Shown here: positions 1 through 64,000 of the stretch, one piece after another | Position numbering within the stretch: the stretch's first letter is position 1 | How the letters are laid out: the number at the start of each line of letters is the position of its first letter | NCBI GenBank assembly: GCA_017528825.1 | Contig: JAFXOI010000023.1 | Coordinates: forward strand, 1-64,000 | Source of the DNA: Elusimicrobiaceae bacterium | GTDB lineage: Bacteria > Elusimicrobiota > Elusimicrobia > Elusimicrobiales > Elusimicrobiaceae | Length of the DNA: 64,000 nucleotides | Direction: 5' to 3' | Notes under the pieces: model-generated | What the model saw: the letters and a program-made list of their open reading frames with translations, nothing else | Database searches by the model: none | Told to the model about the DNA's origin: nothing | Program-made: the position numbers and the translations under genes

Positions 1-1448
1 ACGGTATAAGTGGTACTATCAAACGTAAAAGGCACATCGCTCCAACCGGAAGAGACACAAGCTACCCCCCCACTATTTACAACAGGGACTAAAGACTGTC
101 CACCAGATGAAATAATATAGATGTTATCGGGATATATATAGGTACGATATGCCACACCATTACTTTCAATAATTTGTGTTCGGCCATTGCTTTCATGAAT
201 TATAAAGGGTACTCCAGCTATTGTTATGACTCTCGAATCAAAGGTGTTTATTGCACTTCCATTAATGATATGTTGACTACCATTAGAATTAAAGTGATTG
301 GTAATAGCTACCGCATTATTGTTAATTTCTTGCGTACCCTTGCCTATCCAATTGGTATGAGCAGAACCACCATGCACAAATTGACCACCATCCAATTCTT
401 CATCATCATTATAAAAATAGTTACTAACTGCTATTCCACCATGAATAGATTGCCAAGCTCCATTTCCGCTGATCGTATTTACAACCGCCAATCCGTCTTT
501 AACAAATTGAAATCCTGCATTGCCTGCTTGTCCAATAGTGTTTGAAACAGCCGTTCCACCGGAAACCAGTTGTGCCCCGGCGTTAATGGTAGTTTTGAAG
601 GCAGAACCGCCGCTAATACTCCATTTGTAAGCCGTTAAATCTTCTAGATTGTCTTTGTCATAGGCCCCGGAAGCTACGGTAGTGCTGATTGCAGTACCCC
701 CCGTAATTTTTACGGCACCTCCTGCATAGACATTGGTATTACTAGTGGTTCCTCCTTTTACATTTTGGGAACCATTGATTAAAATTTGAGTGTTACTTGC
801 GACACCGCCAGACACTACTTGTTGTCCGCCTCCACTGATGATGCTGCTTGTCGCAGTTCCATTGTAAACGATTTGAGAACCGCCATTTGATATGATGGTA
901 CTACTGGTTTGTCCTCCGATACGAACAAATTGAGAACCGCCGTTTGATATGATGGTATTAGATGTAACACCATAGTTGGAAACTACTTGGGATCCACCAT
1001 TGTAAATAATGGCAGAAGAAGCAACCGCTGAACTGGTTGCATTCCCTTCTACATATTCTATTCCACCATTATAGACAGATGTTTGTACAGATCTACCACC
1101 GGAAGAAATAGTAATATGTCCCCCATTGTTTACTACAAATTTAGAAAATGTATCACCATCATTCGCCACATATCCATAAACCGGAGGATCAACATCTAAA
1201 TTCGGCACTACATACCCGGTCCAAGTATCTGCATATGCCGGTAAAGCCATGTTTTGCGCTAACATGGCTGCCATTGTACCCGTGTACACAATGCGCTTCC
1301 CGCCTTCAACAATACGGCTGTAATGAGCCGCAAAACCACAACTGCTGGAAAGCAAATACTCACTGGTAAGTGCTGCACGGCTGGCGCACCATTCGTGCTC
1401 CAAATTTACAATACATGAACTGACGGGAATATTTTGATGTTTTTTCAT
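1..1448 (-). CDS. AIDA-type repeat autotransporter adhesin, N-terminal part (runs off window)
   Basis: The reading frame is open from an ATG at 1448 to the window edge, about 482 codons, with no stop. The N-terminus has a roughly 73-residue leader ending in a hydrophobic stretch and a good signal-peptidase site (LPAYA before DTW). After this come degenerate repeats of about 19-20 residues of the form STIISNGGSQ-V-x-GG-x-ATS, seen clearly at about 660-1080. This is the strand-loop-strand repeat of AIDA-I/TibA-like passenger domains, the substrate of autotransporter heptosyltransferases. The beta-barrel or other anchor would lie beyond the window. The ATG overlaps the stop of the upstream heptosyltransferase (ATGA), so the two are probably translationally coupled. 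The likely role is surface adhesion or biofilm; the family call is firm from the repeats, the exact ligand unknown. Confidence 0.85.
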   Translation of the reverse strand, partial: MKKHQNIPVSSCIVNLEHEWCASRAALTSEYLLSSSCGFAAHYSRIVEGGKRIVYTGTMAAMLAQNMALPAYADTWTGYVVPNLDVDPPVYGYVANDGDTFSKFVVNNGGHITISSGGRSVQTSVYNGGIEYVEGNATSSAVASSAIIYNGGSQVVSNYGVTSNTIISNGGSQFVRIGGQTSSTIISNGGSQIVYNGTATSSIISGGGQQVVSGGVASNTQILINGSQNVKGGTTSNTNVYAGGAVKITGGTAISTTVASGAYDKDNLEDLTAYKWSISGGSAFKTTINAGAQLVSGGTAVSNTIGQAGNAGFQFVKDGLAVVNTISGNGAWQSIHGGIAVSNYFYNDDEELDGGQFVHGGSAHTNWIGKGTQEINNNAVAITNHFNSNGSQHIINGSAINTFDSRVITIAGVPFIIHESNGRTQIIESNGVAYRTYIYPDNIYIISSGGQSLVPVVNSGGVACVSSGWSDVPFTFDSTTYT

Positions 1449-2848
1449 TTTTTCTTATCCTTGTTTGGCGGTGTTAAGCGCAAATCCGCCATTAATCTTT
1501 TAATATGGCCAATGACTTGTTTGCCCGTAATTAAACGGGTGCATTCATACTGACGGTCTGTGTTCTTAAACTTTGGACACCAGAAATAATCATAGTGGTC
1601 AAAGTTTTCATTCACATTATCCCAACAGCCTTTGCAGCCGTGGGTACTATATACACGGTACGGCGTAAAAAATTCACAAATGGGCAAAGTAAATCCGCTA
1701 ATCATAATTACCGGCGTATGGGCACACCAGGCTAACCATGAAAGACCGGAGGAAAGCCCAATAAAGAAGTCCGCATGTTCCAAGAGGGCAATCCGCTCTT
1801 GCAGCGGTTTTGGCCCTGTAAAATCTTCCAGTCCCTGCGGCATGCGATTCCATACAAAACCGGAACCTACTATGGGTTCTTTATCAATGCACAACACGCG
1901 ATAACCCATTTCTTTCAAGTAAGCAATTACCTGCTCCCAGCCATATCCATTATTCCAAAACTTAGCTTGGGAACTGGATTTTGTGGCTACTACTACATAG
2001 CGTTCTTTAATCGTACGTTTATTTCCTAAACGCACACGAGGAGCTTCTTCTCTCGGGTCTACCCCTAAAATATATCCTGCTGTTTTGTGTAGGCCTACTT
2101 GACGGAAATCGAACGGTTGGTCTATGTTATTACCCCGGAAAAATAGTCCCATACGATAAGAGGCATAGGGTTTTGGAAAGCGAAATTTTTTCGTGGGCAA
2201 ATGTGTAAAAAATAAATTAGGATATTGTGCTTCAAAAATTTCTGCCATTGGTTTAGCCAGGGTGATTTCTGTCGCACATTGGTGTTTTTCTTGAAAGCGG
2301 TGCGCGTAGGTCATCCAACCGATCGTGTCACCCAAGGTGCCCACCGGAAAATTGATTTGTACTTCTTTGCCTTTCAAATTCATGGTATGATTGAGAATCG
2401 GTTCTGCTTGCCCCTGTATCCAGACTTTCAAACGGAAGGGAATGTAATACTTTTTGGCACTTAATACCCAGCCTTCTTCCGTGTCACAGGCAAAGATGAT
2501 ATTGTCGCTTTCATCATCCTCAATTTGCACGTGCCATTTACCTTTGGGTAATAAAATACGCGCTCCGTCGTTAAAATCATACCGGATGCCCATGGGCCCT
2601 TCTTGGGTAGGAATAGCCGGAACAGGCACTTGGAAAGGGTTGTAAGGTTGATTTTTACCTGCCGTGTTGACCGAGCCGGTTACATCTTGCGGAGCTGCAA
2701 CAGCGGAACTGACCTGTACGGTTCCTTGCGGAGGTACAGAGGCTTGGGCCGAAATCCCTGAGGTAGTAACAGCCGAATTTTGGGCAGTATTTACCGTCTG
2801 AGAATTAGTATTTTGAGACGCAGCAGATGCAGATGTATTTTCTGGCAT
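1445..2848 (-). CDS. Autotransporter O-heptosyltransferase (TibC/Aah-like)
   Basis: This 467-residue protein resembles the bacterial autotransporter heptosyltransferases that add heptose to Ser/Thr of AIDA-type adhesins in the cytoplasm. Residues 1-70 are a Ser/Thr/Ala/Gln-rich, probably disordered tail. The catalytic body follows, with a GT-B-like C-terminal half (ADFFIGLSSGLSWLAW near 360-374, the nucleotide-sugar site region). Cysteines 405, 408, 424 and 436 form C-x2-C-x15-C-x11-C, the iron-finger pattern known from TibC. The start has an AAGGGA ribosome site. Its stop overlaps the start of the repeat adhesin by four bases, so enzyme and substrate are made from one mRNA. The N-terminal tail is unusual; otherwise length and motifs fit the family. 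Confidence 0.88.
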   Translation of the reverse strand: MPENTSASAASQNTNSQTVNTAQNSAVTTSGISAQASVPPQGTVQVSSAVAAPQDVTGSVNTAGKNQPYNPFQVPVPAIPTQEGPMGIRYDFNDGARILLPKGKWHVQIEDDESDNIIFACDTEEGWVLSAKKYYIPFRLKVWIQGQAEPILNHTMNLKGKEVQINFPVGTLGDTIGWMTYAHRFQEKHQCATEITLAKPMAEIFEAQYPNLFFTHLPTKKFRFPKPYASYRMGLFFRGNNIDQPFDFRQVGLHKTAGYILGVDPREEAPRVRLGNKRTIKERYVVVATKSSSQAKFWNNGYGWEQVIAYLKEMGYRVLCIDKEPIVGSGFVWNRMPQGLEDFTGPKPLQERIALLEHADFFIGLSSGLSWLAWCAHTPVIMISGFTLPICEFFTPYRVYSTHGCKGCWDNVNENFDHYDYFWCPKFKNTDRQYECTRLITGKQVIGHIKRLMADLRLTPPNKDKKK

Positions 2849-3004
2849 AAAATTCCCTTAAAAAGTTAAAAATAGTTTCCTACGTACGCGAGGAAAGACT
2901 CGCTCTCTTTATGATACAAGAATTTTTGGATTTTGTCTATAGAAAATTTCAAGAACCGAAAAATGATTATTTACTGGGAATGGTAGCACCCACTGTGGCA
3001 AGAT

Positions 3005-3031
3005 GGAAAATAGGACGAAAAAAACGGAGAG
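3005..3031. repeat. Direct repeat, left copy (tRNA-Ser 3' flank)
   Basis: The 27 bases match 3471-3498 except for one A fewer in the A-run. The shared part covers GGAAAATAGGAC, the A-run and CGGAGAG, the last being the tRNA-Ser acceptor 3' strand read on the plus strand. Confidence 0.75.
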
Positions 3032-3185
3032 AGATGAATTTGAATAATCAGTTCCAGAAAAAGTTTTTCAAAGTAAAAAGCTCTAATTCTAGGCGTTTGC
3101 GAGGAAGGTATATTGTCGGAAACGCGCGCGGAAGCGCGGAAGTATCCGACCGAGCAAATAACAAAGAATTAGGGATTTTTAGGCA

Positions 3186-3212
3186 GAAAAAAAACGGAGA
3201 GGGAGGGATTTG
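3186..3212. repeat. Direct repeat, middle copy, identical to tRNA-Ser 3' end
   Basis: These 27 bases are identical to 3483-3509. They contain eight A, the complement of the tRNA acceptor 3' strand and the T-arm up to the T-loop. A second tRNA 3' end at 297 bases from the real one is the usual appearance of an att site or of the scar of a tRNA-targeted insertion. Confidence 0.85.
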
Positions 3213-3326
3213 CCTTCCGGTCATTTTCCTGACAGAAAATGCCTGCAGTCCGGCCTCGCGGTTTTTGCCTTTTGCCGCATACTACAGCGGCTCAAACAAA
3301 AACATCGCTCCGGCTTTCAAATCCCT
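3204..3326. repeat. Small element with imperfect terminal inverted repeats
   Basis: The left end 3204-3220 and the right end 3310-3326 are inverted copies (13 of 17 positions, first nine perfect: AGGGATTTG/CAAATCCCT). Between them lie a CATTTTC/GAAAATG hairpin (3222-3241) and a GCCGC/GCGGC hairpin (3274-3291). The left arm is the tRNA-Ser T-arm sequence. It could be a REP- or MITE-like palindromic element or a decayed tRNA remnant; no coding potential is evident. Confidence 0.45.
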
Positions 3327-3482
3327 ACGCGGCATAAAGCAGTTTATGCCGTTCCAACCTATCACATTTTTTCTAACTATTTCCCCCAGTAACAAGGCCG
3401 CAACGACCGAGCGTGTACTGTAAAAGGGCAGAGCCCGAAGTACCCGAGGGAGTGAGAACGAAGTTACCGGGGAAAATAGGAC

Positions 3483-3509
3483 GAAAAAAAACGGAGAGGG
3501 AGGGATTTG
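3483..3509. repeat. Direct repeat, tRNA-proximal copy
   Basis: This copy overlaps the 3' end of tRNA-Ser. On the minus strand it comprises the T-loop half, the acceptor 3' strand, the discriminator G and a run of eight T that probably acts as the terminator of the tRNA. It is identical to 3186-3212. Confidence 0.85.
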
Positions 3510-3582
3510 AACCCTCGATACAGGAGTTAACCTGTATGGCGGTTTAGCAAACCGCTGCCTTCAGCCTCTCGGCCACCTCTCC
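3492..3582 (-). tRNA. tRNA-Ser (anticodon GCU)
   Basis: The minus strand folds as a class II tRNA. The acceptor stem is GGAGAGG/CCTCTCC with discriminator G at 3492. The anticodon stem GCGGT/ACCGC holds the loop TTGCTAA (anticodon GCT, serine AGC/AGU codons). There is a long variable arm TACAGG/CCTGTA and a T-arm GAGGG-TTCAAAT-CCCTC. The 3' CCA is not encoded; a T-run follows directly. Its 3' end is repeated further along the minus strand, on the side where the adhesin module lies. Confidence 0.97.
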
Positions 3583-3678
3583 TAAACAAAGCTGTCTTAT
3601 ACCTCAAACAGCTATTATTATTATAACAAAAATTTGTCCATTCGTTCTAATTTTTCTCAACTGCTACATTGCGTCCAA

Positions 3679-4239
3679 TTAGAAATTACTGAATTTAACA
3701 AATTTATTTTCGTACGCTTCAAAAGCTTCTTGTAAGACCTTAACGGCCGTGTCTTTATCAAAAATCTTTTCCACAACCACAGTTTTGTTTTCCAGCTTTT
3801 TATAATCTTCAAAGAAACTCATAATTTCGGATACTAAATGTTCCGGAAGTTCGGATATATTACGATAATGGCTGACATTAGGATCCCCTTGTGCCACGGC
3901 AACAATTTTGTCATCGGCTTCTCCATTATCTAACATGCGCATTACTCCGATAATCCGTGCCGGAACGATACAAAGAGGCACCACTTCTGCCTGAGATAAA
4001 ATTAAGATATCCAACGGATCTTTATCAGCCCCGTAAGTACGCGGGATAAAACCGTAGTTGGCGGGATAATAAACGGACGAATAGAGTACGCGGTCCATTT
4101 TTAATAATCCGCTTTCTTTGTCCAGTTCATATTTTGCGCGGGTTCCTTTCGGAATTTCAATAATACCGTTTACAATGTCTGGCAAGGTTTCTTTATTGCC
4201 GGGGGATACATGATGCCAAGGATTAAAATTGGTAAACAT
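3679..4239 (-). CDS. ppa: Inorganic pyrophosphatase (family I)
   Basis: This cytoplasmic enzyme hydrolyses pyrophosphate to phosphate and so pulls biosynthetic reactions forward. The 186 residues match the usual bacterial family I length. The metal-binding signature GADKDPLD (D-x-D-P-x-D) is present near residues 70-77, and further acidic residues follow at [15 protein letters not shown] and YPANYGFIP are also typical of the family. A GAGAGG ribosome site precedes the ATG. It is the last gene of the minus-strand run that starts at ftsK, 42 bases after the epimerase gene. Confidence 0.95.
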
Positions 4240-4281
4240 ATCAACCTCTCTAAATAGATGCGGTGAGGTACTAACACCGAT

Positions 4282-5250
4282 TTAAGAATTTTTTGTAAAA
4301 CTTTTTTGTAATCCTTCTTTCAGAGGAGTAAAATGTTGTCCGCTCAGCGCACGCCATTTCGCTGCACTGCAAATCCAATGTCCGGGCACCACGGCTTCTT
4401 TCACTTTATCGTAGTTTAAGGCGGGCTGTGTACCGGTTAGACGGGCTATCAGCATATACACTCCTCCTGCTAAATGCAACATCCACTGAGGAGCTTGCGG
4501 CATAAACGGAGTGCGCACGCCCATTGCCTGCGCCATTTGCTCAATAAATTCAGTCCACGGATAATCTTTCTCTTCGCATACAAAGAAAGTTTCTTTCTCT
4601 GTTCCGGGCAGTGTCAGTACCTGTATTAAGGCTTCCACCAAATCATCCACATGTACAAAACTAAACAAAGCATTGCCCGACGTATTTACCATCAATCCGC
4701 GTTTAACCCAAGTGGCAATTTTAGAGACACCCGATTCACTGCCTCCATAAACAATGGGGGCACGCAGAATGGTCCAGTTTATCCCCTCTCGCAACGTTTT
4801 TACGGCTTTTTCCCCTTCTAATTTTGTAATCCCGTAATCAGAAATCGGATGGGGTTCATCTGTTTCAACGCGCGGAGAATTAGTTTGCGTGGCAAATCCG
4901 CTGGCAGCCAAGGAGGACATATAAATAAACCGCTCCACTTCGGGTGTTGCATTGGCGGCTTGTACTAAATTTTGTGTAGCTATTGCATTGGCTGATTTGA
5001 AATCTTCATAGTTAAATCCAAAGATAGCGGCGGCTAAATGATACACCACACTGCAACCCTGCATGGATTGTTGTAAAGCGGCTATGTTCTGGTAGTCTGC
5101 TTGTATGACAGAAACATCCGGGTTAACAGGTTGTTTTTTAGGAAGGCGGCGGGAAAGTATCCGCACTTTATATCCTTCTTGTAAAAGCGCGTCTGTTAAA
5201 CGTTTGCCGATAAACCCGTTTCCTCCGGTAACTAATGCTATTTTTTTCAT
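4282..5250 (-). CDS. NAD-dependent epimerase/dehydratase (extended SDR)
   Basis: The 322-residue protein has an N-terminal Rossmann motif VTGGNGFIGKRL (residues 7-18) and the active-site YGITK (Y-x3-K), with a Ser in MSSLAASG upstream, as in extended short-chain dehydrogenases. Such proteins modify nucleotide sugars, steroids or quinone-linked substrates; nothing here fixes the substrate. The start overlaps the end of the upstream membrane-protein gene by four bases (ATGA), so they are probably co-translated. The context of envelope genes (Tol/TonB, PgsA) suggests an envelope-related reaction, but this is inference. Confidence 0.8.
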   Translation of the reverse strand: MKKIALVTGGNGFIGKRLTDALLQEGYKVRILSRRLPKKQPVNPDVSVIQADYQNIAALQQSMQGCSVVYHLAAAIFGFNYEDFKSANAIATQNLVQAANATPEVERFIYMSSLAASGFATQTNSPRVETDEPHPISDYGITKLEGEKAVKTLREGINWTILRAPIVYGGSESGVSKIATWVKRGLMVNTSGNALFSFVHVDDLVEALIQVLTLPGTEKETFFVCEEKDYPWTEFIEQMAQAMGVRTPFMPQAPQWMLHLAGGVYMLIARLTGTQPALNYDKVKEAVVPGHWICSAAKWRALSGQHFTPLKEGLQKSFTKNS

Positions 5251-5762
5251 TCCTCTTCCTCAGGTTTGAATTGTTCCACCACAATATCTAAAGTTTCTTG
5301 TTGTTTTTTTACTATCTTTTTGATTTCTTGGGTGGTTTCCGTGGTAGTTTCCTTGCCATCATCTAATTTTTGATTAATGTAATTAGCATCTCGATGCACA
5401 TTGCGGCGCACAAAATCAAAATTAAACGTAAGCTGTTTGATGCCTTCTTGTATATCCTGCCCGGAGGGCCACTGGTTCGCTTTTAAGCGTGCCCAAGGTG
5501 TTTGATGGTTAATCAACGGAAAATAGTACAATAAGCAACCTGCCATGACTACCACAAAGACAATACTGATAATACGGTGCAACCATTCTACTTTGTAAAT
5601 GGCAAACATATTGATCAGTACGGACAATAAAATAGTGATACAGGTCCACAGCACAAAATACATTCCCAAAAATGCAAGGCTTGCTCTATTATATTGAGGC
5701 CATAAAATCAAAGTAACAAGACAACAGACTAACAATAAAAAGAATCGTGCCCATCCGTTCAT
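5247..5762 (-). CDS. Unknown membrane protein, 3 TM segments and charged tail
   Basis: I do not recognise this 171-residue protein. It has about three transmembrane segments in its first 90 residues (LLLVCCLVTLIL, TCITILLSVLINMF, IISIVFVVVMAGCLLYYF). A hydrophilic, probably helical C-terminal tail follows, ending in EEEE. It lies directly after the TonB-like gene (one base gap) and overlaps the epimerase start by four bases, which places it in the ftsK-tolQ-tolR operon. An accessory role at the Tol/TonB complex is possible but rests only on position. Confidence 0.65.
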   Translation of the reverse strand: MNGWARFFLLLVCCLVTLILWPQYNRASLAFLGMYFVLWTCITILLSVLINMFAIYKVEWLHRIISIVFVVVMAGCLLYYFPLINHQTPWARLKANQWPSGQDIQEGIKQLTFNFDFVRRNVHRDANYINQKLDDGKETTTETTQEIKKIVKKQQETLDIVVEQFKPEEEE

Positions 5763-5763
5763 A

Positions 5764-6486
5764 CTATTTCTCCTGTTTGAATTCTACAGTTACCGTTAAC
5801 TCATCCTTTTCATATAGCATTGGTAAAGGCGGGAAAGGCCCCGCATTGATAACCGATGATCTGGCTGCAAAATCAAAACTGTCATCTTCTGAAGATTTAA
5901 CTATTTTCAAATCTTTTATTTTACCGTCCCGTGCAATGGCAAATGAAACCATCGTAGCCAAAGTAGATCCGATAGGACGACGTTTCTCCCATTCACTCCA
6001 CAAGCTGTTACGTACTTGCGTAATATACCAAGGATAAGGGAAAGTGGCAAAATCTGTTTGGATGTTTCCCCCCTCAAATTCGCCTTCTTCGTCGTTACTA
6101 TCCGAAGGCGGAGTATCTGCCGGTTTTTCTTCATCATCCAATATGCTTGGAGTTTCCAAGGGGGCTGCCGGTTTTGGCTCCTCTTTTTTCTTAGGTTGTT
6201 TTTTGGCTGAAATTTCAGCCTTGGAGTCATATGCTTTTTTAGTCTGTTTTTTTGCTTCGGGAGCTTTTTCAGCCGGTTTTTGTACCTCTTTTTTGACTTC
6301 CTCGGCTTTAGGAGTTTCAACCGGCTGTTGCACTTTGGGCTGTTGCATAGACACCACTTTCCCAGTGCCGATAAAGTCTATCGTATAAGTGGCTTTTTCT
6401 TCTTTTTTTGACGACGAAAACGCCACCAGCACTATTAGCGCTAGCAACAAATGAAATGCACAGGATAAAGCAAAATAGCGATTCAT
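5764..6486 (-). CDS. TonB/TolA-like energy-transducing protein
   Basis: The 240-residue protein has a single N-terminal membrane anchor (residues about 5-24), then a Lys/Pro/Glu/Ala-rich spacer (about 45-120) and a C-terminal domain with the TonB_C-like features GSTLATMVSFAIARDGKIKDLKIVKSS and a final strand LTVTVEFKQ. Such proteins span the periplasm and transmit the proton-motive force from an ExbB/ExbD or TolQ/TolR motor to outer-membrane partners. The gene directly follows the tolR/exbD homologue without a gap. TolA or TonB cannot be told apart from the sequence; no tolB or pal is nearby. Confidence 0.82.
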   Translation of the reverse strand: MNRYFALSCAFHLLLALIVLVAFSSSKKEEKATYTIDFIGTGKVVSMQQPKVQQPVETPKAEEVKKEVQKPAEKAPEAKKQTKKAYDSKAEISAKKQPKKKEEPKPAAPLETPSILDDEEKPADTPPSDSNDEEGEFEGGNIQTDFATFPYPWYITQVRNSLWSEWEKRRPIGSTLATMVSFAIARDGKIKDLKIVKSSEDDSFDFAARSSVINAGPFPPLPMLYEKDELTVTVEFKQEK

Positions 6487-6888
6487 TTAGTTTTTAGAAA
6501 GCACTCCGATTCCCAATTTGGCAGCTCCCAATTTTTTCGCCACATCAAATACATCTACCACGGTTTGTATGGGTACAGATTTATCGGCTTCTACCAAAAT
6601 GGTTTTCTTATTGGCTTTTCCCATTCGTAATACTAGTTCACGCTCCAGATTTTTAAGCGTATAGGTGCGGTTATCCAAACGGATATTCCCATCCTTTTGC
6701 ACCTCAATCCGGATCACATCATCTTCTGCTGTGGTATTAATAGCATTAGACTTAGGCAAATCTACATTCATTTGCATTTGAACCAAGAGTGGACTCATGA
6801 CCATAAAAATAATCAACAAAATTAACGTGATGTCTATAAAAGGCACCATGTTAATTTCTGCCATGACAGTTCGTTTCTTATGAGACAT
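6487..6888 (-). CDS. ExbD/TolR family biopolymer transport protein
   Basis: The 133-residue protein has the ExbD/TolR build: a short cytoplasmic N-terminus, one membrane segment with the essential Asp (MVPFIDITLILLIIFMV, D19) and a periplasmic domain of about 90 residues. Together with the upstream TolQ homologue it would form the proton-driven motor, acting on the adjacent TonB/TolA-like protein. It begins three bases after the tolQ stop and has only a weak ribosome site, so it is probably translationally coupled. Confidence 0.92.
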   Translation of the reverse strand: MSHKKRTVMAEINMVPFIDITLILLIIFMVMSPLLVQMQMNVDLPKSNAINTTAEDDVIRIEVQKDGNIRLDNRTYTLKNLERELVLRMGKANKKTILVEADKSVPIQTVVDVFDVAKKLGAAKLGIGVLSKN

Positions 6889-6891
6889 AAC

Positions 6892-7530
6892 TTACCCGCG
6901 CTGTTGGAAGATAATTTCGTCAGAAATATTTTCTAATTCTTTACCAAAATAATTTGTTTTGGATAAGAAATAGTTATACGCAATTACGGCCGGAATAGCT
7001 ACAAATAAACCGGCTGCCGTGTTTACCAAAGCCTCTGCAATACCGGCAGCTACAACGGAAGCCCCTCCGGCGGAAGCAGAAGCGGCGGCCAAATCCTTGA
7101 AGGCATGAATAACGCCGATAACAGTACCGAATAACCCAATAAACGGAGTAATACTGCCTAGCGTACCCAAAATGGTCAGTTTCCGTTGTAATTTAGTCAC
7201 TTCCCAATCAATAACTGAATTGGAGATTTCTTTGAGTTCTTCTTTATTACGGTCACGTTTGTTAAGCAGGGCCATAATTACTTTAGCGGCAGAAGTTTCT
7301 TTGGTCGATTCTTTTTGGCAAGCATCTTGTACTTTTTCGTAATTATTAGAGTGAATAGGATGGCGGCAATATGCGATTAATTTGCGTGACATTCCGATAT
7401 TTGTACGAAACTTAAAAAAACGCTCTGCAATAACTGCCCACGAATAAATGGACAATAATAACAGCAAAATAAATATGGGTCCTCCCGCGGCAAATAACTC
7501 CCGCACATTTGTCATACTTGATAATTCCAT
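6892..7530 (-). CDS. MotA/TolQ/ExbB proton channel family protein
   Basis: The 212-residue protein has three membrane segments (about residues 14-36, 120-145 and 160-190) and the conserved Thr/Gly-rich region ILGTLGSITPFIGLFGTVIGVI typical of TolQ/ExbB. It is the pentameric channel component of a motor that uses proton flow to power outer-membrane functions such as envelope constriction (Tol) or nutrient import (TonB). A clear AAGGAG ribosome site precedes the ATG. It heads the motor block tolQ-tolR-tonB-like inside the ftsK operon; its place next to ftsK and pgsA favours an envelope or division role. Confidence 0.93.
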   Translation of the reverse strand: MELSSMTNVRELFAAGGPIFILLLLLSIYSWAVIAERFFKFRTNIGMSRKLIAYCRHPIHSNNYEKVQDACQKESTKETSAAKVIMALLNKRDRNKEELKEISNSVIDWEVTKLQRKLTILGTLGSITPFIGLFGTVIGVIHAFKDLAAASASAGGASVVAAGIAEALVNTAAGLFVAIPAVIAYNYFLSKTNYFGKELENISDEIIFQQRG

Positions 7531-7582
7531 GTTTTTTCTCCTTTACTTATCTAAATCAGCGGTAACACCGCAAACACGCAGG

Positions 7583-8077
7583 TTATAAAAGACCCGCGTG
7601 GGTTAAAATTACAAAAATCTGTATCAATATATTAGACACCGCTCCGGCGGCCACATCGTCTAATACCACTCCCCAAGCATTGGGAATGCGGTCAAAATAA
7701 GATACCGGCCACGGCTTAAGCGTATCCAAGGTGCGAAACAGCACAAAAGCCGCCAATAAATACGGCCACGAATGAGGCAACAGCCACATGGCTGTAAAAT
7801 ATCCCACTATTTCGTCTAGTACAATTTTAGGGTTGTCATGCCCTTTGTATTGCCCGGGCAATTTGGCTTTCGCACATACCCATACACTAAATAAACAAAA
7901 AACGACTAATAATACAGTTTGCCATACGGCTTGTTTAGGCCACAGTAAATAAACACAAGGAACGGCAAGCAATGTCCCCAAAAAACCGGCTCCCGTATTT
8001 TTCTTGAAGGGAATTACTAAAGCTGGTAAATAACTAATGTAAAAACCGCTAGCTAGTAAATTAATGAGTTTTTGCAT
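7583..8077 (-). CDS. pgpA: Phosphatidylglycerophosphatase A
   Basis: This 164-residue membrane enzyme removes phosphate from phosphatidylglycerophosphate to yield phosphatidylglycerol. Family signatures are visible: an acidic stretch DNPKIVLDEIVGY near residue 82, LDTLKPWPVSYFD near 118 and LDDVAAGAVSN near 139, with four hydrophobic segments. It overlaps the upstream pgsA by 17 bases, which supports both calls because the two enzymes act in succession. Confidence 0.93.
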   Translation of the reverse strand: MQKLINLLASGFYISYLPALVIPFKKNTGAGFLGTLLAVPCVYLLWPKQAVWQTVLLVVFCLFSVWVCAKAKLPGQYKGHDNPKIVLDEIVGYFTAMWLLPHSWPYLLAAFVLFRTLDTLKPWPVSYFDRIPNAWGVVLDDVAAGAVSNILIQIFVILTHAGLL

Positions 8078-8687
8078 TTGGCAAACTCCATGATTTTCGG
8101 AGCAATTCCCAATTATTTTTCAAATAAGAAATAGCACTTAGCCAAGTTACCACGGCTGCAATAGCAGTAATGGCATATGGAATCTTGTGCAATGTAATAA
8201 AAATAATACAGCACACCGTTTGGGCAGTACCCTTGAGCAGATGTGACAAATGATAAATATCTAATACAAAAAAGACAACTCCTACCGCTACCAATTGAAT
8301 AACTGTTTTGAATTTCCCCCACCGCTCAGCTGCCATCACTTTGCCTTCCAAGGCGGCAATCACGCGTAAGGTGGAAATCATCAGTTCGCGCAGTAAGATA
8401 AAAAATACAGCCCAAATGGGGACATCTAATTCTTTAATCCCCACAAAGGCAAATAAGGCAGCCGCCACCAAAATTTTATCTACGAACGGATCTACAATCG
8501 CCCCAAACGGAGTGACGGTATTGGTCTGACGGGCAATTTTGCCATCCACCCAATCAGTAGAAGCGGCTACGATAAAAATCAGCGTAGCAGTAAAACGAGC
8601 CCATCCATACGGCAATAAAATGAAAATAAACATGACAATGGAGAGCGCCGCACGAATTAAAGTGATTTTGTTGGCAAGAGTCATCAT
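8061..8687 (-). CDS. pgsA: CDP-diacylglycerol-glycerol-3-phosphate 3-phosphatidyltransferase
   Basis: The 208-residue integral membrane protein carries the CDP-alcohol phosphotransferase signature D-G-x2-A-R-x8-G-x3-D-x3-D (DWVDGKIARQ then FGAIVDPFVDK, about residues 45-71). It makes phosphatidylglycerophosphate from CDP-diacylglycerol and glycerol-3-phosphate. Two consecutive ATG codons are possible starts (8687 or 8684). It begins one base after the lolA stop and overlaps pgpA, the next enzyme of the pathway. Confidence 0.93.
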   Translation of the reverse strand: MMTLANKITLIRAALSIVMFIFILLPYGWARFTATLIFIVAASTDWVDGKIARQTNTVTPFGAIVDPFVDKILVAAALFAFVGIKELDVPIWAVFFILLRELMISTLRVIAALEGKVMAAERWGKFKTVIQLVAVGVVFFVLDIYHLSHLLKGTAQTVCCIIFITLHKIPYAITAIAAVVTWLSAISYLKNNWELLRKSWSLPNAKTH

Positions 8688-8688
8688 T

Positions 8689-9339
8689 TTATTTTAACCC
8701 CTTAAATGTATCAGCTTCCATAGGCTGATTAAGTTGTGTATTATCTAAAGTTGCAACGGTAACCATTAAGTCCGATTCAATACTAATCTTCATGGGGAAA
8801 CAAGTATCGGCCGTCACCGTAATATGCAACACATACAAATTTTTCTCTTTATCCTTCGGCTCTAACCGTAACACAGCGTCAGAGGCATTTGTCTTGGTTA
8901 CGGAAACCTGGTGTTTTTGAAGTAAAGCCGTATAATTGCCGAAATCAAATAAAGCCTGATTAGGTTGTCCGACGAGCCAATCTTTCCAAGCAATTTTATC
9001 TATTTCTTTTCCCTTTTCATCTAAAATGTAAATTTGTTTTTTATTCGTCAAGGCAGTTTGGGTAATTTGACCCTCTTCCAAATTATCTAGGCGCAATTTT
9101 GGGCCTTGTTGGCTGTAAGCAATACGCCCCTTTGAATGGCTAATAGGTATATTATCGTACAGGGTCTCTTGCGTAAAATCAGTTTGCAAAGTATTTAGTT
9201 TACTGTCCCATTCCATCAAGCAGGCTGCGTAATCTTTTTGCACAGGAGTCTTGACCGGCTCGGAGACTTCAGCCCCCGTCACTAAAACGGGACAACAGAT
9301 GATACAACCCACCAACAGTTTATTTATAAACCGTTTCAT
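8689..9339 (-). CDS. lolA: Outer-membrane lipoprotein carrier protein LolA
   Basis: The protein (216 residues from this start) has a signal peptide (MKRFINKLLVGCIICCPVLV) and then the LolA-like region with LNTLQTDFTQETLYD and KGRIAYSQQGPKLRLD, as in the periplasmic chaperone that carries lipoproteins to the outer membrane. The start at 9339 is preferred over an upstream ATG at 9405 because it has a GGAGG ribosome site at good spacing and begins the signal peptide. It overlaps the end of ftsK by 20 bases. The sequence is divergent but both position (ftsK-lolA) and layout fit. Confidence 0.85.
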   Translation of the reverse strand: MKRFINKLLVGCIICCPVLVTGAEVSEPVKTPVQKDYAACLMEWDSKLNTLQTDFTQETLYDNIPISHSKGRIAYSQQGPKLRLDNLEEGQITQTALTNKKQIYILDEKGKEIDKIAWKDWLVGQPNQALFDFGNYTALLQKHQVSVTKTNASDAVLRLEPKDKEKNLYVLHITVTADTCFPMKISIESDLMVTVATLDNTQLNQPMEADTFKGLK

Positions 9340-11650
9340 ATTCAGGTTCCTCCTCTGCATATTTATTAAGTTCCCGATTTTGCAAAGCCTCAATTTGGCT
9401 GTCAATTAAATCATAATGGATTTCCCACCGATTAGAACCTTCCGGTTTGGTAATAAATCCTTTCATCTCCAGCACACTTAAAATGTTGGTGGCGCGTGCC
9501 GATGAGCCGAAATTAGCTTTTAGTAAATCTTGCGATACCCGGCGACGTTCTTTAATAAGTTGCAATGCCTGCAATAATTCCTCCGGGGTAGTGCCTAAGC
9601 CATCCTGCGGGCGCATGGCCGCAGAATGGTCTTCCATAATTTGCACCGGGTAATCCGGCCCGCCTTGGGCACGTAAGAAATCCGCCACGGCTTGTATTTC
9701 TTCCGGAGAGACATAAGCTCCCTGGATACGTAGCGGCGTTTGAGTCGAAGAATCCAGTAGCAACATATCTCCACGCCCCAATAGATTTTCGGCTCCGACA
9801 GCATCTAAAATAACCTTAGAGTCAATACCGGAAGCGACTTGCAAAGCAATGCGAGACGGCATATTGGCTTTAATAATACCGGTTACTACTTTCACGGACG
9901 GACGCTGCGTACACAAAATCAAGTGAATGCCCATCGCGCGGCCCATTTGTGCCAAACGTTGTACGGAATCTTCAATGGAGGCTTTTGTCTGCAACATTAA
10001 GTCTGCCATTTCATCAATAATGACGAATACATAAAACATTTTTTCTTCATTATTCTTTTTGGCCCACGCATTATAACCTTCGATATTTTTCACCTTGGCA
10101 AGCTGACACATATCCAAGCGCTTTTCCATTACTTTCACTAACATCTGCAAGGATTTAGCCGCATCATGTGGTTTGGTAATAATATCTGCATCATCGCAAG
10201 AGGTTTTCGGGTCGTATAGGTAGGGGATCCCTTCATACAAAGTTAATTCCACCCGTTTAGGGTCAATCATCAAAAATTTAACTTCGTCTGGTTTGTGTTT
10301 GAACAACAACGACATAATAATCGTATGCAAACAAATAGATTTACCGCTGTTCGTGGCTCCGGCAATTAAGATATGCGGCCATTTTTCGGCAACGGTGGCG
10401 GCAGGATCTCCGTTTGCATGGCGGCCCAACGCAATCGGTAAAATGGCTTTGGAATGAGCATAGACCGGAGATTCCAAAATTTCCCGCATAGTTACCATGA
10501 CTGATTTTTCATTCGGGATTTCAAAACCCATGGTATTTTTGCCCGGAATAGGCGCCTGCACACGGATAGAGCGCGCCTGCATACTGGCTTGAATATCTTG
10601 TGTTAAAGCCGTAATGGAGGACATTTTCACCCCTGCATCAGGCAAAATTTCATATCGCGTTACTACCGGCCCGGGTGATACGCCGGTCACGTGTGCCCCT
10701 ACTCCAAAGTTTTTAAGGGTGTTTTCTAAATGTTTAGTAGCTTTTTCGATTTCTTCGTCGGTGGGCCCCACCACCCCATTATTGGCTGCGCTGGCTAACA
10801 GATCTAAAGAGGGCAACTGAAAAGTAGCAGGGTCAAAGGGTTTGACTTCCTTTTCCGGTTCTGCTTCCGTATCTGTTTTTTCTTCAGTTGGCTTAGTAGT
10901 TTGGGAGCGCGGTAATTCTTTCACAAGCCCAGCCACCGGCGCTTTAATGGCAGAAGCGGAGCGGTAAATGGTAGGCTTTGCGGGAGTTTTTTCGCCAATT
11001 TCTTCTTCCGTTTCTTCCGTCTGTGCTTGCACTTGTGGTTTTTCTTTTTTCATTTCCGCTTTGGCTTCTTGCACTTTTTCTTTCAATTCCGCGCGGGCTT
11101 CCATCCACCCCTGAAAATCTCGTTGCAAAAATTCAATACTTTTCTGCCATACCACTTTCCAGGGGATAGATACCAACATATTTCCCCCCACCAAAAGTAG
11201 CGCTAGCGAAAATAAGGAAGCCCCGACGGGTCCCACCACTTGGGCAAACCCTTCAAATACTTTGCTGCCCAGTAAGCCGCCGTTGATATGAGAGGCCTCA
11301 AAAATTTTACGTAGCATGGTCAACACAGAAGAGAAGGCAGTTAGGGTAACTACCGCTCCCAATAAGAAGAAAAAGAAAGCGGTCGTTTTCTTAACAATAC
11401 TGCGTATTAACCAATACGTCAATAAAACAGGAATAAGCGGGGCACTTTGCCCAAACATCTGATAAAGATAGTGAGATACGGTTTCCCCTACATTACCGCC
11501 GCGAGAGGCATTAAACCATAAAATAGCCAACAACCATAAATCCGCGGCAAACCCCAAGATGTACAATACCGAGGCTAACCAACGCACAGAGCTTTGTTGT
11601 TTTTTAGTTTTCTTTTTAGATTTTTTATAGGTGGAATAATATCTGGGCAT
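9320..11650 (-). CDS. ftsK: DNA translocase FtsK/SpoIIIE
   Basis: This 776-residue membrane-anchored ATPase pumps chromosomal DNA through the closing septum. It has about four N-terminal membrane segments (residues 24-160) and a charged Glu/Lys/Pro linker (about 185-275). The motor domain has Walker A GATNSGKS (431-438) and a Walker B region FVIIDEMADLM (about 546-556). A C-terminal winged helix (gamma, about 700-765) reads the orientation sequences. The ATG lacks a clear ribosome site; a TAGAAT box lies eight bases upstream, so the mRNA may have almost no leader. It appears to be the first gene of the minus-strand operon running to ppa. Confidence 0.96.
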   Translation of the reverse strand: MPRYYSTYKKSKKKTKKQQSSVRWLASVLYILGFAADLWLLAILWFNASRGGNVGETVSHYLYQMFGQSAPLIPVLLTYWLIRSIVKKTTAFFFFLLGAVVTLTAFSSVLTMLRKIFEASHINGGLLGSKVFEGFAQVVGPVGASLFSLALLLVGGNMLVSIPWKVVWQKSIEFLQRDFQGWMEARAELKEKVQEAKAEMKKEKPQVQAQTEETEEEIGEKTPAKPTIYRSASAIKAPVAGLVKELPRSQTTKPTEEKTDTEAEPEKEVKPFDPATFQLPSLDLLASAANNGVVGPTDEEIEKATKHLENTLKNFGVGAHVTGVSPGPVVTRYEILPDAGVKMSSITALTQDIQASMQARSIRVQAPIPGKNTMGFEIPNEKSVMVTMREILESPVYAHSKAILPIALGRHANGDPAATVAEKWPHILIAGATNSGKSICLHTIIMSLLFKHKPDEVKFLMIDPKRVELTLYEGIPYLYDPKTSCDDADIITKPHDAAKSLQMLVKVMEKRLDMCQLAKVKNIEGYNAWAKKNNEEKMFYVFVIIDEMADLMLQTKASIEDSVQRLAQMGRAMGIHLILCTQRPSVKVVTGIIKANMPSRIALQVASGIDSKVILDAVGAENLLGRGDMLLLDSSTQTPLRIQGAYVSPEEIQAVADFLRAQGGPDYPVQIMEDHSAAMRPQDGLGTTPEELLQALQLIKERRRVSQDLLKANFGSSARATNILSVLEMKGFITKPEGSNRWEIHYDLIDSQIEALQNRELNKYAEEEPEYETVYK

Positions 11651-11949
11651 ATAGAGATATTCTACAATTTTATTACTAAATATGGAAATATATTTATCTT
11701 GCGCAGTGGAAATAACTTTGATAGAATAAATCTGAAGTTAAAATTTACGAATTATTTGGTGGAAGTACAGGGAAAGCCTGTATTAGCAAAGCGGTTTAAC
11801 CGCAGCGCCTATTCCAGTCCAACAAATAATCGTCTGCTTTTACGCCTATCCCAATGGGATAGGCGGGCGACGGTTATTACATGGGTTACTGGAATAGCTT
11901 AGGTGATAATCTGTCGCTTTTTTTGCGCCTTCTGCCAAGAGGAGAAAGT
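11651..11949. promoter_or_regulatory. Divergent intergenic region with long palindromic leader before pseudopilin
   Basis: This stretch separates ftsK (minus) from the pseudopilin (plus) and holds no gene. It contains a TACAGG/CCTGTA hairpin (11766-11782), a GCGGTT/AACCGC hairpin (11791-11803) and an 89-base near-palindrome (11809-11897). The palindrome is built of an outer 10-bp perfect stem, a middle stem of 9 of 10 and an inner 10-bp perfect stem with a three-base loop. As RNA it would be a long bulged hairpin ending about 50 bases before the pilin ATG. Function unknown; regulation of pilin expression or a small mobile palindrome are the options. Confidence 0.6.
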
Positions 11950-12486
11950 ATGCAAAAAGTAAAAACAGGGTTTACCCTCATTGAACTATTGGTGGTGGTG
12001 CTTATTATTGGTGTTTTGACAGCCATTGCATTGCCGCAATATAATATTGCTGTCATTAAATCTCGTACGGCCACTATGCTCCCTATTCTAAAAAACCTCG
12101 CTGAAGCACAAGAAGTCTATTATATGAACAATGGAAGATATGCCGGCAAAATAAGCGAATTAGATATACAGTTACCCAATAGTTGTTCTCATGTTGATCA
12201 TGCTTCTTATGATTCTTCTGAAAGAGGAGAACTCATCAAATGTGATGAGTTTTTTCTGATAGATAACGATGGTAATGGAATGAGTATAAATGCCAACTAT
12301 TGTCCCCAAAATAACACTTCGTGGAGCACTTGTTCTCCTAATAGAGATTTTCAAATTGCTTTTCGTTTGGCACACAGAGATTCCCTATATTCTGGTGAAG
12401 GAAATAAAAGATATTGTGCGGTGTATAATCAAAAACTAGGGAAACAAATTTGCTCTGCATTTGGTGGATTGGAATATAAAAACTAA
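11950..12486 (+). CDS. Type IV pilin / type II pseudopilin-like protein
   Basis: From the ATG at 11950 (AGGAG ribosome site, about 8 bases) the protein has 178 residues. It starts with the prepilin leader MQKVKTG, cleaved before FTLIELLVVVLIIGVL, with Glu at mature position 5. A hydrophobic helix follows, and then a globular domain with an aromatic EVYYMNNGRYA stretch and several Cys. A longer in-frame start at 11881 lacks a ribosome site and would bury the leader. No assembly ATPase or prepilin peptidase is near, so this is an isolated minor pilin or PulG-type protein served by machinery encoded elsewhere. It is preceded by an unusual structured leader. Confidence 0.92.
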   Translation: MQKVKTGFTLIELLVVVLIIGVLTAIALPQYNIAVIKSRTATMLPILKNLAEAQEVYYMNNGRYAGKISELDIQLPNSCSHVDHASYDSSERGELIKCDEFFLIDNDGNGMSINANYCPQNNTSWSTCSPNRDFQIAFRLAHRDSLYSGEGNKRYCAVYNQKLGKQICSAFGGLEYKN

Positions 12487-12513
12487 TCTTATTTCTTATT
12501 CAAATCATATCAC

Positions 12514-12548
12514 ACAAAAAGGGCGGGCACTCCGTAGGAGCTCCGCCC
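12514..12548 (-). terminator. Rho-independent terminator of the unknown exported-protein gene
   Basis: On the minus strand a GGGCGG...CCGCCC stem with an inner CTCC/GGAG stem is followed by TTTTTGTG. It sits just after the stop of the minus-strand gene; the plus-strand side has no T-run. Confidence 0.85.
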
Positions 12549-12570
12549 TAAGATTGAACCCAAAAAATAC

Positions 12571-13596
12571 TTATTTTGCTTCTGCACCCTGTTCGCTGTC
12601 ATATGTTTGCAATAATTCTGCACTAATATGCACCAGCGTGCAATACTTGGCTGTATTGTCAATTTCCCTCGAAAGCCAGTTTGCATTCGCGGTACCCTTT
12701 AAGTAATCCCACCATGAAGCGTGCCGTTCCTCAAGATGGCGTATATATTGTCTGATATAGACATCCTTAATTCTACGCTTCTGCCGTTTAATTTTCGCAT
12801 GAATGTCGGTAGTGGAATCTTGTTTTTCCTTGATAATATGCAACATTTTATCCAAATCAAATGAAGGGTCACTGTACTTGTGATTTAAGATAACGGCGTT
12901 TAGCGTGTCTTGCACGCACTCATTAAACCAAGGCAATTCCTTCATATATTGTGCCATGCGTTTGGCAGGCATTCCCTGTTGGCGGTAGTGTACAAAATTA
13001 TATCGTGAGCCTTCTAAAACCTGATACGGAATTTGGAGAAATTGCAAGGCTAACAAACGATGTAGGATTTGTGTGTTATCGGGTACCTCTTCAAGTTCCT
13101 TTTTCTTTTTCATTTTCTCCTCATCTAGTTGCCAATCGGGTTCGGACTGGACCATAGGAGCATACCGCGGAACTCTGGGATTGACCACTTTTTTAAGTTC
13201 ATCTATTTGTTTCTCCGTCAGCGCGCAGATAAGCATTAAGTAGGTAGGCCCTAAGAAATAGTTAGTGCCTAAGACATAATAATAATCCCGCATCATATCA
13301 ATTATTTCCCAATCTAACCATTTTTCATTTTCTTGCGGGTAAGAGGACGAATCCGGCTGTTTCCACTCGGTAAAGCGGGAGATTTCACCTATATTGTATT
13401 TTCTAGAATGAACGGAATGGTGTAACGTAGTTTTATCCAAGTCCGGAGATATAATCCCGGCCTGATAGGCCTGCATGGCTTTGATACGCAGCTCATCAAA
13501 TTCCTCTGCACTCAAAGGAGCCAGCCGCTCGGCCATAACTGCGGTGGTGGAAAAAAACATAGATAAAGTTAATATACAAGCGATTATTTTGTTCAT
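12571..13596 (-). CDS. Unknown exported protein
   Basis: I do not recognise this 341-residue protein. A signal peptide is evident (residues 1-22, ending AVMA before ERLAPLS). The mature part is hydrophilic, rich in Tyr, Gln and charged residues, and looks largely helical, with a basic stretch KIKRQKRRIKD near residue 270. No catalytic motif is seen. It is monocistronic: it has its own consensus promoter (TTGACA-17-GATAAT), an AAGGA ribosome site and its own terminator. A periplasmic or surface role is inferred from the signal peptide only. Confidence 0.75.
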   Translation of the reverse strand: MNKIIACILTLSMFFSTTAVMAERLAPLSAEEFDELRIKAMQAYQAGIISPDLDKTTLHHSVHSRKYNIGEISRFTEWKQPDSSSYPQENEKWLDWEIIDMMRDYYYVLGTNYFLGPTYLMLICALTEKQIDELKKVVNPRVPRYAPMVQSEPDWQLDEEKMKKKKELEEVPDNTQILHRLLALQFLQIPYQVLEGSRYNFVHYRQQGMPAKRMAQYMKELPWFNECVQDTLNAVILNHKYSDPSFDLDKMLHIIKEKQDSTTDIHAKIKRQKRRIKDVYIRQYIRHLEERHASWWDYLKGTANANWLSREIDNTAKYCTLVHISAELLQTYDSEQGAEAK

Positions 13597-13623
13597 ATTA
13601 AATCCTTTTTATAACCTCTCCAT

Positions 13624-13652
13624 ATTATCTCAGAAAAGAAAGCCCCTGTCAA
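13624..13652 (-). promoter_or_regulatory. Sigma70-type promoter for the exported-protein gene
   Basis: On the minus strand TTGACA (13652-13647), 17 bases, then GATAAT (13629-13624), about 27 bases before the ATG at 13596. Confidence 0.8.
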
Positions 13653-13702
13653 CGTGCCTTTATACCTAATGCTTCTCTAGAACTTTTGGCCTGTAGACAT
13701 TA

Positions 13703-13729
13703 AAAAAGGCCCCAATAAGAGGGCCTTTT
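13703..13729 (-). terminator. Terminator at the end of the mnmE-to-wHTH operon
   Basis: The stem AAAAGGCCC/GGGCCTTTT with an 8-base loop lies just after the last gene of the long minus-strand cluster; a run of six T follows on that strand. Confidence 0.85.
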
Positions 13730-13731
13730 GA

Positions 13732-13971
13732 TTAGAAGGGATTATTATTGGGCGGTAAATCCGGCACCGGCAGAGAAACTTTATAGTTAATACCATCGGC
13801 TTCTAGACGGATTTTACCTTGTTCTTGCAACATGCCCAAGCATAAATAAAGCACAGAACTGGACACATGCAGAGCCAATTTGACCTGCCAAGAAGAAACT
13901 TCTTTTTTCTCTTGCAGATATTCCATAATGCGCCCGCAGGCGGCTTGAAGCGTTTCTTGTAATGGAGTCAT
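13732..13971 (-). CDS. Small winged-helix protein
   Basis: The 79-residue protein resembles short winged helix-turn-helix proteins (DUF2582-like). Two helices around SSWQVKLALHVSSSVLYLCLGMLQEQGKI form the HTH, and the wing is KIRLEADGINYKVSL. It may bind DNA or act in protein contacts; no target can be named. It is the last gene of the long operon, starting two bases after the accB stop. Confidence 0.65.
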   Translation of the reverse strand: MTPLQETLQAACGRIMEYLQEKKEVSSWQVKLALHVSSSVLYLCLGMLQEQGKIRLEADGINYKVSLPVPDLPPNNNPF

Positions 13972-13973
13972 AG

Positions 13974-14474
13974 TTAGATCCTTTCAATGGCAAATAAAGC
14001 GTCCCCTTGTTTAATGGGTTTGCCATTTTCTACCAATACTTTTTCAATAGTGCAGTCAAATTCTGCGCGCACTTCGTTAAATACCTTCATGGCTTCAATT
14101 AAGCAAATCACTTCGCCTTTTTTCACCGTGGCCCCTTCCCGAACAAACGGAGGAGCACTGGGCGTGGACCCACGGAAGAAAATGCCCATTAACGGAGAGG
14201 CAATAACCTCTTTATATTGTTCTTGCGCGGCAACAGCAGATCCGGTGGAAGTCCCCGCGACGGATACTTGCCCCGCTACCGGAACGGGTACTACGGCCGG
14301 TTTGGCCTTCACCAAACGCAGATACAGACCGTTTTGGTCATATTCAATCGTGTCAATGGAATTATCCTGCATAAAAGCATACAGTTGCTTCACATCTTTC
14401 AAAATGGGAGATTCCTTCTCAGTCTTTTTCACAGCGGCCTTTTTGGTAGCTGATTTTTTAACCGTTTTTTTCAT
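13974..14474 (-). CDS. accB: Biotin carboxyl carrier protein of acetyl-CoA carboxylase
   Basis: The 166-residue protein ends in a biotinyl domain with the biotin-attachment motif EAMKVFNEV (Lys near residue 128) and the preceding SPLMGIFFRGSTPSAPPFV typical of AccB. It carries the carboxyl group in the first step of fatty-acid synthesis. A Lys/Ala-rich N-terminal tail (first 20 residues) is an addition of the kind also seen on InfB in this genome. An AGAGGTT ribosome site precedes the ATG. accC, the usual neighbour, is absent; instead a winged-helix gene follows. Confidence 0.93.
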   Translation of the reverse strand: MKKTVKKSATKKAAVKKTEKESPILKDVKQLYAFMQDNSIDTIEYDQNGLYLRLVKAKPAVVPVPVAGQVSVAGTSTGSAVAAQEQYKEVIASPLMGIFFRGSTPSAPPFVREGATVKKGEVICLIEAMKVFNEVRAEFDCTIEKVLVENGKPIKQGDALFAIERI

Positions 14475-14536
14475 ATGTAAACCTCTTGAAATCTGTTTCT
14501 ATTATTTTACCTTATTTTGAAGTGCTTTGTCCGTCT

Positions 14537-15925
14537 TTAATCTTGCAAATCAGATAACTCATCCGGATTTATAGGTTGTGATATCCCCAAAGTACGAGTT
14601 ACTTCAAAACTGGATATCGCAAAATTTAAGCCATGCGTTCCCCGCCGTAAGGAGCGGGTATCCGGTTCTGAAATCCGGCCCCAGCTATTTACCCCTAACA
14701 CCTTACCGGTTTTAACATCAATCAAAGGCCCTCCGCTATTGCCACCATTGATGGCCGTATCCGTTTGAATCGTATCCACCCCATTTTGGTCACGGGTGGC
14801 ACTAATAATGCCTCTTGCCGCACTCCATTCAATGCTGAGCGGAGCGCCTAAAGCCACCACTGCTTTACCCGTTCGATAGGCATTTCGGTTAGTTTCTAAT
14901 TCTAACCACGGATAATTATCTCCCTCGATTTTTAATAAAGCTAAATCGCGCCCCTTATTTCTTTTAAGCACTTTGGCAAAACGCACCTTATTTCCCAACG
15001 TTTCTGTAGTAGGGAAAGCCGTGGCATCTGTTTTATCCATTATTTGACGTTCATCGTACAAGATAACACTCACATCCCGTTGTCCCTCCACCACGTGAGC
15101 ATTGGTTACAATGTATCCGCGCGGATCAATCAAGAAACCGGATCCCATACTATCTCCGGAATGAATATATACCGTGGCTCTCATGAAAGGCATAAACTCT
15201 CCGTCCACACGGGTGTTGGTTTTTTCGGTGAGATGCTCTTTTGTAAAGTTCAGGCGGTCATCGGCCATAGCCGGCATAATTTTTTGATGCAAAGTATAAG
15301 CAATATTCTTTTCTATAACCTTGCGTAACTTGCCGCCAAAAATCTGTATTTCTAACGGAGTCAACAGTCCTAAACTTAATACCTTTAATAGGCCGGCCGT
15401 CCACAGTAAGCCGTCCGTATCCGAAGTGGGTACTAGCGAAGTAGAGTTTTCGTTATAACGTGCTACGGCATAGCCCGTTTGCGGATTGCGCATAGTGATG
15501 ACCAGATGGCTGGTTAATTCCGGATACACTATGTAACGAAACCAAATAGGATTAGGTAATAGAAAACGCCCCAAATGTATCGTGACATCTGCGCTATAGT
15601 CAATTTCGGCAACATAATCATAATTTTTGCGATAACGTTCTTCATTGACTTCCACTTCCGTGAACAAAGTACCTAATGCATCTGCTATTGCTACCGGCAG
15701 GCCGTCTGCCAGACGATAAGAGTATTTGGCTTGAGCATCTTCTACTGAAAGAGTGACCGGGAAATGTTTGTCGGATACTACCATCACGCGGGAATTTATC
15801 TTTTTATCAAAATCGCTATGCTTATAAATACCGCGATGAATTTTGCCATGATATGTACAACCGCTTATTAATAACGTTGTGGCACATAACATACAGATAC
15901 TGCGTAGTAGAAAACGATTCATCAT
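14537..15925 (-). CDS. Trypsin-like serine protease, predicted lipoprotein
   Basis: The 462-residue protein begins with a lipoprotein signal peptide (lipobox LISGC, Cys at residue 23). The first half (to about 240) is a domain I do not recognise. The second half is a chymotrypsin-fold protease of the DegP/HtrA type: His in VTNAHVV, Asp in RDLALLKI and Ser in GGNSGGPLI. No PDZ domain follows, unlike true HtrA proteins. It is probably an envelope-anchored protease or quality-control factor. It overlaps murG by four bases and is thus tied to the cell-wall cluster. Confidence 0.85.
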   Translation of the reverse strand: MMNRFLLRSICMLCATTLLISGCTYHGKIHRGIYKHSDFDKKINSRVMVVSDKHFPVTLSVEDAQAKYSYRLADGLPVAIADALGTLFTEVEVNEERYRKNYDYVAEIDYSADVTIHLGRFLLPNPIWFRYIVYPELTSHLVITMRNPQTGYAVARYNENSTSLVPTSDTDGLLWTAGLLKVLSLGLLTPLEIQIFGGKLRKVIEKNIAYTLHQKIMPAMADDRLNFTKEHLTEKTNTRVDGEFMPFMRATVYIHSGDSMGSGFLIDPRGYIVTNAHVVEGQRDVSVILYDERQIMDKTDATAFPTTETLGNKVRFAKVLKRNKGRDLALLKIEGDNYPWLELETNRNAYRTGKAVVALGAPLSIEWSAARGIISATRDQNGVDTIQTDTAINGGNSGGPLIDVKTGKVLGVNSWGRISEPDTRSLRRGTHGLNFAISSFEVTRTLGISQPINPDELSDLQD

Positions 15926-17019
15926 ATGTTTTTAAGCAACTCCGTTATTCGTTCTGCGGCAGTTAAAGGATCGGGTAAATCCAGTTTGGCATAATTGGCT
16001 TTCATCGTTTGCAATATGGAATTGTTCGCCGAGTTCAAAATCCGGTCCATCAATGTGTATAACTCTTCCTGTAATTGGGGGCCTTCCTGCACCAACGCAG
16101 CACATCCAACACTCTGCAAAATCTTAGCATTATAAAACTGATGATTAGCGGCAGCCGTCGGCAACGGTACCAAGAGAGCCGGTTTTTTACAGCAAATCAA
16201 CTCTGCCAATGTCCCCGCCCCGCTACGACATACCACCAAATCGCTGGCTTGGATCAGATCATAAATTTCATTAGAATAAGGCAAAATTTGTACGCGATTT
16301 ACTTTACCATAACGATTGACGATAGTTTGATACCAACGGGTCCCGCTGATATGTATAAACTGAATATCGTCATTTTCAGCTACCAGCTTTTTTACGGCAT
16401 TTATTAAGGCCGCATTCAAGGCCTTTGCCCCTTGACTTCCCCCAAACAGCAGAACCGTCTGAAAAGAAGGATTAAGCCCTAAATCTTTTAATACTTTGTT
16501 GCGATTTATCGGTTCGGCAAATTCTTTGCGGATAGGCGTTCCCACCAACACACTACGCGGCATTTTTTTATGCGTAGGCAACCCTAGCAATAATACATTA
16601 ACAAAACGGGCACAGACTTTGTTGGATAAACCAATTTTAGTATTGGAATCGTGAACGGCTGTTTTAATTCCTTTCAGCCACGATATAAAGACCAGCGGAA
16701 ACGATACATATCCTCCCGTACCAATAGATACTTGCGGCTTAAATTGAGTGATTGCTTGATTTGTTTGTCGTAAAGCCTTTATAAAATGCCACATAAAACG
16801 AATGTGTTTCAAAGGATTAATGGAACGCGGCAAAGCGCAGATATCAATTTCTTGATACTTTAGTTTAGCCTCTTTCAAAACCTCACAAGAAGAATCCCCC
16901 CTCCTCACGATAAAGAGAACGGCGCAACCTTGTTGATTTAACGTTCTCCCTAAGGAAAATCCCGGATAAAAATGGCCGCCTGTTCCGCCGGCAGCAATCA
17001 TAAAACGTTTGTTTTTCAT
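15922..17019 (-). CDS. murG: Undecaprenyl-PP-MurNAc-pentapeptide GlcNAc transferase
   Basis: This 365-residue GT-B enzyme adds GlcNAc to lipid I to form lipid II at the inner face of the membrane. The N-terminal loop GGTGGHFYPG (residues 12-21), the GTGGYVSFPL motif and the C-terminal UDP-binding region LVVCRSGAGTLAELI are all present. It begins directly after ftsW with no gap, and its end overlaps the protease gene (ATGA). Confidence 0.97.
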   Translation of the reverse strand: MKNKRFMIAAGGTGGHFYPGFSLGRTLNQQGCAVLFIVRRGDSSCEVLKEAKLKYQEIDICALPRSINPLKHIRFMWHFIKALRQTNQAITQFKPQVSIGTGGYVSFPLVFISWLKGIKTAVHDSNTKIGLSNKVCARFVNVLLLGLPTHKKMPRSVLVGTPIRKEFAEPINRNKVLKDLGLNPSFQTVLLFGGSQGAKALNAALINAVKKLVAENDDIQFIHISGTRWYQTIVNRYGKVNRVQILPYSNEIYDLIQASDLVVCRSGAGTLAELICCKKPALLVPLPTAAANHQFYNAKILQSVGCAALVQEGPQLQEELYTLMDRILNSANNSILQTMKANYAKLDLPDPLTAAERITELLKNI

Positions 17020-18255
17020 TTATCTATTCCTCGCACGATAATCCGTCGTCTCTTCTGCGTAACGGTTTTTGGGGGCAGATGCTTGCGCCGCCAAATTGGC
17101 AATGATCCCCATCATCACCAACGTCATAATTACTGAAGATCCGCCGTAAGAGAAAAAGGGCAACGGAATCCCTTTGGTAGGCAATAGGCCAATTGCCATA
17201 GCCATATTAAAGAAAGCTTGACCGCAAATCGTAATGGTAAGTCCAAAAATGAGTAAGCTATGGAAACTATTTTTACAAAGACGTGCCAGCCCAATTCCTC
17301 TACCCAATAACCAGCAGAATAACAAGATGATAATCAGCAAGCGGATAAGTCCTAATTCCTCACTCATGATGGAAAAGATAAAATCTGTATGAGCGGCCGG
17401 TAAATACTCTAATTTCAGTTCGCTATTTCCAAGCCCTTTTCCAAACCAACCGCCGGAACCCACCGCAATCATGGATTGCCACAACTGATACCCCGCTTTT
17501 TGCGCCTGAGCTTCCGGATTTAAGAAGGACAATACACGTTCCAACCGGTACGTATAAAAAATTAATTGATACAACACATAGGGCACCGCGCATACACCTA
17601 ACACCAATAGATATTTTAGACGGGCCCCCGCCACAAACAACATCATCATCACTACCACGGCCATTAACATAACCGTTCCCAAGTCCGGTGCTTTTGAAAT
17701 AAGAGCAAATGTAATACCGCTAATAAGTAGCGGTTTTACAAGCAGCCGCCAATTTCGAGCTAATTTGCCTTGTACTTGGCTTAAATAATCGGCAATATAA
17801 ATCACCAAAGTTACTTTGGCTACTTCGGAAGGTTGCAAATTGAAAAAACCTAAATTAATCCAACGATGCACGTTGGCAATAGGCTGCGTAAACAACACTA
17901 TCACTAATAAAATCCAAGTGATATACATCAGCCAAATGGGTTTGATATGCGCTTGGATACGCGTGTAAGTCTGGCTTAAAAACAAAGCGGCCGCCACCCC
18001 TATTAGATCAAAAATCAGTTGTCGCTTAAAGTACGCCGTGGAGTCAAAGGCCGAAGAAGAATAGGTGAAAATTAATCCAAAACATAAAAAGAAAAAGCAA
18101 ATAAAAGCTAATTTTTTATCTATCTGCAACCATTGCCAAGCCGGAGTTTCTTTGCGGGGTTTTTTGCCAAAAGAATAGCGCCCCTCTCTGTCTGCTCCAC
18201 TGAGAGAATGCCCCGTCGCTCGTCCGGATGCGGATTTATGATATAAAATAGCCAT
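17020..18255 (-). CDS. ftsW: Lipid II glycosyltransferase/cell-division protein FtsW
   Basis: The 411-residue SEDS-family protein has about ten membrane segments after a basic 45-residue cytoplasmic N-terminus. Family hallmarks include GKGLGNSELKLEYLPAAHTD in the large loop and a SYGGSS stretch near the C-terminus. It polymerises septal glycan with the transpeptidase FtsI, encoded three genes upstream. murD, which normally sits between mraY and ftsW, is missing here. Confidence 0.95.
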   Translation of the reverse strand: MAILYHKSASGRATGHSLSGADREGRYSFGKKPRKETPAWQWLQIDKKLAFICFFFLCFGLIFTYSSSAFDSTAYFKRQLIFDLIGVAAALFLSQTYTRIQAHIKPIWLMYITWILLVIVLFTQPIANVHRWINLGFFNLQPSEVAKVTLVIYIADYLSQVQGKLARNWRLLVKPLLISGITFALISKAPDLGTVMLMAVVVMMMLFVAGARLKYLLVLGVCAVPYVLYQLIFYTYRLERVLSFLNPEAQAQKAGYQLWQSMIAVGSGGWFGKGLGNSELKLEYLPAAHTDFIFSIMSEELGLIRLLIIILLFCWLLGRGIGLARLCKNSFHSLLIFGLTITICGQAFFNMAMAIGLLPTKGIPLPFFSYGGSSVIMTLVMMGIIANLAAQASAPKNRYAEETTDYRARNR

Positions 18256-18256
18256 A

Positions 18257-19342
18257 TTAACGTATTTTTAGGGAAGCTAATGCCAGCAACATTAACATTG
18301 CCCCGGTAATCCAAAATCTGACAATTACTTTTGACTCCGGAATACCGCACAATTCAAAATGATGATGAATGGGAGCCATTTTGAATAAACGTTTCCCATG
18401 TGTCAACTTAAAATATCCCATTTGTAACATTACAGAAACAGTTTCTAATACAAAAATACCGCCGGCGATAGGGAGCAATAATTCTTGTTTAACACACAAA
18501 GCTGCTGTTCCCAAGACTCCCCCTAAAAACAAGGAGCTGGTATCTCCCATAAACACATTGGCCGGATAAGCATTAAACCACAAAAATCCCAAACAAGCAC
18601 CGACCAATGCTCCTAAAAATACGGAAATTTCCCCGGCACCCGGCACATAAATGATTTTCAAATAGTCTGCAAAATTTATGTTACCGGCCAAATAAGCAAA
18701 TACCGCATAAGTAATTGCCGCAAAAACCATACATCCGCTGGCTAACCCGTCTAATCCATCGGTCAGATTAGTTGCATTGGAAGCGCCTACAATGATTAAC
18801 ATTGAAAACGCTAAATAAAATGCAGATAGGTCAATAAAGGTTTTGCTGACATAAGGAATAATCAAAGAAGTGGCATATTCCCCGTTGGGAGGATTAAAAG
18901 CCAAATAGCCTACTACTCCCACAGCTGTAATGAGTTGAATCGTTAATTTTACAGAAGAAGGAATGCCTTCTGGGTTACGTTTGACCAATTTAGTGTAATC
19001 ATCCAAGATGCCGGCAAACGCCAAACTGACCGTCGTAAATAACATGAGTCTGACATACGGGCTGTCCAACCGTGCCCAAAAGAACACACTAATCAGTAAA
19101 GTGAACAAGATGAGTAATCCCCCCATGGTCGGAGTACCATTTTTAGCCAAATGAGAGGCCGGACCATATTCCCGCTCAATTTGTTGCACTTTGAAAGCAC
19201 GCAATTTAGCAATCAAACTGGGTCCAAAAATCAGCGAGAGCACAAAAGAAGTCACAATCGCGCCACCGGTGCGGAATGTAATGTAGTTGAAGATATTTAA
19301 AAAACTAATATCGTCGGTAAATAAAGACAAATAATATAGCAT
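18257..19342 (-). CDS. mraY: Phospho-MurNAc-pentapeptide transferase
   Basis: The 361-residue membrane enzyme makes lipid I from UDP-MurNAc-pentapeptide and undecaprenyl phosphate. Diagnostic motifs are LDDYTKL, NLTDGLDGLA and the histidine motif PIHHHFEL near the C-terminus; about ten membrane segments are visible. It lies between murF (three bases) and ftsW (one base). Confidence 0.97.
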   Translation of the reverse strand: MLYYLSLFTDDISFLNIFNYITFRTGGAIVTSFVLSLIFGPSLIAKLRAFKVQQIEREYGPASHLAKNGTPTMGGLLILFTLLISVFFWARLDSPYVRLMLFTTVSLAFAGILDDYTKLVKRNPEGIPSSVKLTIQLITAVGVVGYLAFNPPNGEYATSLIIPYVSKTFIDLSAFYLAFSMLIIVGASNATNLTDGLDGLASGCMVFAAITYAVFAYLAGNINFADYLKIIYVPGAGEISVFLGALVGACLGFLWFNAYPANVFMGDTSSLFLGGVLGTAALCVKQELLLPIAGGIFVLETVSVMLQMGYFKLTHGKRLFKMAPIHHHFELCGIPESKVIVRFWITGAMLMLLALASLKIR

Positions 19343-19345
19343 GAC

Positions 19346-20689
19346 TTAGATCTCCTTAAGTAGATTTTCAAATTGCATACTTCTGGAAGCCTTCAGCAAG
19401 CATACGCCGCCTTTTTCTTGAAGTAGTTTTTGTAAAGAAGCCGTCCATACTTGTGGGGTTTCTCCGTAGTACCAACGCAGCGAAGTATTTCCTTGTAATA
19501 CATCTGCCGCGTGTTTCATTTCTGCACCTGCTAAAAAGGCATAATCAATCCGGTTGTCTAATAACCAGCGGGCAATTAAGCGGTGAAAGTTCTTAGAGGT
19601 TTCTCCTAATTCTTTCATATCCCCCAGCACTGCAATGCGCGGTGAATCTGCGGTATGGCCCAAAATTTCCAAGGCATTTTTCATACTAGCCGGATTAGCA
19701 TTATAACAATCTAAAATAAACTGTGTATTTCCGCGTTTCATGCGTTCCATACGCATAGGCATTGGCGTATAAGAGAGTAGTCCCTTTTTTATTTCATCCA
19801 TAAACAGTCCAAGCCCTATAGCGGCTGCACAAGCCGCCGCGGCATTGAGTTTATCATGGCGTTGTAAATTCAAGCCAATTACGTAGGCCGTATTTTTGTA
19901 AGTAAACGCAAAACCTTCTGTGTCTAAGATACGCAGGTCTGCCTGCGGATTAAATCCAAAACTAATACGCTTGCCTTTGTAATCATTCAAACGGGCCAAC
20001 ATCTCGTCATCACTATTATATACTAATGTGCCCGACGGTGCCATACAATCCACTATTTCCGTTTTCGTTTTATATACCGTCTCTACATCTTTAAAGAATG
20101 CCAAATGCGCGGCTGACACATTGGTAATCACCGCTACATCCGGTACTACTAAAGAAGCTGTTTCCGTGATGTCACCCGGATGAGAAGCCCCCAATTCAAA
20201 CACACCATATTCGTGTTTGGTTTGTATCTCTAACAAGGAAAACGGAACGCCAAATTGATTGTTAAAATTTCCCATATTAGCCACGGTTTCTCCCGCTTGG
20301 CTACAAATAGATTTAAGCATTTGTTTAGTCGTGCTTTTCCCGTTAGAACCGGTAATGGCAGCTATTTTGAGGGTGTGATTTAAGCGGTGGTATTTGGCCA
20401 ATTCCTGCAATGCTATTAAACTATTCTTTACGGTAATGCTGGATACTTGCGGAGGCAAAACAGGGATACGGTTTTCTTCTCCGATAATCAGCGTAGCACC
20501 TTGTTTCACAGCCTGCTCAATAAATTGATGACCGTCATGCGTAGCCCCTTTTAAGGCCCAAAAGCTATCTCCGCTGGCAATTACTCGGCTATCTGTCACA
20601 AAAGACTGTATGATCCGATTAGGCTCGGCAGTGTGTAAGGCGCCCTTTATAACAGAAGCCAATTTGGTTAAAGATAAGTTTAATTTCAT
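19346..20689 (-). CDS. murF: UDP-MurNAc-tripeptide--D-Ala-D-Ala ligase
   Basis: The 447-residue Mur ligase completes the cytoplasmic precursor by adding D-Ala-D-Ala. The ATP-binding loop ITGSNGKST is at residues 112-120, followed by MGNFNNQFGVP, which is typical of MurF. The central and C-terminal domains have normal length. It directly follows ftsI; murE, which usually lies between them, is not in the window. A MurE identity is less likely because the NFNNQ motif is of the MurF kind. Confidence 0.95.
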   Translation of the reverse strand: MKLNLSLTKLASVIKGALHTAEPNRIIQSFVTDSRVIASGDSFWALKGATHDGHQFIEQAVKQGATLIIGEENRIPVLPPQVSSITVKNSLIALQELAKYHRLNHTLKIAAITGSNGKSTTKQMLKSICSQAGETVANMGNFNNQFGVPFSLLEIQTKHEYGVFELGASHPGDITETASLVVPDVAVITNVSAAHLAFFKDVETVYKTKTEIVDCMAPSGTLVYNSDDEMLARLNDYKGKRISFGFNPQADLRILDTEGFAFTYKNTAYVIGLNLQRHDKLNAAAACAAAIGLGLFMDEIKKGLLSYTPMPMRMERMKRGNTQFILDCYNANPASMKNALEILGHTADSPRIAVLGDMKELGETSKNFHRLIARWLLDNRIDYAFLAGAEMKHAADVLQGNTSLRWYYGETPQVWTASLQKLLQEKGGVCLLKASRSMQFENLLKEI

Positions 20690-20707
20690 AATTTCTCCTT
20701 AAATTCG

Positions 20708-22417
20708 TTATTTGTTTTGTTTCACTAGTTCTTCCGGCTTGTCCGGTGCAACCGCTTGCATGGATAACAATCCCTCTGCTACTTCCTTAAATACCGGAGC
20801 CGCTGCCGTACCACCAAAGGTGTATTTGGCAGGATTATCTAAAATAATCAAAATCGTAAATTGCGGATCTCCAATGGGAGTAAAACCGCAAAATGATACC
20901 ACGTGTCGCCGCTTGGCATAGCCGCCTTCTTTATCTAATTTTTCTGCCGTTCCGGTTTTGCCGGCCACGCTGTAACCGGGTATTTGAGCTTTTTTACCGG
21001 ACCCTTCTAATACGACGTGCTCCAACACTTTTTTCATAATTTCAACGGTTTCCGGTTTAATGACACGGCGAATTTTTTGCACTTTGGCTTTAACTTCTTT
21101 GCGGCCGTCGGCATATTCAATACGGTCTATTAAATGCGGTTGTAACAGCCAACCGCCGTTGGCAATAGCCGAGTAAGCACTAATCAACTGAATGGGAGTT
21201 AAAGAAATACCATAACCGTAACCTTTGGTGGCAGTATCTACCTTCGTCCATTGGTTATAGGGCGGTACATATCCTTTTGATTCCCCGGTAAAATTGATAT
21301 CTGTTTTAGTGCCAAATCCAAATGCCTTAATATAGTAAAACAAATTTTTGGCCCCTAATTCCAAAGCTATTTTACCGGCCCCGATGTTGGAGGATAAGGC
21401 CATAATTTCAGGAATTGTCAATTCCTCTTGTTTATGTTGTTTGTCTTTTACCACCACTCCCCGAGCAATTTCCCAATTGCGACCACTCATGTCAATGGAA
21501 TCATTAATAGACACTGTACCGGCATCTAAAGCAGCGGTAATGGCAATTGTCTTGAAAGTAGAACCCGGTTCGTAAGTGAATTGAAAAGGTAAGGACTGAC
21601 CATCTTTTTGCGGATAGGAAGCGGCGGCCAAAATACGTCCGGTTTGGGGCTGTTGTACCACAATAATGCCGTGTTCCGGCTCATAATCTTTAACCGCTTT
21701 AGCTAAAGCCGTTTCCGCATAATATTGCGCCAACATATCAATTGTTAAATACAAACTACCCACCGATTTTTCTTCTTTCAAACTGCGATTATAAATCACT
21801 TCTCCCCGACGGGCACGCTTAGCGCGGCGTTTACTAATATCCTGACTTAACTCATCATTAAACATCAGTTCTAAGCCGGAAAGTCCTAAATTTTTAGAAT
21901 TGGCTGCACCCAATAGGTCAATCGCACTATCCCCGTACGGGTGAATGCGCTCATATTCCGGAGTCACTTCTAGTCCTTGACCTAATGTGGTGTGTAATAC
22001 CGGTGCCAAATTCATATACACATCAGGCTTTATTTTTTTAGCCACGAAGAAAAATTTACTATCCTTGCGGCTCCACTTCCGTTCTAAATCTTTACGTGAA
22101 ATTCCCAAAGTATTTATCAGAAATTCTTGTGTTTTGGCTGGATCTTTAACATATTTCTTACTGATTCCGCACGAATGAGTTCGCACCGATTCCGCCAAAG
22201 AACGGCCTCGCACGTCATAAATTTGACCGCGCAGGCGATCTTCTTTTAAGTAATCGTAAATAGAGCGTTCCGCTTTACTGACAAATTTATCGTGCTGAAA
22301 AGTCTGCATATAAAACAAACGCCCCATAATGATGAGCGGTGCCACCAAACAAATGATTCCGCATAGTTTCATGCGGGCTTTGGCATCATACATAAAAGGG
22401 GTTTTCTTCTTCAGCAT
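20708..22417 (-). CDS. ftsI: Penicillin-binding protein, septal transpeptidase FtsI
   Basis: The 569-residue class B PBP has one N-terminal membrane helix (about 17-33), a dimerisation domain and a transpeptidase domain with all three active-site motifs: STFK (286-289), SSN (342-344) and KTG (487-489). It cross-links septal peptidoglycan together with FtsW. It starts one base after the FtsL-like gene. No C-terminal PASTA domains are present. Confidence 0.95.
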   Translation of the reverse strand: MLKKKTPFMYDAKARMKLCGIICLVAPLIIMGRLFYMQTFQHDKFVSKAERSIYDYLKEDRLRGQIYDVRGRSLAESVRTHSCGISKKYVKDPAKTQEFLINTLGISRKDLERKWSRKDSKFFFVAKKIKPDVYMNLAPVLHTTLGQGLEVTPEYERIHPYGDSAIDLLGAANSKNLGLSGLELMFNDELSQDISKRRAKRARRGEVIYNRSLKEEKSVGSLYLTIDMLAQYYAETALAKAVKDYEPEHGIIVVQQPQTGRILAAASYPQKDGQSLPFQFTYEPGSTFKTIAITAALDAGTVSINDSIDMSGRNWEIARGVVVKDKQHKQEELTIPEIMALSSNIGAGKIALELGAKNLFYYIKAFGFGTKTDINFTGESKGYVPPYNQWTKVDTATKGYGYGISLTPIQLISAYSAIANGGWLLQPHLIDRIEYADGRKEVKAKVQKIRRVIKPETVEIMKKVLEHVVLEGSGKKAQIPGYSVAGKTGTAEKLDKEGGYAKRRHVVSFCGFTPIGDPQFTILIILDNPAKYTFGGTAAAPVFKEVAEGLLSMQAVAPDKPEELVKQNK

Positions 22418-22672
22418 TTATTTATCCAATACCACAACCGATTGCGGCGGTGTACGACGCAATTTTAATTTCTCTTGTGCCAAGGGTTCGATAGTCTGCG
22501 GACCGCCCAGACGTGCTTCTTCTAATTTTAGGTACTGATTACGCGCTTCTTTAATTTCCACTTCGTTTTGTAATTTACCAATCGTTCGGCCGGAGCGGGC
22601 TACTTCTATGCGCATCATGACAATTCCAAAGGTGATAATACTGATGATAAATACGATTTTGAATAGTTTCAT
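22418..22672 (-). CDS. ftsL: FtsL-like short membrane protein
   Basis: The 84-residue protein has a single membrane helix (residues about 5-22) followed by a likely coiled coil with a conserved-looking ARLGGPQTIEPLAQEKLKL. Size, topology and position between rsmH (four-base overlap) and ftsI match FtsL, which links FtsI/FtsW to the divisome. FtsL proteins are poorly conserved, so the call rests mainly on context. Confidence 0.8.
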   Translation of the reverse strand: MKLFKIVFIISIITFGIVMMRIEVARSGRTIGKLQNEVEIKEARNQYLKLEEARLGGPQTIEPLAQEKLKLRRTPPQSVVVLDK

Positions 22673-23553
22673 TTTATTTTCTCAATGACTCTTAATTTTG
22701 CACTACGTGCACGTGAATTTTGCCGAATTTCTTCATAGGACGGCACAATAACATGTTTATTAACCAGTTGCCATTGGCCACCAGCCACTAACTCTTTGAA
22801 ACGGCGTTTAACCAAACGGTCTTCCAAAGAATGAAAGGTTAGTACCGCTGCTCTCCCACCCACACCTATCACCTGCGGCAACAAAGAAATCATTTGTTCA
22901 ACGCATTTTAATTCCTCATTGACCGCAATGCGTAAGGCTTGAAAAGTTTGAGTAGCCGGATGAATTTTCCCGCGTCCGTGCACCACACTCTCTACTAATT
23001 TTTTGAGTTGTCCGGTCGTAGTAATCCTTTCTTGCCGGCGGCTGGCCATAATAGCCATAGCAATGGCATGGGCATGAGATTCTTCGCCATATTCTGTCAA
23101 AATCCGTTCTAATTCAGCCAAGCCCCACTCATTCACTATTTCTTCTGCCGTTAAGGAAGAATCTAAATCAAAACGCATATCCAGCGGCCCGTCTCGTAAC
23201 AAACTAAACCCTCTGGCAGGATTATCTAATTGGTAGGAGCTAAGCCCCAAATCAAACAGAGCGCCGTTTACATCCTTCACTCCATACTGATCTAACACTT
23301 CCCGTGCTTGCGTATAGGAAGCATGCACCGCGGTCAAGCGATCATCCGCTACATTACGTTTAGCCATTTGCAAGGCTTGCTCATCTTTGTCAAATCCAAA
23401 TAAACGTGCTTGCGGCCCTAAGTGGCTCAAAAATAATTTACTATGTCCCCCCAGTCCTAAAGTACCGTCCATATATACCCCATTGGGCTGGGTTAATAGA
23501 ATGGCCGCAATTTCCTTAGCTAAAATAGGAATATGAGTCCATATCTCTTGCAT
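22669..23553 (-). CDS. rsmH: 16S rRNA (cytosine1402-N4)-methyltransferase
   Basis: The 294-residue methyltransferase has the SAM motif DGTLGLGGHS near residue 29, the family stretch LDNPARGFSL near 111 and FHSLEDRLVKRRF near 253. It methylates C1402 in the ribosomal decoding centre. It is a standard first gene of the division/cell-wall cluster; mraZ is not present upstream, and a metallopeptidase gene stands in its place. Confidence 0.97.
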   Translation of the reverse strand: MQEIWTHIPILAKEIAAILLTQPNGVYMDGTLGLGGHSKLFLSHLGPQARLFGFDKDEQALQMAKRNVADDRLTAVHASYTQAREVLDQYGVKDVNGALFDLGLSSYQLDNPARGFSLLRDGPLDMRFDLDSSLTAEEIVNEWGLAELERILTEYGEESHAHAIAMAIMASRRQERITTTGQLKKLVESVVHGRGKIHPATQTFQALRIAVNEELKCVEQMISLLPQVIGVGGRAAVLTFHSLEDRLVKRRFKELVAGGQWQLVNKHVIVPSYEEIRQNSRARSAKLRVIEKIK

Positions 23554-24815
23554 TAAAAATTCCCCTGATATCCATTCGTTGGCACCATCTTCAACTTAGG
23601 AATTACCGTATGCTGTTGAGTCTTCTGAGTAGGTTGTGTAACCGGTATAGAAACGGTTTGGGTAGAGGACAAAACCTGATTGGATACGGCACCGCCAGCA
23701 GTCTTAGAATTAGAAGCCCCTTTTTTCCCTACCTTTTTAGACAAATCAAACAACCATACATTTTGCAAGACAGATATTTTATTAAAAGGCATACCATAGG
23801 CACGATAGAGCGCCTGATATACGGGGGTGCCGTCTTTTAACTCATTACAAAAACGGTAAAACTCGTCGCGGCTATGGCTGTTGAGCAAATAATCCACAAT
23901 ACTATAGGATTCTGTATACCACAGTTCAGCCTGTTGCGTGGTCAAGGAAGAAATATCGTTTGTATTCATCAAGTCTTCCAATTGAATATATTTCCCGGCC
24001 AAAATTCGCTGTAACCCGTCGTCTACCCAGCTTGGTTTGCGATTGGTCACATTGATTTGCATATACACGGCCATTCCTTCCGATAACCACAAAGGAGAAA
24101 CACTAGGTAAGAAATAACCGTCGAAGTACAAATGGGTCAATTCATGTACGGAGAGTTGATAAAAATCTTTCCCTTCCAACACATACATAGTATCCGCTCG
24201 TAAATCCGAAGCCGCGCCAGACCAAGACGGACGTTTTGTGAAATCCATGTAGCTGTCTTTATTTCCAAACAGCATAATCAGAACCTTATTGGGTTTCATC
24301 ACCAATGTAAAGGGTGTCAAATCCAACATCAAATTGCCATGAATATTATCCAATACGGTCTTTAACTTATCGGTTACGGGTTGATCCTGGCGATAAATCA
24401 AATAACTGTATGTTTCTGCCGTCATAAACCCCGGCGGTGGCGGAACCCAACGCACTTTATGTTGGGCACTGCTGTCATAGCGGAACATAGAAGGAACTTC
24501 CTGCACTTGGCTACCGGCCACAGACAAATCCTTATGCACGCTTTCCAGTCCACTCAACATTTTTTCAAATTCATTCTTGGCATTATCTCGCTCTTGCGGT
24601 GTTTCGGGCTCATTAAATAGTTCATCAAATACTTCCTGAGATACCTCATGACGGGTAATTGAGCCATCCTGCGAGGAAGAGGAGTTTTCTGGCACGGCAA
24701 GTATTTTACGATACACTGCTTTAACATCTACATTAAAATGGCGCAAAATAGGCGGGGTAATGAGTAAGATTACCAATACCCAAAGCAAAATTTTAATTTG
24801 TTTCATTATATCCAT
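23553..24815 (-). CDS. Membrane-anchored zinc metallopeptidase (peptidase MA-like)
   Basis: The 420-residue protein has an N-terminal membrane anchor or uncleaved signal (residues about 8-24) and a gluzincin active site: HELTH at 224-228 with the third ligand Glu246 in WLSEGMAVY. This layout matches the peptidase MA family. The C-terminal 60 residues are Ser/Thr/Gln-rich. It overlaps rsmG by ten bases; an alternative ATG at 24806 forms a TAATG with the rsmG stop. It sits between rsmG and rsmH in the cell-wall operon, so a role in envelope maturation is plausible, but no substrate can be named. Confidence 0.8.
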   Translation of the reverse strand: MDIMKQIKILLWVLVILLITPPILRHFNVDVKAVYRKILAVPENSSSSQDGSITRHEVSQEVFDELFNEPETPQERDNAKNEFEKMLSGLESVHKDLSVAGSQVQEVPSMFRYDSSAQHKVRWVPPPPGFMTAETYSYLIYRQDQPVTDKLKTVLDNIHGNLMLDLTPFTLVMKPNKVLIMLFGNKDSYMDFTKRPSWSGAASDLRADTMYVLEGKDFYQLSVHELTHLYFDGYFLPSVSPLWLSEGMAVYMQINVTNRKPSWVDDGLQRILAGKYIQLEDLMNTNDISSLTTQQAELWYTESYSIVDYLLNSHSRDEFYRFCNELKDGTPVYQALYRAYGMPFNKISVLQNVWLFDLSKKVGKKGASNSKTAGGAVSNQVLSSTQTVSIPVTQPTQKTQQHTVIPKLKMVPTNGYQGNF

Positions 24816-25438
24816 GATGAGAATACCGCCAAATATCGTATTTTCATTTCATCCGGTAAGATATATTGTATCGGATTTTGAGCTTGTATGCCTAGACGAG
24901 TTACTAAAGCCTCGTTTGCTTGCCCGGGTTGACTTTGATAGGCAGCCAATGTCCCCCCCTTTTTTACACAAGGAGCCAGTAGCGGCAATATATCATTAAT
25001 CTGTCCCATAGCACGCTCAGTTACTAAATCAAAGCTGCCCGCTGTATCCTGTCCCAAACGGATATTAGAAACTGTCACATTTTTTAACCCCAGTTTCAAG
25101 ACAGCCCAATTCAAAAAAGTACAGCGTTTTTGCAAACTTTCCACCAAGGTTACTCGCACGTGCGGACAAAGAACCGCCATTGTAATTCCAATATATCCGG
25201 CTCCGCTTCCCATATCAGCCGCCAGGCTGTTTGCAGGTAAATGCTTGCATATACCGGCCACGGGGAAAGCATCCGCAATATGACGAGTAAAAATCTCATT
25301 TTTATCAGCTACGCTGGTCAAATTCAATACTTCTTTTTTTCCCCAAACCAAATCTACGTATTGGGCCAATATGTCCCATGCCGTATCGGTAATTGTAAGG
25401 CCTAGTCCAAGGGCAAAATTATTCAACTTTTGACGCAT
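24806..25438 (-). CDS. rsmG: 16S rRNA (guanine527-N7)-methyltransferase
   Basis: The 210-residue protein (GidB) carries the SAM-binding motif ADMGSGAGYIGI near residue 74 and LVESLQKRCTFLNW, both typical of RsmG. It methylates G527 of 16S rRNA. It overlaps the end of mnmG by 20 bases, the widespread gidA-gidB arrangement. Confidence 0.96.
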   Translation of the reverse strand: MRQKLNNFALGLGLTITDTAWDILAQYVDLVWGKKEVLNLTSVADKNEIFTRHIADAFPVAGICKHLPANSLAADMGSGAGYIGITMAVLCPHVRVTLVESLQKRCTFLNWAVLKLGLKNVTVSNIRLGQDTAGSFDLVTERAMGQINDILPLLAPCVKKGGTLAAYQSQPGQANEALVTRLGIQAQNPIQYILPDEMKIRYLAVFSSWI

Positions 25439-27203
25439 GTTTAAGTCTCCGATAGCGTTCTATATGGATGGCCAAGAGTTGAATATCAGCCGGTGTAATA
25501 CCCGGGATACGAGAGGCTTGTCCCAATGTGCGCGGGCGCACCGTTTTCAATTTTTGACTGCTTTCAATTAAAAGACCTTTCACTGCGGCAGGATCAAAAC
25601 CTTCCGGAATAATAATGTTATCGGCCTGAGCTAATTTTTCAGCATCTTTTTTGTTACGTTCATAGTATCCGGCATATTTTTGATGAACATCTACGTGAAA
25701 ACGTACCTTCTCAGCAGTCCACGGATATAAACCGTCTTCTTCTACGACGTGATTGCTATTTTCAAGCAGTTTCTCCACTTGTTGGCGATATTTTTCAAAA
25801 GCCGGTTGATACTTTTTGTCTAAAGTACCCAACTTAAATCCGTGCGGGCACAGCCGCAAATCCGCATTATCATTACGCAGCAAAATACGATACTCTGCCC
25901 GGGAAGTAAACATACGGTATGGTTCATTAACGCCTTTGGTAACCAAATCGTCAATTAATACCCCGATATAGGCTTCATCGCGCCGCAAAACAAAGGGAGC
26001 TTTACCCAGCACTTTATGAGCGGCATTGACCCCCGCCATAAACCCTTGTCCGCCGGCTTCTTCATAACCGGTGGTACCATTCATTTGCCCCGCACAAAAT
26101 AATCCGGGTACAATTTTACTTTCCAAAGAGGGATACAAATCCATCGGATCCGAGAAATCATATTCTACGGCATAACCGGAGCGAGTAATAGTTGCTTTCT
26201 CTAGCCCGGGGACAGATTTCAATAGCATTCGTTGTACTTCTTCAGGCAAACTGGTTGAAAAGCCTTGGATATAATACTCTTCGGTATTATTTCCCTCCGG
26301 TTCCAAGAAAAGCGGATGGCTTTTAACATCGGGAAATTTTTTAGTTTTATCTTCCACCGAAGGGCAATACCGCGGCCCCATGGCATGGATTTTGCCGCTA
26401 TACATAGCCGAACGGTGCAAGTTTTCGCGCAAGATTTTATCCGTTTCTTCCGTTGTGCGCGTAATGTAACAGGATAAAAATTTTCGTTTAGCCAAGGCAC
26501 TGGCATCACTAAAATGCGAAATGGGTTGAAAAGGATTGTCCGATGGTTGCAAACGAAATTGCGAGAAATCAATATAGCGGGCATTAATGCGCATCGGCGT
26601 GCCCGTTTTGAAACGAATAATATGCAATCCTAACGCTTTCAAACTATCGGAAAGGCGGTTACTGGGCATATCGTTATAACGACCACCCGGGAACATTTCT
26701 TCTCCGATATGAATAGTACCGCCTAAAAAAGTACCCGTGGATAGAATAACTGTTTTTGCGGAATAGAAAGTATTACGTAAAGTTAAGACGCCGTTCACGC
26801 CTTGGTCACCGGTGGTAATTTGCACCGCTTCATCTTGCATGATATCCAGATTAGGTTGCAATTCCAAGGTATGTTTGAAGGTGAATTGATAGGTTTTTTT
26901 ATCGCATTGTACCCGCGGTGAATGTACCGCAGGGCCTTTGCCGGTATTGAGCAAATGATAATGTACGGCAGCTGCATCGGTTACCAATCCCATGGCTCCA
27001 CCCAAAGCATCTACCTCACGTACAATTTGGCCTTTTGCAATGCCGCCGATTGACGGATTACAAGACATTTGAGCAATGGTATCTAGGCTTTGCGTAAGTA
27101 GCAAAGTACGTACTCCGATTTTAGCCGCGGCTAATGCGGCCTCACATCCGGCATGTCCGCCGCCAATTACAATCACATCATATAAATCTGGACAAGTAAA
27201 CAT
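25419..27203 (-). CDS. mnmG: tRNA uridine 5-carboxymethylaminomethyl modification enzyme
   Basis: This 594-residue FAD protein (GidA) has the dinucleotide-binding motif VIGGGHAGCEAA at residues 12-23 and family signatures GPRYCPS and PGLFCAGQMNGTTGYEEAGGQG. With MnmE it modifies U34 of several tRNAs. The gene starts directly after mnmE (no gap), consistent with joint expression. Length is slightly below the usual 620-630 residues. Confidence 0.97.
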   Translation of the reverse strand: MFTCPDLYDVIVIGGGHAGCEAALAAAKIGVRTLLLTQSLDTIAQMSCNPSIGGIAKGQIVREVDALGGAMGLVTDAAAVHYHLLNTGKGPAVHSPRVQCDKKTYQFTFKHTLELQPNLDIMQDEAVQITTGDQGVNGVLTLRNTFYSAKTVILSTGTFLGGTIHIGEEMFPGGRYNDMPSNRLSDSLKALGLHIIRFKTGTPMRINARYIDFSQFRLQPSDNPFQPISHFSDASALAKRKFLSCYITRTTEETDKILRENLHRSAMYSGKIHAMGPRYCPSVEDKTKKFPDVKSHPLFLEPEGNNTEEYYIQGFSTSLPEEVQRMLLKSVPGLEKATITRSGYAVEYDFSDPMDLYPSLESKIVPGLFCAGQMNGTTGYEEAGGQGFMAGVNAAHKVLGKAPFVLRRDEAYIGVLIDDLVTKGVNEPYRMFTSRAEYRILLRNDNADLRLCPHGFKLGTLDKKYQPAFEKYRQQVEKLLENSNHVVEEDGLYPWTAEKVRFHVDVHQKYAGYYERNKKDAEKLAQADNIIIPEGFDPAAVKGLLIESSQKLKTVRPRTLGQASRIPGITPADIQLLAIHIERYRRLKHASKVE

Positions 27204-28562
27204 TTATTTTCCTATGCAAAATTTAGAAAAAATAACATCTAATACATCATCGGGAGTTACCTCCCCCGTTAAATCTTTCAGCGCACGCAAAGCCCCGCGG
27301 ATATGTTCGGCATAAAGCTCCAATCCGCGTTGATGATTTAATTGCACTAAGGCACTTTCCAATTCCGTTTGCGCCTCTAAAATGGCTTGGTATTGCCGCA
27401 AATTGGAAATCAAAATACCCTCTTGGGCTTGGGCAGGTGGCACCTCCACAAATTGCAGCAACTGCTTACGCAGAGTCTCAATTCCTTCTCCGGTTTTGCA
27501 GGACACATACACCGTATATTGAGCCCTCCCTTCCAAGGCGCAACGTTCCTGCGATGCCTTATCAGTTTTATTTAATACAAGTACCGTCGGTTTTCCCGTA
27601 TGCTCTACATTGTCCCACAAGGCCTCTTCCTGAGTCGTTAAAGAACGAGTTAAATCTGTCACGAAGAAAACTACGTCTGCTTTTTCCATGGCTTTTAAGC
27701 TGCGTTTCATGCCTTCTTGTTCCGCAGGGTCTAAAGCATGGTCTCGGATGCCCGCTGTATCGGTTAGAATAATTTTTTGACCCTCTATATCCAGGGTTTC
27801 TTCTACCGTATCTCGTGTAGTGCCGCTTTGTGCAGACACGATAGCCCGTTCAAATCCTACCAAGGCATTAAGTAAACTGGATTTACCGCAATTGGGAGCC
27901 CCTACTAAAGCGACTTTCAATCCTTCCTTAAGCAATCTGCCAACGGAAAAAGTATCTGCCAAACGTCCTAAAAGATTTACTTGTTGGCGTAAGGCTTTCA
28001 TCACACCTTCTTCATCTAATGGAGACATTTCTTCGTCCACGTCATCTAGGCGTACTTCGATTTGAGCCAATGTTTCCGTCAGAATTTGCTTTGTGTTTTG
28101 TAGTTGATTACTCAGTCGCCCGTCTAAAGAAGAAAGGGCTACTTCGTGAGCCGATTTATTGCCCGCCGCGATTAAATCACACAGAGCCTGGGCCTGTATC
28201 AAATCCATCTTTCCGTTTAAGAAAGCCCGATAAGTAAATTCCCCCCGCTTGGCCGGCACGGCACCCAAAACACATAACAGTTCAAGTAAACGTCCGCGAA
28301 TATAAGCAGAACCATGTAGAGAAATTTCCACCACCTCTTCTCCCGTAAAACTACGTGGGGCCGGAAAATAAGTAACCAAGGCCTCATCTAGCAATTTGTT
28401 CCCATCATATAGACGGCAAAAAGTTTGCACCCGCGGCAGAAATTCTTTCTTTCCGTTTGTTAATTGCAGCAACAAAGACAGTGCTTTCGGTCCGCTGATG
28501 CGCACCAAAGACACTGCACCTTGTCCCGCAGCAGTTGCGGGGGCGCAGATAGTGGTAATCAT
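27204..28562 (-). CDS. mnmE: tRNA modification GTPase MnmE
   Basis: The 452-residue protein has the folate-binding N-terminal domain, a helical domain and an inserted G domain (GAPNCGKSSLLNAL near 217, DTAGIRD). It ends in the catalytic tail FCIGK with the invariant Cys. It works with MnmG on wobble uridines. It is the first gene of the long minus-strand operon; era, upstream, ends in its own terminator. No ribosome site is seen before the ATG, and a TAAAAT box ends seven bases upstream, so the operon mRNA may begin at the start codon. Confidence 0.97.
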   Translation of the reverse strand: MITTICAPATAAGQGAVSLVRISGPKALSLLLQLTNGKKEFLPRVQTFCRLYDGNKLLDEALVTYFPAPRSFTGEEVVEISLHGSAYIRGRLLELLCVLGAVPAKRGEFTYRAFLNGKMDLIQAQALCDLIAAGNKSAHEVALSSLDGRLSNQLQNTKQILTETLAQIEVRLDDVDEEMSPLDEEGVMKALRQQVNLLGRLADTFSVGRLLKEGLKVALVGAPNCGKSSLLNALVGFERAIVSAQSGTTRDTVEETLDIEGQKIILTDTAGIRDHALDPAEQEGMKRSLKAMEKADVVFFVTDLTRSLTTQEEALWDNVEHTGKPTVLVLNKTDKASQERCALEGRAQYTVYVSCKTGEGIETLRKQLLQFVEVPPAQAQEGILISNLRQYQAILEAQTELESALVQLNHQRGLELYAEHIRGALRALKDLTGEVTPDDVLDVIFSKFCIGK

Positions 28563-28620
28563 ATTTATTATTTTATAATTTTTTGAGAGGTCTGTGAAGG
28601 ATTTTTTCCGTACGCGCGCG

Positions 28621-28644
28621 AAAAATCCCGCCGTTTGGCGGGAG
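28621..28644 (-). terminator. Terminator after era
   Basis: On the minus strand the stem TCCCGCC/GGCGGGA with a four-base loop is followed by five T. It lies 20 bases after the era stop and separates era from the mnmE operon. Confidence 0.85.
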
Positions 28645-28663
28645 ATAATAGAAAATTGTGCGG

Positions 28664-29578
28664 TTAGCTGTCTTTTTCAATATATCCAAACCGCTCCAAA
28701 AAGGAATCTTCGTTACGCCAGTTGGGGCTAACTACTACTTGCAATTCCAAGCGGTAAGGGCGTCCGAGGAATTCTTCAATGCGTTTTTGTGCTTTTTGCC
28801 GCAAAGCCGCAATAGCACTGCCGCCTTTGCCAATCAAAATTGGTTTTTGGCTTTCACGTTCCACATGGATAATGGCCCGAATATAATTCTTAGCGCCCAA
28901 ATTTTCTGTGAATTTTTCTATTTCCACTTGGGTACTGTACGGAATTTCTTTTTGATAAAGTTTGAAAATCTGCTCTCGAATAAATTCAGCCGCATAAAAA
29001 CGTTCCCAACGGTCTGTCCACTGCCCTGCCGGAAAATAAGCCGGGCTTAGCGGCAAAGCGGATGCAACGGCATTTTTGAGAGCGTCCACCCCTTGTCCGC
29101 GCAAAGCACTAATTTCAAATACTTTTTCAATTTTAGGTAATGCCTGTTTAATGCTTTCCTGCAAAGCTGCCAACGCAGTTTTGTCTTTGACAAGATCTGC
29201 TTTATTAAGCACCAAATAAACAGGACAATAAGTCGTGGCAATTTTGGCAAATAAATCCTTATGGGCCGGCAAATCCGGCGCAGAAGCATCTATTAACAAC
29301 AAAATAATATCGGCATCTTCTCCCACCGCTCGATCAACGCAAGAGACCATCGTTTGTTGTAATTTGTAATGAGGGCGTAGGAAACCCGGTGTGTCGACAA
29401 ATACAATTTGAAAATTTTCCCCCTCGGCAATGGCCAAAATGTTTTGCCGCGTGGTTTGAGGCTTATCAGTCACGGGCGATAGAAGCCCTCCCGCCAGTGC
29501 ATTAAGCAAAGTGGACTTACCGGCATTAGGTAATCCGGCCAGTACAGCAAAACCACTGTGAAAATTTTCGGAAGACAT
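28664..29578 (-). CDS. era: GTPase Era
   Basis: The 304-residue protein has a G domain (GLPNAGKSTLLNAL near residue 15, DTPGF, NKAD) and a C-terminal KH domain with ILIGKGGSAIAALR (G-K-G-G near 250), as in Era. It binds the 3' end of 16S rRNA in 30S assembly. TACAAT on the minus strand ends exactly six bases before the ATG with no good ribosome site in between, so the mRNA is probably leaderless, although a TSCPD gene lies 23 bases upstream in the same direction. Confidence 0.97.
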   Translation of the reverse strand: MSSENFHSGFAVLAGLPNAGKSTLLNALAGGLLSPVTDKPQTTRQNILAIAEGENFQIVFVDTPGFLRPHYKLQQTMVSCVDRAVGEDADIILLLIDASAPDLPAHKDLFAKIATTYCPVYLVLNKADLVKDKTALAALQESIKQALPKIEKVFEISALRGQGVDALKNAVASALPLSPAYFPAGQWTDRWERFYAAEFIREQIFKLYQKEIPYSTQVEIEKFTENLGAKNYIRAIIHVERESQKPILIGKGGSAIAALRQKAQKRIEEFLGRPYRLELQVVVSPNWRNEDSFLERFGYIEKDS

Positions 29579-29584
29579 ATATAT

Positions 29585-29590
29585 ATTGTA
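29585..29590 (-). promoter_or_regulatory. -10 box of a probable leaderless promoter for era
   Basis: TACAAT on the minus strand is followed by ATATAT and then the ATG. A start site about seven bases after a -10 box would fall on the A of the start codon. Confidence 0.5.
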
Positions 29591-29601
29591 CCTGATTTTC
29601 C

Positions 29602-29880
29602 TTATTTAGAAGCGTGTGTTTTTAACGCTTGATGAGCTAGGGCCTGTTCCACCGCTATAGCCAGTTGATCCGCACACGAAGTGCCCTTGCCGCCGCAATC
29701 GTTTCCTTTTAATAATTCTACAATACGTTTGGCCTCTGTGCCTTGTAACAGTTTAGCAATGGCCGCCGTATTACCCGGGCAACCGCCATCGAAGCGGATA
29801 TCATAAATTTTGCCATTTTCTAAAGCAAAAGAAATTCCAGACGGGCAAATACCTTGCGTAGTAAAAGAATAGGTTTGCAT
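29602..29880 (-). CDS. TSCPD domain protein
   Basis: The 92-residue protein (start at 29880 chosen for its AGGAG site; an upstream in-frame start at 29916 has none) matches small TSCPD-domain proteins of the TIGR03905 type. It has GICPSGISF, FDGGCPGNTAAIAKLLQG and the terminal CGGKGTSCADQLA, with four Cys that could bind metal. The same domain forms the C-terminus of some ribonucleotide reductases. The role of the stand-alone form is unknown. Confidence 0.85.
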   Translation of the reverse strand: MQTYSFTTQGICPSGISFALENGKIYDIRFDGGCPGNTAAIAKLLQGTEAKRIVELLKGNDCGGKGTSCADQLAIAVEQALAHQALKTHASK

Positions 29881-29977
29881 AAAAATACTCCTATATAGTT
29901 TTTTATATTTTACCATTTAGAAGGGCCTATCTTGCAACATAGGTCCTTTGAACAAGAAAAAATAGGTCTAAATTCCC

Positions 29978-30006
29978 TTGTAATATTAGGATGGATTAGC
30001 TATGAT
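29978..30006 (+). promoter_or_regulatory. Promoter of the Lys/Glu-rich exported-protein gene
   Basis: TTGTAA (29978-29983), 17 bases, TATGAT (30001-30006), then an AAGGAG ribosome site and the ATG at 30030. Confidence 0.75.
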
Positions 30007-30029
30007 ATAGGTATATAAAAGGAGAAAAT

Positions 30030-31583
30030 ATGAAAAAACAAATCACAACTGTTTTGCTAGCTATTGCCTTTCTTTCTACTAACTTGTTCGCTATCACACC
30101 GCAAGAACAAATAGATGGCGTGGATAAAGAACTTCACAAACAATCTGCTGCACAAGCCCAGGCTGCACAAGAAGATAAAGAAGATGAAGAGGAAGAGGAA
30201 AATCAAGCCAGCGGAGAAATAGACTCCATGGTCGATGAGGCTAATCAATCTAATTCTTCCAAATCCGCCTCTGCAAAAGAGAAATCGACTGCGTCACAAG
30301 CCAAATCTTCTAAAACCAAAGAAAAACGCCTATCCAAAGAGGAAAAAAGACAAGCTGCCGTCGCACAGAAAGAAAAAGAACTCCAGTGGGAAAAGCTGCG
30401 CAATGAATTGGATCATTATGTAGCAGACAGCTATTGGATTACGTGGAAATGGGAAAGTATCGGAGATGTACAAATGGCTCTGGGCATAACCAGATTAGGA
30501 TTTATTCCTGTTAGACTGGTTACGGCTGTGTTCGGCGCAAGCTCTCTGTCGGACAGTCTGGAAGATTGGATTACAAAGATATTACTTAAAGATCGAGGCA
30601 AAAAGTTCTTTGCCCTATCTCCCTCACACAGAATGGAGTCGTTGTATGTCAGAATACAGTACAATGCTTTTAACTTATTGCGGATTTCTACGGATGATTA
30701 TTTTGATTTAATTGAAGAATATCCGGAAGTTGAATATTTATTTAACGACTTATATACCTTTTTCAAATGGCGCTCTCATTTGCACGGATATTATGCCGAA
30801 TATGCTGCTACAACCAATAAAGATTTAGCAAAAATTTATGAAACATATTCGGAAGCAACTGATAACAATGAGAGTTTCTACTCCTATCTGCTCAAAAATG
30901 CTGACAAAAAAATACTGGCGGAATATTTACAAGCACCTAATGATTATCGGTACAATGAGTATTTCCTTTACAAAATATTTCAAAGAGCAGTGAGAAGAAA
31001 TTCTTTCTTGGCTTGGGAACAATTGTCCCGTATCGCCAAACAACAAATGTTACAAGCTATTGAGAAAAACGCTACTTTGTTAACGACCCAAACAGCCGAA
31101 CAAGAAGAAATATCTTTACAGGATTATGCATTTCAGGCGTACAACGCCCTTGAAAAAGGCCGCAAATGGAATGGCTATCAGCGTTACGCTGTGTGGCACA
31201 ACAATGCTCTTCCTCTGGCTATGAATCCTAGATTAGGAGCCGGTATAGCCCTCAGAAAAGAGATTGAAAAAAAGATGAAAGGGAAATCAAAAGAAAACAT
31301 TAGAAAAGCCTTTGAAGAAAAGCGGATGGATTATCTCCAGTCTCGCGAAACAAACCCTGTTGATATCCAATGGAAAAAACTGTTGGCAACCCCTGTTGAA
31401 GGTCAGAATGGATCCGAACAAAAAGAAGGGCAGACAACCAATCCGTTGAGTAAATATAAACGCATTCCGGACGAAGACGGATATATTGCTACGCCTAAAT
31501 CCCGGCCGGATCCCATCGCAGATGATTTTACACTGTTAGATGAGATCGCTGAAAAATTAACTAAAAAAGCACTCGAATTATAA
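30030..31583 (+). CDS. Unknown exported protein with charged low-complexity N-terminal region
   Basis: I do not recognise this 517-residue protein. A signal peptide (residues 1-21, ending LFA before ITPQE) is followed by a low-complexity stretch rich in Glu, Gln, Ser and Lys (about 30-120). A larger, mainly helical, Tyr/Trp-containing region follows with no known motif. It has its own promoter, a good ribosome site and a terminator, so it is monocistronic. Build and gene setting resemble the unknown exported protein at 12571-13596, but I see no convincing sequence similarity between the two. Confidence 0.75.
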   Translation: MKKQITTVLLAIAFLSTNLFAITPQEQIDGVDKELHKQSAAQAQAAQEDKEDEEEEENQASGEIDSMVDEANQSNSSKSASAKEKSTASQAKSSKTKEKRLSKEEKRQAAVAQKEKELQWEKLRNELDHYVADSYWITWKWESIGDVQMALGITRLGFIPVRLVTAVFGASSLSDSLEDWITKILLKDRGKKFFALSPSHRMESLYVRIQYNAFNLLRISTDDYFDLIEEYPEVEYLFNDLYTFFKWRSHLHGYYAEYAATTNKDLAKIYETYSEATDNNESFYSYLLKNADKKILAEYLQAPNDYRYNEYFLYKIFQRAVRRNSFLAWEQLSRIAKQQMLQAIEKNATLLTTQTAEQEEISLQDYAFQAYNALEKGRKWNGYQRYAVWHNNALPLAMNPRLGAGIALRKEIEKKMKGKSKENIRKAFEEKRMDYLQSRETNPVDIQWKKLLATPVEGQNGSEQKEGQTTNPLSKYKRIPDEDGYIATPKSRPDPIADDFTLLDEIAEKLTKKALEL

Positions 31584-31600
31584 TTTTGAGTAGATGGATA

Positions 31601-31630
31601 AAAAGGGCCGCTTAGTAGCGGCCCTTTTTA
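31601..31630 (+). terminator. Terminator after the unknown exported protein
   Basis: AAAAGGGCCGCT/AGCGGCCCTTTTT with a four-base loop, 17 bases after the stop; symmetrical enough to work in both directions. Confidence 0.9.
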
Positions 31631-31661
31631 CGGGGTATATGTTTTCCCCTTGAGTCATAAT

Positions 31662-31691
31662 TTGACAAACACGCGCGGTTAATGCTAAGAT
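31662..31691 (+). promoter_or_regulatory. Promoter of the rimP-nusA-infB operon
   Basis: A perfect -35 TTGACA (31662-31667), 18 bases, TAAGAT (31686-31691) with an extended TGC just before it. The leader from here to the rimP ATG is about 55 bases and holds a terminator-like hairpin. Confidence 0.85.
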
Positions 31692-31702
31692 AAAGTATCT
31701 GG

Positions 31703-31731
31703 AAAAGCGACGTGGTCTCACGTCGCTTTTT
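31703..31731 (+). terminator. Terminator-like attenuator hairpin in the rimP leader
   Basis: A perfect 8-bp stem GCGACGTG/CACGTCGC (31707-31714 and 31719-31726), extended by A:T pairs and followed by five T, lies between the promoter and the rimP start. Intrinsic termination here would stop transcription before the operon. Since NusA affects hairpin termination, feedback control of nusA is an attractive inference. Confidence 0.7.
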
Positions 31732-31752
31732 ACTTAATCAGGCAGGTGTACA

Positions 31753-32211
31753 ATGAAAGATCCTAAAACAATTGAACAAACCGTGGCCGCCGCATTAGCC
31801 GGACAAAATGTGGAGTTAGTAGATTTAGTCATTCAAAATCAAGGCCGAAAAAAATTGTTGCAGTTCTTCGTGGACAAAGAAGGCGGTATTACGCTGGACG
31901 ATTGTTCCGCGCTTACTGACAAAATTGATTCCATTTTAGAAATGGAAAGTTTAATAGATGGGGCTTATATTTTGGAGGTTTCTTCTCCGGGCGTAAAACG
32001 CGCTTTGAAAAAACCGGCCCACTTTAAACGTTTTATTAATGAACGTATCCGCGTGGTAGTTAAAACCCCGATTGAAGGCCGCGGATTTTTTACGGGCCAA
32101 CTGGCCTCTGCCGATGATGAAGGTTTCGTACTCGATGACGGCACCACCCAATTTAATTTTAAGTACACTGACGTTAAAAAAGTCAATTTGGACCCTGTAC
32201 TTGAATTTTAA
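31753..32211 (+). CDS. rimP: Ribosome maturation factor RimP
   Basis: The 152-residue protein has the two-domain RimP build, with GGITLDDCSALTDKID and YILEVSSPGVKRALKKPAHF (about 45-95), which are family signatures. It acts in 30S subunit maturation. A short GGCAGG ribosome site precedes the ATG. It is the first gene of the classical rimP-nusA-infB operon. Confidence 0.96.
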   Translation: MKDPKTIEQTVAAALAGQNVELVDLVIQNQGRKKLLQFFVDKEGGITLDDCSALTDKIDSILEMESLIDGAYILEVSSPGVKRALKKPAHFKRFINERIRVVVKTPIEGRGFFTGQLASADDEGFVLDDGTTQFNFKYTDVKKVNLDPVLEF

Positions 32212-32237
32212 CACTAGATAAAAGGAGAACACATAAA

Positions 32238-33599
32238 ATGGAAGGAACAGCAAAAGATTTAATTCAAGCCTTGGAAGGTTTGGAAAGAGAAAAAAATATT
32301 AAACGTGATGATATTTTGAAAACGATTGAAGACGCCTTAGTTTCTGCTCTGCGCAAAAATTTAGGTAGAACTGCTCAATTGAGTGCTAAAATTGATGTAC
32401 AAACCGGCTCTATTCAGGCCTTTCAAACATTGAACGTGGTAGAAGCAGTCACCAATCCGGAAACCGAAATTGACGTGGAAGCTGCCAAAGCACATCTTAA
32501 AAATCCGAAGGTCGGAGATGTAGTTACGTTGACGCAGGACGTAGAGGATTTTTCTCGTATTGCCGCACAAATTGCCAAACAAGTGCTGATTCAAAAGGTG
32601 CGCGGTATTGAACGGGAAAACTTTTACAATGAATTCAAACCTCGCGAAGGCGAAGTGATCACCGGCTCCGTTCGCCGTTTTTCCGATAGAGATTTAATCG
32701 TAGATTTAGGCAAAGTAGAGGCTATCTTGCCTTATTGCGAACAGATTAAAAAAGAACACTACACCAACGGTTCCCGTGTAAAAGCTATCATTGCCAAAGT
32801 GCTCAATCAAAATGATTTAGCTAACATTGGGGATGATCCTGTACTGAGCCGCTATAAATCAGCTGCTTTCAAAATGGATAAAGGTCAACGTGGACCCTAT
32901 GTGATTTTATCCCGTGCCAACAGCAAATTTATGGAAGAGCTTTTCAAAGTAGAAGTCCCCGAAATTAGCGAAGGCATCGTGGAAATCAAAGCTATTGAAC
33001 GCGACCCGGGATTCCGCGCCAAAGTGATTGTGTCTAGCATTGATCACAAAATTGACCCCATCGGTACCTGTGTAGGTATGCGGGGTATTCGTATCCGTGC
33101 GGTAATGAATGAACTCTCCGGCGAACGTATTGACTTGATTAATTATTCAGACGAAATCACCACCATGTTGGCTAATTCCATCGCGCCGGCCCGTGCTAAC
33201 TTTGTCAAAATTCTCAGCATGAGTGAAAAGAAGGCCTTAATCATCGTTCCCGATGATCAGTTGGCTATTGCCATTGGTAAAGATTGGCAAAATATCAAAT
33301 TAGCTTCCCGCTTGACCGGATGGGAACTCGAAGTAAAGAGCGAAACCCAAAAAGCCAAAGAAGCTGAAGACGCCGCCGCCGCGACTCAGAACACCATTGC
33401 TAACATTGAAGGCATCGGCCCGAAAACTGCTGAAATCTTGCAAAAAGCCGGCTACGAATCGGCTGAGCAAATTGCCACCGCAGAAGCGGAACATTTGTCT
33501 GCTTTACAAGGAATTGGCGAAAAAACAGCCGCTAAGATCATAGAAAGCGCCAAACAATTTATCGCCGCGCAGGAGCATGCCGATGACCAAGCCAACTAA
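32238..33599 (+). CDS. nusA: Transcription termination/antitermination protein NusA
   Basis: The 453-residue protein shows the N-terminal polymerase-binding domain, an S1 domain (about 135-200), two KH domains (with SRANSKFMEELF, GMRGIRIRAVMNEL and AIGKDWQNIKLA) and a C-terminal helix-hairpin-helix region (IEGIGPKTAEIL, LQGIGEKTAAKI, about 390-440). It controls pausing, termination and antitermination. An AAAGGAG site precedes it. Its 3' end overlaps the infB start. Its operon leader carries an intrinsic-terminator hairpin that NusA itself could influence. Confidence 0.97.
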   Translation: MEGTAKDLIQALEGLEREKNIKRDDILKTIEDALVSALRKNLGRTAQLSAKIDVQTGSIQAFQTLNVVEAVTNPETEIDVEAAKAHLKNPKVGDVVTLTQDVEDFSRIAAQIAKQVLIQKVRGIERENFYNEFKPREGEVITGSVRRFSDRDLIVDLGKVEAILPYCEQIKKEHYTNGSRVKAIIAKVLNQNDLANIGDDPVLSRYKSAAFKMDKGQRGPYVILSRANSKFMEELFKVEVPEISEGIVEIKAIERDPGFRAKVIVSSIDHKIDPIGTCVGMRGIRIRAVMNELSGERIDLINYSDEITTMLANSIAPARANFVKILSMSEKKALIIVPDDQLAIAIGKDWQNIKLASRLTGWELEVKSETQKAKEAEDAAAATQNTIANIEGIGPKTAEILQKAGYESAEQIATAEAEHLSALQGIGEKTAAKIIESAKQFIAAQEHADDQAN

Positions 33600-35820
33600 T
33601 AAGGAAGAGGAAAAGGCTGCTAAAAAGAAGCCGGCCGCCAAAAAACCGGCTACTAAGAAAACAGCTGTCAAAAAAGAATCTACGGTTAAAAAGACTACCG
33701 TTAAAAAAACGGCGGCTGAAAAACCGGCTAAAAAAGAGGCGGACAAGAAACCTGCCGTTAAAAAGGTAGCTGTCAAAAAAACGACCGCGCCCAAAACGAT
33801 TCCCGCCAAAGAACAATCAAAGCCCGTGGAAACAAAGCCGGCTCCGGTAGAGAAACCTGTTGCGCCCAAACCGCAACCTAAACCGGTAGAAACTCCGGCA
33901 GTCAAACCGGCCGCACCTACTCCGGCTCCACAACCGGCTCCTGTTCAAAAGCCTGCTCCGGTTCAGAAACCGGCTCCGGTACAGCAACCTATTGCGCCAA
34001 AGCCGCAACCTAAACCTCAGCCTAAACAAGAGGAACCGGCCAAGCCTCAAGGTAAAGTGGTCCGCTTAATCGGTACGGAAACCGTAAAAGATTTAGCGGA
34101 AAAAATGAATTTTAAGATTAATGACTTCATCAAAAAGTTAATGATGATGGGCGTGTTCGCCACCATTAATCAACGCTTGGAAAAAGATATGGTGGAACTC
34201 ATCTGCTCCGAATGTGGTTTTTCCATTGAAACCGCCGAAGCGGAACTGGACGAAGAAACCGTCAACATTATGGAAGCGAAAGATGATCCGGCCAGCTTGA
34301 AACCGCGCAGTGCCGTCATTACCATCATGGGTCACGTAGACCACGGTAAGACCTCTCTGTTAGACGCCATTCGCAGTTCTAACGTCGTCGCGGGAGAGGC
34401 AGGTGCCATTACACAACATATCGGTGCCTATCGCGTCCGCACTCCAAACGGCGAGTTGACCTTTTTAGACACACCGGGACACGAAGCCTTTACCGCTATG
34501 CGTGCCCGCGGAGCTCAAGCAACCGATATTGTGGTACTAGTCGTGTCTGCGACTGACGGCATTATGCCGCAAACTATAGAAGCTATGGAACATGCCAAAG
34601 CCGCCGGTGCACCCATTATTGTGGCCGTCAATAAAATTGATTTGCCGGGTGCCAATGTGGACCGTGTCAAACAAGATTTGGCTGCCCGTGGACTGGTGCC
34701 GGAAGAATGGCAAGGAAATACCATTTTCGTCGAAATTTCTGCTAAGAAAAAAATCAACATTGATAAACTGCTGGAAATGATTTCTTTGCAGGCAGAAATG
34801 ATGGAGCTCAAAGCCAATCCGGATCGATTGGGTGTCGGGGTTATTTTGGAAGCTAAACGCGATAATAAACGCGGTGTCGTGGCTACGGTACTTGTACAAA
34901 AAGGTACCATGAAAGTGGGAGACCCGTTTATCGTGGGTACCAGCTATGGCCGCATCCGCGCATTAGTAGACGAAAACGGCGGACGATATCAAAAAATCGG
35001 CCCCAGTGTGCCGGCTGAAGTATTTGGTATTAACGGTGAGCCGCCACAAGTGGGTGACACCCTCTACATTATGGAGAGCGAAAAAGAAGCTCGCTTTGCC
35101 GCTGAGAAACGCAAATTAGCCCAAAAAGAAGACATCAATGCCCGCCGTGCCAAACAAGTATCATTGTTGAATTTGAAAAAAGATGAAAACGATGAAAACA
35201 CGGTCAAACGTTTGCCGATTGTGCTCAAAGCAGATGTGCAAGGTTCTATCGAGGCTATTAAGGACGCGCTGTTGCGCATTCCGTCGGATGAGGTGGAGCT
35301 CGACATCATTTTATCGGCACCGGGCAATGTAAACGAGTCAGACATTCTGCTGGCTAAGGCCAGTAATGCTGTGGTGATTTGTTTCCATGTTGACGTGGAA
35401 CATAAGGCCGAAGAAGAAGCTGAGCGCGAAGGCATTGAAATCCGCAAATACACGATTATCTTTGAACTCTTAGAAGATATCAAAGCCGCCATGGAAGGTT
35501 TGCTTGAACCGGATGTGGTGGAAGTATCTTTAGGAAAAGCCACCATTAAAAAGGTCATGCGCTTAAGCTCCGGCATTATTTCCGGCTCTTTAGTAGAAGA
35601 AGGGAAAATGGTACGCGGCGGCGAAGTAAAAGTGCTGCGCAACGGAGAAGAAGTAGGCCATGGTAAAATCGGTGGGCTCAAACGCTTCAAAGACGACGTC
35701 AAAGAAGTGGAAAAGGGCTTTGAATGCGGTATTTTAGTCGAGGGCTTCAAAGCTGTACAAGAGGGCGATATCATTGAGTGCATTAAGCATGAAAATGTCA
35801 CCCGCCGCATTAAAATGTAA
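33583..35820 (+). CDS. infB: Translation initiation factor IF-2
   Basis: The 745-residue GTPase positions initiator tRNA on the ribosome. The N-terminal 150 residues are a Lys/Ala/Pro-rich low-complexity tail. The G domain starts with GHVDHGKTS (residue 250) and has DTPGHEAF and NKID, followed by the usual domains II-IV. The start at 33583 is chosen because an AGGAG lies seven bases before it; the ATG at 33577 is only one base from the same site. It overlaps nusA by 17 bases. A second, synonymously diverged copy of its last 28 codons lies downstream of its terminator. Confidence 0.97.
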   Translation: MTKPTNKEEEKAAKKKPAAKKPATKKTAVKKESTVKKTTVKKTAAEKPAKKEADKKPAVKKVAVKKTTAPKTIPAKEQSKPVETKPAPVEKPVAPKPQPKPVETPAVKPAAPTPAPQPAPVQKPAPVQKPAPVQQPIAPKPQPKPQPKQEEPAKPQGKVVRLIGTETVKDLAEKMNFKINDFIKKLMMMGVFATINQRLEKDMVELICSECGFSIETAEAELDEETVNIMEAKDDPASLKPRSAVITIMGHVDHGKTSLLDAIRSSNVVAGEAGAITQHIGAYRVRTPNGELTFLDTPGHEAFTAMRARGAQATDIVVLVVSATDGIMPQTIEAMEHAKAAGAPIIVAVNKIDLPGANVDRVKQDLAARGLVPEEWQGNTIFVEISAKKKINIDKLLEMISLQAEMMELKANPDRLGVGVILEAKRDNKRGVVATVLVQKGTMKVGDPFIVGTSYGRIRALVDENGGRYQKIGPSVPAEVFGINGEPPQVGDTLYIMESEKEARFAAEKRKLAQKEDINARRAKQVSLLNLKKDENDENTVKRLPIVLKADVQGSIEAIKDALLRIPSDEVELDIILSAPGNVNESDILLAKASNAVVICFHVDVEHKAEEEAEREGIEIRKYTIIFELLEDIKAAMEGLLEPDVVEVSLGKATIKKVMRLSSGIISGSLVEEGKMVRGGEVKVLRNGEEVGHGKIGGLKRFKDDVKEVEKGFECGILVEGFKAVQEGDIIECIKHENVTRRIKM

Positions 35821-35837
35821 GGTTTACAAACCCGCTG

Positions 35838-35867
35838 AAAACCCCGAAGCGTAAGCGACGGGGTTTT
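35838..35867 (+). terminator. Terminator directly after infB
   Basis: AAAACCCCG/CGGGGTTTT with an inner GC pair, 18 bases after the infB stop. Confidence 0.85.
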
Positions 35868-35881
35868 CTTATGCGCCCGAG

Positions 35882-35965
35882 GTAGAGGGCTTCAAAGCCG
35901 TACAAGAGGGCGATATCATTGAGTGCATCAAACACGAAAACGTTACCCGAAGAATTAAGATGTAA
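35882..35965 (+). pseudogene. Displaced second copy of the infB 3' end
   Basis: These 84 bases encode the same last 27 residues plus stop as infB 35737-35820 (from VEGFKAVQEG to RRIKM). They differ at 11 of 84 bases, all without changing the protein. There is no start codon or ribosome site, so it is not expressed as a gene. It is followed by its own terminator. The synonymous-only divergence shows that both copies evolved under selection before being joined, as expected if infB was partly replaced by recombination with a related strain and the old tail was left behind. Confidence 0.9.
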
Positions 35966-35982
35966 GAATTAGGACATCACAA

Positions 35983-36014
35983 AAAAACCCCGAGGCACGA
36001 ACCTCGGGGTTTTT
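35983..36014 (+). terminator. Second terminator, behind the infB tail copy
   Basis: AAAAACCCCGAGG/CCTCGGGGTTTTT with a six-base loop. Its place after the tail copy suggests it was the terminator of the original infB. Confidence 0.88.
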
Positions 36015-36041
36015 ACAATCTAATCTATCGAGTTTCTTGCC

Positions 36042-36070
36042 TTGATTTCCTACCGGAAAGTGATTATAAT
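36042..36070 (+). promoter_or_regulatory. Promoter of the DUF190 gene
   Basis: TTGATT (36042-36047), 17 bases, consensus TATAAT (36065-36070). Confidence 0.78.
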
Positions 36071-36129
36071 AAAAGTAGGAGCAACACGATTTTAAACACG
36101 TCCAAAAAGTTCTATACAAGGGGGCTGTT

Positions 36130-36483
36130 ATGCAACCGAAAAAACTCAAACAGTTACGCATTTTTGTCAGTAGTACCGACGTGGTGGACCATCATTTACT
36201 TTATGAAGGCATCATTCGCCGCGCCAAAAAATACGGCCTGGAAGGGGCCACCGCCATTAAAGGCCGCATGGGATATGGCATCAGCAGTGAACTGCATAAT
36301 GAACGCTTTTTTGAACTGATGGAAAAATTCCCTGTGGTGGTGGTGATGATTGATCAACCGGCAAAAATAGAAGGCTTTTTGAAAGAACTGCTTCCTTGGC
36401 TTGAATCGCAGCCGAAAGGATGTTTGGTCACCACACAAGATGTAGATGTGTATCTGGCTAAAAAGGGCGATTCCAAAAAATAA
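36130..36483 (+). CDS. DUF190 family (PII-like) protein
   Basis: The 117-residue protein matches the DUF190 family: LRIFVSSTDVVDHHLLYEGIIRRAKKYG, GATAIKGRMGYG and a final strand LVTTQDVDVYL. Members adopt a PII-like ferredoxin fold and are often found with CrcB-type fluoride exporters; no such gene is near. It has its own promoter and terminator and interrupts the common infB-rbfA order. A ligand-sensing role is inferred from the fold only. Confidence 0.82.
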   Translation: MQPKKLKQLRIFVSSTDVVDHHLLYEGIIRRAKKYGLEGATAIKGRMGYGISSELHNERFFELMEKFPVVVVMIDQPAKIEGFLKELLPWLESQPKGCLVTTQDVDVYLAKKGDSKK

Positions 36484-36487
36484 TTTT

Positions 36488-36510
36488 CCCCCCGCTTCGG
36501 CGGGGTTTTT
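36488..36510 (+). terminator. Terminator after the DUF190 gene
   Basis: CCCCGC-TTCG-GCGGGG with a stable TTCG tetraloop and five T. It ends only about 20 bases before the rbfA -10 box. Confidence 0.9.
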
Positions 36511-36530
36511 ATTGCCCTAGTCTAAAATGC

Positions 36531-36536
36531 TATAAT
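36531..36536 (+). promoter_or_regulatory. -10 box of a probable leaderless promoter for rbfA
   Basis: Consensus TATAAT preceded by TGC (extended -10) ends six bases before the rbfA ATG; there is no ribosome site. Confidence 0.65.
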
Positions 36537-36542
36537 GACTGT

Positions 36543-36905
36543 ATGATAGACAGAATTAAACGTTTGGAAGCCCTGTTTTTACAGGAAATTAATACGCAGA
36601 TTACTAAAATGACTGCGGCGGGCAGTTTTGGCGGATTTGTCACCATTACGGCGGTACGCGTGACCAAAGATTTGGCTACCGCAAAAGTATATTTCTCCGT
36701 CTTTGGAAGTCCGGAAGATAAAAAGAAAACGCAAGAACAATTGTCTCTTTTGCGTAAAGAATTAGGGGGCTTGTTACGCCACCGTTTGCATCTAAAACGA
36801 ATTCCGTCTTTCAGCTTTGAATACGATGACACGCCTGAACAGGCCAGTCGGGTAGAAAGCATTTTTAGAATCATTGAAAAAGAGAAAGAGCAAGACCATG
36901 AATAG
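36543..36905 (+). CDS. rbfA: Ribosome-binding factor A
   Basis: The 120-residue single KH-like-domain protein has the RbfA pattern: DRIKRLEALFLQEINTQI at the start, VTITAVRVTKDLATAKVYFSVFG in the middle and LRHRLHLKRIPSFSFEYDDTPEQASRVESI at the end (shown by parts). It matures the 5' end of 16S rRNA. Its ATG lies six bases after a consensus -10 box, so its mRNA is probably leaderless. It overlaps the nrnA start by eight bases. Confidence 0.95.
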   Translation: MIDRIKRLEALFLQEINTQITKMTAAGSFGGFVTITAVRVTKDLATAKVYFSVFGSPEDKKKTQEQLSLLRKELGGLLRHRLHLKRIPSFSFEYDDTPEQASRVESIFRIIEKEKEQDHE

Positions 36906-37890
36906 CGAAAAATCATTTGAGCAGGTATGGAAGGCTATTTTGGAAGGGCAGAACTTCTTCGTCGCCGGACACTTAAATCCGGACGGAGATTCTTTGGGTT
37001 GTACGCTGACGGTATGCTCTTTATTAGAGCGCTTGGGTAAAACGGCCTATGCCTATGCTTCCCCCGCCATTGGAACCGATTTGTTATTCTTGCCCGGACT
37101 AGAAAAAATTCACTTAAGCGAACTTCCGCAAAAACCTCAATTTGATACTGTTATTTTACTGGAATGTTCGGATCGTAAACGCGGCGGTGATTTGGAAAGT
37201 GTATTAAAAAATGCCAAAACCTTAATTAACATTGACCATCACTTGGTCAGTGATGCTTACGGCCACGTCAATCATATTGATTCCACGGCTTCGTCGACTG
37301 CGGAAATTATTTTTCAACTCTTTGAAGCATCCCCGGACAATTTATTACCTACGCCGGAAGAGGCCACTTGTCTTTATACCGGTCTGGTTACCGATACCGG
37401 CCGCTTTTTGCATACAAACACTACCGCAGAAGCATTGCGTGTGGCATCGGCTTTGGTGGCACTGGGAGCCGATGTAAATAAAATCAATCAAGTTATTTAC
37501 TTTACCAAATCTTACACCGAACTCAAATTATTGGGCCGCGCGTTGGAAAAAATGCAATTGCGGTTTCAAAAGAAATACAGTGAAATTGTACTCACGCTGG
37601 CTGATTTTGAACCACTCAATGCAGTTCCTTCCCAAACACAAGGAATTGTGAGCCAGCCCACGATGATTCCGGGCGTAGAAGTATCTGCCTTGATTAAAGA
37701 AGAGCCGGATAAAGTATCCGTTAATTTACGCTCTCGCAATAAAATCGACGTCAGTGCCATTGCCCAAAAGTTCGGCGGCGGCGGCCATGCTCGTGCGGCC
37801 GGCTTCAAAATAATTGGCAAACCGGTCCAAGTTGTAGCCGATGAACTGGCAAAAGTCGTGCAAGAAATTTTACTGTCTCATGGACAATAA
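36898..37890 (+). CDS. nrnA: DHH family phosphoesterase (NrnA-like)
   Basis: The 330-residue protein has the DHH motifs NPDGDSLG (near residue 28) and INIDHH, and the C-terminal DHHA1 motif GGGGHARAAGF. NrnA-type enzymes degrade oligoribonucleotides and dephosphorylate pAp. The start at 36898 fits the domain and overlaps the rbfA end; an upstream in-frame start would extend into rbfA. The rbfA-nrnA-truB order is common in bacteria. Confidence 0.92.
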   Translation: MNSEKSFEQVWKAILEGQNFFVAGHLNPDGDSLGCTLTVCSLLERLGKTAYAYASPAIGTDLLFLPGLEKIHLSELPQKPQFDTVILLECSDRKRGGDLESVLKNAKTLINIDHHLVSDAYGHVNHIDSTASSTAEIIFQLFEASPDNLLPTPEEATCLYTGLVTDTGRFLHTNTTAEALRVASALVALGADVNKINQVIYFTKSYTELKLLGRALEKMQLRFQKKYSEIVLTLADFEPLNAVPSQTQGIVSQPTMIPGVEVSALIKEEPDKVSVNLRSRNKIDVSAIAQKFGGGGHARAAGFKIIGKPVQVVADELAKVVQEILLSHGQ

Positions 37891-38602
37891 AACAGCCTCT
37901 ATATCCTCTGTTAAAAGTGGACTTTTACTGCTGGATAAACCCCAAAACTTTACTTCCAATGACATGGTGGCTATTGCGCGCCGTGTCTTGCGTACCAAAT
38001 GTATCGGTCACAGTGGAACTCTAGATCCTATGGCTACCGGTTTGCTGATTTTACTGGTGGAACGGCAAGCTACACGACTACAAAATCAATTTTTACAATT
38101 AGATAAGGTTTATCAAGCCACCTTAAAATTGGGCATAGATACGGATACTTGGGACGCACAAGGAACACCTCTAAATAGTGCCCCCATTCCTTCCATAAGT
38201 ATCGCTGATATTGAACAGACTGCACAGACACTTACCGGTACCGTGCGTCAACAAATCCCCCCTTTTAGCGCCAAGAAAATAAACGGCCAAAAAATGTATG
38301 ACCTGGCTCGGAACGGGCAACCCGTATCAGACCGCTACAATGAAATTAAAATTTTTTCTTGGCAAGATTTTATATGGGATGGAAAAGACCAGCTGTCCTT
38401 TACTTTGCATTGCTCGTGCGGTACCTATGTACGTTCTGTAGCGCGTATGTTGGCCCAAACCTTGGGAACGACCGGTCACTTGACGCAACTGCGACGGCTT
38501 AGCATCGGTCCTTTCCACGTGCAAAATTCTTTTGATGGCAGTAAATTAAAAACAGTTTCTCACGCAGAAATAGTACAATGGTTACAGGAGCCGCAGTTAT
38601 GA
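37880..38602 (+). CDS. truB: tRNA pseudouridine-55 synthase
   Basis: The 240-residue enzyme has SGLLLLDKPQNFTSND, the catalytic GTLDPMATGLL (Asp near residue 55) and the CSCGTYVRSVARML region, all typical of TruB. It makes pseudouridine 55 in tRNA. The start at 37880 lies inside the nrnA end (11-base overlap); a longer start at 37841 would overlap even more. Its end overlaps ribF by four bases. Confidence 0.95.
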   Translation: MDNKTASISSVKSGLLLLDKPQNFTSNDMVAIARRVLRTKCIGHSGTLDPMATGLLILLVERQATRLQNQFLQLDKVYQATLKLGIDTDTWDAQGTPLNSAPIPSISIADIEQTAQTLTGTVRQQIPPFSAKKINGQKMYDLARNGQPVSDRYNEIKIFSWQDFIWDGKDQLSFTLHCSCGTYVRSVARMLAQTLGTTGHLTQLRRLSIGPFHVQNSFDGSKLKTVSHAEIVQWLQEPQL

Positions 38603-39513
38603 GAGCCAAACACATTATAACCATCGGAACTTTTGACGGAGTACATTGGGGACACCGCGCTTTGTTTAATCGCTTAGAACAAGCGGCTATACGCTACCAA
38701 TTAAAACCCTTGGTACTTTATTTTCCTTATCCGCCCAAAACATTTTTATCCGATGCTCCGGCCATGACTGTGCTTTCTACCCCACCGGAAAAAAAATCTC
38801 TGCTAAAAAAATATTTATCCGGCATAACTTGTGAGGAGCTCAATTTCCAATTATATCGGGAGTATTCCCCAGAACAGTTTTTTAAGAAAGTATTATTGGA
38901 AAAATATCACTGCGCAGCCTTGCTGGCAGGGCCAGATTTCGCTTTCGGTAAAAACCGTCAAGGAAATGATACTTGGTTGGCCCACAAATGTGAGCAAGCC
39001 GGTATAAACTTTGAGATAATGCCATTTTATGATGGCCCTCACGGAGAAAAAATATCCTCTTCACTGATCCGCAAAACATTAGCATCAGGCGACATTTCCA
39101 CCGCAAGCGGACTATTAGGCCGTCCCTACACCGCAGAGGGAAGAATTATTACCGGACACAAACTTGGACGCCAATTAGGTTTCCCGACTGCTAATTTAGA
39201 TATTAATTTTTATAAATTATTGCCGCTGGGGGTTTATGCGGTCAAGGTTAAATTAGGCAAAAAAATATATCGCGGAGTGTGTAATATCGGTTTTCGCCCG
39301 ACCGTTAATACCCTTGCCACTCCTCTGACCGAAGTACATATTTTAGATTTTAATCAATCTATTTATGGTCGCCGCTTGGAAATCACATTTATAGACAAAA
39401 TCCGCGGCGAAGTAAAATTTGACGGATTAGAAGCCCTCAAAGCTCAATTAACCCGCGACAAACAAGCCGCCCAATCACTAATTCCGGACGCCTTATTAAA
39501 CGCCACGTATTAA
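38599..39513 (+). CDS. ribF: Bifunctional riboflavin kinase/FAD synthetase
   Basis: The 304-residue protein has an N-terminal FMN adenylyltransferase domain (GTFDGVHWGH, residues 10-19; SSSLIRKTL) and a C-terminal riboflavin kinase domain (LGRQLGFPTANLD). It makes FMN and FAD. The start at 38599 has an AGGAG site eight bases away and overlaps truB (ATGA). It is the last gene of the cluster; its stop overlaps the stop of the opposite NHL gene by four bases. Confidence 0.95.
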   Translation: MRAKHIITIGTFDGVHWGHRALFNRLEQAAIRYQLKPLVLYFPYPPKTFLSDAPAMTVLSTPPEKKSLLKKYLSGITCEELNFQLYREYSPEQFFKKVLLEKYHCAALLAGPDFAFGKNRQGNDTWLAHKCEQAGINFEIMPFYDGPHGEKISSSLIRKTLASGDISTASGLLGRPYTAEGRIITGHKLGRQLGFPTANLDINFYKLLPLGVYAVKVKLGKKIYRGVCNIGFRPTVNTLATPLTEVHILDFNQSIYGRRLEITFIDKIRGEVKFDGLEALKAQLTRDKQAAQSLIPDALLNATY

Positions 39514-40877
39514 GATCCTTTCTTCTCAGCGGCTTCTACCTGCGGTTTGTATAAAACATCATAATAACTACGATTATCTTGCGGTTCTGTAGCTGCTGCC
39601 GAATAGTCCGTATAAGTGGTGGGTACGTGAATAGTAGAAATTCCTTCCACCCGTCGGATTAGATTATTACCGGAATCGGTAATATACAACATATCCCGCG
39701 GCGTAATGGTTATCCCGCTGGGATAGGCCAGCTTGGCATCCCAAGCATTTATATCTTCCCCATTATAACCGCGCCGGCCGTTACCGACTACCGTTTCAAT
39801 GCGGGTTTGTCTGCGTTCAAAATCAATGCTAATACGGCGGATACGTTGATTGTCTGTATCGGACACATAAATACGTCCTTTACTGTCCATGGCCAGTCCT
39901 GTCGGATGATTAAATCGAGCATCTACACTCCGGCCGGTGTTATCCCCCATATAACCGCGTTTTCCGTCGCCAGCTATTGTAAAAATACGTTGACTGCGGT
40001 GTTCTACCACGCGAATTTTATTATTACCGGTATCAGAAATAAATAAATTTCCTTGCTTATCAAATGCAATATCCGTAGGATAGTATAATCGTGCATTGAC
40101 TGCCAGCCCCGAATCACCGGAATCGCCGGGTTCTCCATTTCCTACCACCGTAATCAGTTTACCGGTATTACGGTCAATTTTACGGATACGGTGGTTATCC
40201 GTGTCGGAAATATATAATTCTCCGGCTGGGCTGATTGCCACGGCCGAAGGTCCATTCAAACTGCTGGCAATTGCTTGAGCACCTTCCCCTTCATATCCAG
40301 CCCGGCCGTTACCGGCTACCGTGTAAATATAACCGCGCGGAATATGAAAAGAAGCCACTTCTTCGTCAGACATATCATCCGGCGTAGCAATTTGTGCAAA
40401 TGCCCAACGCTTCATAGGATCATTATCTTGCAAAACCATATCCGGATAATTTTTGAGCGTAATCATCCGAACGCGGTGATGGCCGGCATCAGCTACAAAC
40501 AAAAAGCCATGTTCTTCGTCTATGGCTAAGCCGGAAGGGCCTCTCAAAGAGGTCATGTCTGCATTGCCGCCATCACTAAAAAAATCAATCCGTCCATTAC
40601 CGGCAATCGTCTCAATATAGCCACTACGCGCATCTACCCGCCGAATGCGGTGATTATTTGTATCGGCAATATAAATGTTGTGAAAGCGGTCCACGGCTAT
40701 GCCGGACGGGTTAGCCAAACGTGCACGCAAGGCATCTTCTTTATCACCGGAGAATGCCCGTTTGCCCGGCATACCGGCTATATTTTTAATAAAACCTTTA
40801 CCGGCTAGCGGCACCGGTTGAGCATGGGATATAGTTAAAAAAGTAGTAATGATTAGTAGTGTAATTAATTTTTTCAT
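39510..40877 (-). CDS. Exported NHL-repeat protein
   Basis: The 455-residue protein (start at 40877, AAGGAG site) has a signal peptide (ending ISHA before QPVP) and about six NHL beta-propeller repeats. The repeats show the recurring forms PSGIAVD..GNIYIADTNNHRIRRV and IxTVAGNGRxGYxGE (shown by pattern). It should fold as a six-bladed propeller in the periplasm or on the surface. Such propellers bind proteins, carbohydrates or nucleic acids; the partner is unknown. It is transcribed alone, convergent with ribF. Confidence 0.88.
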   Translation of the reverse strand: MKKLITLLIITTFLTISHAQPVPLAGKGFIKNIAGMPGKRAFSGDKEDALRARLANPSGIAVDRFHNIYIADTNNHRIRRVDARSGYIETIAGNGRIDFFSDGGNADMTSLRGPSGLAIDEEHGFLFVADAGHHRVRMITLKNYPDMVLQDNDPMKRWAFAQIATPDDMSDEEVASFHIPRGYIYTVAGNGRAGYEGEGAQAIASSLNGPSAVAISPAGELYISDTDNHRIRKIDRNTGKLITVVGNGEPGDSGDSGLAVNARLYYPTDIAFDKQGNLFISDTGNNKIRVVEHRSQRIFTIAGDGKRGYMGDNTGRSVDARFNHPTGLAMDSKGRIYVSDTDNQRIRRISIDFERRQTRIETVVGNGRRGYNGEDINAWDAKLAYPSGITITPRDMLYITDSGNNLIRRVEGISTIHVPTTYTDYSAAATEPQDNRSYYDVLYKPQVEAAEKKGS

Positions 40878-40894
40878 ATTCGCTCCTTTATAAC

Positions 40895-40924
40895 ATCTTA
40901 ACAAAAAAAATTCCCTATCGCCAA
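40895..40924 (-). promoter_or_regulatory. Promoter of the NHL-repeat gene
   Basis: On the minus strand TTGGCG (40924-40919), 18 bases, TAAGAT (40900-40895), 18 bases before the ATG. Confidence 0.6.
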
Positions 40925-40990
40925 GTTTATCTGTAATTTGTTACAATAGAATAGAAGTCTTAGGCTTTACTTTTCAACACAGAGGAAACA

Positions 40991-42343
40991 ATGATTATAC
41001 TTTTCTTAAATTGCGGTAGTTCTTCCGTCAAGTATAGCGTGTACGATTGGGATAAAAAACGCAGCTTGGCAGCCGGTGGCGTAGAACGCATCGGTATTGC
41101 AGGTTCTTTTATCACACACGAACGCCCGGGTTATCCCCCCTATGAATTAAAACAAGATTGCAAAAATCATAAAGATGCCATCAACTTGGTAATCAATACG
41201 TTGACAAGCAAGGAACAAGGTGTCATCGAAAACATTAACATGATTGCCGCGGTAGGCCATCGTATCGTGCATGGCGGTAAATTTACTAAATCTGTAGTAG
41301 CTACTAAAGAAGTAGTCGATGAATTGAGAAACATCTCTGACTTAGCTCCTTTACACAATCCTGCCCATATCATGGGTATTGAAGCAGCTCAATCCATTTT
41401 ACCGGATGTCATGCACGTGTGTATCATGGACACCGCTTTCCATCAAACCATGCCGGATTATGCGTATATGTACGCTTTGCCGAGAGAATGGTACACGGAT
41501 TATTCCATGCGCCGCTTTGGTGCCCACGGCTCTTCCGTTTTATATTGTTCCCGTCGGGCGGCAGTATTGTTAGGCAAAGAAGTAGATGAAGTCAACAGTA
41601 TTGTATGCCACATCGGAAATGGGGCCAGTTGTACCGCTGTAAAAAATGGTCAATGTTATGATACCAGCATGGGTCTTACCCCGCTAGAAGGTTTAATTAT
41701 GGGTACCCGCAGCGGTGATATTGATCCTTCCATTTGTTTCCATATGATGAAGAAACTCAATATGGCGCCGGAAGAAATGTACCGCATTCTAAACCGTGAA
41801 AGTGGTGTGAAGGCCATTACGGGCGGACGTTTTGCAGATAGACGCGATATTGTCAATCATGCTCAAGAAGGCGACGAACTATGCAGGTTGGCCATTGCCA
41901 TGGAAAGCTACCGCATTAAGAAATATATCGGTTCTTACATGGCTGCACTGGGTCACGTAGATGCCATTGTGTTCACGGCCGGCGCCGGAGAAAGAAGCCC
42001 GTCTATCCGGGCCAAAGCGTTGGAAGGCCTTGAAAATTACGGCATCCGCATCGATTTAGAGAAAAACAAAGATGCGGTAACCAAAAATGCCGAAAGTTGC
42101 ATTTCCACGCCGGATTCTAAAGTAAAAGTATTTGTTATTCCGACGGATGAAGAAATTGTAGGTGTGCAAGACATTGTGGCACTCAAAGCCGGAACCTATG
42201 ACGTATATACCAAATTCCGTTATATTTTCCAGGAAAAAGACTACCGCAACAGCTTGCGTGATGAAGCGTTTATGGAAGAGGTTAAGAAAAAACCGTTCTT
42301 GTTAAACGCTGCTGTTAATTTGCCGGAAGGTATGAAGAAGTGA
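40991..42343 (+). CDS. ackA: Acetate kinase
   Basis: The enzyme converts acetyl phosphate and ADP to acetate and ATP, the ATP-yielding end of acetate fermentation. Family motifs are FLNCGSSSVKY (residues 5-15), GHRIVHGG, TAFHQTMP, HIGNGAS and GLIMGTRSGDIDP. At 450 residues it is about 50 longer than usual; the extra part is a charged C-terminal tail after the normal IPTDEE-IVG end. An AGAGGA site precedes the ATG. pta is not adjacent. Confidence 0.96.
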   Translation: MIILFLNCGSSSVKYSVYDWDKKRSLAAGGVERIGIAGSFITHERPGYPPYELKQDCKNHKDAINLVINTLTSKEQGVIENINMIAAVGHRIVHGGKFTKSVVATKEVVDELRNISDLAPLHNPAHIMGIEAAQSILPDVMHVCIMDTAFHQTMPDYAYMYALPREWYTDYSMRRFGAHGSSVLYCSRRAAVLLGKEVDEVNSIVCHIGNGASCTAVKNGQCYDTSMGLTPLEGLIMGTRSGDIDPSICFHMMKKLNMAPEEMYRILNRESGVKAITGGRFADRRDIVNHAQEGDELCRLAIAMESYRIKKYIGSYMAALGHVDAIVFTAGAGERSPSIRAKALEGLENYGIRIDLEKNKDAVTKNAESCISTPDSKVKVFVIPTDEEIVGVQDIVALKAGTYDVYTKFRYIFQEKDYRNSLRDEAFMEEVKKKPFLLNAAVNLPEGMKK

Positions 42344-42348
42344 TTTTT

Positions 42349-42380
42349 CCCCCGCGTGTCATTTTGGCCGCGGGGTTTTT
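42349..42380 (+). terminator. Terminator after ackA
   Basis: CCCCGCG/CGCGGGG (42350-42356 and 42369-42375) followed by six T. Confidence 0.88.
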
Positions 42381-42404
42381 TATAAAACCCAATGGAGGAA
42401 AAAA

Positions 42405-43022
42405 ATGTTAATTCCCAAAGAAGTAAAGTTTTTTGATTTGTTTGACAAACAGGCTGAAAATTTAGTCATCGCAGCTGATTTGTATAAAAAACTGACTGAT
42501 GAAAATGCTTTCACCGCCGAAAATGTGCGTGCCATGCATGAAAGAGAACACTATGGAGATGAATTGGCTCACACCATTCTCAACACGTTGAACGAAACTT
42601 TCATTACTCCTTTCGACCGTGAAGATATCATGGCTTTGGCCAATCATATGGATGATATTGTAGACGGTATTTACATGATTACCAATCGGTTTGCCTTGTA
42701 CAAAATCAAACAACCGTCCGAAGCCTTCAAAAAGTTGGCCGATATCTTGGCTCGTTCTACCAAAGCATTACAAAAAGCGGTCGGCGCGCTACGCAACAAA
42801 AAACTGATGAAAGAAACCTTGGTGCAATGCGTAGAAATCAACCGCTTGGAAAACGAAGCTGACGTCGTACGCGATGAAGCTATTTCCGATTTGTTTGAAA
42901 ATGAAAAAGATCCTATTATGATCATCAAACAAAAAGAATTGTATGAAGAAGCGGAAAATGTGGCCGATTATTGCGAACATACGGCTAATGTTGTAGAGTC
43001 TATTTTAGTGAAGAACAACTAA
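42405..43022 (+). CDS. PhoU-like DUF47 protein (phosphate transport accessory)
   Basis: The 205-residue, all-helical protein matches the DUF47/TIGR00153 family of PhoU-like proteins, with the metal-binding-type HEREHYGDELAH and DREDIMALANHMDDIVD segments and a later NRLENEADVVRDEAI. These proteins regulate or assist PiT-type phosphate transporters. It starts after a GGAGG site and ends one base before the PiT gene, the standard pairing. Confidence 0.92.
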   Translation: MLIPKEVKFFDLFDKQAENLVIAADLYKKLTDENAFTAENVRAMHEREHYGDELAHTILNTLNETFITPFDREDIMALANHMDDIVDGIYMITNRFALYKIKQPSEAFKKLADILARSTKALQKAVGALRNKKLMKETLVQCVEINRLENEADVVRDEAISDLFENEKDPIMIIKQKELYEEAENVADYCEHTANVVESILVKNN

Positions 43023-43023
43023 T

Positions 43024-44073
43024 ATGACTTGGATTATTTTTCTGGTTGTACTAGCGTTGTTTTTTGACTACTTAAACGGATTTCACGACGCGGCAAACTC
43101 CGTCTCTACCGTTATCTCTACGCGGGTACTTTCGCCTCGTATTGCGGTCATTTGGGCGGCGTTTTTCAACTTCATCGCGTTTCTGGTGTTTCACACCGGG
43201 GTCGCCATGACCGTCGGAAGCGGTATCGTAGATATTAATATCGTAGATACCAACCTCGTCTTTGGTGCGCTGTGTGGCGCGTGTGCGTGGAATTTAATCA
43301 CGTGGTGGTTCGGACTTCCCTCCAGTTCTTCTCACGCCTTAATCGGCGGACTAATTGGGGCGGGGCTGATGAAGGCCGGCGTCAAAGCGCTGGTGGCCAG
43401 CGGTATTTTTAAGACGATTTTGTTCATCTTTGTTTCTCCGTTACTGGGTTTCCTGCTTGCAGGATTTATCGGCACGGTGGTATTTAATGCATTTCGCCGC
43501 GTTAACCCTTACAAAGTAGACAAAATCTTCCGCAAATTGGAGCTGCTCTCCGCCTCCGCTTACAGTTTATCCTACGGCGGTAACGATGCCCAAAAAACAA
43601 TGGGTATTATCAGCATGTTACTCTTAGGCGGTGTAGCCAGTGCGCAAGCGGCGCCTATTCGTGACTTTTTACTTTCGTATGAAGAACTGCAAAAAGTATC
43701 CCAAGGGGAATTTATTATTCCACTTAGTGTGGTGCTTTTGTGTCAAGGCGCAATTGCTTTAGGAACGCTTTCCGGCGGATGGCGTATTGTGAAAACAATG
43801 GGGCAAAAGATTACCCGTTTACGCCCGGTAGATGCTTTCTGCGCAGAATCCGGCTCTGCTATCTCCATTTTGACAGCTTCGTTCCTCGGAGTACCTGTCA
43901 GCACCACCCACACCATTACGGGCGCCATTGTAGGCATTGGCTCGTTACGTCGTTTATCCAGCGTGCATTGGAGCGTAGCCAACCGCATTGTATGGGCATG
44001 GTTCATTACCATTCCGGCCTCTGCACTTATTGCCGCGGCGGCCTATCAACTGAAAGTCTTAATTTTCAGATAA
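43024..44073 (+). CDS. PiT family inorganic phosphate transporter
   Basis: The 349-residue membrane protein has about ten membrane segments and the two inverted PiT signatures FDYLNGFHDAANSVSTVIST (N-terminal) and SYGGNDAQKTMGI (middle). GVPVSTTHTITGAIVG is near the end. It imports phosphate with cations across the inner membrane. It follows the DUF47 gene by one base and is closed by a terminator. Confidence 0.95.
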   Translation: MTWIIFLVVLALFFDYLNGFHDAANSVSTVISTRVLSPRIAVIWAAFFNFIAFLVFHTGVAMTVGSGIVDINIVDTNLVFGALCGACAWNLITWWFGLPSSSSHALIGGLIGAGLMKAGVKALVASGIFKTILFIFVSPLLGFLLAGFIGTVVFNAFRRVNPYKVDKIFRKLELLSASAYSLSYGGNDAQKTMGIISMLLLGGVASAQAAPIRDFLLSYEELQKVSQGEFIIPLSVVLLCQGAIALGTLSGGWRIVKTMGQKITRLRPVDAFCAESGSAISILTASFLGVPVSTTHTITGAIVGIGSLRRLSSVHWSVANRIVWAWFITIPASALIAAAAYQLKVLIFR

Positions 44074-44092
44074 AAAATATCTTTGATTTTTT

Positions 44093-44118
44093 CCCCCTGC
44101 CTAAAAGCAGGGGGTTTT
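44093..44118 (+). terminator. Terminator after the phosphate transporter
   Basis: CCCCCTGC/GCAGGGGG with a six-base loop and four T. Confidence 0.9.
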
Positions 44119-44180
44119 CTTTTATATATAAGTTCAGGTTTGATATAATACACTTAACTAAAACCAATAGGGAGGATGAG

Positions 44181-45749
44181 ATGTTTAGCAACGTATTTCG
44201 CAAGTTAATATTTGTTGGATTGTGTGCCACGTTAGCGTCTTTAAGTTATGCACAATCGTGGCAATTTGTTGGTTCCCGTGCCATGGGTATGGGCGGTGCC
44301 GGTGTAGCTACCGCCTATGGTCCCGATGCTCAATACTGGAACCCTGCCGGCTTGGCTCAAGAAGAAGACCTCAATGAAACCGGCCTTTTACTTAATGCAG
44401 GGGCCGATATACAAGCCACTAAAGATGTATTGGAAGGCGTACGAGATTTAACCGATATGTCTAAAAAATATAAAAATTTGGCAGCAGCTATTGCCGGAAA
44501 TGCAGAAGCCAACGCGGAAAATATCAGCACTATCTTTAAAGGACTCAGTGATATTGACAAACTCATTGGTAACGGTGCCGGTGCTTTGGTAAATGCTAAT
44601 GCCGGGTTAGGCTTTAAAATGAAAAACTTTGCAGTTAGTGCCCGCGCCATCGGTACAGGAGCCGTTACTCCGGTCGTTGATACCAAAAACTTAAAATTTA
44701 ATACCGGCTCCGGTTTAACCTTAGGGCTCCCCACCCAAACCGCAGGTTATGAAAGTGCTACCGCCCGTTTGGCCCAAGCCATTGATGACAAAGGAGTATT
44801 ATCTTCCTTAAATACTTTATTAAATCAATCCTACGCTGACAGTACCGAAATGGCCAATGCGCTGATCAATGCGGCTCTTGATAACGGAGCAACTACTGCA
44901 CAAGTAGAACAAATGGTCAAAACCATAACCGGCAATATCGGTGGAGCCGCCGGCTTAATCAATCAAGCCGCCTCCGCTACCGGAAGCTATGCCCAAAACG
45001 AAACCTTGGCCATGGCTGATGCCGCCACATTCGGAGAAGTAGCATTGGGATACGGTACCCGCGTAATCCGAGGATTAAAACTGGGAGCCAACTTGAAAGT
45101 TATTGACGGGTATATGGCCCAAAGCGGCGTGATGATTTTATCGGAAGACAAAAAAGTAAAAGATATTTTAGACAAAGCCTATGACAATAAAAAATCCAGC
45201 GTTAATTTAGGTGTGGACGTAGGTGCTATGGTCAATTTATCGGAATTACTGGACAAAGAGATTTTGTTAAATCCGCAAATCGGTTTAACTGCTAAAAATC
45301 TAAATGGTCCAAAATTTGACCGTCCGGATGCCCCTTCAGATATAGCAGTACCCGTGAAAGCACATTGGAACACGGATAAATACCAACTCAAACCGCAAGT
45401 ACGCGCGGGCGCGGCCATTAATCCTATCAAAAATATCACGGTGGCGGCCGATATAGACTTGACGGAAAATGATACGCTGATTTCCGGTATTGATTCCCGC
45501 CAATTGGCTCTGGGTATGGAAATTAATTTATTCAACCGGCCGAAATTTCATATTCCCCTGCGTGTAGGGTATAACAAAAACATTGCCGAAAGTGATATGT
45601 CTGACTTCTTTACAGCAGGTATTGGGCTCAACATGTTGCACTTCTATATAGAGTTGGCCGGAGCTATGAGTTCAGGCTCTACCAACGTGGACGGACATAA
45701 CATCCCCAATTCTGCGGCGGCGTCCTTGTCTCTTGGTTTCTTATTCTAA
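44181..45749 (+). CDS. Outer-membrane beta-barrel protein (PorV/TraF_2-like)
   Basis: From the ATG at 44181 (GGAGG site) the protein has 522 residues. A signal peptide ends LSYA before QSWQF. The next stretch GSRAMGMGGAGVATAYGPDAQYWNPAGLA is the hallmark of the PorV/FadL-like and TraF_2 outer-membrane families (given in part). The rest alternates beta-strands with long Ala/Asn-rich loops, and the chain ends in SLGFLF with a terminal Phe, typical of barrels. The upstream in-frame extension overlaps the transporter gene and is rejected. Often mis-labelled as conjugal transfer protein TraF; no conjugation genes are near. Confidence 0.85.
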   Translation: MFSNVFRKLIFVGLCATLASLSYAQSWQFVGSRAMGMGGAGVATAYGPDAQYWNPAGLAQEEDLNETGLLLNAGADIQATKDVLEGVRDLTDMSKKYKNLAAAIAGNAEANAENISTIFKGLSDIDKLIGNGAGALVNANAGLGFKMKNFAVSARAIGTGAVTPVVDTKNLKFNTGSGLTLGLPTQTAGYESATARLAQAIDDKGVLSSLNTLLNQSYADSTEMANALINAALDNGATTAQVEQMVKTITGNIGGAAGLINQAASATGSYAQNETLAMADAATFGEVALGYGTRVIRGLKLGANLKVIDGYMAQSGVMILSEDKKVKDILDKAYDNKKSSVNLGVDVGAMVNLSELLDKEILLNPQIGLTAKNLNGPKFDRPDAPSDIAVPVKAHWNTDKYQLKPQVRAGAAINPIKNITVAADIDLTENDTLISGIDSRQLALGMEINLFNRPKFHIPLRVGYNKNIAESDMSDFFTAGIGLNMLHFYIELAGAMSSGSTNVDGHNIPNSAAASLSLGFLF

Positions 45750-45772
45750 GTATTGTGGACACACTTAATGCA

Positions 45773-45804
45773 AACACCCCCGCTCATTGGAGCGGGGGTG
45801 TTTT
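45773..45804. terminator. Bidirectional terminator between convergent genes
   Basis: A perfect 13-bp stem AACACCCCCGCTC/GAGCGGGGGTGTT with a four-base loop serves the outer-membrane protein gene (plus) and the MgtE-N gene (minus). Confidence 0.9.
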
Positions 45805-45834
45805 ATAACTCAAAGTGCAGGTAAACAGCACTGA

Positions 45835-46584
45835 TTAAAACCAGCCAAATCGTTTTTTGGGTTTGTTTTCTGACAGTTCAGCCCAAGACAGCGTTCCCAA
45901 AATCACTTGTGAAGTATCAACAACAGGAACAAGCACTTGGCCTTGTTGCAGAAGTGTTTTGGCCTCTTCGGCCGGTTTTTCCGGTGAAAGACTACGGCTC
46001 TCACTCATGACAGAGCCCGCCACGGCAGTAGGAGCCAAAAACGCCAGTTCCGCCGTACGGATATAACCTTTCAGTTGTCCGTCTTTATTGACAATAAAGC
46101 AGGCAGATGGGAATTTCTTACGAGGCCAATTTTTCAATTTCTCTAAAATTTCAGCCACCTTTGTTTCCGTCTTAAACGAAATAAATTCCCGCTTCATGTA
46201 AGCTCCGGCACTTTCTGCAGGCCACTCTGTTGCATTCGAAAAAGCCTGTAACAAATTGGATTCTAGCAAGGCTTTCATTTTGGCTTGTTGCGGTACTGAA
46301 AAGGCATGATAAATAGCCGCCGCTTGCGGCAAAGGCAAGCGTGAGAGAATATAAGCCGTCTGACGGGAAGGAAAACGCCGCAAAATGGCTGCCGCTTTTA
46401 CGCCGTCCATTTCACGCATACACACCACTACCTGCTCGGCTTTAAGCGGTTTTAGAAGAAGTACCGCTTCGTGCGTAGCTAGTGTTTGCAAGGCAAGCGC
46501 CGCCGCCGCAGGAGCGGTAGTAATAAACTTCTCCGTTACCCACGCAGTTAGATGGCTTGCATTGAATTCTTTTCCTTGCATCAT
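45835..46584 (-). CDS. Soluble MgtE N-domain plus CBS-domain protein
   Basis: The 249-residue protein has the helical MgtE intracellular N-domain (about residues 20-120; KAAAILRRFPSRQTAYILSRLP) followed by a CBS pair (about 130-240; FIVNKDGQLKGYIRTAEL, VLVPVVDTSQVILGTLSWAEL). The transmembrane channel of real MgtE magnesium transporters is absent. The start is taken at 46584 (ATG ATG after AGAGG); a TTG at 46599 is less likely. It may sense magnesium or nucleotides and regulate a partner. It is transcribed alone, divergent from the AlbA_2 gene. Confidence 0.78.
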   Translation of the reverse strand: MMQGKEFNASHLTAWVTEKFITTAPAAAALALQTLATHEAVLLLKPLKAEQVVVCMREMDGVKAAAILRRFPSRQTAYILSRLPLPQAAAIYHAFSVPQQAKMKALLESNLLQAFSNATEWPAESAGAYMKREFISFKTETKVAEILEKLKNWPRKKFPSACFIVNKDGQLKGYIRTAELAFLAPTAVAGSVMSESRSLSPEKPAEEAKTLLQQGQVLVPVVDTSQVILGTLSWAELSENKPKKRFGWF

Positions 46585-46672
46585 AAATTCCTCTGGCAAA
46601 AGTAGCTGTTTTTATTATAATAAATATAGAAGGGGCTGTGCTGGCGGTAAGTTTTCTGTAGAGGAGAAACTT

Positions 46673-47848
46673 ATGTTTTTCAATAAACCCATTCACGAAA
46701 TTACTTTTGAAGATGTAGTCGCTTTCTGTAAACGCCAAATTCCGGAAGGAAAACAACTGGACTACAAATACCTCTTGCCTAAGAATAAGGAAAAGTTTGC
46801 CAAAGTAATTGCCTCTTTTGCCAATGCCATGGGCGGCACGGTTATCATCGGTGTCAATGATGATAAAAATGACAAACCCTGCCCCCCCTTTACCGGTATT
46901 GCCTACCATGAAAAAATACGCAATACCATTGAAGATATTATTCAGGTCTATATTGATCCGGTAGTGTTTGTGGATGTAAACATTTGTGTTAGTAAAGACG
47001 GACAACGTATGTTCGTGGTGGTAGATATTCCGCAAAGCAATTTAACCCCTCACTTGGTGGGTAAACTCAAACGGGCTTATATTCGTACCGGCCAAAGCAG
47101 TCGGCCGGAAATGATTGTACACCCCAGTCGCTTACCTTGGTTACTCGATCACCGTAAAAAGTCCGAACGTTTGCGCCACATTTTGTATGACAAAGCAGAA
47201 AGTCATTTTGACAATTACTTAAAAAATCACAATCTCAATCCGTCTACGATGAGCGTAGCTTCCTTGTCTTTACTGCCGCTCTATCCGCAAGAACCTTTGC
47301 TAAATTATCGGCAACTTCCGGCATTGATTACGCATTGTCTGCAAGCACCTCCGGAAAAAATATCCTTAAAAGTATTGCCCGTGCAGGACGGAGCAGTGGT
47401 GGCAGCAGGCGGTATCTCTCGCAAAACGATTGAGTTTAATGCGTATGGTTTGTTAATGTCTAAATGGAATTTTGCCCAAGAAACTCTACAAGACGGAAAG
47501 CCCGTACAAACAGTTCCCTTCACGGAACTGGCGCGCAATATCGTGCTATTCTTTGATTATGCCTTGCGGTTCTTTGACAAAATATCCTTTGGCGGGCCTT
47601 TGACTTTTCGCCTCAAATTAAGTCATACCCGATCCTTACAGGTTCGCTTAAATACTCATAAAGCCACCGTACTGGAAGATTATGTGCGCTTGGATGAAGA
47701 TTATAATTTGCCGCAGTTATCTTCTAAGTTACACGAAATTTTGTACCATATCTTACAAACATGCGCATGGTCTTTAGGACTACAAATCACCGAAAAAGAA
47801 ATTAAAACACTGATTGAAGCATGTATTCAGGAGCAGCGTCATGTATAA
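46673..47848 (+). CDS. AlbA_2 (Schlafen-like) domain protein
   Basis: The 391-residue protein (start at 46673, GAGGAG site) begins with an AlbA_2 domain: LDYKYLLPKNKEKFAKVIASFANAMGG, IIGVNDD and LKRAYIRTGQSS (given in parts, about 25-145). This is the putative nucleotide- or DNA-binding fold seen in many bacterial regulators and in Schlafen proteins. The C-terminal 240 residues are not recognised. It overlaps a pseudopilin gene by eight bases, so the two are made together, but the reason is unknown. Confidence 0.78.
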   Translation: MFFNKPIHEITFEDVVAFCKRQIPEGKQLDYKYLLPKNKEKFAKVIASFANAMGGTVIIGVNDDKNDKPCPPFTGIAYHEKIRNTIEDIIQVYIDPVVFVDVNICVSKDGQRMFVVVDIPQSNLTPHLVGKLKRAYIRTGQSSRPEMIVHPSRLPWLLDHRKKSERLRHILYDKAESHFDNYLKNHNLNPSTMSVASLSLLPLYPQEPLLNYRQLPALITHCLQAPPEKISLKVLPVQDGAVVAAGGISRKTIEFNAYGLLMSKWNFAQETLQDGKPVQTVPFTELARNIVLFFDYALRFFDKISFGGPLTFRLKLSHTRSLQVRLNTHKATVLEDYVRLDEDYNLPQLSSKLHEILYHILQTCAWSLGLQITEKEIKTLIEACIQEQRHV

Positions 47849-48368
47849 AAATAAATCCGGATTTTCATTAATAGAAATGATGATTGTCTCTGTAATTATC
47901 CTTCTGCTGACAATGGCCGCTATTCCATATTATCAAAATGCCATAGAAGCCACTTATATGACAGAAGGCACGCTGCTTTGGAATTATGTGCGCCGTTATG
48001 GCGAAGGGCAGGATTTGACTTTCAAGAAAAACCGTATGGCCAATGAGCTCAATGCCAATCGGAGATTCAAACATTTCAACGTCACTATTAACTGTCAAGT
48101 TCCACCCGAAGAAGAAAAGGAAGAGGCGGAAAATAAAAAAGAAGAAAATGCGCCGGTCCACTCCGGCTTGTGCTGGGAAGCAGACTTTTCTTTGCAGGAT
48201 CCTAACCAACGCATCCTTTATTATTTAACCACGCAGCACAATTTTTCACAACTACTTTGCGTACCTCTAAATGAGGCCGGAGATTCATTCTGCCAATCAC
48301 AGGCCGAAAAAGAACATCGCCAATCTATTCCCTTTCTAGAGAAAGAAGCATATATTCTGCATAATTAA
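47841..48368 (+). CDS. Type IV pilin / pseudopilin-like protein
   Basis: The 175-residue protein (start at 47841 after a CAGGAG site) has the prepilin leader MYKNKSG cleaved before FSLIEMMIVSVIILLL, with Glu at mature position 5. A helix and a C-terminal globular domain follow, with an acidic Glu/Lys-rich insert (about residues 90-110). Cysteines are present that could form disulphides. It overlaps the AlbA_2 gene. As with the pseudopilin at 11950, no assembly genes are nearby. Confidence 0.9.
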   Translation: MYKNKSGFSLIEMMIVSVIILLLTMAAIPYYQNAIEATYMTEGTLLWNYVRRYGEGQDLTFKKNRMANELNANRRFKHFNVTINCQVPPEEEKEEAENKKEENAPVHSGLCWEADFSLQDPNQRILYYLTTQHNFSQLLCVPLNEAGDSFCQSQAEKEHRQSIPFLEKEAYILHN

Positions 48369-48384
48369 AATGTTGTAAATTTGC

Positions 48385-48390
48385 TATGAT
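48385..48390 (+). promoter_or_regulatory. -10 box of a probable leaderless promoter for kdsA
   Basis: TATGAT preceded by TGC ends six bases before the kdsA ATG; no ribosome site is present. Confidence 0.6.
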
Positions 48391-48396
48391 GTAAGT

Positions 48397-49224
48397 ATGC
48401 AAAAAACAGTAAAAGTAGGATCTATCTGTATTTCTAATACTCTCCCGCTGGTATTTATGGCGGGCACTTGTGTCATTGAAAGCGAAAAACATTATCTAAA
48501 TACTATCAAAACATTAGCGAAAATTATCGCAAAAACGGGGCACCCGTATATTTTAAAGGCCTCTTTTGACAAAGCCAACCGCACCTCTCTCACGGCATAC
48601 CGCGGCCCCGGCCTTACCAAAGGATTGGAAATTTTAAAGAAAGCAAAAAAATTAACCGGTCTTCCGCTGGTAGTTGATGTACATGAGCCCTGGCAGGCGG
48701 AAGAAGTGGCTACGGTAGCAGATATGTTGCAAATACCGGCCTTTTTATGCCGTCAAACCGATTTAGTCTTGGCCTGCGCCGCCACGGGAAAAGCCGTCAA
48801 CGTGAAAAAGGGTCAATTTTTAGCCCCGGGCGCTATGGAACAGATCATCAAAAAGATAGAATCCCAAGGAAATAAAAACATTTTACTGACCGAACGCGGT
48901 GCCAGCTTTGGCTACGGAGATTTAATCGTCGATATGCGTTCTTTGCAGATTATGAAACAATTTGGCTATCCTGTCATTTTTGATGCCACTCATTCCGTTC
49001 AAAAACCGGGAGCTTTAGGAACGGCTACCGGCGGGAACAGTGCTTTGGCGCCTGTACTGGCAAAAGCGGCCACCGCCTTAGGCATTGCAGGGGTGTTCTT
49101 TGAGGCTCATCCCAAACCGCAGGAAGCGTTATCCGATGGCCCCAATTCCCTGAACATGAAACAAGTGACCCAAATGACCGCCCAATTGGCGCAGTTGGAC
49201 CAATTAGTCAAAAAGTGGAAATAA
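48397..49224 (+). CDS. kdsA: 3-deoxy-8-phosphooctulonate synthase
   Basis: The 275-residue enzyme condenses arabinose-5-phosphate with PEP to give KDO-8-phosphate for LPS. Family motifs are FMAGTCVIES (residues 16-25; the usual Pro is Thr here), SFDKANRTS, GFGDLIVDMRS-like GYGDLIVDMRS and DATHSVQKPG. Its ATG lies six bases after a TATGAT box, so the mRNA is probably leaderless. It opens the LPS cluster kdsA-small protein-kdsD-lptC-lptA-lptB. Confidence 0.95.
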   Translation: MQKTVKVGSICISNTLPLVFMAGTCVIESEKHYLNTIKTLAKIIAKTGHPYILKASFDKANRTSLTAYRGPGLTKGLEILKKAKKLTGLPLVVDVHEPWQAEEVATVADMLQIPAFLCRQTDLVLACAATGKAVNVKKGQFLAPGAMEQIIKKIESQGNKNILLTERGASFGYGDLIVDMRSLQIMKQFGYPVIFDATHSVQKPGALGTATGGNSALAPVLAKAATALGIAGVFFEAHPKPQEALSDGPNSLNMKQVTQMTAQLAQLDQLVKKWK

Positions 49225-49231
49225 TTTATTT

Positions 49232-49417
49232 ATGAATACCCGGCCCTTTATTCCTACGTGGAAATGGCATATAAAAATGTTAGCTGTATTCGCTTTTTTG
49301 TGTACAGCGGCGTTCTTTATATTCTCTTGGGCTCAACATCAACTTCCACAATCTTATAGAACTCAAACGGCTATTGCGCAAACCACTCCGTGGTTACATA
49401 CAGAGGATACTCCATGA
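49232..49417 (+). CDS. Small unknown membrane protein between kdsA and kdsD
   Basis: The 61-residue protein has one membrane helix (IKMLAVFAFLCTAAFFIFSWA, about 14-34) and a short polar tail. No family is recognised. It starts seven bases after kdsA and its stop overlaps the kdsD start (ATGA), which supports it as a real gene despite the weak ribosome site. Its place between two KDO-pathway genes suggests a role in LPS export or assembly. It does not resemble the LptC that is encoded further on. Confidence 0.6.
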   Translation: MNTRPFIPTWKWHIKMLAVFAFLCTAAFFIFSWAQHQLPQSYRTQTAIAQTTPWLHTEDTP

Positions 49418-50409
49418 AATTAAACGAAAAAGAAATTACAAGAATTGCCCGCAAAGTGCTTGATATTGAGCACAAAGCATTAGAATTATCCCGCCGCAGT
49501 ATTGATGCCGGATTTTTAGCCGCGGTAAAAGCGTGCGCCCAAACTAAAGGACGTGTTGTAATTTTGGGCATTGGGAAAAGCGGTCTTATCGGACGGAAAA
49601 TAGCGGCCACCTTAGCCTCTACGGGCACCCCCTCCTTTTTTGTTCATCCGGTAGAAGCATTACACGGAGATTTGGGAATGATTACGAACGGAGATGTTAT
49701 TATAGCCATTTCTTTTTCCGGACAAACCGAAGAAATTAATAAAATCCTCCCCTCTCTATCCCGCCGCAAACTTACGATTATCGCCATGACGGGGAACCCT
49801 CATTCCAGACTATCTCAAATGGCAGATATCCATGTGCAAATTCATATTGACCAAGAGGCCTGTCCTTATAACCTAGCGCCTACAGCCTCTACTACCGCTA
49901 CACTGGCGGTGGGTGATGCTTTGGCAGTATGTTTGATGAAAATAAAACATTTTGAAAAAACAGATTTTGCACTTTTTCATCCGGGCGGCTCTTTGGGCAA
50001 ATTGCTTACCCAACACGTCAGCGATTTGATGCGCAAAGGGAAAAATAATCCTACTATCGGAGAAAAAGCCACCGTAAAAGATGCCCTGTTAGTAATGACA
50101 CAAAGCAATGCCGCCGGTGCAACGAGCATTATAGATAAGAAAGGCAAACTACTGGGTTACTTTACGGATGGAGATTTACGTCGGGAGCTCCAACACGGAG
50201 AAGAGGTCTTACACAAAAACATTACCCAAGTAATGACCCGCAATCCGTACCATATTTTAGATACCGCTCCGGCTATTGAAGCCGCCAAAATGATTCATGC
50301 TACGCACGTAGACAACATCCCGGTGCTCAACAAGCACGGCAAAGTAGTGGGAATCATTGACGAAAAAGATTTAATTGAATTTATTGCCTTATTGGATAAA
50401 AAAGCATGA
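49414..50409 (+). CDS. kdsD: Arabinose-5-phosphate isomerase
   Basis: The 331-residue protein has an N-terminal SIS sugar-isomerase domain (GIGKSGLIGRKIA near 52, SFSGQTEEI near 102, HPGGSLGK near 190) and two C-terminal CBS domains. It converts ribulose-5-phosphate to arabinose-5-phosphate, the substrate of KdsA. The start at 49414 overlaps the small membrane protein gene; its stop overlaps lptC (ATGA). kdsC, often next to it, is absent. Confidence 0.95.
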   Translation: MKLNEKEITRIARKVLDIEHKALELSRRSIDAGFLAAVKACAQTKGRVVILGIGKSGLIGRKIAATLASTGTPSFFVHPVEALHGDLGMITNGDVIIAISFSGQTEEINKILPSLSRRKLTIIAMTGNPHSRLSQMADIHVQIHIDQEACPYNLAPTASTTATLAVGDALAVCLMKIKHFEKTDFALFHPGGSLGKLLTQHVSDLMRKGKNNPTIGEKATVKDALLVMTQSNAAGATSIIDKKGKLLGYFTDGDLRRELQHGEEVLHKNITQVMTRNPYHILDTAPAIEAAKMIHATHVDNIPVLNKHGKVVGIIDEKDLIEFIALLDKKA

Positions 50410-50942
50410 ATAAAATCATCCTGATCACTTTACTGGCTTGTACATTAACAGCTTGTAGCTCAGAGAAGTCGTTTTCCCCTGAGGAAGAGGACGTGCAAAA
50501 AGCCAACCAAGTGGTCATTTTTGAGTCTAAAGATAGCCAAAATAAGTGGATTTTACAGGCGGCCGAGGTGGATTTTGAAGATATGGAGCATGCCGTGCTG
50601 ACCCATCCTCACCTGTTGCTGCGGGAACAAGGAATGGATAGTGCCGAAGTAACCGGCAAACGCGGTCTGCTCAATTATTCCAAAAAATTAGTCGCCATTG
50701 ATGGGGATGCACGGGTACACTCCTTTAAGCAAAAGGCCACCTTGACCACGGACCGCTTTTTTTACGACGTAGATAAGGACCGCATTTGGTCGGATAAAAA
50801 AACCATCGTTATACGCGGCAATACTAAAATGACAGCACAAAAAGGAATCGAAACCGATTCCAAACTGCGCAAAATTGAATTCAAAGAGCAAATTACCCAA
50901 CTGCCGGATAACCCCGACGAATTAAGAGAGGCCGTGCAATGA
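50406..50942 (+). CDS. lptC: LPS export protein LptC, predicted lipoprotein
   Basis: The 178-residue protein has a lipoprotein signal (lipobox LTAC, Cys 17) and then the LptC-type OstA beta-jellyroll: VVIFESKDSQNKWILQAAEVDF and LTTDRFFYDVDKDRIWSDKKTIVIRGN (given in part). LptC links the inner-membrane LptBFG pump to the LptA bridge. It overlaps kdsD and lptA by four bases on each side. A lipid anchor replaces the usual membrane helix. Confidence 0.88.
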   Translation: MNKIILITLLACTLTACSSEKSFSPEEEDVQKANQVVIFESKDSQNKWILQAAEVDFEDMEHAVLTHPHLLLREQGMDSAEVTGKRGLLNYSKKLVAIDGDARVHSFKQKATLTTDRFFYDVDKDRIWSDKKTIVIRGNTKMTAQKGIETDSKLRKIEFKEQITQLPDNPDELREAVQ

Positions 50943-51835
50943 GATATTTGCTTGTACTGATCGGGAGTGGATTACTAATCAGCGGATGTTTTTCGCTTAC
51001 TGACAAAAAACCGTCTGTTACTCCCGTCATGGATTCTCCATTGCAAATCGCGGCCGCGCCTGCAAAACCTGTTAAAAAAACGACTAGCCAAACTTTACCG
51101 AAAACGTTGGGTGGAGTACTGCAAAGCGACAGCTGGATTGTTTATCAGGAGAAACAAGAAGAAGAATTTAAGGGAAATGTATCTTACCAAAGCGATGTTT
51201 ATCAATTTAAAGCGGACTATGCTTTGTCCCAAAGAGCGCAAAATCTTTTTACCGCCAAAGGAAATGTCTTCTTACATAAAAAAGATCCGGACGGTTCTTG
51301 GTATGAATTACATGCCGATCAAGCCGTATATAATTACAAAACTGGCAAGGGATATGCAATTTCCTCTTCCACTAAACCGGTACAATTAGTCTATCACACC
51401 CGGCAAGGAGATACCATCCGCGCGCATGCCAACCGGGCCGATTTTGATACTCAAAACAAAATCTATCAATTAATGGGATCGGCGGTGATCGTTCGTACCG
51501 ATCCGCAAGGAGAAAAAACCACCTTAAAAGCCCGTAAAATTTTGGCAAAACAAGCCACACAATATGCTCTTTTGCAAGGGAATGCACAGGCGTTTAATGA
51601 CCAATATCGTTTGCAAGCAGACCAAATTGAATATGATGGGCAAACCCAAACAGCAACGGCGTCCGGACAGCGCGCCCTTGCTAACGGCACCACAGAAAAC
51701 GGTACATTTGCTATAATAGCAGACGAAGTGATTGCCCAAACGGACACCCGCCGAATCCATTTAGAAGGCAATGTACAAGGGTGGCTACTGTCTGACCAAT
51801 TAAACGAATTGGAAAAAAACAAAGGCCGTAAATAA
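50939..51835 (+). CDS. lptA: LptA/OstA-like LPS transport protein, predicted lipoprotein
   Basis: The 298-residue protein starts with a lipoprotein signal (lipobox ISGC, Cys 17). It continues with OstA-like beta-strand repeats (FKGNVSYQSDVYQFKADYAL, LFTAKGNVFLHKKDPDGSWYELHADQAVYN, RRIHLEGNVQGW, in part). LptA forms the periplasmic bridge for LPS. It is longer than the usual 180-200 residues, and a lipid anchor is unusual for LptA. Position between lptC and lptB supports the call. Confidence 0.85.
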   Translation: MRYLLVLIGSGLLISGCFSLTDKKPSVTPVMDSPLQIAAAPAKPVKKTTSQTLPKTLGGVLQSDSWIVYQEKQEEEFKGNVSYQSDVYQFKADYALSQRAQNLFTAKGNVFLHKKDPDGSWYELHADQAVYNYKTGKGYAISSSTKPVQLVYHTRQGDTIRAHANRADFDTQNKIYQLMGSAVIVRTDPQGEKTTLKARKILAKQATQYALLQGNAQAFNDQYRLQADQIEYDGQTQTATASGQRALANGTTENGTFAIIADEVIAQTDTRRIHLEGNVQGWLLSDQLNELEKNKGRK

Positions 51836-51846
51836 TAAGGATTTAT

Positions 51847-52566
51847 ATGCAACTACGCAGCGAAAATGTAATCAAAGTATATAAAGACCGCATGGTGGTA
51901 AAAGGCGTAGATATCCATGTAAAGTCTGGAGAAATTGTGGGCTTGTTAGGCCCCAATGGTGCCGGCAAAACAACCACTTTTTACATGATGGTTGGTTTTA
52001 TTCGACCGACTAAAGGAAGAGTATTTATTGATGACCAAGAAGTCACTCCCCTTCCCATGTACGAACGGGCCAGACACGGACTGGGATATCTGGCGCAAGA
52101 ACCCACTATTTTTAAGGGCTTAACAGTGGAAGAAAATTTGCTGGCTGTGCTAGAGCGTATTTCAGACGATAAAAAAGCCCAAAAAAATCGCGTAGACGAA
52201 TTACTGGAAGAATTTGGACTTACTAAATTGGCCCGCCAAAAAGCATGGACTTTATCCGGCGGTGAAAAACGCCGTATGGAAATTGCCCGCTGTATGATTA
52301 GTAACCCGCAAATTATTTTGTTAGATGAACCGTTTGTAGGAATTGACCCCATTACAGTATCGGATTTGCGTCAGATGATTTTTAAACTAAAAGACAAAGG
52401 AATCGGTGTATTGATTACAGACCATAACGTACGTGAGACTTTGCCTTTGACGGAGCGAGCTTATTTGATTTACGACGGTAAAATTTTGGTGGAAGGAAAT
52501 CAAGATACTTTGATTAATGACCCCAATGCCCGCCGCTTATATTTAGGAGAAGATTTCAAGATGTAA
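51847..52566 (+). CDS. lptB: LPS export ABC transporter ATP-binding protein
   Basis: The 239-residue ATPase has Walker A GPNGAGKTT (residues 36-44), the signature LSGGEKRR, Walker B IILLDEPFVGIDP and the switch His in ITDHNVRE, closely matching LptB. It powers LPS extraction from the inner membrane with LptF/G, which are not in the window. It is the last gene of the LPS cluster and is followed by a strong terminator. Confidence 0.97.
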   Translation: MQLRSENVIKVYKDRMVVKGVDIHVKSGEIVGLLGPNGAGKTTTFYMMVGFIRPTKGRVFIDDQEVTPLPMYERARHGLGYLAQEPTIFKGLTVEENLLAVLERISDDKKAQKNRVDELLEEFGLTKLARQKAWTLSGGEKRRMEIARCMISNPQIILLDEPFVGIDPITVSDLRQMIFKLKDKGIGVLITDHNVRETLPLTERAYLIYDGKILVEGNQDTLINDPNARRLYLGEDFKM

Positions 52567-52582
52567 AAAATCATTCGACATA

Positions 52583-52613
52583 AAAAACCCCGTCCATACA
52601 AGACGGGGTTTTT
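52583..52613. terminator. Bidirectional terminator after lptB
   Basis: AAAAACCCCGTC/GACGGGGTTTTT with a seven-base loop lies between lptB (plus) and the Thr/His-rich protein gene (minus). Confidence 0.9.
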
Positions 52614-52627
52614 TACTGTCAAAATTA

Positions 52628-53155
52628 CTATTTACGTTGAGTGGCTTTTGAGGCTTTCTTATTTTCTTTATTCAATTTATCCATAAAATCCGAAGGAATT
52701 TTTGCTTTCTTCATAACCTCTTCTACCGAGGGTTGCGCACTCTCCGCCTTGGGAGTAGAAGACACCTGGCTTCCCTTCTTATCCGCATTAGCATCTCCTC
52801 CGAGGCCCTTCTCCCCTTTGCCCAATTTATTGGCCTTTGGGATATCTGTAGTATTGGGAGCTAATGTTTTGGCATTTTTATACGAAGCATAACTTCCACC
52901 GGACTGTATCGTTTGCCCTCCTGTAGAGGTGGGTTGTAGTGTAGGGATTGTAGTGGGATGAGTTACTTTGACCGTGGTAGGAGTATGCGTGACTTGCACC
53001 GTCGTAGTAGGCTGTTTTACAATTTGGTTACTATGCGGTTGTTGCATCATGGCATTAGGAGTCGTAGGGTGGGTTACTATCACGTTCGTTTGAGGCGCTG
53101 CCCATAACATTACCCCACTAGCCATAAATCCTATTGTAAAAAATGTTTTTTTCAT
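52628..53155 (-). CDS. Unknown exported Thr/Pro/His-rich protein
   Basis: The 175-residue protein has a signal peptide (ending MLWA before APQTN), then a low-complexity region with repeated VTHPTT-type units (residues about 25-75) and a Lys/Gly-rich, probably disordered tail ending in KATQRK. No family is recognised. A clear promoter and terminator make it monocistronic. It may be a surface or wall-associated protein; this is inference from composition. Confidence 0.65.
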   Translation of the reverse strand: MKKTFFTIGFMASGVMLWAAPQTNVIVTHPTTPNAMMQQPHSNQIVKQPTTTVQVTHTPTTVKVTHPTTIPTLQPTSTGGQTIQSGGSYASYKNAKTLAPNTTDIPKANKLGKGEKGLGGDANADKKGSQVSSTPKAESAQPSVEEVMKKAKIPSDFMDKLNKENKKASKATQRK

Positions 53156-53174
53156 ATAAATCCCTCTCTTTTAC

Positions 53175-53203
53175 AGTATAAATTACTAGGCACTCGTTTT
53201 CAA
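53175..53203 (-). promoter_or_regulatory. Promoter of the Thr/His-rich protein gene
   Basis: On the minus strand TTGAAA (53203-53198), 17 bases, TATACT (53180-53175). The -35 box overlaps the last bases of hydF. Confidence 0.75.
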
Positions 53204-54378
53204 GCATTTTCTTGGCGAAAAATTTCTGTAGCGCGAATAAAAATGCCGTGGCACCAAGCAATTGCCATACCATAATTGGTCACCGGCACGCCGGCCGCAA
53301 CCAGACGTTGTAGCCGTTGCAAAATTTGTTGCCGCGTCACCATACAGCCGCCACACTGTAAGGCCAATTTGTAGCTGGACAAATCCGCGGGCAACGGGTC
53401 CAAATTCGATATCGTTTCAAAATGCAATTTTTTCCCAGTCTTCTTTTGTAGCCAAGCCGGAATTTTGACTCGACCGATATCATCACACTTATTGACACTG
53501 TGCGTACAGGATTCCAACACCAAAATTTTGTCTCCATCTTGCAAAGTATCAATTTGCGGCGTACTGCGTAAAAACAGATTAAAGTCACCCTTTAAGCGAG
53601 AAAACAAAATGCTAAAACTAGTCAGGGCAATATGAGCCGGAACAATTTTATTGACTTGTCCAAAAGCCTGTGAATCCGTCACCACCAGTTTGGGATGATG
53701 GCAAGTTAAATACTCCGCCAGTTGCGCCGGTTGCACACAAGTCGCTACCGCGTGTAAATCCAATAGTCCGCGCAAGGCTTGTACTTGCGGCAAAATCAGC
53801 CTTCCTTGCGGAGCCGAAGCATCTATGGGCGTAACTAATAACACCTCATCGCCGGCTTGAATAAATCCACCGAATAAATCTTCCTGTCGGTAGGCGGTTG
53901 CCGGCATATGCCGAATTAATGCCTCCAACACTGGGGTGGTATCTGCCTGCTTACACGAAAATTCTACTACTTCTTCCCCCGCCAGTTGCGCAGAGGCCGG
54001 CGGAAATAAATCTGCCTTGTTATGCACGATGAAAAACGGGATTTTCCGAGCGCGAAAAAATTCCGTCCATTGCTCTTCGTAACTTCCGAATTCCTCAGCA
54101 AAAACCAATACCGCCAAATCAATTTGCTCGGCGGCCGCCTGAGTCTTTTCAACACGTTTGGCACCCAAAGCGGAAACGTCATCTATACCGGCAGTATCAA
54201 TAAACGTCACCGGTCCTAAACCCAAAATTTCTATATTCTTCTTGACCGGATCCGTAGTGGTTCCGGCCACTTCCGAGACGAGAGAGGTTTCTTGCCCCGT
54301 CAGTGCATTAATTAGGGAACTTTTCCCCACATTCATCCGACCAAAAACACCGATATGCGGTCTATTCAGTTGTACCAT
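53200..54378 (-). CDS. hydF: [FeFe]-hydrogenase maturation GTPase HydF
   Basis: The 392-residue protein has an N-terminal G domain (GRMNVGKSSL, residues 13-22; DTAGIDD), a dimerisation domain and a C-terminal cluster-binding domain with CTH-x48-CGGC, which fits the known HydF pattern C-x-H-x(46-53)-C-x2-C. HydF is the scaffold on which the di-iron H-cluster part is built. hydE, hydG and the hydrogenase itself are not in the window. The ATG at 54378 lies six bases after TATAAT, so the mRNA is probably leaderless. Confidence 0.96.
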   Translation of the reverse strand: MVQLNRPHIGVFGRMNVGKSSLINALTGQETSLVSEVAGTTTDPVKKNIEILGLGPVTFIDTAGIDDVSALGAKRVEKTQAAAEQIDLAVLVFAEEFGSYEEQWTEFFRARKIPFFIVHNKADLFPPASAQLAGEEVVEFSCKQADTTPVLEALIRHMPATAYRQEDLFGGFIQAGDEVLLVTPIDASAPQGRLILPQVQALRGLLDLHAVATCVQPAQLAEYLTCHHPKLVVTDSQAFGQVNKIVPAHIALTSFSILFSRLKGDFNLFLRSTPQIDTLQDGDKILVLESCTHSVNKCDDIGRVKIPAWLQKKTGKKLHFETISNLDPLPADLSSYKLALQCGGCMVTRQQILQRLQRLVAAGVPVTNYGMAIAWCHGIFIRATEIFRQENA

Positions 54379-54384
54379 ACACAA

Positions 54385-54390
54385 ATTATA
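54385..54390 (-). promoter_or_regulatory. -10 box of a probable leaderless promoter for hydF
   Basis: Consensus TATAAT on the minus strand ends six bases before the hydF ATG, with no ribosome site. Confidence 0.65.
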
Positions 54391-54467
54391 CTAACTTTTT
54401 TTCATACTTTTCTGGCTTGTGACGCTGTCATTATGTATAATAAAAGAAATAGATTTTAGAGGTGAGT

Positions 54468-55523
54468 ATGACAAAACCCCATTGCAAAGCCTGTACAAAA
54501 ACAGTACCATCTGAAACTCAGTTTAATGGATATTTGAAAGAACGAGCCAAACTCGTAGAAAAAAATTTAGTTAAGTGGATTGATAAAATTCCCAATGCAC
54601 CCAAAATTTTAACCGATTCCATGGCCTATTCATTGCAGGCCGGCGGCAAACGGGTGCGTCCCGTACTGGTAATGGCTACCGCAGAAGCCTTTGGCAAAAA
54701 AGCCACCGATGTGCTGCCCGCCGCTTGCGCAGTAGAAATGCTACATACCTATTCGCTTATTCACGACGATTTGCCCTGTATGGATAATGATGACTTGCGC
54801 CGCGGGAAACCCACCAATCATAAAGTATTTGGAGAGGATTTATCCTTGCTAGCCGGAGATGCATTGCTCACGTATGTGTTTGAAGTGTTTGCACAAAATG
54901 GAAAAGTGAAAGCGATCGGTCCTGCCAACACCTTAAACGCTTTACAGAATTTTGCTCACCGTGCCGGAGCATCCGGCATGGTCGGCGGACAAACTGCAGA
55001 TGTCTATGCTGAAGGAATGGGCACACAAGAAGCCGCCAGCCAGCGTGCTGATAAATTAAAAAAGACCTCTAAAAAAATGGCTGACAAAGGCCTGCACTAT
55101 TTCTTGCTTCCGGCGTCCGTCAAAGAGACGACACCCGAAACGGTCCTGCGTTATATTCACGCCAATAAAACCGGCGCTCTTATCCGCGCTAGCGTAGAAA
55201 CCGGTGCCTTACTGGCCGGCGCAAAAGGAGCTGATTTGAAATACATTCAACAGTATGCCGATTGTATTGGACTGGTATTTCAAATCGTAGATGACATTTT
55301 AGATGTAACCGCTACCGCCAAGCAGTTAGGCAAATCCAATAGCGACGCGCAAAACGGCAAATTAACCTTTGTCAGTTTATTTGGCTTAGAAGGTAGCCGC
55401 AAACATGCTCAGCTACTCATTGCCAAAGCACAAAAAGCTCTAGACCATTTGAAACACGTTAAGAAAAAACAATTAGCCCCTTTATACGGCATGGCTGAAT
55501 TTTTCAAAACCCGAACCTATTAA
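54468..55523 (+). CDS. ispA: Short-chain polyprenyl diphosphate synthase (FPP/GGPP synthase)
   Basis: The 351-residue protein carries both aspartate-rich motifs: HDDLPCMDNDDLRRGKPT (first, DDxxxxD-type of bacterial FPP synthases) and FQIVDDILDVT (second), plus GGKRVRPVLV. It makes farnesyl or geranylgeranyl diphosphate for undecaprenyl phosphate and quinones. A ~20-residue N-terminal extension with HCKACTK and an extra ~40 residues in the middle make it longer than the usual 300. It precedes dxs, the first enzyme of the DXP pathway. Confidence 0.93.
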   Translation: MTKPHCKACTKTVPSETQFNGYLKERAKLVEKNLVKWIDKIPNAPKILTDSMAYSLQAGGKRVRPVLVMATAEAFGKKATDVLPAACAVEMLHTYSLIHDDLPCMDNDDLRRGKPTNHKVFGEDLSLLAGDALLTYVFEVFAQNGKVKAIGPANTLNALQNFAHRAGASGMVGGQTADVYAEGMGTQEAASQRADKLKKTSKKMADKGLHYFLLPASVKETTPETVLRYIHANKTGALIRASVETGALLAGAKGADLKYIQQYADCIGLVFQIVDDILDVTATAKQLGKSNSDAQNGKLTFVSLFGLEGSRKHAQLLIAKAQKALDHLKHVKKKQLAPLYGMAEFFKTRTY

Positions 55524-55532
55524 GGAGTTGGC

Positions 55533-57386
55533 ATGAAAGTATTGTCTACGGTCAGAACCCCATCTGATTTACGCCACATCAAGCGCGAATTACTGCCCAC
55601 TTTGTGCGCAGAAATACGCGAAGAAATTATCAAGACTACCAGCAAAAACGGTGGGCATTTGGGATCCAGCTTAGGCGCGGTAGAAATTATTACTGCCCTG
55701 CATTATGTGTTTAACACACCTAAAGACAAAATTGTGTTTGATACCGGACACCAATCGTATGCTCATAAACTACTTACCGGTCGTCAAAACAAATTTCGCA
55801 CCATCCGCACTAAAGGCGGTCTGAGTGGTTTTCCGAAACGAAGTGAAAGTCCATACGATACGTTTGGAGTCGGACATGCCAGCACTGCTTTATCAGCGGC
55901 TTTAGGAATGGCAATTGCACGCGACCAAAAACAAGAAAAATCAAAAGTAGTGGCCCTCGTAGCCGACGGTGCTTTAACCGGAGGCATGGCCTATGAAGCG
56001 ATGCAAAATGCCGGCCTACTGGCCACAGATATGTTGGTTATTTTAAATGATAACCAAATGTTTATCTCTCAACGGGTAGGCCAACTGGGTCAATTTCTCA
56101 CTAAATTGCTCACCAAAAAGTATGTGCAGTTAGCCGAAGAAAAAGCGACCAATTTCTTAAAACGTTTTGATGATTTGGGCAATAATGCCGCCAAACTGGC
56201 TAAAAAAGCCCGCTCTATTTTATTTCCGGGTACCATTTTTGAAGAAATGGGTTTCCGCTATTTTGGGCCAGTCAATGGAAATGATATAGATGCTATGATT
56301 GATGTATTGGAAAGCGTCAAAGAAATTAAAGGCCCCGTTTTATTACACGTGGTTACTAAAAAAGGGAAAGGATACGCCCCCGCAGAAGAAAAACCCACCA
56401 AATTTCACGGAATTGGCATGTTTGATGCCGACACTGGGGACAGTTTAGGCAAAAGCAATCAAATTACTTTTACGAAGGCTTTTTCCGATGCGCTAGTGAA
56501 ACTGGCCAAAGAAAATAAAAAAATCAATGCCATTACCGCGGCTATGCCGGAGGGAACGGGGCTAGCGGAATTTAGAGAAACTTTTCCGCAGCGTTTCTTT
56601 GACGTTGGAATTGCAGAAGAACACGCCGCCACTTTTGCTGCCGGACTTGCCGCCGAAGACTTACAACCGGTGGTAGCGGTATATTCTTCCTTCATGCAAC
56701 GTTGTTATGATCAGCTGGTACATGATATTGCTTTGCAGAACTTGCCGGTCGTATTTGCACTGGACCGCGCCGGCTTAGTCGGAGAGGATGGCCCTACACA
56801 TCACGGCTCATTTGATTTAAGTTTTTTGCGTAGCACACCCAACATCGTTTTGGCCGCACCGGCCGATGAGAATGAATTGGGGCATATGCTTAAAACTGCC
56901 TTCGATGCCAAAAAACCTTTTATCTTGCGCTATCCGCGCGGCGCCGGTTTTAATGTACCGGTGGACAATCATCTCAAAAATCTTCCGATCGGTAAGGGCG
57001 AGTGGCTGAAAAAAGGAAAAGATATGACCTTAGTAGCAATCGGCAACTACGTACATCCTGCTTTGGAAACGGCCGCGCTATTGCAAAAGAAAGGAATAGA
57101 TGCCGGTGTGATTAATGCCCGTTTTGTCAAACCATTAGACATCGAAATTCTGCAAGAGGCCTTGCAAAATTCCCCCAAAATAATTACCCTAGAAGATAAT
57201 AGCTTAGCGGGAGGATTTGGTTCGGCCGTAGCGGAATATCTCACCTCGCAAGAAGAGCCGTTCAAACTCTTGCGTTTGGGTTTGCCGGACAAATTTGTAG
57301 AACATGGAAAAGTAGCTCTCTTAAAAGACCAACTGGGCCTTACGCCACAAAAAATGGCTGAAACTATACATAAATGGAGCAAATGA
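55533..57386 (+). CDS. dxs: 1-deoxy-D-xylulose-5-phosphate synthase
   Basis: The 617-residue thiamine-diphosphate enzyme condenses pyruvate and glyceraldehyde-3-phosphate. Visible features are GGHLGSSLGAVE near residue 40, the cofactor-binding stretch ADGALTGGMAYEAMQNAG with NDN after it, and DRAGLVGEDGPTHHG in the central domain. An AAGGAG site precedes the ATG. It follows the prenyl synthase by nine bases. Confidence 0.97.
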   Translation: MKVLSTVRTPSDLRHIKRELLPTLCAEIREEIIKTTSKNGGHLGSSLGAVEIITALHYVFNTPKDKIVFDTGHQSYAHKLLTGRQNKFRTIRTKGGLSGFPKRSESPYDTFGVGHASTALSAALGMAIARDQKQEKSKVVALVADGALTGGMAYEAMQNAGLLATDMLVILNDNQMFISQRVGQLGQFLTKLLTKKYVQLAEEKATNFLKRFDDLGNNAAKLAKKARSILFPGTIFEEMGFRYFGPVNGNDIDAMIDVLESVKEIKGPVLLHVVTKKGKGYAPAEEKPTKFHGIGMFDADTGDSLGKSNQITFTKAFSDALVKLAKENKKINAITAAMPEGTGLAEFRETFPQRFFDVGIAEEHAATFAAGLAAEDLQPVVAVYSSFMQRCYDQLVHDIALQNLPVVFALDRAGLVGEDGPTHHGSFDLSFLRSTPNIVLAAPADENELGHMLKTAFDAKKPFILRYPRGAGFNVPVDNHLKNLPIGKGEWLKKGKDMTLVAIGNYVHPALETAALLQKKGIDAGVINARFVKPLDIEILQEALQNSPKIITLEDNSLAGGFGSAVAEYLTSQEEPFKLLRLGLPDKFVEHGKVALLKDQLGLTPQKMAETIHKWSK

Positions 57387-57388
57387 AC

Positions 57389-58219
57389 ATGAAAAAGACC
57401 ATTCAACGAAAACTGCAAAAACAACTACAGCACAATTCGTCTTATTTGCGTGCCTATGAAGATATTGAATTACTCAATCAGCCGGCATTGCGTTCCGTAC
57501 GTTTACAGTTAGAAGCGTTAAAACCGGAGCTATATCTACTGGCAAGAGATATCAGTGAAACGATTGTATGTTTCGGCAGTGCGCGTGTACGCCCTGAGAA
57601 AGAAGCCAAGGCAAAATTAAACGCCGCTAAAAAAGAATTGGCCAAACATCCGAAAAACAAAAAATTACAACAACAAGTCAAAACCGCAGAAGGATTGCTG
57701 TCTTTGTCTAAATACTATGATATCGGTCGTGAAATGGGAAAACTCATTGTCACCAAAAGTCATAAACGTTTTGCGGTGATAACCGGCGGCGGGCCGGGAC
57801 TTATGGAAGCGGCCAACCGCGGTGCTTATGAAAACGGTGGGGTGAGTATCGGCATGAACATTACACTGCCGCATGAACAAACACCTAACCCGTATATCTC
57901 GCCCAATTTGGCTTTCCTGTTCCACTATTTTTCTATTCGGAAAATGCATTTAGTCATGCGCTCGAAAGCCGTGGTAGTACTGCCGGGTGGATTTGGTACT
58001 TTTGATGAAATGTTTGAACTTTTAACTTTAGTGCAAACGCATAAAAAAGAAGCAATCCCCATTATTTTGATTGGGAAAGAATTTTGGAATTCCGTACTTA
58101 ATGTCAAAGCTCTGGCCGATTATGGGGTCATCAATCCGGAAGATCCTCATGTATATCAAATTGTAGATACGGCTGAGGAAGCTTGGGATATTATCGCGAA
58201 ATTCTACAAGATAAAATAA
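57389..58219 (+). CDS. LOG family / TIGR00730 Rossmann-fold protein
   Basis: The protein (276 residues from 57389) has the lysine-decarboxylase-like motif PGGFGTFDEMFE and the preceding GGGPGLMEAANRGA, the signature of LOG-type nucleoside 5'-monophosphate phosphoribohydrolases. A helical N-terminal extension of about 90 residues is as in the longer bacterial members. ATGs at 57374, 57383 and 57389 are possible; the last has the best spacing (nine bases) to GGAG. It overlaps or abuts the dxs stop. Confidence 0.88.
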   Translation: MKKTIQRKLQKQLQHNSSYLRAYEDIELLNQPALRSVRLQLEALKPELYLLARDISETIVCFGSARVRPEKEAKAKLNAAKKELAKHPKNKKLQQQVKTAEGLLSLSKYYDIGREMGKLIVTKSHKRFAVITGGGPGLMEAANRGAYENGGVSIGMNITLPHEQTPNPYISPNLAFLFHYFSIRKMHLVMRSKAVVVLPGGFGTFDEMFELLTLVQTHKKEAIPIILIGKEFWNSVLNVKALADYGVINPEDPHVYQIVDTAEEAWDIIAKFYKIK

Positions 58220-58238
58220 AAAATAGAAGGAGTCTAGC

Positions 58239-58541
58239 ATGAAAAAATTAATGTTGTTAGCTGCATCCGCCATGTTGTTAAGTGCTTGCGCTACTCCTGC
58301 CACAGAGGCTGGTATGGCATTATTTGCGCAAACAACTCAGCCGCTCATGGTTACCGGAAACACCGGTAAAAAAGTAGGCCGCGCTTGCGCCACCAATGTA
58401 CTAGGATTAATCATACAAGGTGATATGTCTGTAGAGGCCGCCAAAAAAGACGGAAAAATTACCCATGTCGCTTCCGTAGATAAAGAAGTGAAGGGATATG
58501 CCATATATGCAGAAGTTTGCACCATTGTAACAGGCTCCTAA
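58239..58541 (+). CDS. TRL-like small lipoprotein
   Basis: The 100-residue protein has a lipoprotein signal (lipobox LSAC, Cys 17) and a TRL-family pattern: GKKVGRACATNVLGLIIQGDMSVEAAKKDGKI, then VDKEVKGYAIYAEVCTIV (in part). Proteins of this family are small envelope lipoproteins of unknown role. A strong GAAGGAG site and a terminator frame the gene. Confidence 0.82.
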   Translation: MKKLMLLAASAMLLSACATPATEAGMALFAQTTQPLMVTGNTGKKVGRACATNVLGLIIQGDMSVEAAKKDGKITHVASVDKEVKGYAIYAEVCTIVTGS

Positions 58542-58550
58542 TTTTTCGTT

Positions 58551-58580
58551 CTCCCCGTATCAAACGATACGGGGAGTTTT
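58551..58580 (+). terminator. Terminator after the TRL-like gene
   Basis: CTCCCCGTAT/ATACGGGGAG with a six-base loop and four T. Confidence 0.92.
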
Positions 58581-58616
58581 ATGTTCCCCCCCTTTAATTT
58601 TCCCTTTCATATTTGC

Positions 58617-58622
58617 TAAAAT
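58617..58622 (+). promoter_or_regulatory. -10 box of a probable leaderless promoter for gmk
   Basis: TAAAAT preceded by TGC ends six bases before the gmk ATG; there is no ribosome site. Confidence 0.6.
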
Positions 58623-58628
58623 ACCAGT

Positions 58629-59219
58629 ATGGGTGCTTTTCCGATTATTATATCTTCGCCTTCCGGCGGCGGTAAGACAACGGTAGTGCAACAGATTTTG
58701 AAACGAGAAACGTCAGTTTCCCGCGTTGTTACTGCCACGACTCGTGCGCCGAGAACCGGAGAAAAAGACGGAAAAGATTATCATTTTTGGACGGAAAAAC
58801 AATTTTTAACTGCTGTCAAAAGAGGCCGTATGTTGGAATGGGCCAAAGTGCATGCGCACTATTATGGAATTCCAAAATCCTCCGTGGACAGCTTGATAAA
58901 AAAAGGCATTTGTCCTGTACTCGTCATTGATGTACAAGGGGCCAAAACCGTAGCCAAAAAATATCCGCAGGCAGTTAAAATTTTTATTGTTCCGCCCAGC
59001 TTAAAAGTTCTCAAAGAACGCATCGCCGCGCGTAAAGACAATACGCAGAATATCGCTTTGCGCTTAAAAACAGCTAAGCAAGAACTAAAATCTATGCCGT
59101 TCTATGATTATGCGGTGCTAAACGATGAACTGAAAACAGCTGTGGCCGATACGTATTGTATTATTCGTGCGGAACAACTAAAAATGAAACGGGCCGGTAA
59201 AAAATTTAAAACTATCTAA
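58629..59219 (+). CDS. gmk: Guanylate kinase
   Basis: The 196-residue enzyme phosphorylates GMP to GDP. Features are the P-loop SPSGGGKTT (residues 9-17), TTRAPRTGEKDGKDYHF and VIDVQGAKTV. Its ATG lies six bases after a TAAAAT box with no ribosome site. It is followed by rpoZ, as in many bacteria. Confidence 0.96.
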   Translation: MGAFPIIISSPSGGGKTTVVQQILKRETSVSRVVTATTRAPRTGEKDGKDYHFWTEKQFLTAVKRGRMLEWAKVHAHYYGIPKSSVDSLIKKGICPVLVIDVQGAKTVAKKYPQAVKIFIVPPSLKVLKERIAARKDNTQNIALRLKTAKQELKSMPFYDYAVLNDELKTAVADTYCIIRAEQLKMKRAGKKFKTI

Positions 59220-59238
59220 ACGATTAAAGGGAGTAGGT

Positions 59239-59538
59239 ATGGCAAATACAAAAAATGACACAAACTTTGAGTCTGAACTCATGAATTTTGATGGAGACCG
59301 CTACGATATTGTGGTGTTGGCCTCTTTGTGGGCTAAGCAGCTCAAAAAGAAAGCTGAATATAAACATCAACCGCATGCGGCCGTCATTAAAGTAGCTTTG
59401 GATGATATTTTGTCCGGCAAAATGACAAAAGATACCGTCTTAGAAGTTTGCCGCCAAAATTTAGAAGCGGAATTAAAAGCCCAAGAAGAAGCTCGCAAGG
59501 AAGCCGAACGTAAAGCCAAAGAACCCATGAGATTATAA
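59239..59538 (+). CDS. rpoZ: RNA polymerase omega subunit
   Basis: The 99-residue protein shows a divergent omega pattern: RYDIVVLASLWAKQLKKKA in place of the usual R-x-x-A/L-V-x-x-A-x-x-R-A-x-Q, then AVIKVALDDILSGKM. An acidic/basic helical tail ends it. Omega helps assemble RNA polymerase. The call is supported by its place directly after gmk. GGGAG precedes the ATG. Confidence 0.82.
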   Translation: MANTKNDTNFESELMNFDGDRYDIVVLASLWAKQLKKKAEYKHQPHAAVIKVALDDILSGKMTKDTVLEVCRQNLEAELKAQEEARKEAERKAKEPMRL

Positions 59539-59541
59539 TCC

Positions 59542-60444
59542 ATGAAAGAAAACGTACGGACATTGGCGGCGGATTTGAAAGCTTTTTTAGCTAGCCGGCA
59601 AGAAGATGATCTAATACCGGCGGCCTTTTCTCAGGCCGCCGCGTTTGTTCCGTCAGATACGCCCAAGCCAGATACACTTGCACAGCAGGATCATTTGACG
59701 GTAGAGTTTGTCCGTGCGGCTAAGCACCCTGCCACAACTTCCACAAAACAGACGCCCGTTACAGCTCAAACCATATCGGAAAGTTCATCCCCCGTCAATG
59801 AGGAGAAAATGCCTATGTCTGATGTCCAAACTGCTTTAGATCAAATTGCCAAAGAAATTCATGAATGCCGCCGTTGTCCGTTAGGAAACAGTCGTTTGCA
59901 TGCTGTACCCGGCGAGGGTAATCCCCACGCGCAGCTCATGTTTATCGGGGAAGGCCCCGGCTTTGACGAAGATCACCAAGGACGTCCTTTTATCGGGCGG
60001 GCAGGGCAATTATTGGATAAAATGATTGTGGCAATGGGGCTGAAACGTGAGCAAGTATTTATCGCCAACATTGCCAAATGTCATCCCATGATTCATCCGG
60101 AAAATCCGGAAGCGCACGGCAATGATCGCGCTCCCAATGCCGGCGAAATCGCCGTATGCCGCAAATTTATTGAACGTCAGATTGCAGCTATTTCTCCCAA
60201 ATACGTGGTCGCGTTGGGCGGAGTGGCAGCCAAAGCTCTTATCAGCGATACCAAATCATTAGGGGCCTTGCGTGGGCAATTTCACCTCTTGCATTTAGAC
60301 AGCGTAGAATTAAAAAAACCCGTCAAGATTTTGGCCACCTATCACCCGGCAGCCCTATTGCGCAATCCAAATTGGAAAAAGGATGCTTGGGCGGATTTAC
60401 AGATGGTTATGGCAGAGATGGGGCTCAAGCGTCCTAATGCCTAA
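59542..60444 (+). CDS. Type 4 uracil-DNA glycosylase
   Basis: The C-terminal 200 residues match iron-sulfur uracil-DNA glycosylases (family 4): cluster cysteines in CRRCPLG and later KCHP and VCRKF; the catalytic-site motif GEGPGFDEDHQGRPFIGRAGQ (in part); and TYHPAALLRNP at the end. It removes uracil from DNA. The first ~95 residues are a Gln/Pro/Thr-rich extension without known domain, so the protein (300 residues) is about 100 longer than usual. It starts three bases after rpoZ and lies just before priA. Confidence 0.9.
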   Translation: MKENVRTLAADLKAFLASRQEDDLIPAAFSQAAAFVPSDTPKPDTLAQQDHLTVEFVRAAKHPATTSTKQTPVTAQTISESSSPVNEEKMPMSDVQTALDQIAKEIHECRRCPLGNSRLHAVPGEGNPHAQLMFIGEGPGFDEDHQGRPFIGRAGQLLDKMIVAMGLKREQVFIANIAKCHPMIHPENPEAHGNDRAPNAGEIAVCRKFIERQIAAISPKYVVALGGVAAKALISDTKSLGALRGQFHLLHLDSVELKKPVKILATYHPAALLRNPNWKKDAWADLQMVMAEMGLKRPNA

Positions 60445-60447
60445 TAT

Positions 60448-62403
60448 ATGTATTGCAAACTTGTCTTTGATGTTCCGCTAGATAGAGATTTTGATTACGC
60501 TATACCGCCCGAGTTGGCGCCGCAGGTGCATCCCGGCATACGCGTAACAGCGCCGTTTGGACGAATGCTCACAACCGGCCTGGTAACCTCCGTCTCACAA
60601 GAAACAACTTTACAAAAAAACATTGTCATTAAAGAAATTGCCAGTGTTCTAGATGATAAACCACTCTTTGGGTCAGACTTATTTCCCTTAGCTGATTTTA
60701 TTAAAAAAACTTGGGGTGGCCCCATCGGACAAATTCTGTTTTCTCTTATTCCGCCGCAGGCTTATTTCAAACGGCTCGAAAGTGTTACTCCTCCCCCCTT
60801 TATCCCAACGGTGGCGTCCCCCACCTTATCGCAAGATGACAGCGCAGCTTTACACGTTTTATCGGGCAAATTATTCACAGGATTTCAACGCGTTTTACTG
60901 ACTGGCACCCAAACAGAACGTTCCCGTGAAATCATTTTACAATTGGCCGAGCAGGTACTTCAAAATTACGGGCAAGTATTGCTCACATTACCGGATGTAT
61001 GGGCCGCCCAACAGGAAACCCTGCGTCTGCAAAAACGCTTTGGGGCACAATGGGTTTTAGGCTGGCATAGCAAAATGTTATTAAGTCAGAAAAAGCAAAT
61101 TTTTTCTCATATTTCCAACGGCCTTCCCGTCGTAGTTGTATCGGCACGCTCCGGAGGATTGCTCCCTTTCAAAAATCTACGTTTAGCTGCCATGCTGGAA
61201 GAAGAAAATGAAAATTATAAACAAGAGGAAAATAAACCCTATTTTCACCTGCGTGAAGTACTAGATTTCCGGTGTCGGTGCCATGAAGCCCTATTTATTA
61301 CATCCTCGGATACACCCAGTTTGGAAAGTATTTTTACCCTCTCTCGTGCCAAGGCCTCTTCTTTTTCTTTAACTGAGGCAAAAACAGGGGCCGCCCCCAT
61401 ACAAATCACCGCTAAAAAAGGTACTCGCTCTGCATTACTGAGTGATGAGTTGATTACTGTCTTGCAAGACCGCCTAACCAAACAGCAACCCTCTCTTTTA
61501 CTGCTAAACCGCCGCGGCTATTCCAATGCGTATTATTGCTTAAATTGCGGTGCTTATGCGAAGTGTGAAAAATGCGGTTCCATTCTAGCACGTGAAAAAA
61601 TCGGAGATACGGATCAATTAATATGCAAAAAATGCGGTCACAAAGAATCTTTAGAACAAACTTGCCCGCAATGCAAAAATAAAATTTTCAAATCTCGCGG
61701 AGGCGGTACTCAAAAAATTGTTACGGAATTACAAAAACTTTATCCTACCGCCCGTATTTTGCGCTTAGATTCGGATACGTTGAAAAACAAAGATGGTCAA
61801 GGGCACCAAGTACATCGAGCTTTACAGCAGGGGCAGGTAGATATTGTTGTGGGTACTCGCCAAGCTTTATCCTGTATTCAAGACCCGCGCATTACGTTTG
61901 CCGCCGTACTGGATGCGGATTTAGAACTAGATACGCCGGATTTTCGGGCTTCTGAAAACTTTGCGCAGTTGCTATTTAAACTAAAAAATTATTTATCCAC
62001 ACGCAAAAACGGTTTATTAATCATACAGACATCTTCCGCAGATATTTTCCCATTTCAAACCTTACACCACGATTACAACATATATGCGCAAGAAGAACTT
62101 TTAGCACGAGAGAGTTTTGCCTACCCTCCCTTTGTACAGCTGATAAAAGTATTGATAAAAAGCAAAGATATGACACTCTTACAATCGGAAACTTCCCGTC
62201 TAATGACTGCCGGTGCGCCTATAAGTTTGGAAGTTTTGGGGCCCGTAAAAACCGGCAAAAAAACAGACGTGTTAAAAAAACAATATGTTTTATATAAAGT
62301 TTCAGCCGAACAGTACCCCCAGTTAATTCATCTCTTGGATTCTTGGCAGGCGACTAAAAAAGTAGATATCAAAGTTACTGCCGATCCCTATGATTTTTAC
62401 TAA
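60448..62403 (+). CDS. priA: PriA-family protein with degenerate helicase motifs
   Basis: The 651-residue protein aligns along its length with primosomal protein N' (PriA), which restarts stalled replication. The DNA-binding N-terminal domain (LVFDVPLDRDFDYAIP) and all eight zinc cysteines (364, 367, 373, 376, 393, 396, 406, 409) are present. The ATPase motifs are not. At the Walker A site (GVTGSGKTE in active PriA) it has GTQTERSRE (153-161, no Lys). At DEEH it has LEEENENYKQ (250-259), and motif V is GTRQALSCIQDP (469-480). The QVAGRAGR motif VI region reads LLFKLKNYLSTRK. It is probably a structural restart protein without helicase activity, as in actinobacterial PriA. Confidence 0.9.
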   Translation: MYCKLVFDVPLDRDFDYAIPPELAPQVHPGIRVTAPFGRMLTTGLVTSVSQETTLQKNIVIKEIASVLDDKPLFGSDLFPLADFIKKTWGGPIGQILFSLIPPQAYFKRLESVTPPPFIPTVASPTLSQDDSAALHVLSGKLFTGFQRVLLTGTQTERSREIILQLAEQVLQNYGQVLLTLPDVWAAQQETLRLQKRFGAQWVLGWHSKMLLSQKKQIFSHISNGLPVVVVSARSGGLLPFKNLRLAAMLEEENENYKQEENKPYFHLREVLDFRCRCHEALFITSSDTPSLESIFTLSRAKASSFSLTEAKTGAAPIQITAKKGTRSALLSDELITVLQDRLTKQQPSLLLLNRRGYSNAYYCLNCGAYAKCEKCGSILAREKIGDTDQLICKKCGHKESLEQTCPQCKNKIFKSRGGGTQKIVTELQKLYPTARILRLDSDTLKNKDGQGHQVHRALQQGQVDIVVGTRQALSCIQDPRITFAAVLDADLELDTPDFRASENFAQLLFKLKNYLSTRKNGLLIIQTSSADIFPFQTLHHDYNIYAQEELLARESFAYPPFVQLIKVLIKSKDMTLLQSETSRLMTAGAPISLEVLGPVKTGKKTDVLKKQYVLYKVSAEQYPQLIHLLDSWQATKKVDIKVTADPYDFY

Positions 62404-62495
62404 TAAACTGCTTGTACTTCCTGCCCGCGCAAAACATTTCCCCTTACGCGCGCGTATATGCTACAATAAAAAAAGAATATAATTCGAGGTAGATT

Positions 62496-63656
62496 ATGAC
62501 AATTGATGAACAAATTTCCTTTTTAACTCGCGGTTGTATCGATATTGTAAACCGAGAAGGATTACAAAAAAAATTAGAAAGCGGTAAAAAACTAAAAGTG
62601 AAACTGGGATGCGACCCCACAAGCGCCGATTTGCATTTAGGGCATAGCGTGGCCTTATCGTTACTGCGCCGCTTTCAGGATTTAGGGCATACCGCAGTGC
62701 TGGTTATCGGAGATTTTACGGCGGCCGTCGGTGATCCTTCCGGTCGTGACAGCACACGCCCGGTACTGCCTCGCGAACAAATTTTGGAAAATGCCAAAAC
62801 CTACACAGATCAAGCCTTCAAAGTATTAGATCCTTCCAAAACTGAAATACGCTTCAACAGCGAGTGGTTAGACCCCTTTGTGCATGGATCTGATTTGATG
62901 CATACTTTGCAAAAAGTAACGGTCGCTCAAGTATTAGAAAGAGATGATTTCAAAAAACGTATGGCCGCCGGCAGCCCGATTAGCTTGCTGGAGATATTGT
63001 ATAGTTTATTTCAAGGGCAAGATTCTGTCGCGCTCAAAGCCGATGTAGAATTAGGCGGTACGGATCAAATTTTTAATTTGCTCGTCGGCAGACAATTGCA
63101 AAAGCAAAATGGGCAAGAGCCGCAAATTGCCATGACTGTTCCTTTACTAGTAGGCACCGACGGTGTGAAAAAGATGTCTAAATCCTACGGAAACTATGTA
63201 GGGCTCAATGATGCCCCCAATGATATGTTCGGCAAATTAATGTCTATTTCCGATGAGCTCATGCTCAGCTACTATGAACTCTTAACTAGCGAAGATTTAG
63301 CGGCCGTTAAAGCCATGCACCCTATGGAGGCTAAAAAGCAACTGGCCGGACTGCTTACCACCCGTTTTCACTCGGCAGAGGCCGCCCAAGCAGCACGTGA
63401 GAATTTTGAAAAAGTATTTTCTAAAAAAGAAAATCCGGATGATATGCCGGTATTAAAGCCTGCTCAAGGAGCTTTATTATCGACTATTTTGTTCGAAGCG
63501 AAAGCGGCCGCCAGCAAAAACAAAGCCCGTGCTTTGATTGAGCAAGGTGCAGTGCGTTTGAACGGAACTAAAATTATGCAAGATGCTCCGCTTACTTTCC
63601 AAGAAGGGGATGTTTTACAAGCGGGCAAGCGGATGTTTTTCAAATTAACACATTAA
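62496..63656 (+). CDS. tyrS: Tyrosyl-tRNA synthetase
   Basis: The 386-residue class I synthetase has the HIGH-type motif HLGHS (residues 48-52), KMSKS (near 229) and a C-terminal S4 RNA-binding domain (GAVRLNGTKI). It charges tRNA-Tyr. A CGAGGT ribosome site precedes the ATG, and an extended -10 (TGCTACAAT at 62459-62467) lies about 28 bases upstream. Confidence 0.96.
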   Translation: MTIDEQISFLTRGCIDIVNREGLQKKLESGKKLKVKLGCDPTSADLHLGHSVALSLLRRFQDLGHTAVLVIGDFTAAVGDPSGRDSTRPVLPREQILENAKTYTDQAFKVLDPSKTEIRFNSEWLDPFVHGSDLMHTLQKVTVAQVLERDDFKKRMAAGSPISLLEILYSLFQGQDSVALKADVELGGTDQIFNLLVGRQLQKQNGQEPQIAMTVPLLVGTDGVKKMSKSYGNYVGLNDAPNDMFGKLMSISDELMLSYYELLTSEDLAAVKAMHPMEAKKQLAGLLTTRFHSAEAAQAARENFEKVFSKKENPDDMPVLKPAQGALLSTILFEAKAAASKNKARALIEQGAVRLNGTKIMQDAPLTFQEGDVLQAGKRMFFKLTH

Positions 63657-63659
63657 TTC

Positions 63660-64000
63660 ATGAGAAAAAAACTGCTTATCAGCATTATTTTGTTGGCTAT
63701 TTTTACTGTGGGAGTCATTTTCTTTATTAAATGGCGTTTCTTCAGTGAAGGGGTTCCCGTTGTCTTTGAAATCACGCCCGGGCAAACCGTTTCGCAAATT
63801 GCCAAAAATCTGCAAGAAAAGGGCATTATACATAGCCAACTGTGGTTTAAGCTGGTAGTGCGCTTGTCTTCCACCGCTACTGATTTGAAAGCCGGAAAAT
63901 ATAACTTACGCACCCATATGCCGGCAGAGGCCGCTCTTAATTGTATTAAAAGCGGGCAGTGCCAGCACTTGACTAAACTGACCATTCCAGAGGGTTGGCG
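63660..64000 (+). CDS. mltG: Endolytic murein transglycosylase MltG, N-terminal part
   Basis: The frame is open from the ATG at 63660 to the window end (113 codons). A single membrane anchor (residues about 5-23) is followed by the YceG/MltG-type LysM-like region: ITPGQTVSQIAKNLQEKGII, LKAGKYNLRTHMPAEAALNCI and TIPEGWR (in part). MltG cuts nascent glycan strands and sets their length. It follows tyrS by three bases. The catalytic Glu lies beyond the window. Confidence 0.88.
   Translation, partial: MRKKLLISIILLAIFTVGVIFFIKWRFFSEGVPVVFEITPGQTVSQIAKNLQEKGIIHSQLWFKLVVRLSSTATDLKAGKYNLRTHMPAEAALNCIKSGQCQHLTKLTIPEGW

Follow-up and report, generated by a model that had tools for sequence, protein, structure and literature searches.

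The start of the analysed window very likely holds an operon that encodes a type Va autotransporter and the enzyme to heptosylate it, whose second gene continues on another contig, with the enzyme activity and the adhesive role predicted from the sequence. The window covers the initial 64 kb of contig C23 (65,854 bases), which belongs to a 1.53-Mb genome of 41 contigs that is 95% complete. Two genes on the minus strand make up the locus. The first (1445..2848) encodes a protein of 467 aa that, by family and residues, is an autotransporter O-heptosyltransferase of the TibC/Aah family (BAHT, a group reportedly defined by Lu in 2014) with predicted heptosyltransferase activity, and the second (3..1448) encodes the first 482 aa of an AIDA-repeat autotransporter adhesin and is cut by the end of the contig. 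As the initial annotation had read, the stop codon of the enzyme overlaps the start codon of the adhesin in an ATGA (1445..1448, minus strand). Both reading frames have a purine-rich stretch resembling a ribosome-binding site a few bases upstream, with AAGGAT at 1457-1462 (minus strand) as a possible Shine-Dalgarno sequence of the adhesin. We are confident that this pair belongs to the BAHT-AIDA system, with modifications specific to its lineage.

BAHTs share a beta-hairpin thumb and a ring-shaped dodecameric assembly. The family search bears out the TibC/Aah-like heptosyltransferase proposed initially: the enzyme scores 563.4 bits against TIGR04414, the autotransporter strand-loop-strand O-heptosyltransferase family (E 2.1e-169; cut-off 200), and matches the Pfam families PF21129 (TibC N-terminal domain, TibC_1st; 110.9 bits) and PF01075 (GT9; 36.3 bits). 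Its residues 70-455 match the TibC crystal structures 4rap (E 7e-160) and 4rb4 (E 2e-159), and 218 of the 384 residues aligned with TibC are identical (57%). Ahead of this region lies a low-complexity N-terminal extension of 70-76 aa (about 76 aa, or 2621..2848 on the minus strand, from the alignment of relatives), which falls outside the later-starting TibC match and carries a PQDVTxSVN-like motif common to most elusimicrobial relatives. Residue roles and numbering for TibC, including the donor-site residues Arg286, Lys230 and Trp305, follow the available text of PMC4358343. On the resulting residue map, Asp110, Lys230, Arg286 and Trp305 of TibC are all conserved, as D174, K296, R352 and W371, and Asp174, the counterpart of the catalytic base Asp110 (codon at 2327..2329, minus strand), is invariant across a 24-row enzyme alignment. 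The C-x2-C-x15-C-x11-C iron motif noted in the initial annotation is present as the iron finger Cys405-x2-Cys408-x15-Cys424-x11-Cys436 (1541..1636, minus strand), which aligns with Cys339/342/358/370 of TibC. Two further positions are substituted, Thr226 of the TibC sugar site being Ser292 in the enzyme and the position of Pro300 being occupied by Ser. According to the available text of PMC4358343, Pro300 governs the stereoselectivity of TibC and AAH has Ser in its place, which predicts, from sequence, that the window's enzyme would accept D,D-heptose as well as L,D-heptose donors.

The part of the adhesin that lies in the window bears the AIDA-type repeats already recognized by the initial annotation, with TIGR04415 in six stretches and Pfam AIDA (PF16168) in three; this strand-loop-strand region (45..1172, minus strand; NF033176 match at residues 93-468) is the presumed heptose acceptor. 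All 22 TIGR04415 matches of the genome fall in two frames, namely the window adhesin and a frame on contig C2, outside the window (G000:C2:2-4327, L057). The latter is an open frame of 1441 aa that begins at the first bases of its contig and contains AIDA repeats followed by an autotransporter barrel, PF03797 (93.8 bits; 92.6 bits in a C-terminal scan). Since each frame lacks what the other one has, we take the C2 frame to be the rest of the window adhesin. C23 and C2 show no suffix-prefix overlap and no common 15-base word; the join, made by exclusion, is almost surely correct. Of the self-contained module that had been described initially, the enzyme-adhesin pair thus stands, but the adhesin is incomplete in the window and its likely rest lies on C2, where the barrel sought beyond position 1 turned up and is of the adhesin's family. 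In an AlphaFold model of the C-terminal 392 residues of the C2 frame, a helix precedes the barrel strands (mean pLDDT 83.8; below 50 for residues 349-392), and Foldseek matches this barrel to those of BrkA, EspP and AIDA-I (AIDA-I transport unit, 4mee). PF03797 was listed for 1 of 5 adhesins in a whole-protein Pfam scan and for 10 of 10 when C-terminal parts were scanned alone. By its repeats and its PF03797 barrel, the latter assigned via the C2 join by exclusion, the adhesin is an AIDA-type (type Va) autotransporter.

ADP-heptose genes, to which the initial annotation had tied its proposal, are found in the same genome. The genes for the heptose kinase (C25, 371 bits) and the adenylyltransferase (C17, 191 bits) score over their cut-offs. 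Two further genes score below theirs, one on C35 for a full-length GmhA-like isomerase (188 bits, cut-off 209) and one for a GmhB-like phosphatase (92 bits, cut-off 150) that lies some 1.3 kb away from the kinase gene; frames next to the GmhB-like gene look, on visual reading, like LpxK and a lipid A acyltransferase. Because the adenylyltransferase domain occurs at E <= 0.001 in all 90 genomes of the family (over cut-off in 79), ADP-heptose supply is general in the family, and the idea that these genes were acquired together with the BAHT system is rejected on the same count. This general supply probably serves LPS, and the glycosylation system would draw on it. The three results named beforehand as speaking against the proposal, namely a missing family match, a missing ADP-heptose pathway or a missing anchor, were not found.

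How widespread is the system? The TIGR04414 cut-off is exceeded in 24 of 340 Elusimicrobiota genomes; within the genus, the enzyme is encoded by 13 of 66 listed genomes. A search of genome contigs yielded 485 stretches encoding a relative; among the best 80 of these, which were kept, the named relatives that are 70-77% identical come from Elusimicrobia MAGs, in keeping with the Elusimicrobiota-like genome suspected initially, and the titles of several of them point to the rumen or rectum of herbivores. The same best 80 include two Endomicrobium MAGs with an enzyme 59% identical to the window's, as well as BAHT relatives in Pseudomonadota, Desulfovibrio, Planctomycetota, Verrucomicrobiota, Lentisphaerota and Selenomonas. 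The literature searched, judged by titles and the starts of abstracts of the papers listed, holds no report of a BAHT-AIDA system in Elusimicrobiota or Endomicrobium, and as far as it shows, Elusimicrobiota are a new host phylum for this system. The unusual host claimed by the initial annotation therefore holds for the published record searched, but not for the genomes, given the 24 Elusimicrobiota genomes with the enzyme and the many phyla with BAHTs. The enzyme-first order remarked on initially is no deviation: in described loci an autotransporter gene often comes directly after that of its BAHT, according to the available text of PMC4358343. Because this order is usual and BAHTs occur in many phyla, we regard the host as new to the literature and not as anomalous.

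The adhesin follows the complete enzyme in 18 of 18 Elusimicrobiaceae loci, the window pair included, at gaps of -4 to 27 bases; the order is reversed in G102 and Endomicrobium G299, with the autotransporter upstream of the enzyme. Strong TIGR04415 repeats (E <= 1e-9) are present in 15 of the 19 Elusimicrobiaceae genomes with a BAHT, the four genomes without such a strong match being scored as misses, versus 3 of the 71 others (Fisher test, p 5.9e-11, a test that assumes independent genomes, an assumption that does not hold here). The three repeat-positive genomes without a detected enzyme are 69-86% complete, and two of them also have the leader described below. This association bears on the question of whether the enzyme might instead be a BAHT-fold glycosyltransferase with another donor sugar or acceptor, the neighboring adhesin not being its main substrate. 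Such a reading could invoke the Ser residues at both the T226 and the P300 position of TibC, and also the enzymes of G119 and G103, the most divergent of the phylum, which have no leader-bearing autotransporter nearby. However, the donor-site Arg, Lys and Trp and the catalytic Asp are conserved, AAH too has Ser in place of P300 (PMC4358343, in its available text), and both the tight pairing in all 18 loci and the co-occurrence of enzyme and repeats speak for the adhesin as partner. We consider a different donor or acceptor quite improbable and keep to a predicted heptosyltransferase acting on the adhesin.

Even less credence is due to the idea that an aah-aidA or tib cassette was recently imported from enterobacteria by horizontal transfer. 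The patchy distribution, with the enzyme in only 13 of the 66 genus genomes, would fit an import, as would the tRNA-Ser that adjoins the window's enzyme gene and whose 3' end sequence is repeated there. In a tree of 84 enzymes, however, the labeled Elusimicrobiota rows form one side of a branch with support 100/100 and are not nested inside Enterobacterales (one poorly clipped row of 777 residues was kept in this tree, and G103 and G119 have long branches). Moreover, the enzyme and adhesin genes have the G+C content of the window at large (0.42-0.44 against 0.43), and the leader and the tail of the adhesin are unlike those of enterobacterial partners. Because the Elusimicrobiota enzymes form one clade and the base composition of the pair matches that of the window, we conclude that the BAHT-adhesin pair is an old resident system and not a fresh import. 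An island at tRNA-Ser was also tried as a general rule and rejected, with any tRNA in 9 of 25 further enzyme stretches and a Ser tRNA in one.

The N-terminus of the adhesin is the first of its lineage-specific parts. A Cys/Ser-rich leader extension (residues 1-50; 1299..1448, minus strand), defined by the leader alignment and genome searches, precedes a signal-peptide-like hydrophobic segment seen in the alignment (residues 51-73; 1230..1298, minus strand), and AYA/D is, judged by eye, a possible signal-peptide cleavage site. Across 19 aligned adhesin N-termini, a Cys/Ser-rich YCSSCSAAVVSSC-like stretch is followed by GG[KR] and then by a weak hydrophobic segment; the leader of the window adhesin is among the more divergent ones, with 37-53% identity to the others. 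None of the 19 leaders has a useful match among the Pfam and NCBIfam families. The extended signal peptide of type V systems, ESPR (PF13018), matches none of the 19 leaders and none of the 340 Elusimicrobiota genomes, in a search where the E. coli positive control did match, whereas the proteobacterial BAHT partners scanned match it in 6 of 6 cases. Searching with the leader alignment located the leader in 25 of 340 genomes, that is, in 23 of the 26 with a BAHT (the 24 over the TIGR04414 cut-off and two sub-cut-off fragments, G084 and G295), leaving three BAHT genomes without a leader, versus 2 of the 314 in which no BAHT was detected (83% and 86% completeness for these two; Fisher test, p 2.5e-30, again treating as independent genomes that are not). 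The genome lists behind these co-occurrence counts were assembled by hand. As judged by alignment and searches, the leader is lineage-specific and unrelated to ESPR, in whose place it appears to stand.

What the leader contributes is a separate matter. Its 35 matches, sorted by hand, comprise 23 enzyme partners, nine adhesins elsewhere in BAHT genomes, one of which is the second gene of a tandem, and three in two other genomes; the seven non-partner frames that are long enough to read all have AIDA-like repeats by a loose pattern count. The leader could be an inherited trait of one adhesin lineage without any role in glycosylation, linked to the enzyme through genes moving together. This would agree with the 23 of 35 matches that sit on the adhesin beside the enzyme, and with the single barrel family to which all leader-bearing frames with a readable barrel belong. 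It is less easily squared with the nine leaders that are not on partners and yet lie in BAHT genomes, against three in genomes without a detected BAHT, or with the two other autotransporters read in the window's genome, which end at the barrel and have ordinary signal peptides without the leader. On balance, we lean slightly towards an inherited family trait and weight it above a functional reading. In the latter, which we put forward only tentatively, the leader would be a second, unrelated extended signal peptide that delays the Sec export of heptosyltransferase substrates or passes them to the enzyme, so that they are glycosylated first, and that labels substrates encoded in cis and in trans, and the tail or its OmpA domain would tether the adhesin to peptidoglycan.

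This tail is the second lineage-specific part and, with the conservation of the leader, the less expected side of the locus. The AIDA-type (type Va) class of autotransporters has, as a rule, its barrel at the extreme C-terminus. The C2 frame departs from this rule in that 50 residues, forming a Lys-rich tail, follow the fitted barrel, and of 18 elusimicrobial adhesins whose stop was reached, 17 extend 14-433 aa beyond it. Counted in the same way, from the last residue fitted by our own barrel model, for which 3 is the canonical end, Endomicrobium G299 has 3 residues past the barrel, as do all seven proteobacterial partners fitted. An OmpA-family domain (PF00691) follows the barrel in six adhesins (both of G036, those of G098 and G102, and both of G292); the model of the G098 C-terminus has the barrel, a linker without order and, at the position of the Pfam OmpA match, an alpha/beta domain, and its Foldseek matches, among those listed, are mainly to the barrel. 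A helix-like motif, D[YF][ST]xMxx[IL]ExxW, was considered as a common post-barrel helix and rejected, being found in only four further adhesins read to their stop and not in the C2 frame. An even number of strands makes both ends of a barrel face the periplasm, so that the tail should be periplasmic, and tails of the OmpA type probably bind peptidoglycan, by analogy with the OmpA family. We know of no classical autotransporter with this order of barrel and OmpA domain, and the literature searched, judged by titles, gave no description of a type Va barrel with a periplasmic module after it; as far as it shows, this domain order is new.

Taking together the computed families, catalytic and iron residues, gene coupling, ADP-heptose genes, barrel fold with its tail, and leader-enzyme co-occurrence, we propose the following course of events. 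The first gene would give a TibC/Aah-type heptosyltransferase, probably an iron-finger dodecamer, and the second, translationally coupled gene a long beta-helical strand-loop-strand adhesin. In the cytoplasm and prior to export, Ser/Thr residues in the repeat loops would receive heptose from ADP-heptose that the genome's own pathway supplies. The adhesin would then cross the inner membrane by Sec behind its Cys/Ser-rich extended leader, and its barrel would insert in the outer membrane and display the glycosylated passenger, while the C-terminal tail would stay periplasmic, where the OmpA domain of several relatives probably ties the adhesin to peptidoglycan. How BAHT substrates reach the glycosyltransferase before export, and how specificity is set, are questions asked by a review (PMC8151025, in its available text); a leader that tracks the enzyme across the phylum, also on unlinked adhesins, is a candidate for substrate handover. 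The OmpA domains after the barrel suggest that the last strand of a type Va barrel can be followed by a domain in the periplasm, a point of relevance to how the end signal of the barrel is read. Finally, the likely range of heptosylated adhesins is extended to uncultured Elusimicrobiota of the herbivore gut and to Endomicrobium.

Compared with TibC-TibA of enterotoxigenic E. coli, the system has the same catalytic and iron-finger residues, an enzyme 57% identical over 384 residues, an enzyme gene that precedes the autotransporter gene, a strand-loop-strand passenger and a type Va barrel. It differs in the 70-76 aa N-terminal extension of the enzyme, in the Ser that replaces Pro300 of TibC, in the non-ESPR leader of the adhesin and in a protein chain that continues past the barrel. 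With Aah-AIDA-I of diffusely adhering E. coli, it shares the Ser at the stereoselectivity position, the AIDA repeats and the 4mee barrel fold, whereas the leader, the C-terminal tail and the phylum are different. The leader resembles ESPR in its position before a signal-peptide-like core, in its length class and in its occurrence on long autotransporters, but the elusimicrobial leaders do not match PF13018 (0 of 19), unlike the proteobacterial BAHT partners (6 of 6). The OmpA-type tails recall the OmpA C-terminal domain and the periplasmic domains of inverse autotransporters (intimin, YeeJ), in that a surface protein anchored by a barrel presumably binds peptidoglycan through a domain in the periplasm. 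In the intimin/invasin family, however, the barrel is N-terminal, according to the available text of PMC3008723, whereas here the OmpA domains follow a type Va barrel.

Beside the heptosyltransferase gene of the window lies a tRNA-Ser(GCT) gene (3492-3582), and three copies of a 33-base direct repeat lie in the same region (3010-3042, 3180-3212 and 3477-3509), at 73-100% identity to the reference copy. The 3' end of the tRNA gene is contained in the repeated sequence, and the copies look like the remains of an old attachment site or repeat. We also observed that several separate pilin-like genes, spread across the genome, share the N-terminus FTLIELLVVVLIIG: one in the window (11881-12486) and four in the stretch L087 (1752-2948, 7477-7956, 12610-13200 and 13477-13965).

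In three Lentisphaeria loci (L186, L193 and L194), the frame directly after the enzyme opens immediately with repeat-like sequence, with no visible signal peptide, and its C-terminus is not barrel-like. With neither feature seen, these partners may leave the cell by another route, or may not leave it at all.

The single-contig, Endomicrobium-like genome G292 carries the enzyme locus in two copies (L082 and L083). Their adhesins differ, and in one of the two adhesin tails an ART-PolyVal match precedes the OmpA domain.

A divergent enzyme of G119 lies beside a repeat-like frame in which no signal peptide is visible (L084, contig C34, 6043-7620 and 7592-8815). Judged by eye, surrounding frames resemble phage tail genes. 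A role of this enzyme in a phage or tail fibre is conceivable.

What the first reader, a model, noticed from the sequence alone, without database searches (positions are those of the whole stretch)
60448..62403. PriA homologue whose ATPase/helicase motifs are all lost but zinc and DNA-binding parts are kept
Aligned by eye to E. coli PriA, Walker A lacks the Lys and the Gly-rich loop (GTQTERSRE). DEEH is EEEN. Motif Ia VPEIGLTPQ is LPDVWAAQQ, GSATPALE is SSDTPSLE, and motifs V and VI are changed. The eight zinc cysteines and the LDADLELDTPDFRASE and YPPF regions remain. The frame is intact over 651 codons, so this is not decay. Actinobacterial PriA is known to have lost helicase motifs; a parallel loss here would mean replication restart without PriA helicase activity.
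Basis: partly seen in the sequence, partly recalled or inferred. Interest (0 to 1): 0.75.

Follow-up and report, generated by a model that had tools for sequence, protein, structure and literature searches.

The report
PriA restart protein without helicase motor
In a whole order of gut and environmental bacteria (Elusimicrobiales), the protein that restarts stalled DNA replication has lost the ATP-burning motor parts of its sequence but kept its DNA-gripping parts under selection; the same loss happened at least twice more within the phylum, which makes the group a natural test of what that motor is for.

Summary
The gene at 60448-62403 is the only priA in a ~95% complete Elusimicrobiaceae genome (nearest named relatives: Ca. 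Avelusimicrobium / Elusimicrobiales MAGs). In detail: P-loop, motif II, most of III, V and VI are gone; motif IV, all eight zinc cysteines, the 3'-DNA-binding domain and the C-terminal domain remain. It is not a local quirk. The catalytic set (P-loop GxxxxGK[ST]; motif II Asp-Glu; both motif VI arginines) is complete in 50/50 PriAs sampled from motor-keeping lineages of Elusimicrobiota and in 0/99 scorable PriAs of the order Elusimicrobiales. Sublineages broke different pieces; the window's lost them all. An rpoB tree gives at least three independent losses in the phylum (one-clade hypothesis rejected, AU p=1e-7), plus cases in tiny Endomicrobium-type genomes. Close pairs show dN/dS about 0.05-0.2, so the protein is used. 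No second PriA, PriC or DnaD was found; DnaB, SSB with a canonical tail and the loader DciA are present. Best reading: a PriA pseudohelicase that recognises forks and serves as a DnaB-loading platform without unwinding, a kind already proven for Deinococcus radiodurans (PMC4504706); here it is a new, recurrent instance. Activity itself is untested.

The parts
60448..62403 (+). priA pseudohelicase gene, 651 codons plus stop
60463..60753 (+). 3' DNA-binding domain (3'BD), residues 6-102, kept (F-D-Y and PFG motifs)
   Evidence: PF17764 71.4 bits, cut-off 22.7; conserved columns kept at 97% in the order
60904..60930 (+). remnant of motif I / Walker A: G153-TQTERSRE (E. coli GVTGSGKTE); Lys -> Ser
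60988..61014 (+). remnant of motif Ia: LPDVWAAQQ (E. coli VPEIGLTPQ)
61195..61209 (+). remnant of motif II: LEEEN (E. coli DEEHD); metal-binding Asp -> Leu
   Evidence: motif II Asp 0/58 in the genus
61213..61248 (+). NYKQEENKPYFH, directly after motif II, strongly conserved in the genus although motif II itself is lost
   Evidence: N-Y-K-Q invariant in 49/49 rows of the genus scored
61303..61326 (+). altered motif III: SSDTPSLE (E. coli GSATPALE)
61504..61521 (+). motif IV LNRRGY, intact
61537..61674 (+). cysteine-rich region, 8 zinc Cys kept (C364, 367, 373, 376, 393, 396, 406, 409); the helicase-lineage His455 and His464 of this region are replaced (Glu383, Lys394)
61852..61881 (+). remnant of motif V: GTRQALSCIQ (E. 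coli GTQMLAKGHH)
61939..61956 (+). DFRASE motif, kept
61978..62001 (+). remnant of motif VI: KLKNYLST (E. coli QVAGRAGR); both arginines lost
   Evidence: ungapped count from the conserved Glu572
62065..62400 (+). C-terminal domain (approximate borders), kept, incl. YPPF and GP motifs
   Evidence: conserved columns kept at 98% in the order, window 8/8
59542..60444 (+). family-4 uracil-DNA glycosylase, 3 bases upstream of priA; neighbour conserved across the order (gmk - udg - priA - tyrS)
   Evidence: same order of genes in L184, L185, L186

Best explanation
The gene encodes the orthologous PriA of the cell, turned into a pseudohelicase: it keeps the fold and the parts that recognise a stalled fork or D-loop (3'-binding domain, zinc region, C-terminal domain, ssDNA path) but cannot hydrolyse ATP or unwind the lagging strand. 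SHOWN by sequence: orthology, loss of catalytic residues, retention of the DNA-binding parts, purifying selection, order-wide distribution, absence of a second PriA. INFERRED: (1) no ATPase/helicase activity; (2) it works as a structure-specific scaffold that binds forks whose lagging strand is already single-stranded and brings in DnaB, with DciA rather than DnaC/DnaT/PriB as the loader partner; (3) any lagging-strand opening needed is done by another helicase.
For: Only PriA in the genome and one PriA per genome across the family. Catalytic set complete in 50/50 motor-keeping relatives and 0/99 Elusimicrobiales. Conserved columns are retained at 97-98% in the 3'BD and C-terminal domains but 57-66% in the two helicase lobes, and all 8 zinc Cys stay. 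dN/dS 0.05-0.2 in pairs with moderate dS. Conserved gene neighbourhood gmk-udg-priA-tyrS. DnaB, SSB ending EDDVPF and DciA present; no PriC or DnaD. E. coli PriA ATPase is not needed for PriA-PriB-dependent restart in vivo, and the ATPase-dead K230A variant loads DnaB in vitro (PMC10175261). D. radiodurans PriA lacks ATPase and helicase yet binds forks and DnaB (PMC4504706).
Against: No biochemical data. Many relatives (40/56 in the genus, most of genus code g15, genus code g6) keep a perfect P-loop, so some ATP binding or weak turnover elsewhere in the order is not excluded; the window's own protein still has motif IV and the motif II Glu. The hand-off to DciA is not shown: DciA is also present in relatives with an active-looking PriA. 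The AlphaFold model is weak (mean pLDDT 61, N-terminal 103 residues below 50).
Confidence: 0.8

Rival explanations
1. The protein still binds nucleotide or turns it over slowly with a rearranged site, so it is a weak or regulated motor and not a dead one.
For: A strict P-loop persists in a sister subclade of the genus (31/31, at mean pairwise identity 68%) although motif II Asp is Leu there; genus code g15 keeps P-loop and both motif VI Arg; motif IV is intact in the window.
Against: In the window protein the P-loop Lys, the motif II Asp and both motif VI Arg are all gone; K230R or K230A alone abolishes E. coli PriA ATPase. Lys -> Gln in 10 of 18 rows of the window's clade shows the site is being discarded.
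Confidence: 0.08
2. The gene is a dying remnant (early pseudogene) and restart is done by something else.
For: PriA evolves faster in motor-less lineages (mean PriA identity 0.33 against 0.47 in most keepers at rpoB identity 70-75%).
Against: Frame intact in all complete copies over the order, dN/dS 0.05-0.2, zinc Cys 8/8 in 101 of 102, present in every genome of the family searched (90/90).
Confidence: 0.04
3. The protein was recruited to a new function (e.g. fork sensor or repair scaffold, possibly tied to the neighbouring uracil-DNA glycosylase) unrelated to loading DnaB.
For: udg lies 3 bases upstream in the window and next to priA in all three relatives inspected.
Against: No other restart initiator was found (PriC, DnaD absent) and the domains that bind forks and SSB-coated DNA are the ones conserved; neighbouring genes such as gmk are housekeeping, so the neighbourhood is not specific.
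Confidence: 0.07
4. Assembly or annotation artefact (chimeric contig, wrong frame).
For: MAG source.
Against: Same changes in about 100 independently assembled genomes and nine public contigs.
Confidence: 0.01

Closest known systems
Deinococcus radiodurans PriA (Deinococcus-Thermus PriA pseudohelicase; PMC4504706)
   Same: Only PriA of the cell; motifs I and II degenerate; DNA-binding parts kept; no PriB or DnaT in the genome; shown there to lack ATPase and helicase while binding forks and DnaB.
   Different: Different phylum. There the P-loop Lys is Arg; here Ser in the window, Gln, Lys or Arg in relatives. Here the losses form a graded series with intermediates, and motif VI is the element broken most uniformly.
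Actinobacterial PriA (PRK14873 / NF011453 group)
   Same: A 2005 survey calls the actinobacterial ortholog smaller and very divergent.
   Different: The window scores higher with the ordinary PriA models (357 bits NF004066, 309 bits TIGR00595) than with the actinobacterial ones, far below their cut-offs, so it is not a member of that group. No actinobacterial sequence was aligned here.
E. coli / Klebsiella PriA (active helicase)
   Same: Homologous over nearly the full length, 3'BD, zinc region and C-terminal domain; same fold matches.
   Different: Has motifs I-VI, ATPase, 3'-5' helicase, and works with PriB, DnaT and DnaC, of which PriB and DnaT were not searched for here.

Membership tests
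PriA (primosomal protein N') ortholog | Full-length match to the PriA family model over its cut-off | tested here: met
   TIGR00595 308.8 bits against 230.35
PriA (primosomal protein N') ortholog | PriA-specific 3'-binding domain | tested here: met
   PF17764 71.4 bits against 22.7
PriA (primosomal protein N') ortholog | Eight zinc-binding cysteines in the helicase lobe insertion | tested here: met
   8/8
Active PriA helicase (SF2 ATPase) | Walker A GxxxxGK[ST] | tested here: not met
   GTQTERSR
Active PriA helicase (SF2 ATPase) | Motif II Asp-Glu (DExH) | tested here: not met
   Leu-Glu
Active PriA helicase (SF2 ATPase) | Motif VI QxxGRxGR arginines | tested here: not met
   KLKNYLST
PriA pseudohelicase (as in D. 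radiodurans) | PriA ortholog with degenerate motifs I and II, kept under selection, sole PriA of the genome | tested here: met
PriA pseudohelicase (as in D. radiodurans) | No ATPase or helicase activity of the purified protein | not testable with these tools
   needs biochemistry
PriA pseudohelicase (as in D. radiodurans) | Binds fork DNA and the cognate DnaB | not testable with these tools
   needs biochemistry; DnaB gene is present

The most novel reading that the evidence does not exclude
Motor loss in PriA is a recurrent evolutionary route, taken at least three times within one phylum, possible because the DnaB loader there is DciA; sublineages that keep a conserved P-loop after losing motif II and motif VI use nucleotide binding, without hydrolysis, as a conformational switch of the fork-bound PriA.
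Probability: 0.2. Interest if true: 0.75.

Novelty: new member of a known kind. Interest (0 to 1): 0.5.

Why it matters
PriA's helicase is dispensable in E. coli in the laboratory yet conserved in most bacteria, so what it is for is an open question. Elusimicrobiota hold, side by side, lineages with a complete motor and at least three lineages that threw it away in steps, with living intermediates (P-loop and motif II intact with motif VI broken; P-loop and motif VI arginines intact with motif II broken; Lys to Arg; everything gone). That allows comparative and biochemical tests of which step kills unwinding and what cells gain or compensate. It also adds a phylum to the one case proven by experiment.

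Tried and rejected
Second PriA: the four weaker TIGR00595 hits in the genome score 26-59 bits, below the cut-off, and lie in open frames of 1048, 701 (two) and 676 aa, lengths that fit Mfd, RecG and UvrB. PriC and DnaD: no hits while the control genomes ring. DnaC/DnaI (IstB family): in the own genome only partial hits inside longer frames of 890 and 469 aa, so no dedicated loader of that type. First definition of motif II by a 'DE' pattern was misleading: in part of the genus LDEG is shifted by one residue, so column-based counts were used. The gapped alignment at motif VI hid that genus code g15 keeps both arginines (GRLNR); recounted without gaps. DciA as the discriminating correlate of motor loss: present in both keepers and losers, so it permits but does not explain the loss. 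AlphaFold model from a 10-row alignment was too weak for active-site geometry (mean pLDDT 61), only good enough that the nine best PDB matches are PriA. One attempt to submit the report was incomplete and was not accepted.

Full report
WHAT IS THERE. The ORF at 60448-62403 (+) has 651 codons, starts with ATG three bases after the end of a family-4 uracil-DNA glycosylase gene and has no internal stop. It is a PriA ortholog: TIGR00595 308.8 bits (cut-off 230), the PriA-specific 3'-DNA-binding domain at 71 bits (cut-off 22.7), and only PriA chains in a PDB sequence search. The gene neighbourhood gmk - (small ORF) - udg - priA - tyrS is shared with relatives in the same genus, another genus of the family and the sister family. 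The genome is an Elusimicrobiota MAG-type assembly of 1.53 Mb, 95% complete; named relatives at 62-64% identity over the protein are Elusimicrobiales, among them Ca. Avelusimicrobium.

THE OBSERVATION. Motif IV (LNRRGY) is intact and Glu remains at the second position of motif II, so 'all lost' is slightly too strong. The eight zinc cysteines, the DFRASE motif, YPPF and the 3'BD signature are kept.

DISTRIBUTION. Of columns at least 94% identical in 51 motor-keeping PriAs (86 columns), the order Elusimicrobiales retains 97% (3'BD) and 98% (C-terminal domain) on average but only 66% and 57% in the two helicase lobes; the 15 most completely lost columns are largely motif residues. Two further residues invariant or nearly so in motor-keeping PriAs, Arg380 and His455 (the latter in the zinc region), are absent from all 102 Elusimicrobiales sequences. 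Scored as a set (P-loop, motif II Asp-Glu, both motif VI Arg), 50/50 PriAs of other Elusimicrobiota that keep the motor have all three, and 0/99 scorable Elusimicrobiales do. The pieces that are broken differ: genus code g15 keeps P-loop and both arginines but lost Asp-Glu; genus code g6 (G042, G260) keeps P-loop and DEE but lost the last arginine; codes g2 and g11 have Lys -> Arg as in Deinococcus; the window's clade of 18 rows replaced the Lys in 11 (10 Gln, 1 Ser) while its sister subclade keeps a perfect P-loop in 31/31. Parsimony on a PriA tree built without the motif columns gives one change for strict motif VI and eight for the P-loop. Because different residues are hit, several parallel steps after an early loss of motif VI function is the likeliest order of events, but parallel losses from an ancestor with a weakened motor cannot be excluded.

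RECURRENCE. An rpoB tree of 54 Elusimicrobiota genomes plus E. coli places motor-less PriAs in three separate places: Elusimicrobiales; the clade of family codes f19, f20, f21, f25; and f17 next to the Endomicrobia-like lineages. Minimum changes: three; holding all losers together is rejected (AU p = 1.2e-7, quick tree, simple model). Two very small Endomicrobium-type genomes (G197, G209), nested by taxonomy among keepers, add one or two more. In f19, PriA is so divergent that three members also lost part of the zinc cysteines.

IT IS IN USE. dN/dS in pairs with dS below about 0.8 is 0.05-0.2. PriA is found in 90/90 genomes of the family. It does evolve faster than in keepers at equal rpoB divergence, as expected when the constraint of catalysis is gone.

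GENOMIC SETTING. No second PriA, no PriC (0/30), no DnaD-type domain (0/15), no dedicated DnaC/DnaI in the own genome. DnaB is present, SSB ends in EDDVPF, and DciA is present about 2 kb from a 469-aa frame that the IstB model hits weakly and that I take to be DnaA. PriB and DnaT were not searched for.

MECHANISM. Established knowledge: in E. coli, fork binding swings the zinc region of PriA and forms a pore for lagging-strand ssDNA that leads to PriB docking; [quoted passage not shown] D. radiodurans PriA has no ATPase or helicase but binds fork DNA and DnaB (PMC4504706). By analogy, the window protein most likely recognises forks or D-loops with an already single-stranded lagging arm and serves as the platform for DnaB loading, here with DciA. 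Loss of ATPase is a strong inference; the platform role is a moderate one; the DciA hand-off is a guess that fits the gene content.

NOVELTY. PriA pseudohelicases are known. New here are the phylum, the recurrence, and the graded series of intermediates; a search of the open literature found no report on Elusimicrobiota PriA, but subscription journals were not searched. I file it as a new member of a known kind.

Noticed in passing
L017-L034, L085-L092, L095, L098-L100, L103, L104 (sister subclade of the genus): The P-loop GxxxxGKT is invariant in 31/31 sequences at mean pairwise identity 68% although motif II Asp (Leu/Phe) and motif VI are gone: nucleotide binding without hydrolysis may still be selected.
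   Followed up: partly
L178, L181, L183 (family code f19): PriAs that lost not only the motor motifs but also part of the eight zinc cysteines.
   Followed up: partly
L150 (G197), L160 (G209): Endomicrobium-type genomes of 0.4-0.5 Mb with PriA frames open but motifs I, V and VI broken, while relatives of the same genus code keep the motor.
   Followed up: partly
G206, G208, G212: Genomes at 90-95% completeness in other orders of the class have neither a PriA over the cut-off nor a PriA 3'BD hit; could be assembly gaps.
   Followed up: no
G150, G212, G227 (family code f5): All three sampled members of this family lack a DciA hit while their sister families have one; the loader there is unknown.
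   Followed up: no
window 61213-61248: NYKQEENKPYFH just after the lost motif II is more conserved than the motif itself; the position matches the DNA-sensing loop of active PriA, suggesting it still contacts DNA.
   Followed up: partly
L184 1656-2258 and 8316-8855: Type IV pilin-like genes on both sides of the priA region in relative G036.
   Followed up: no
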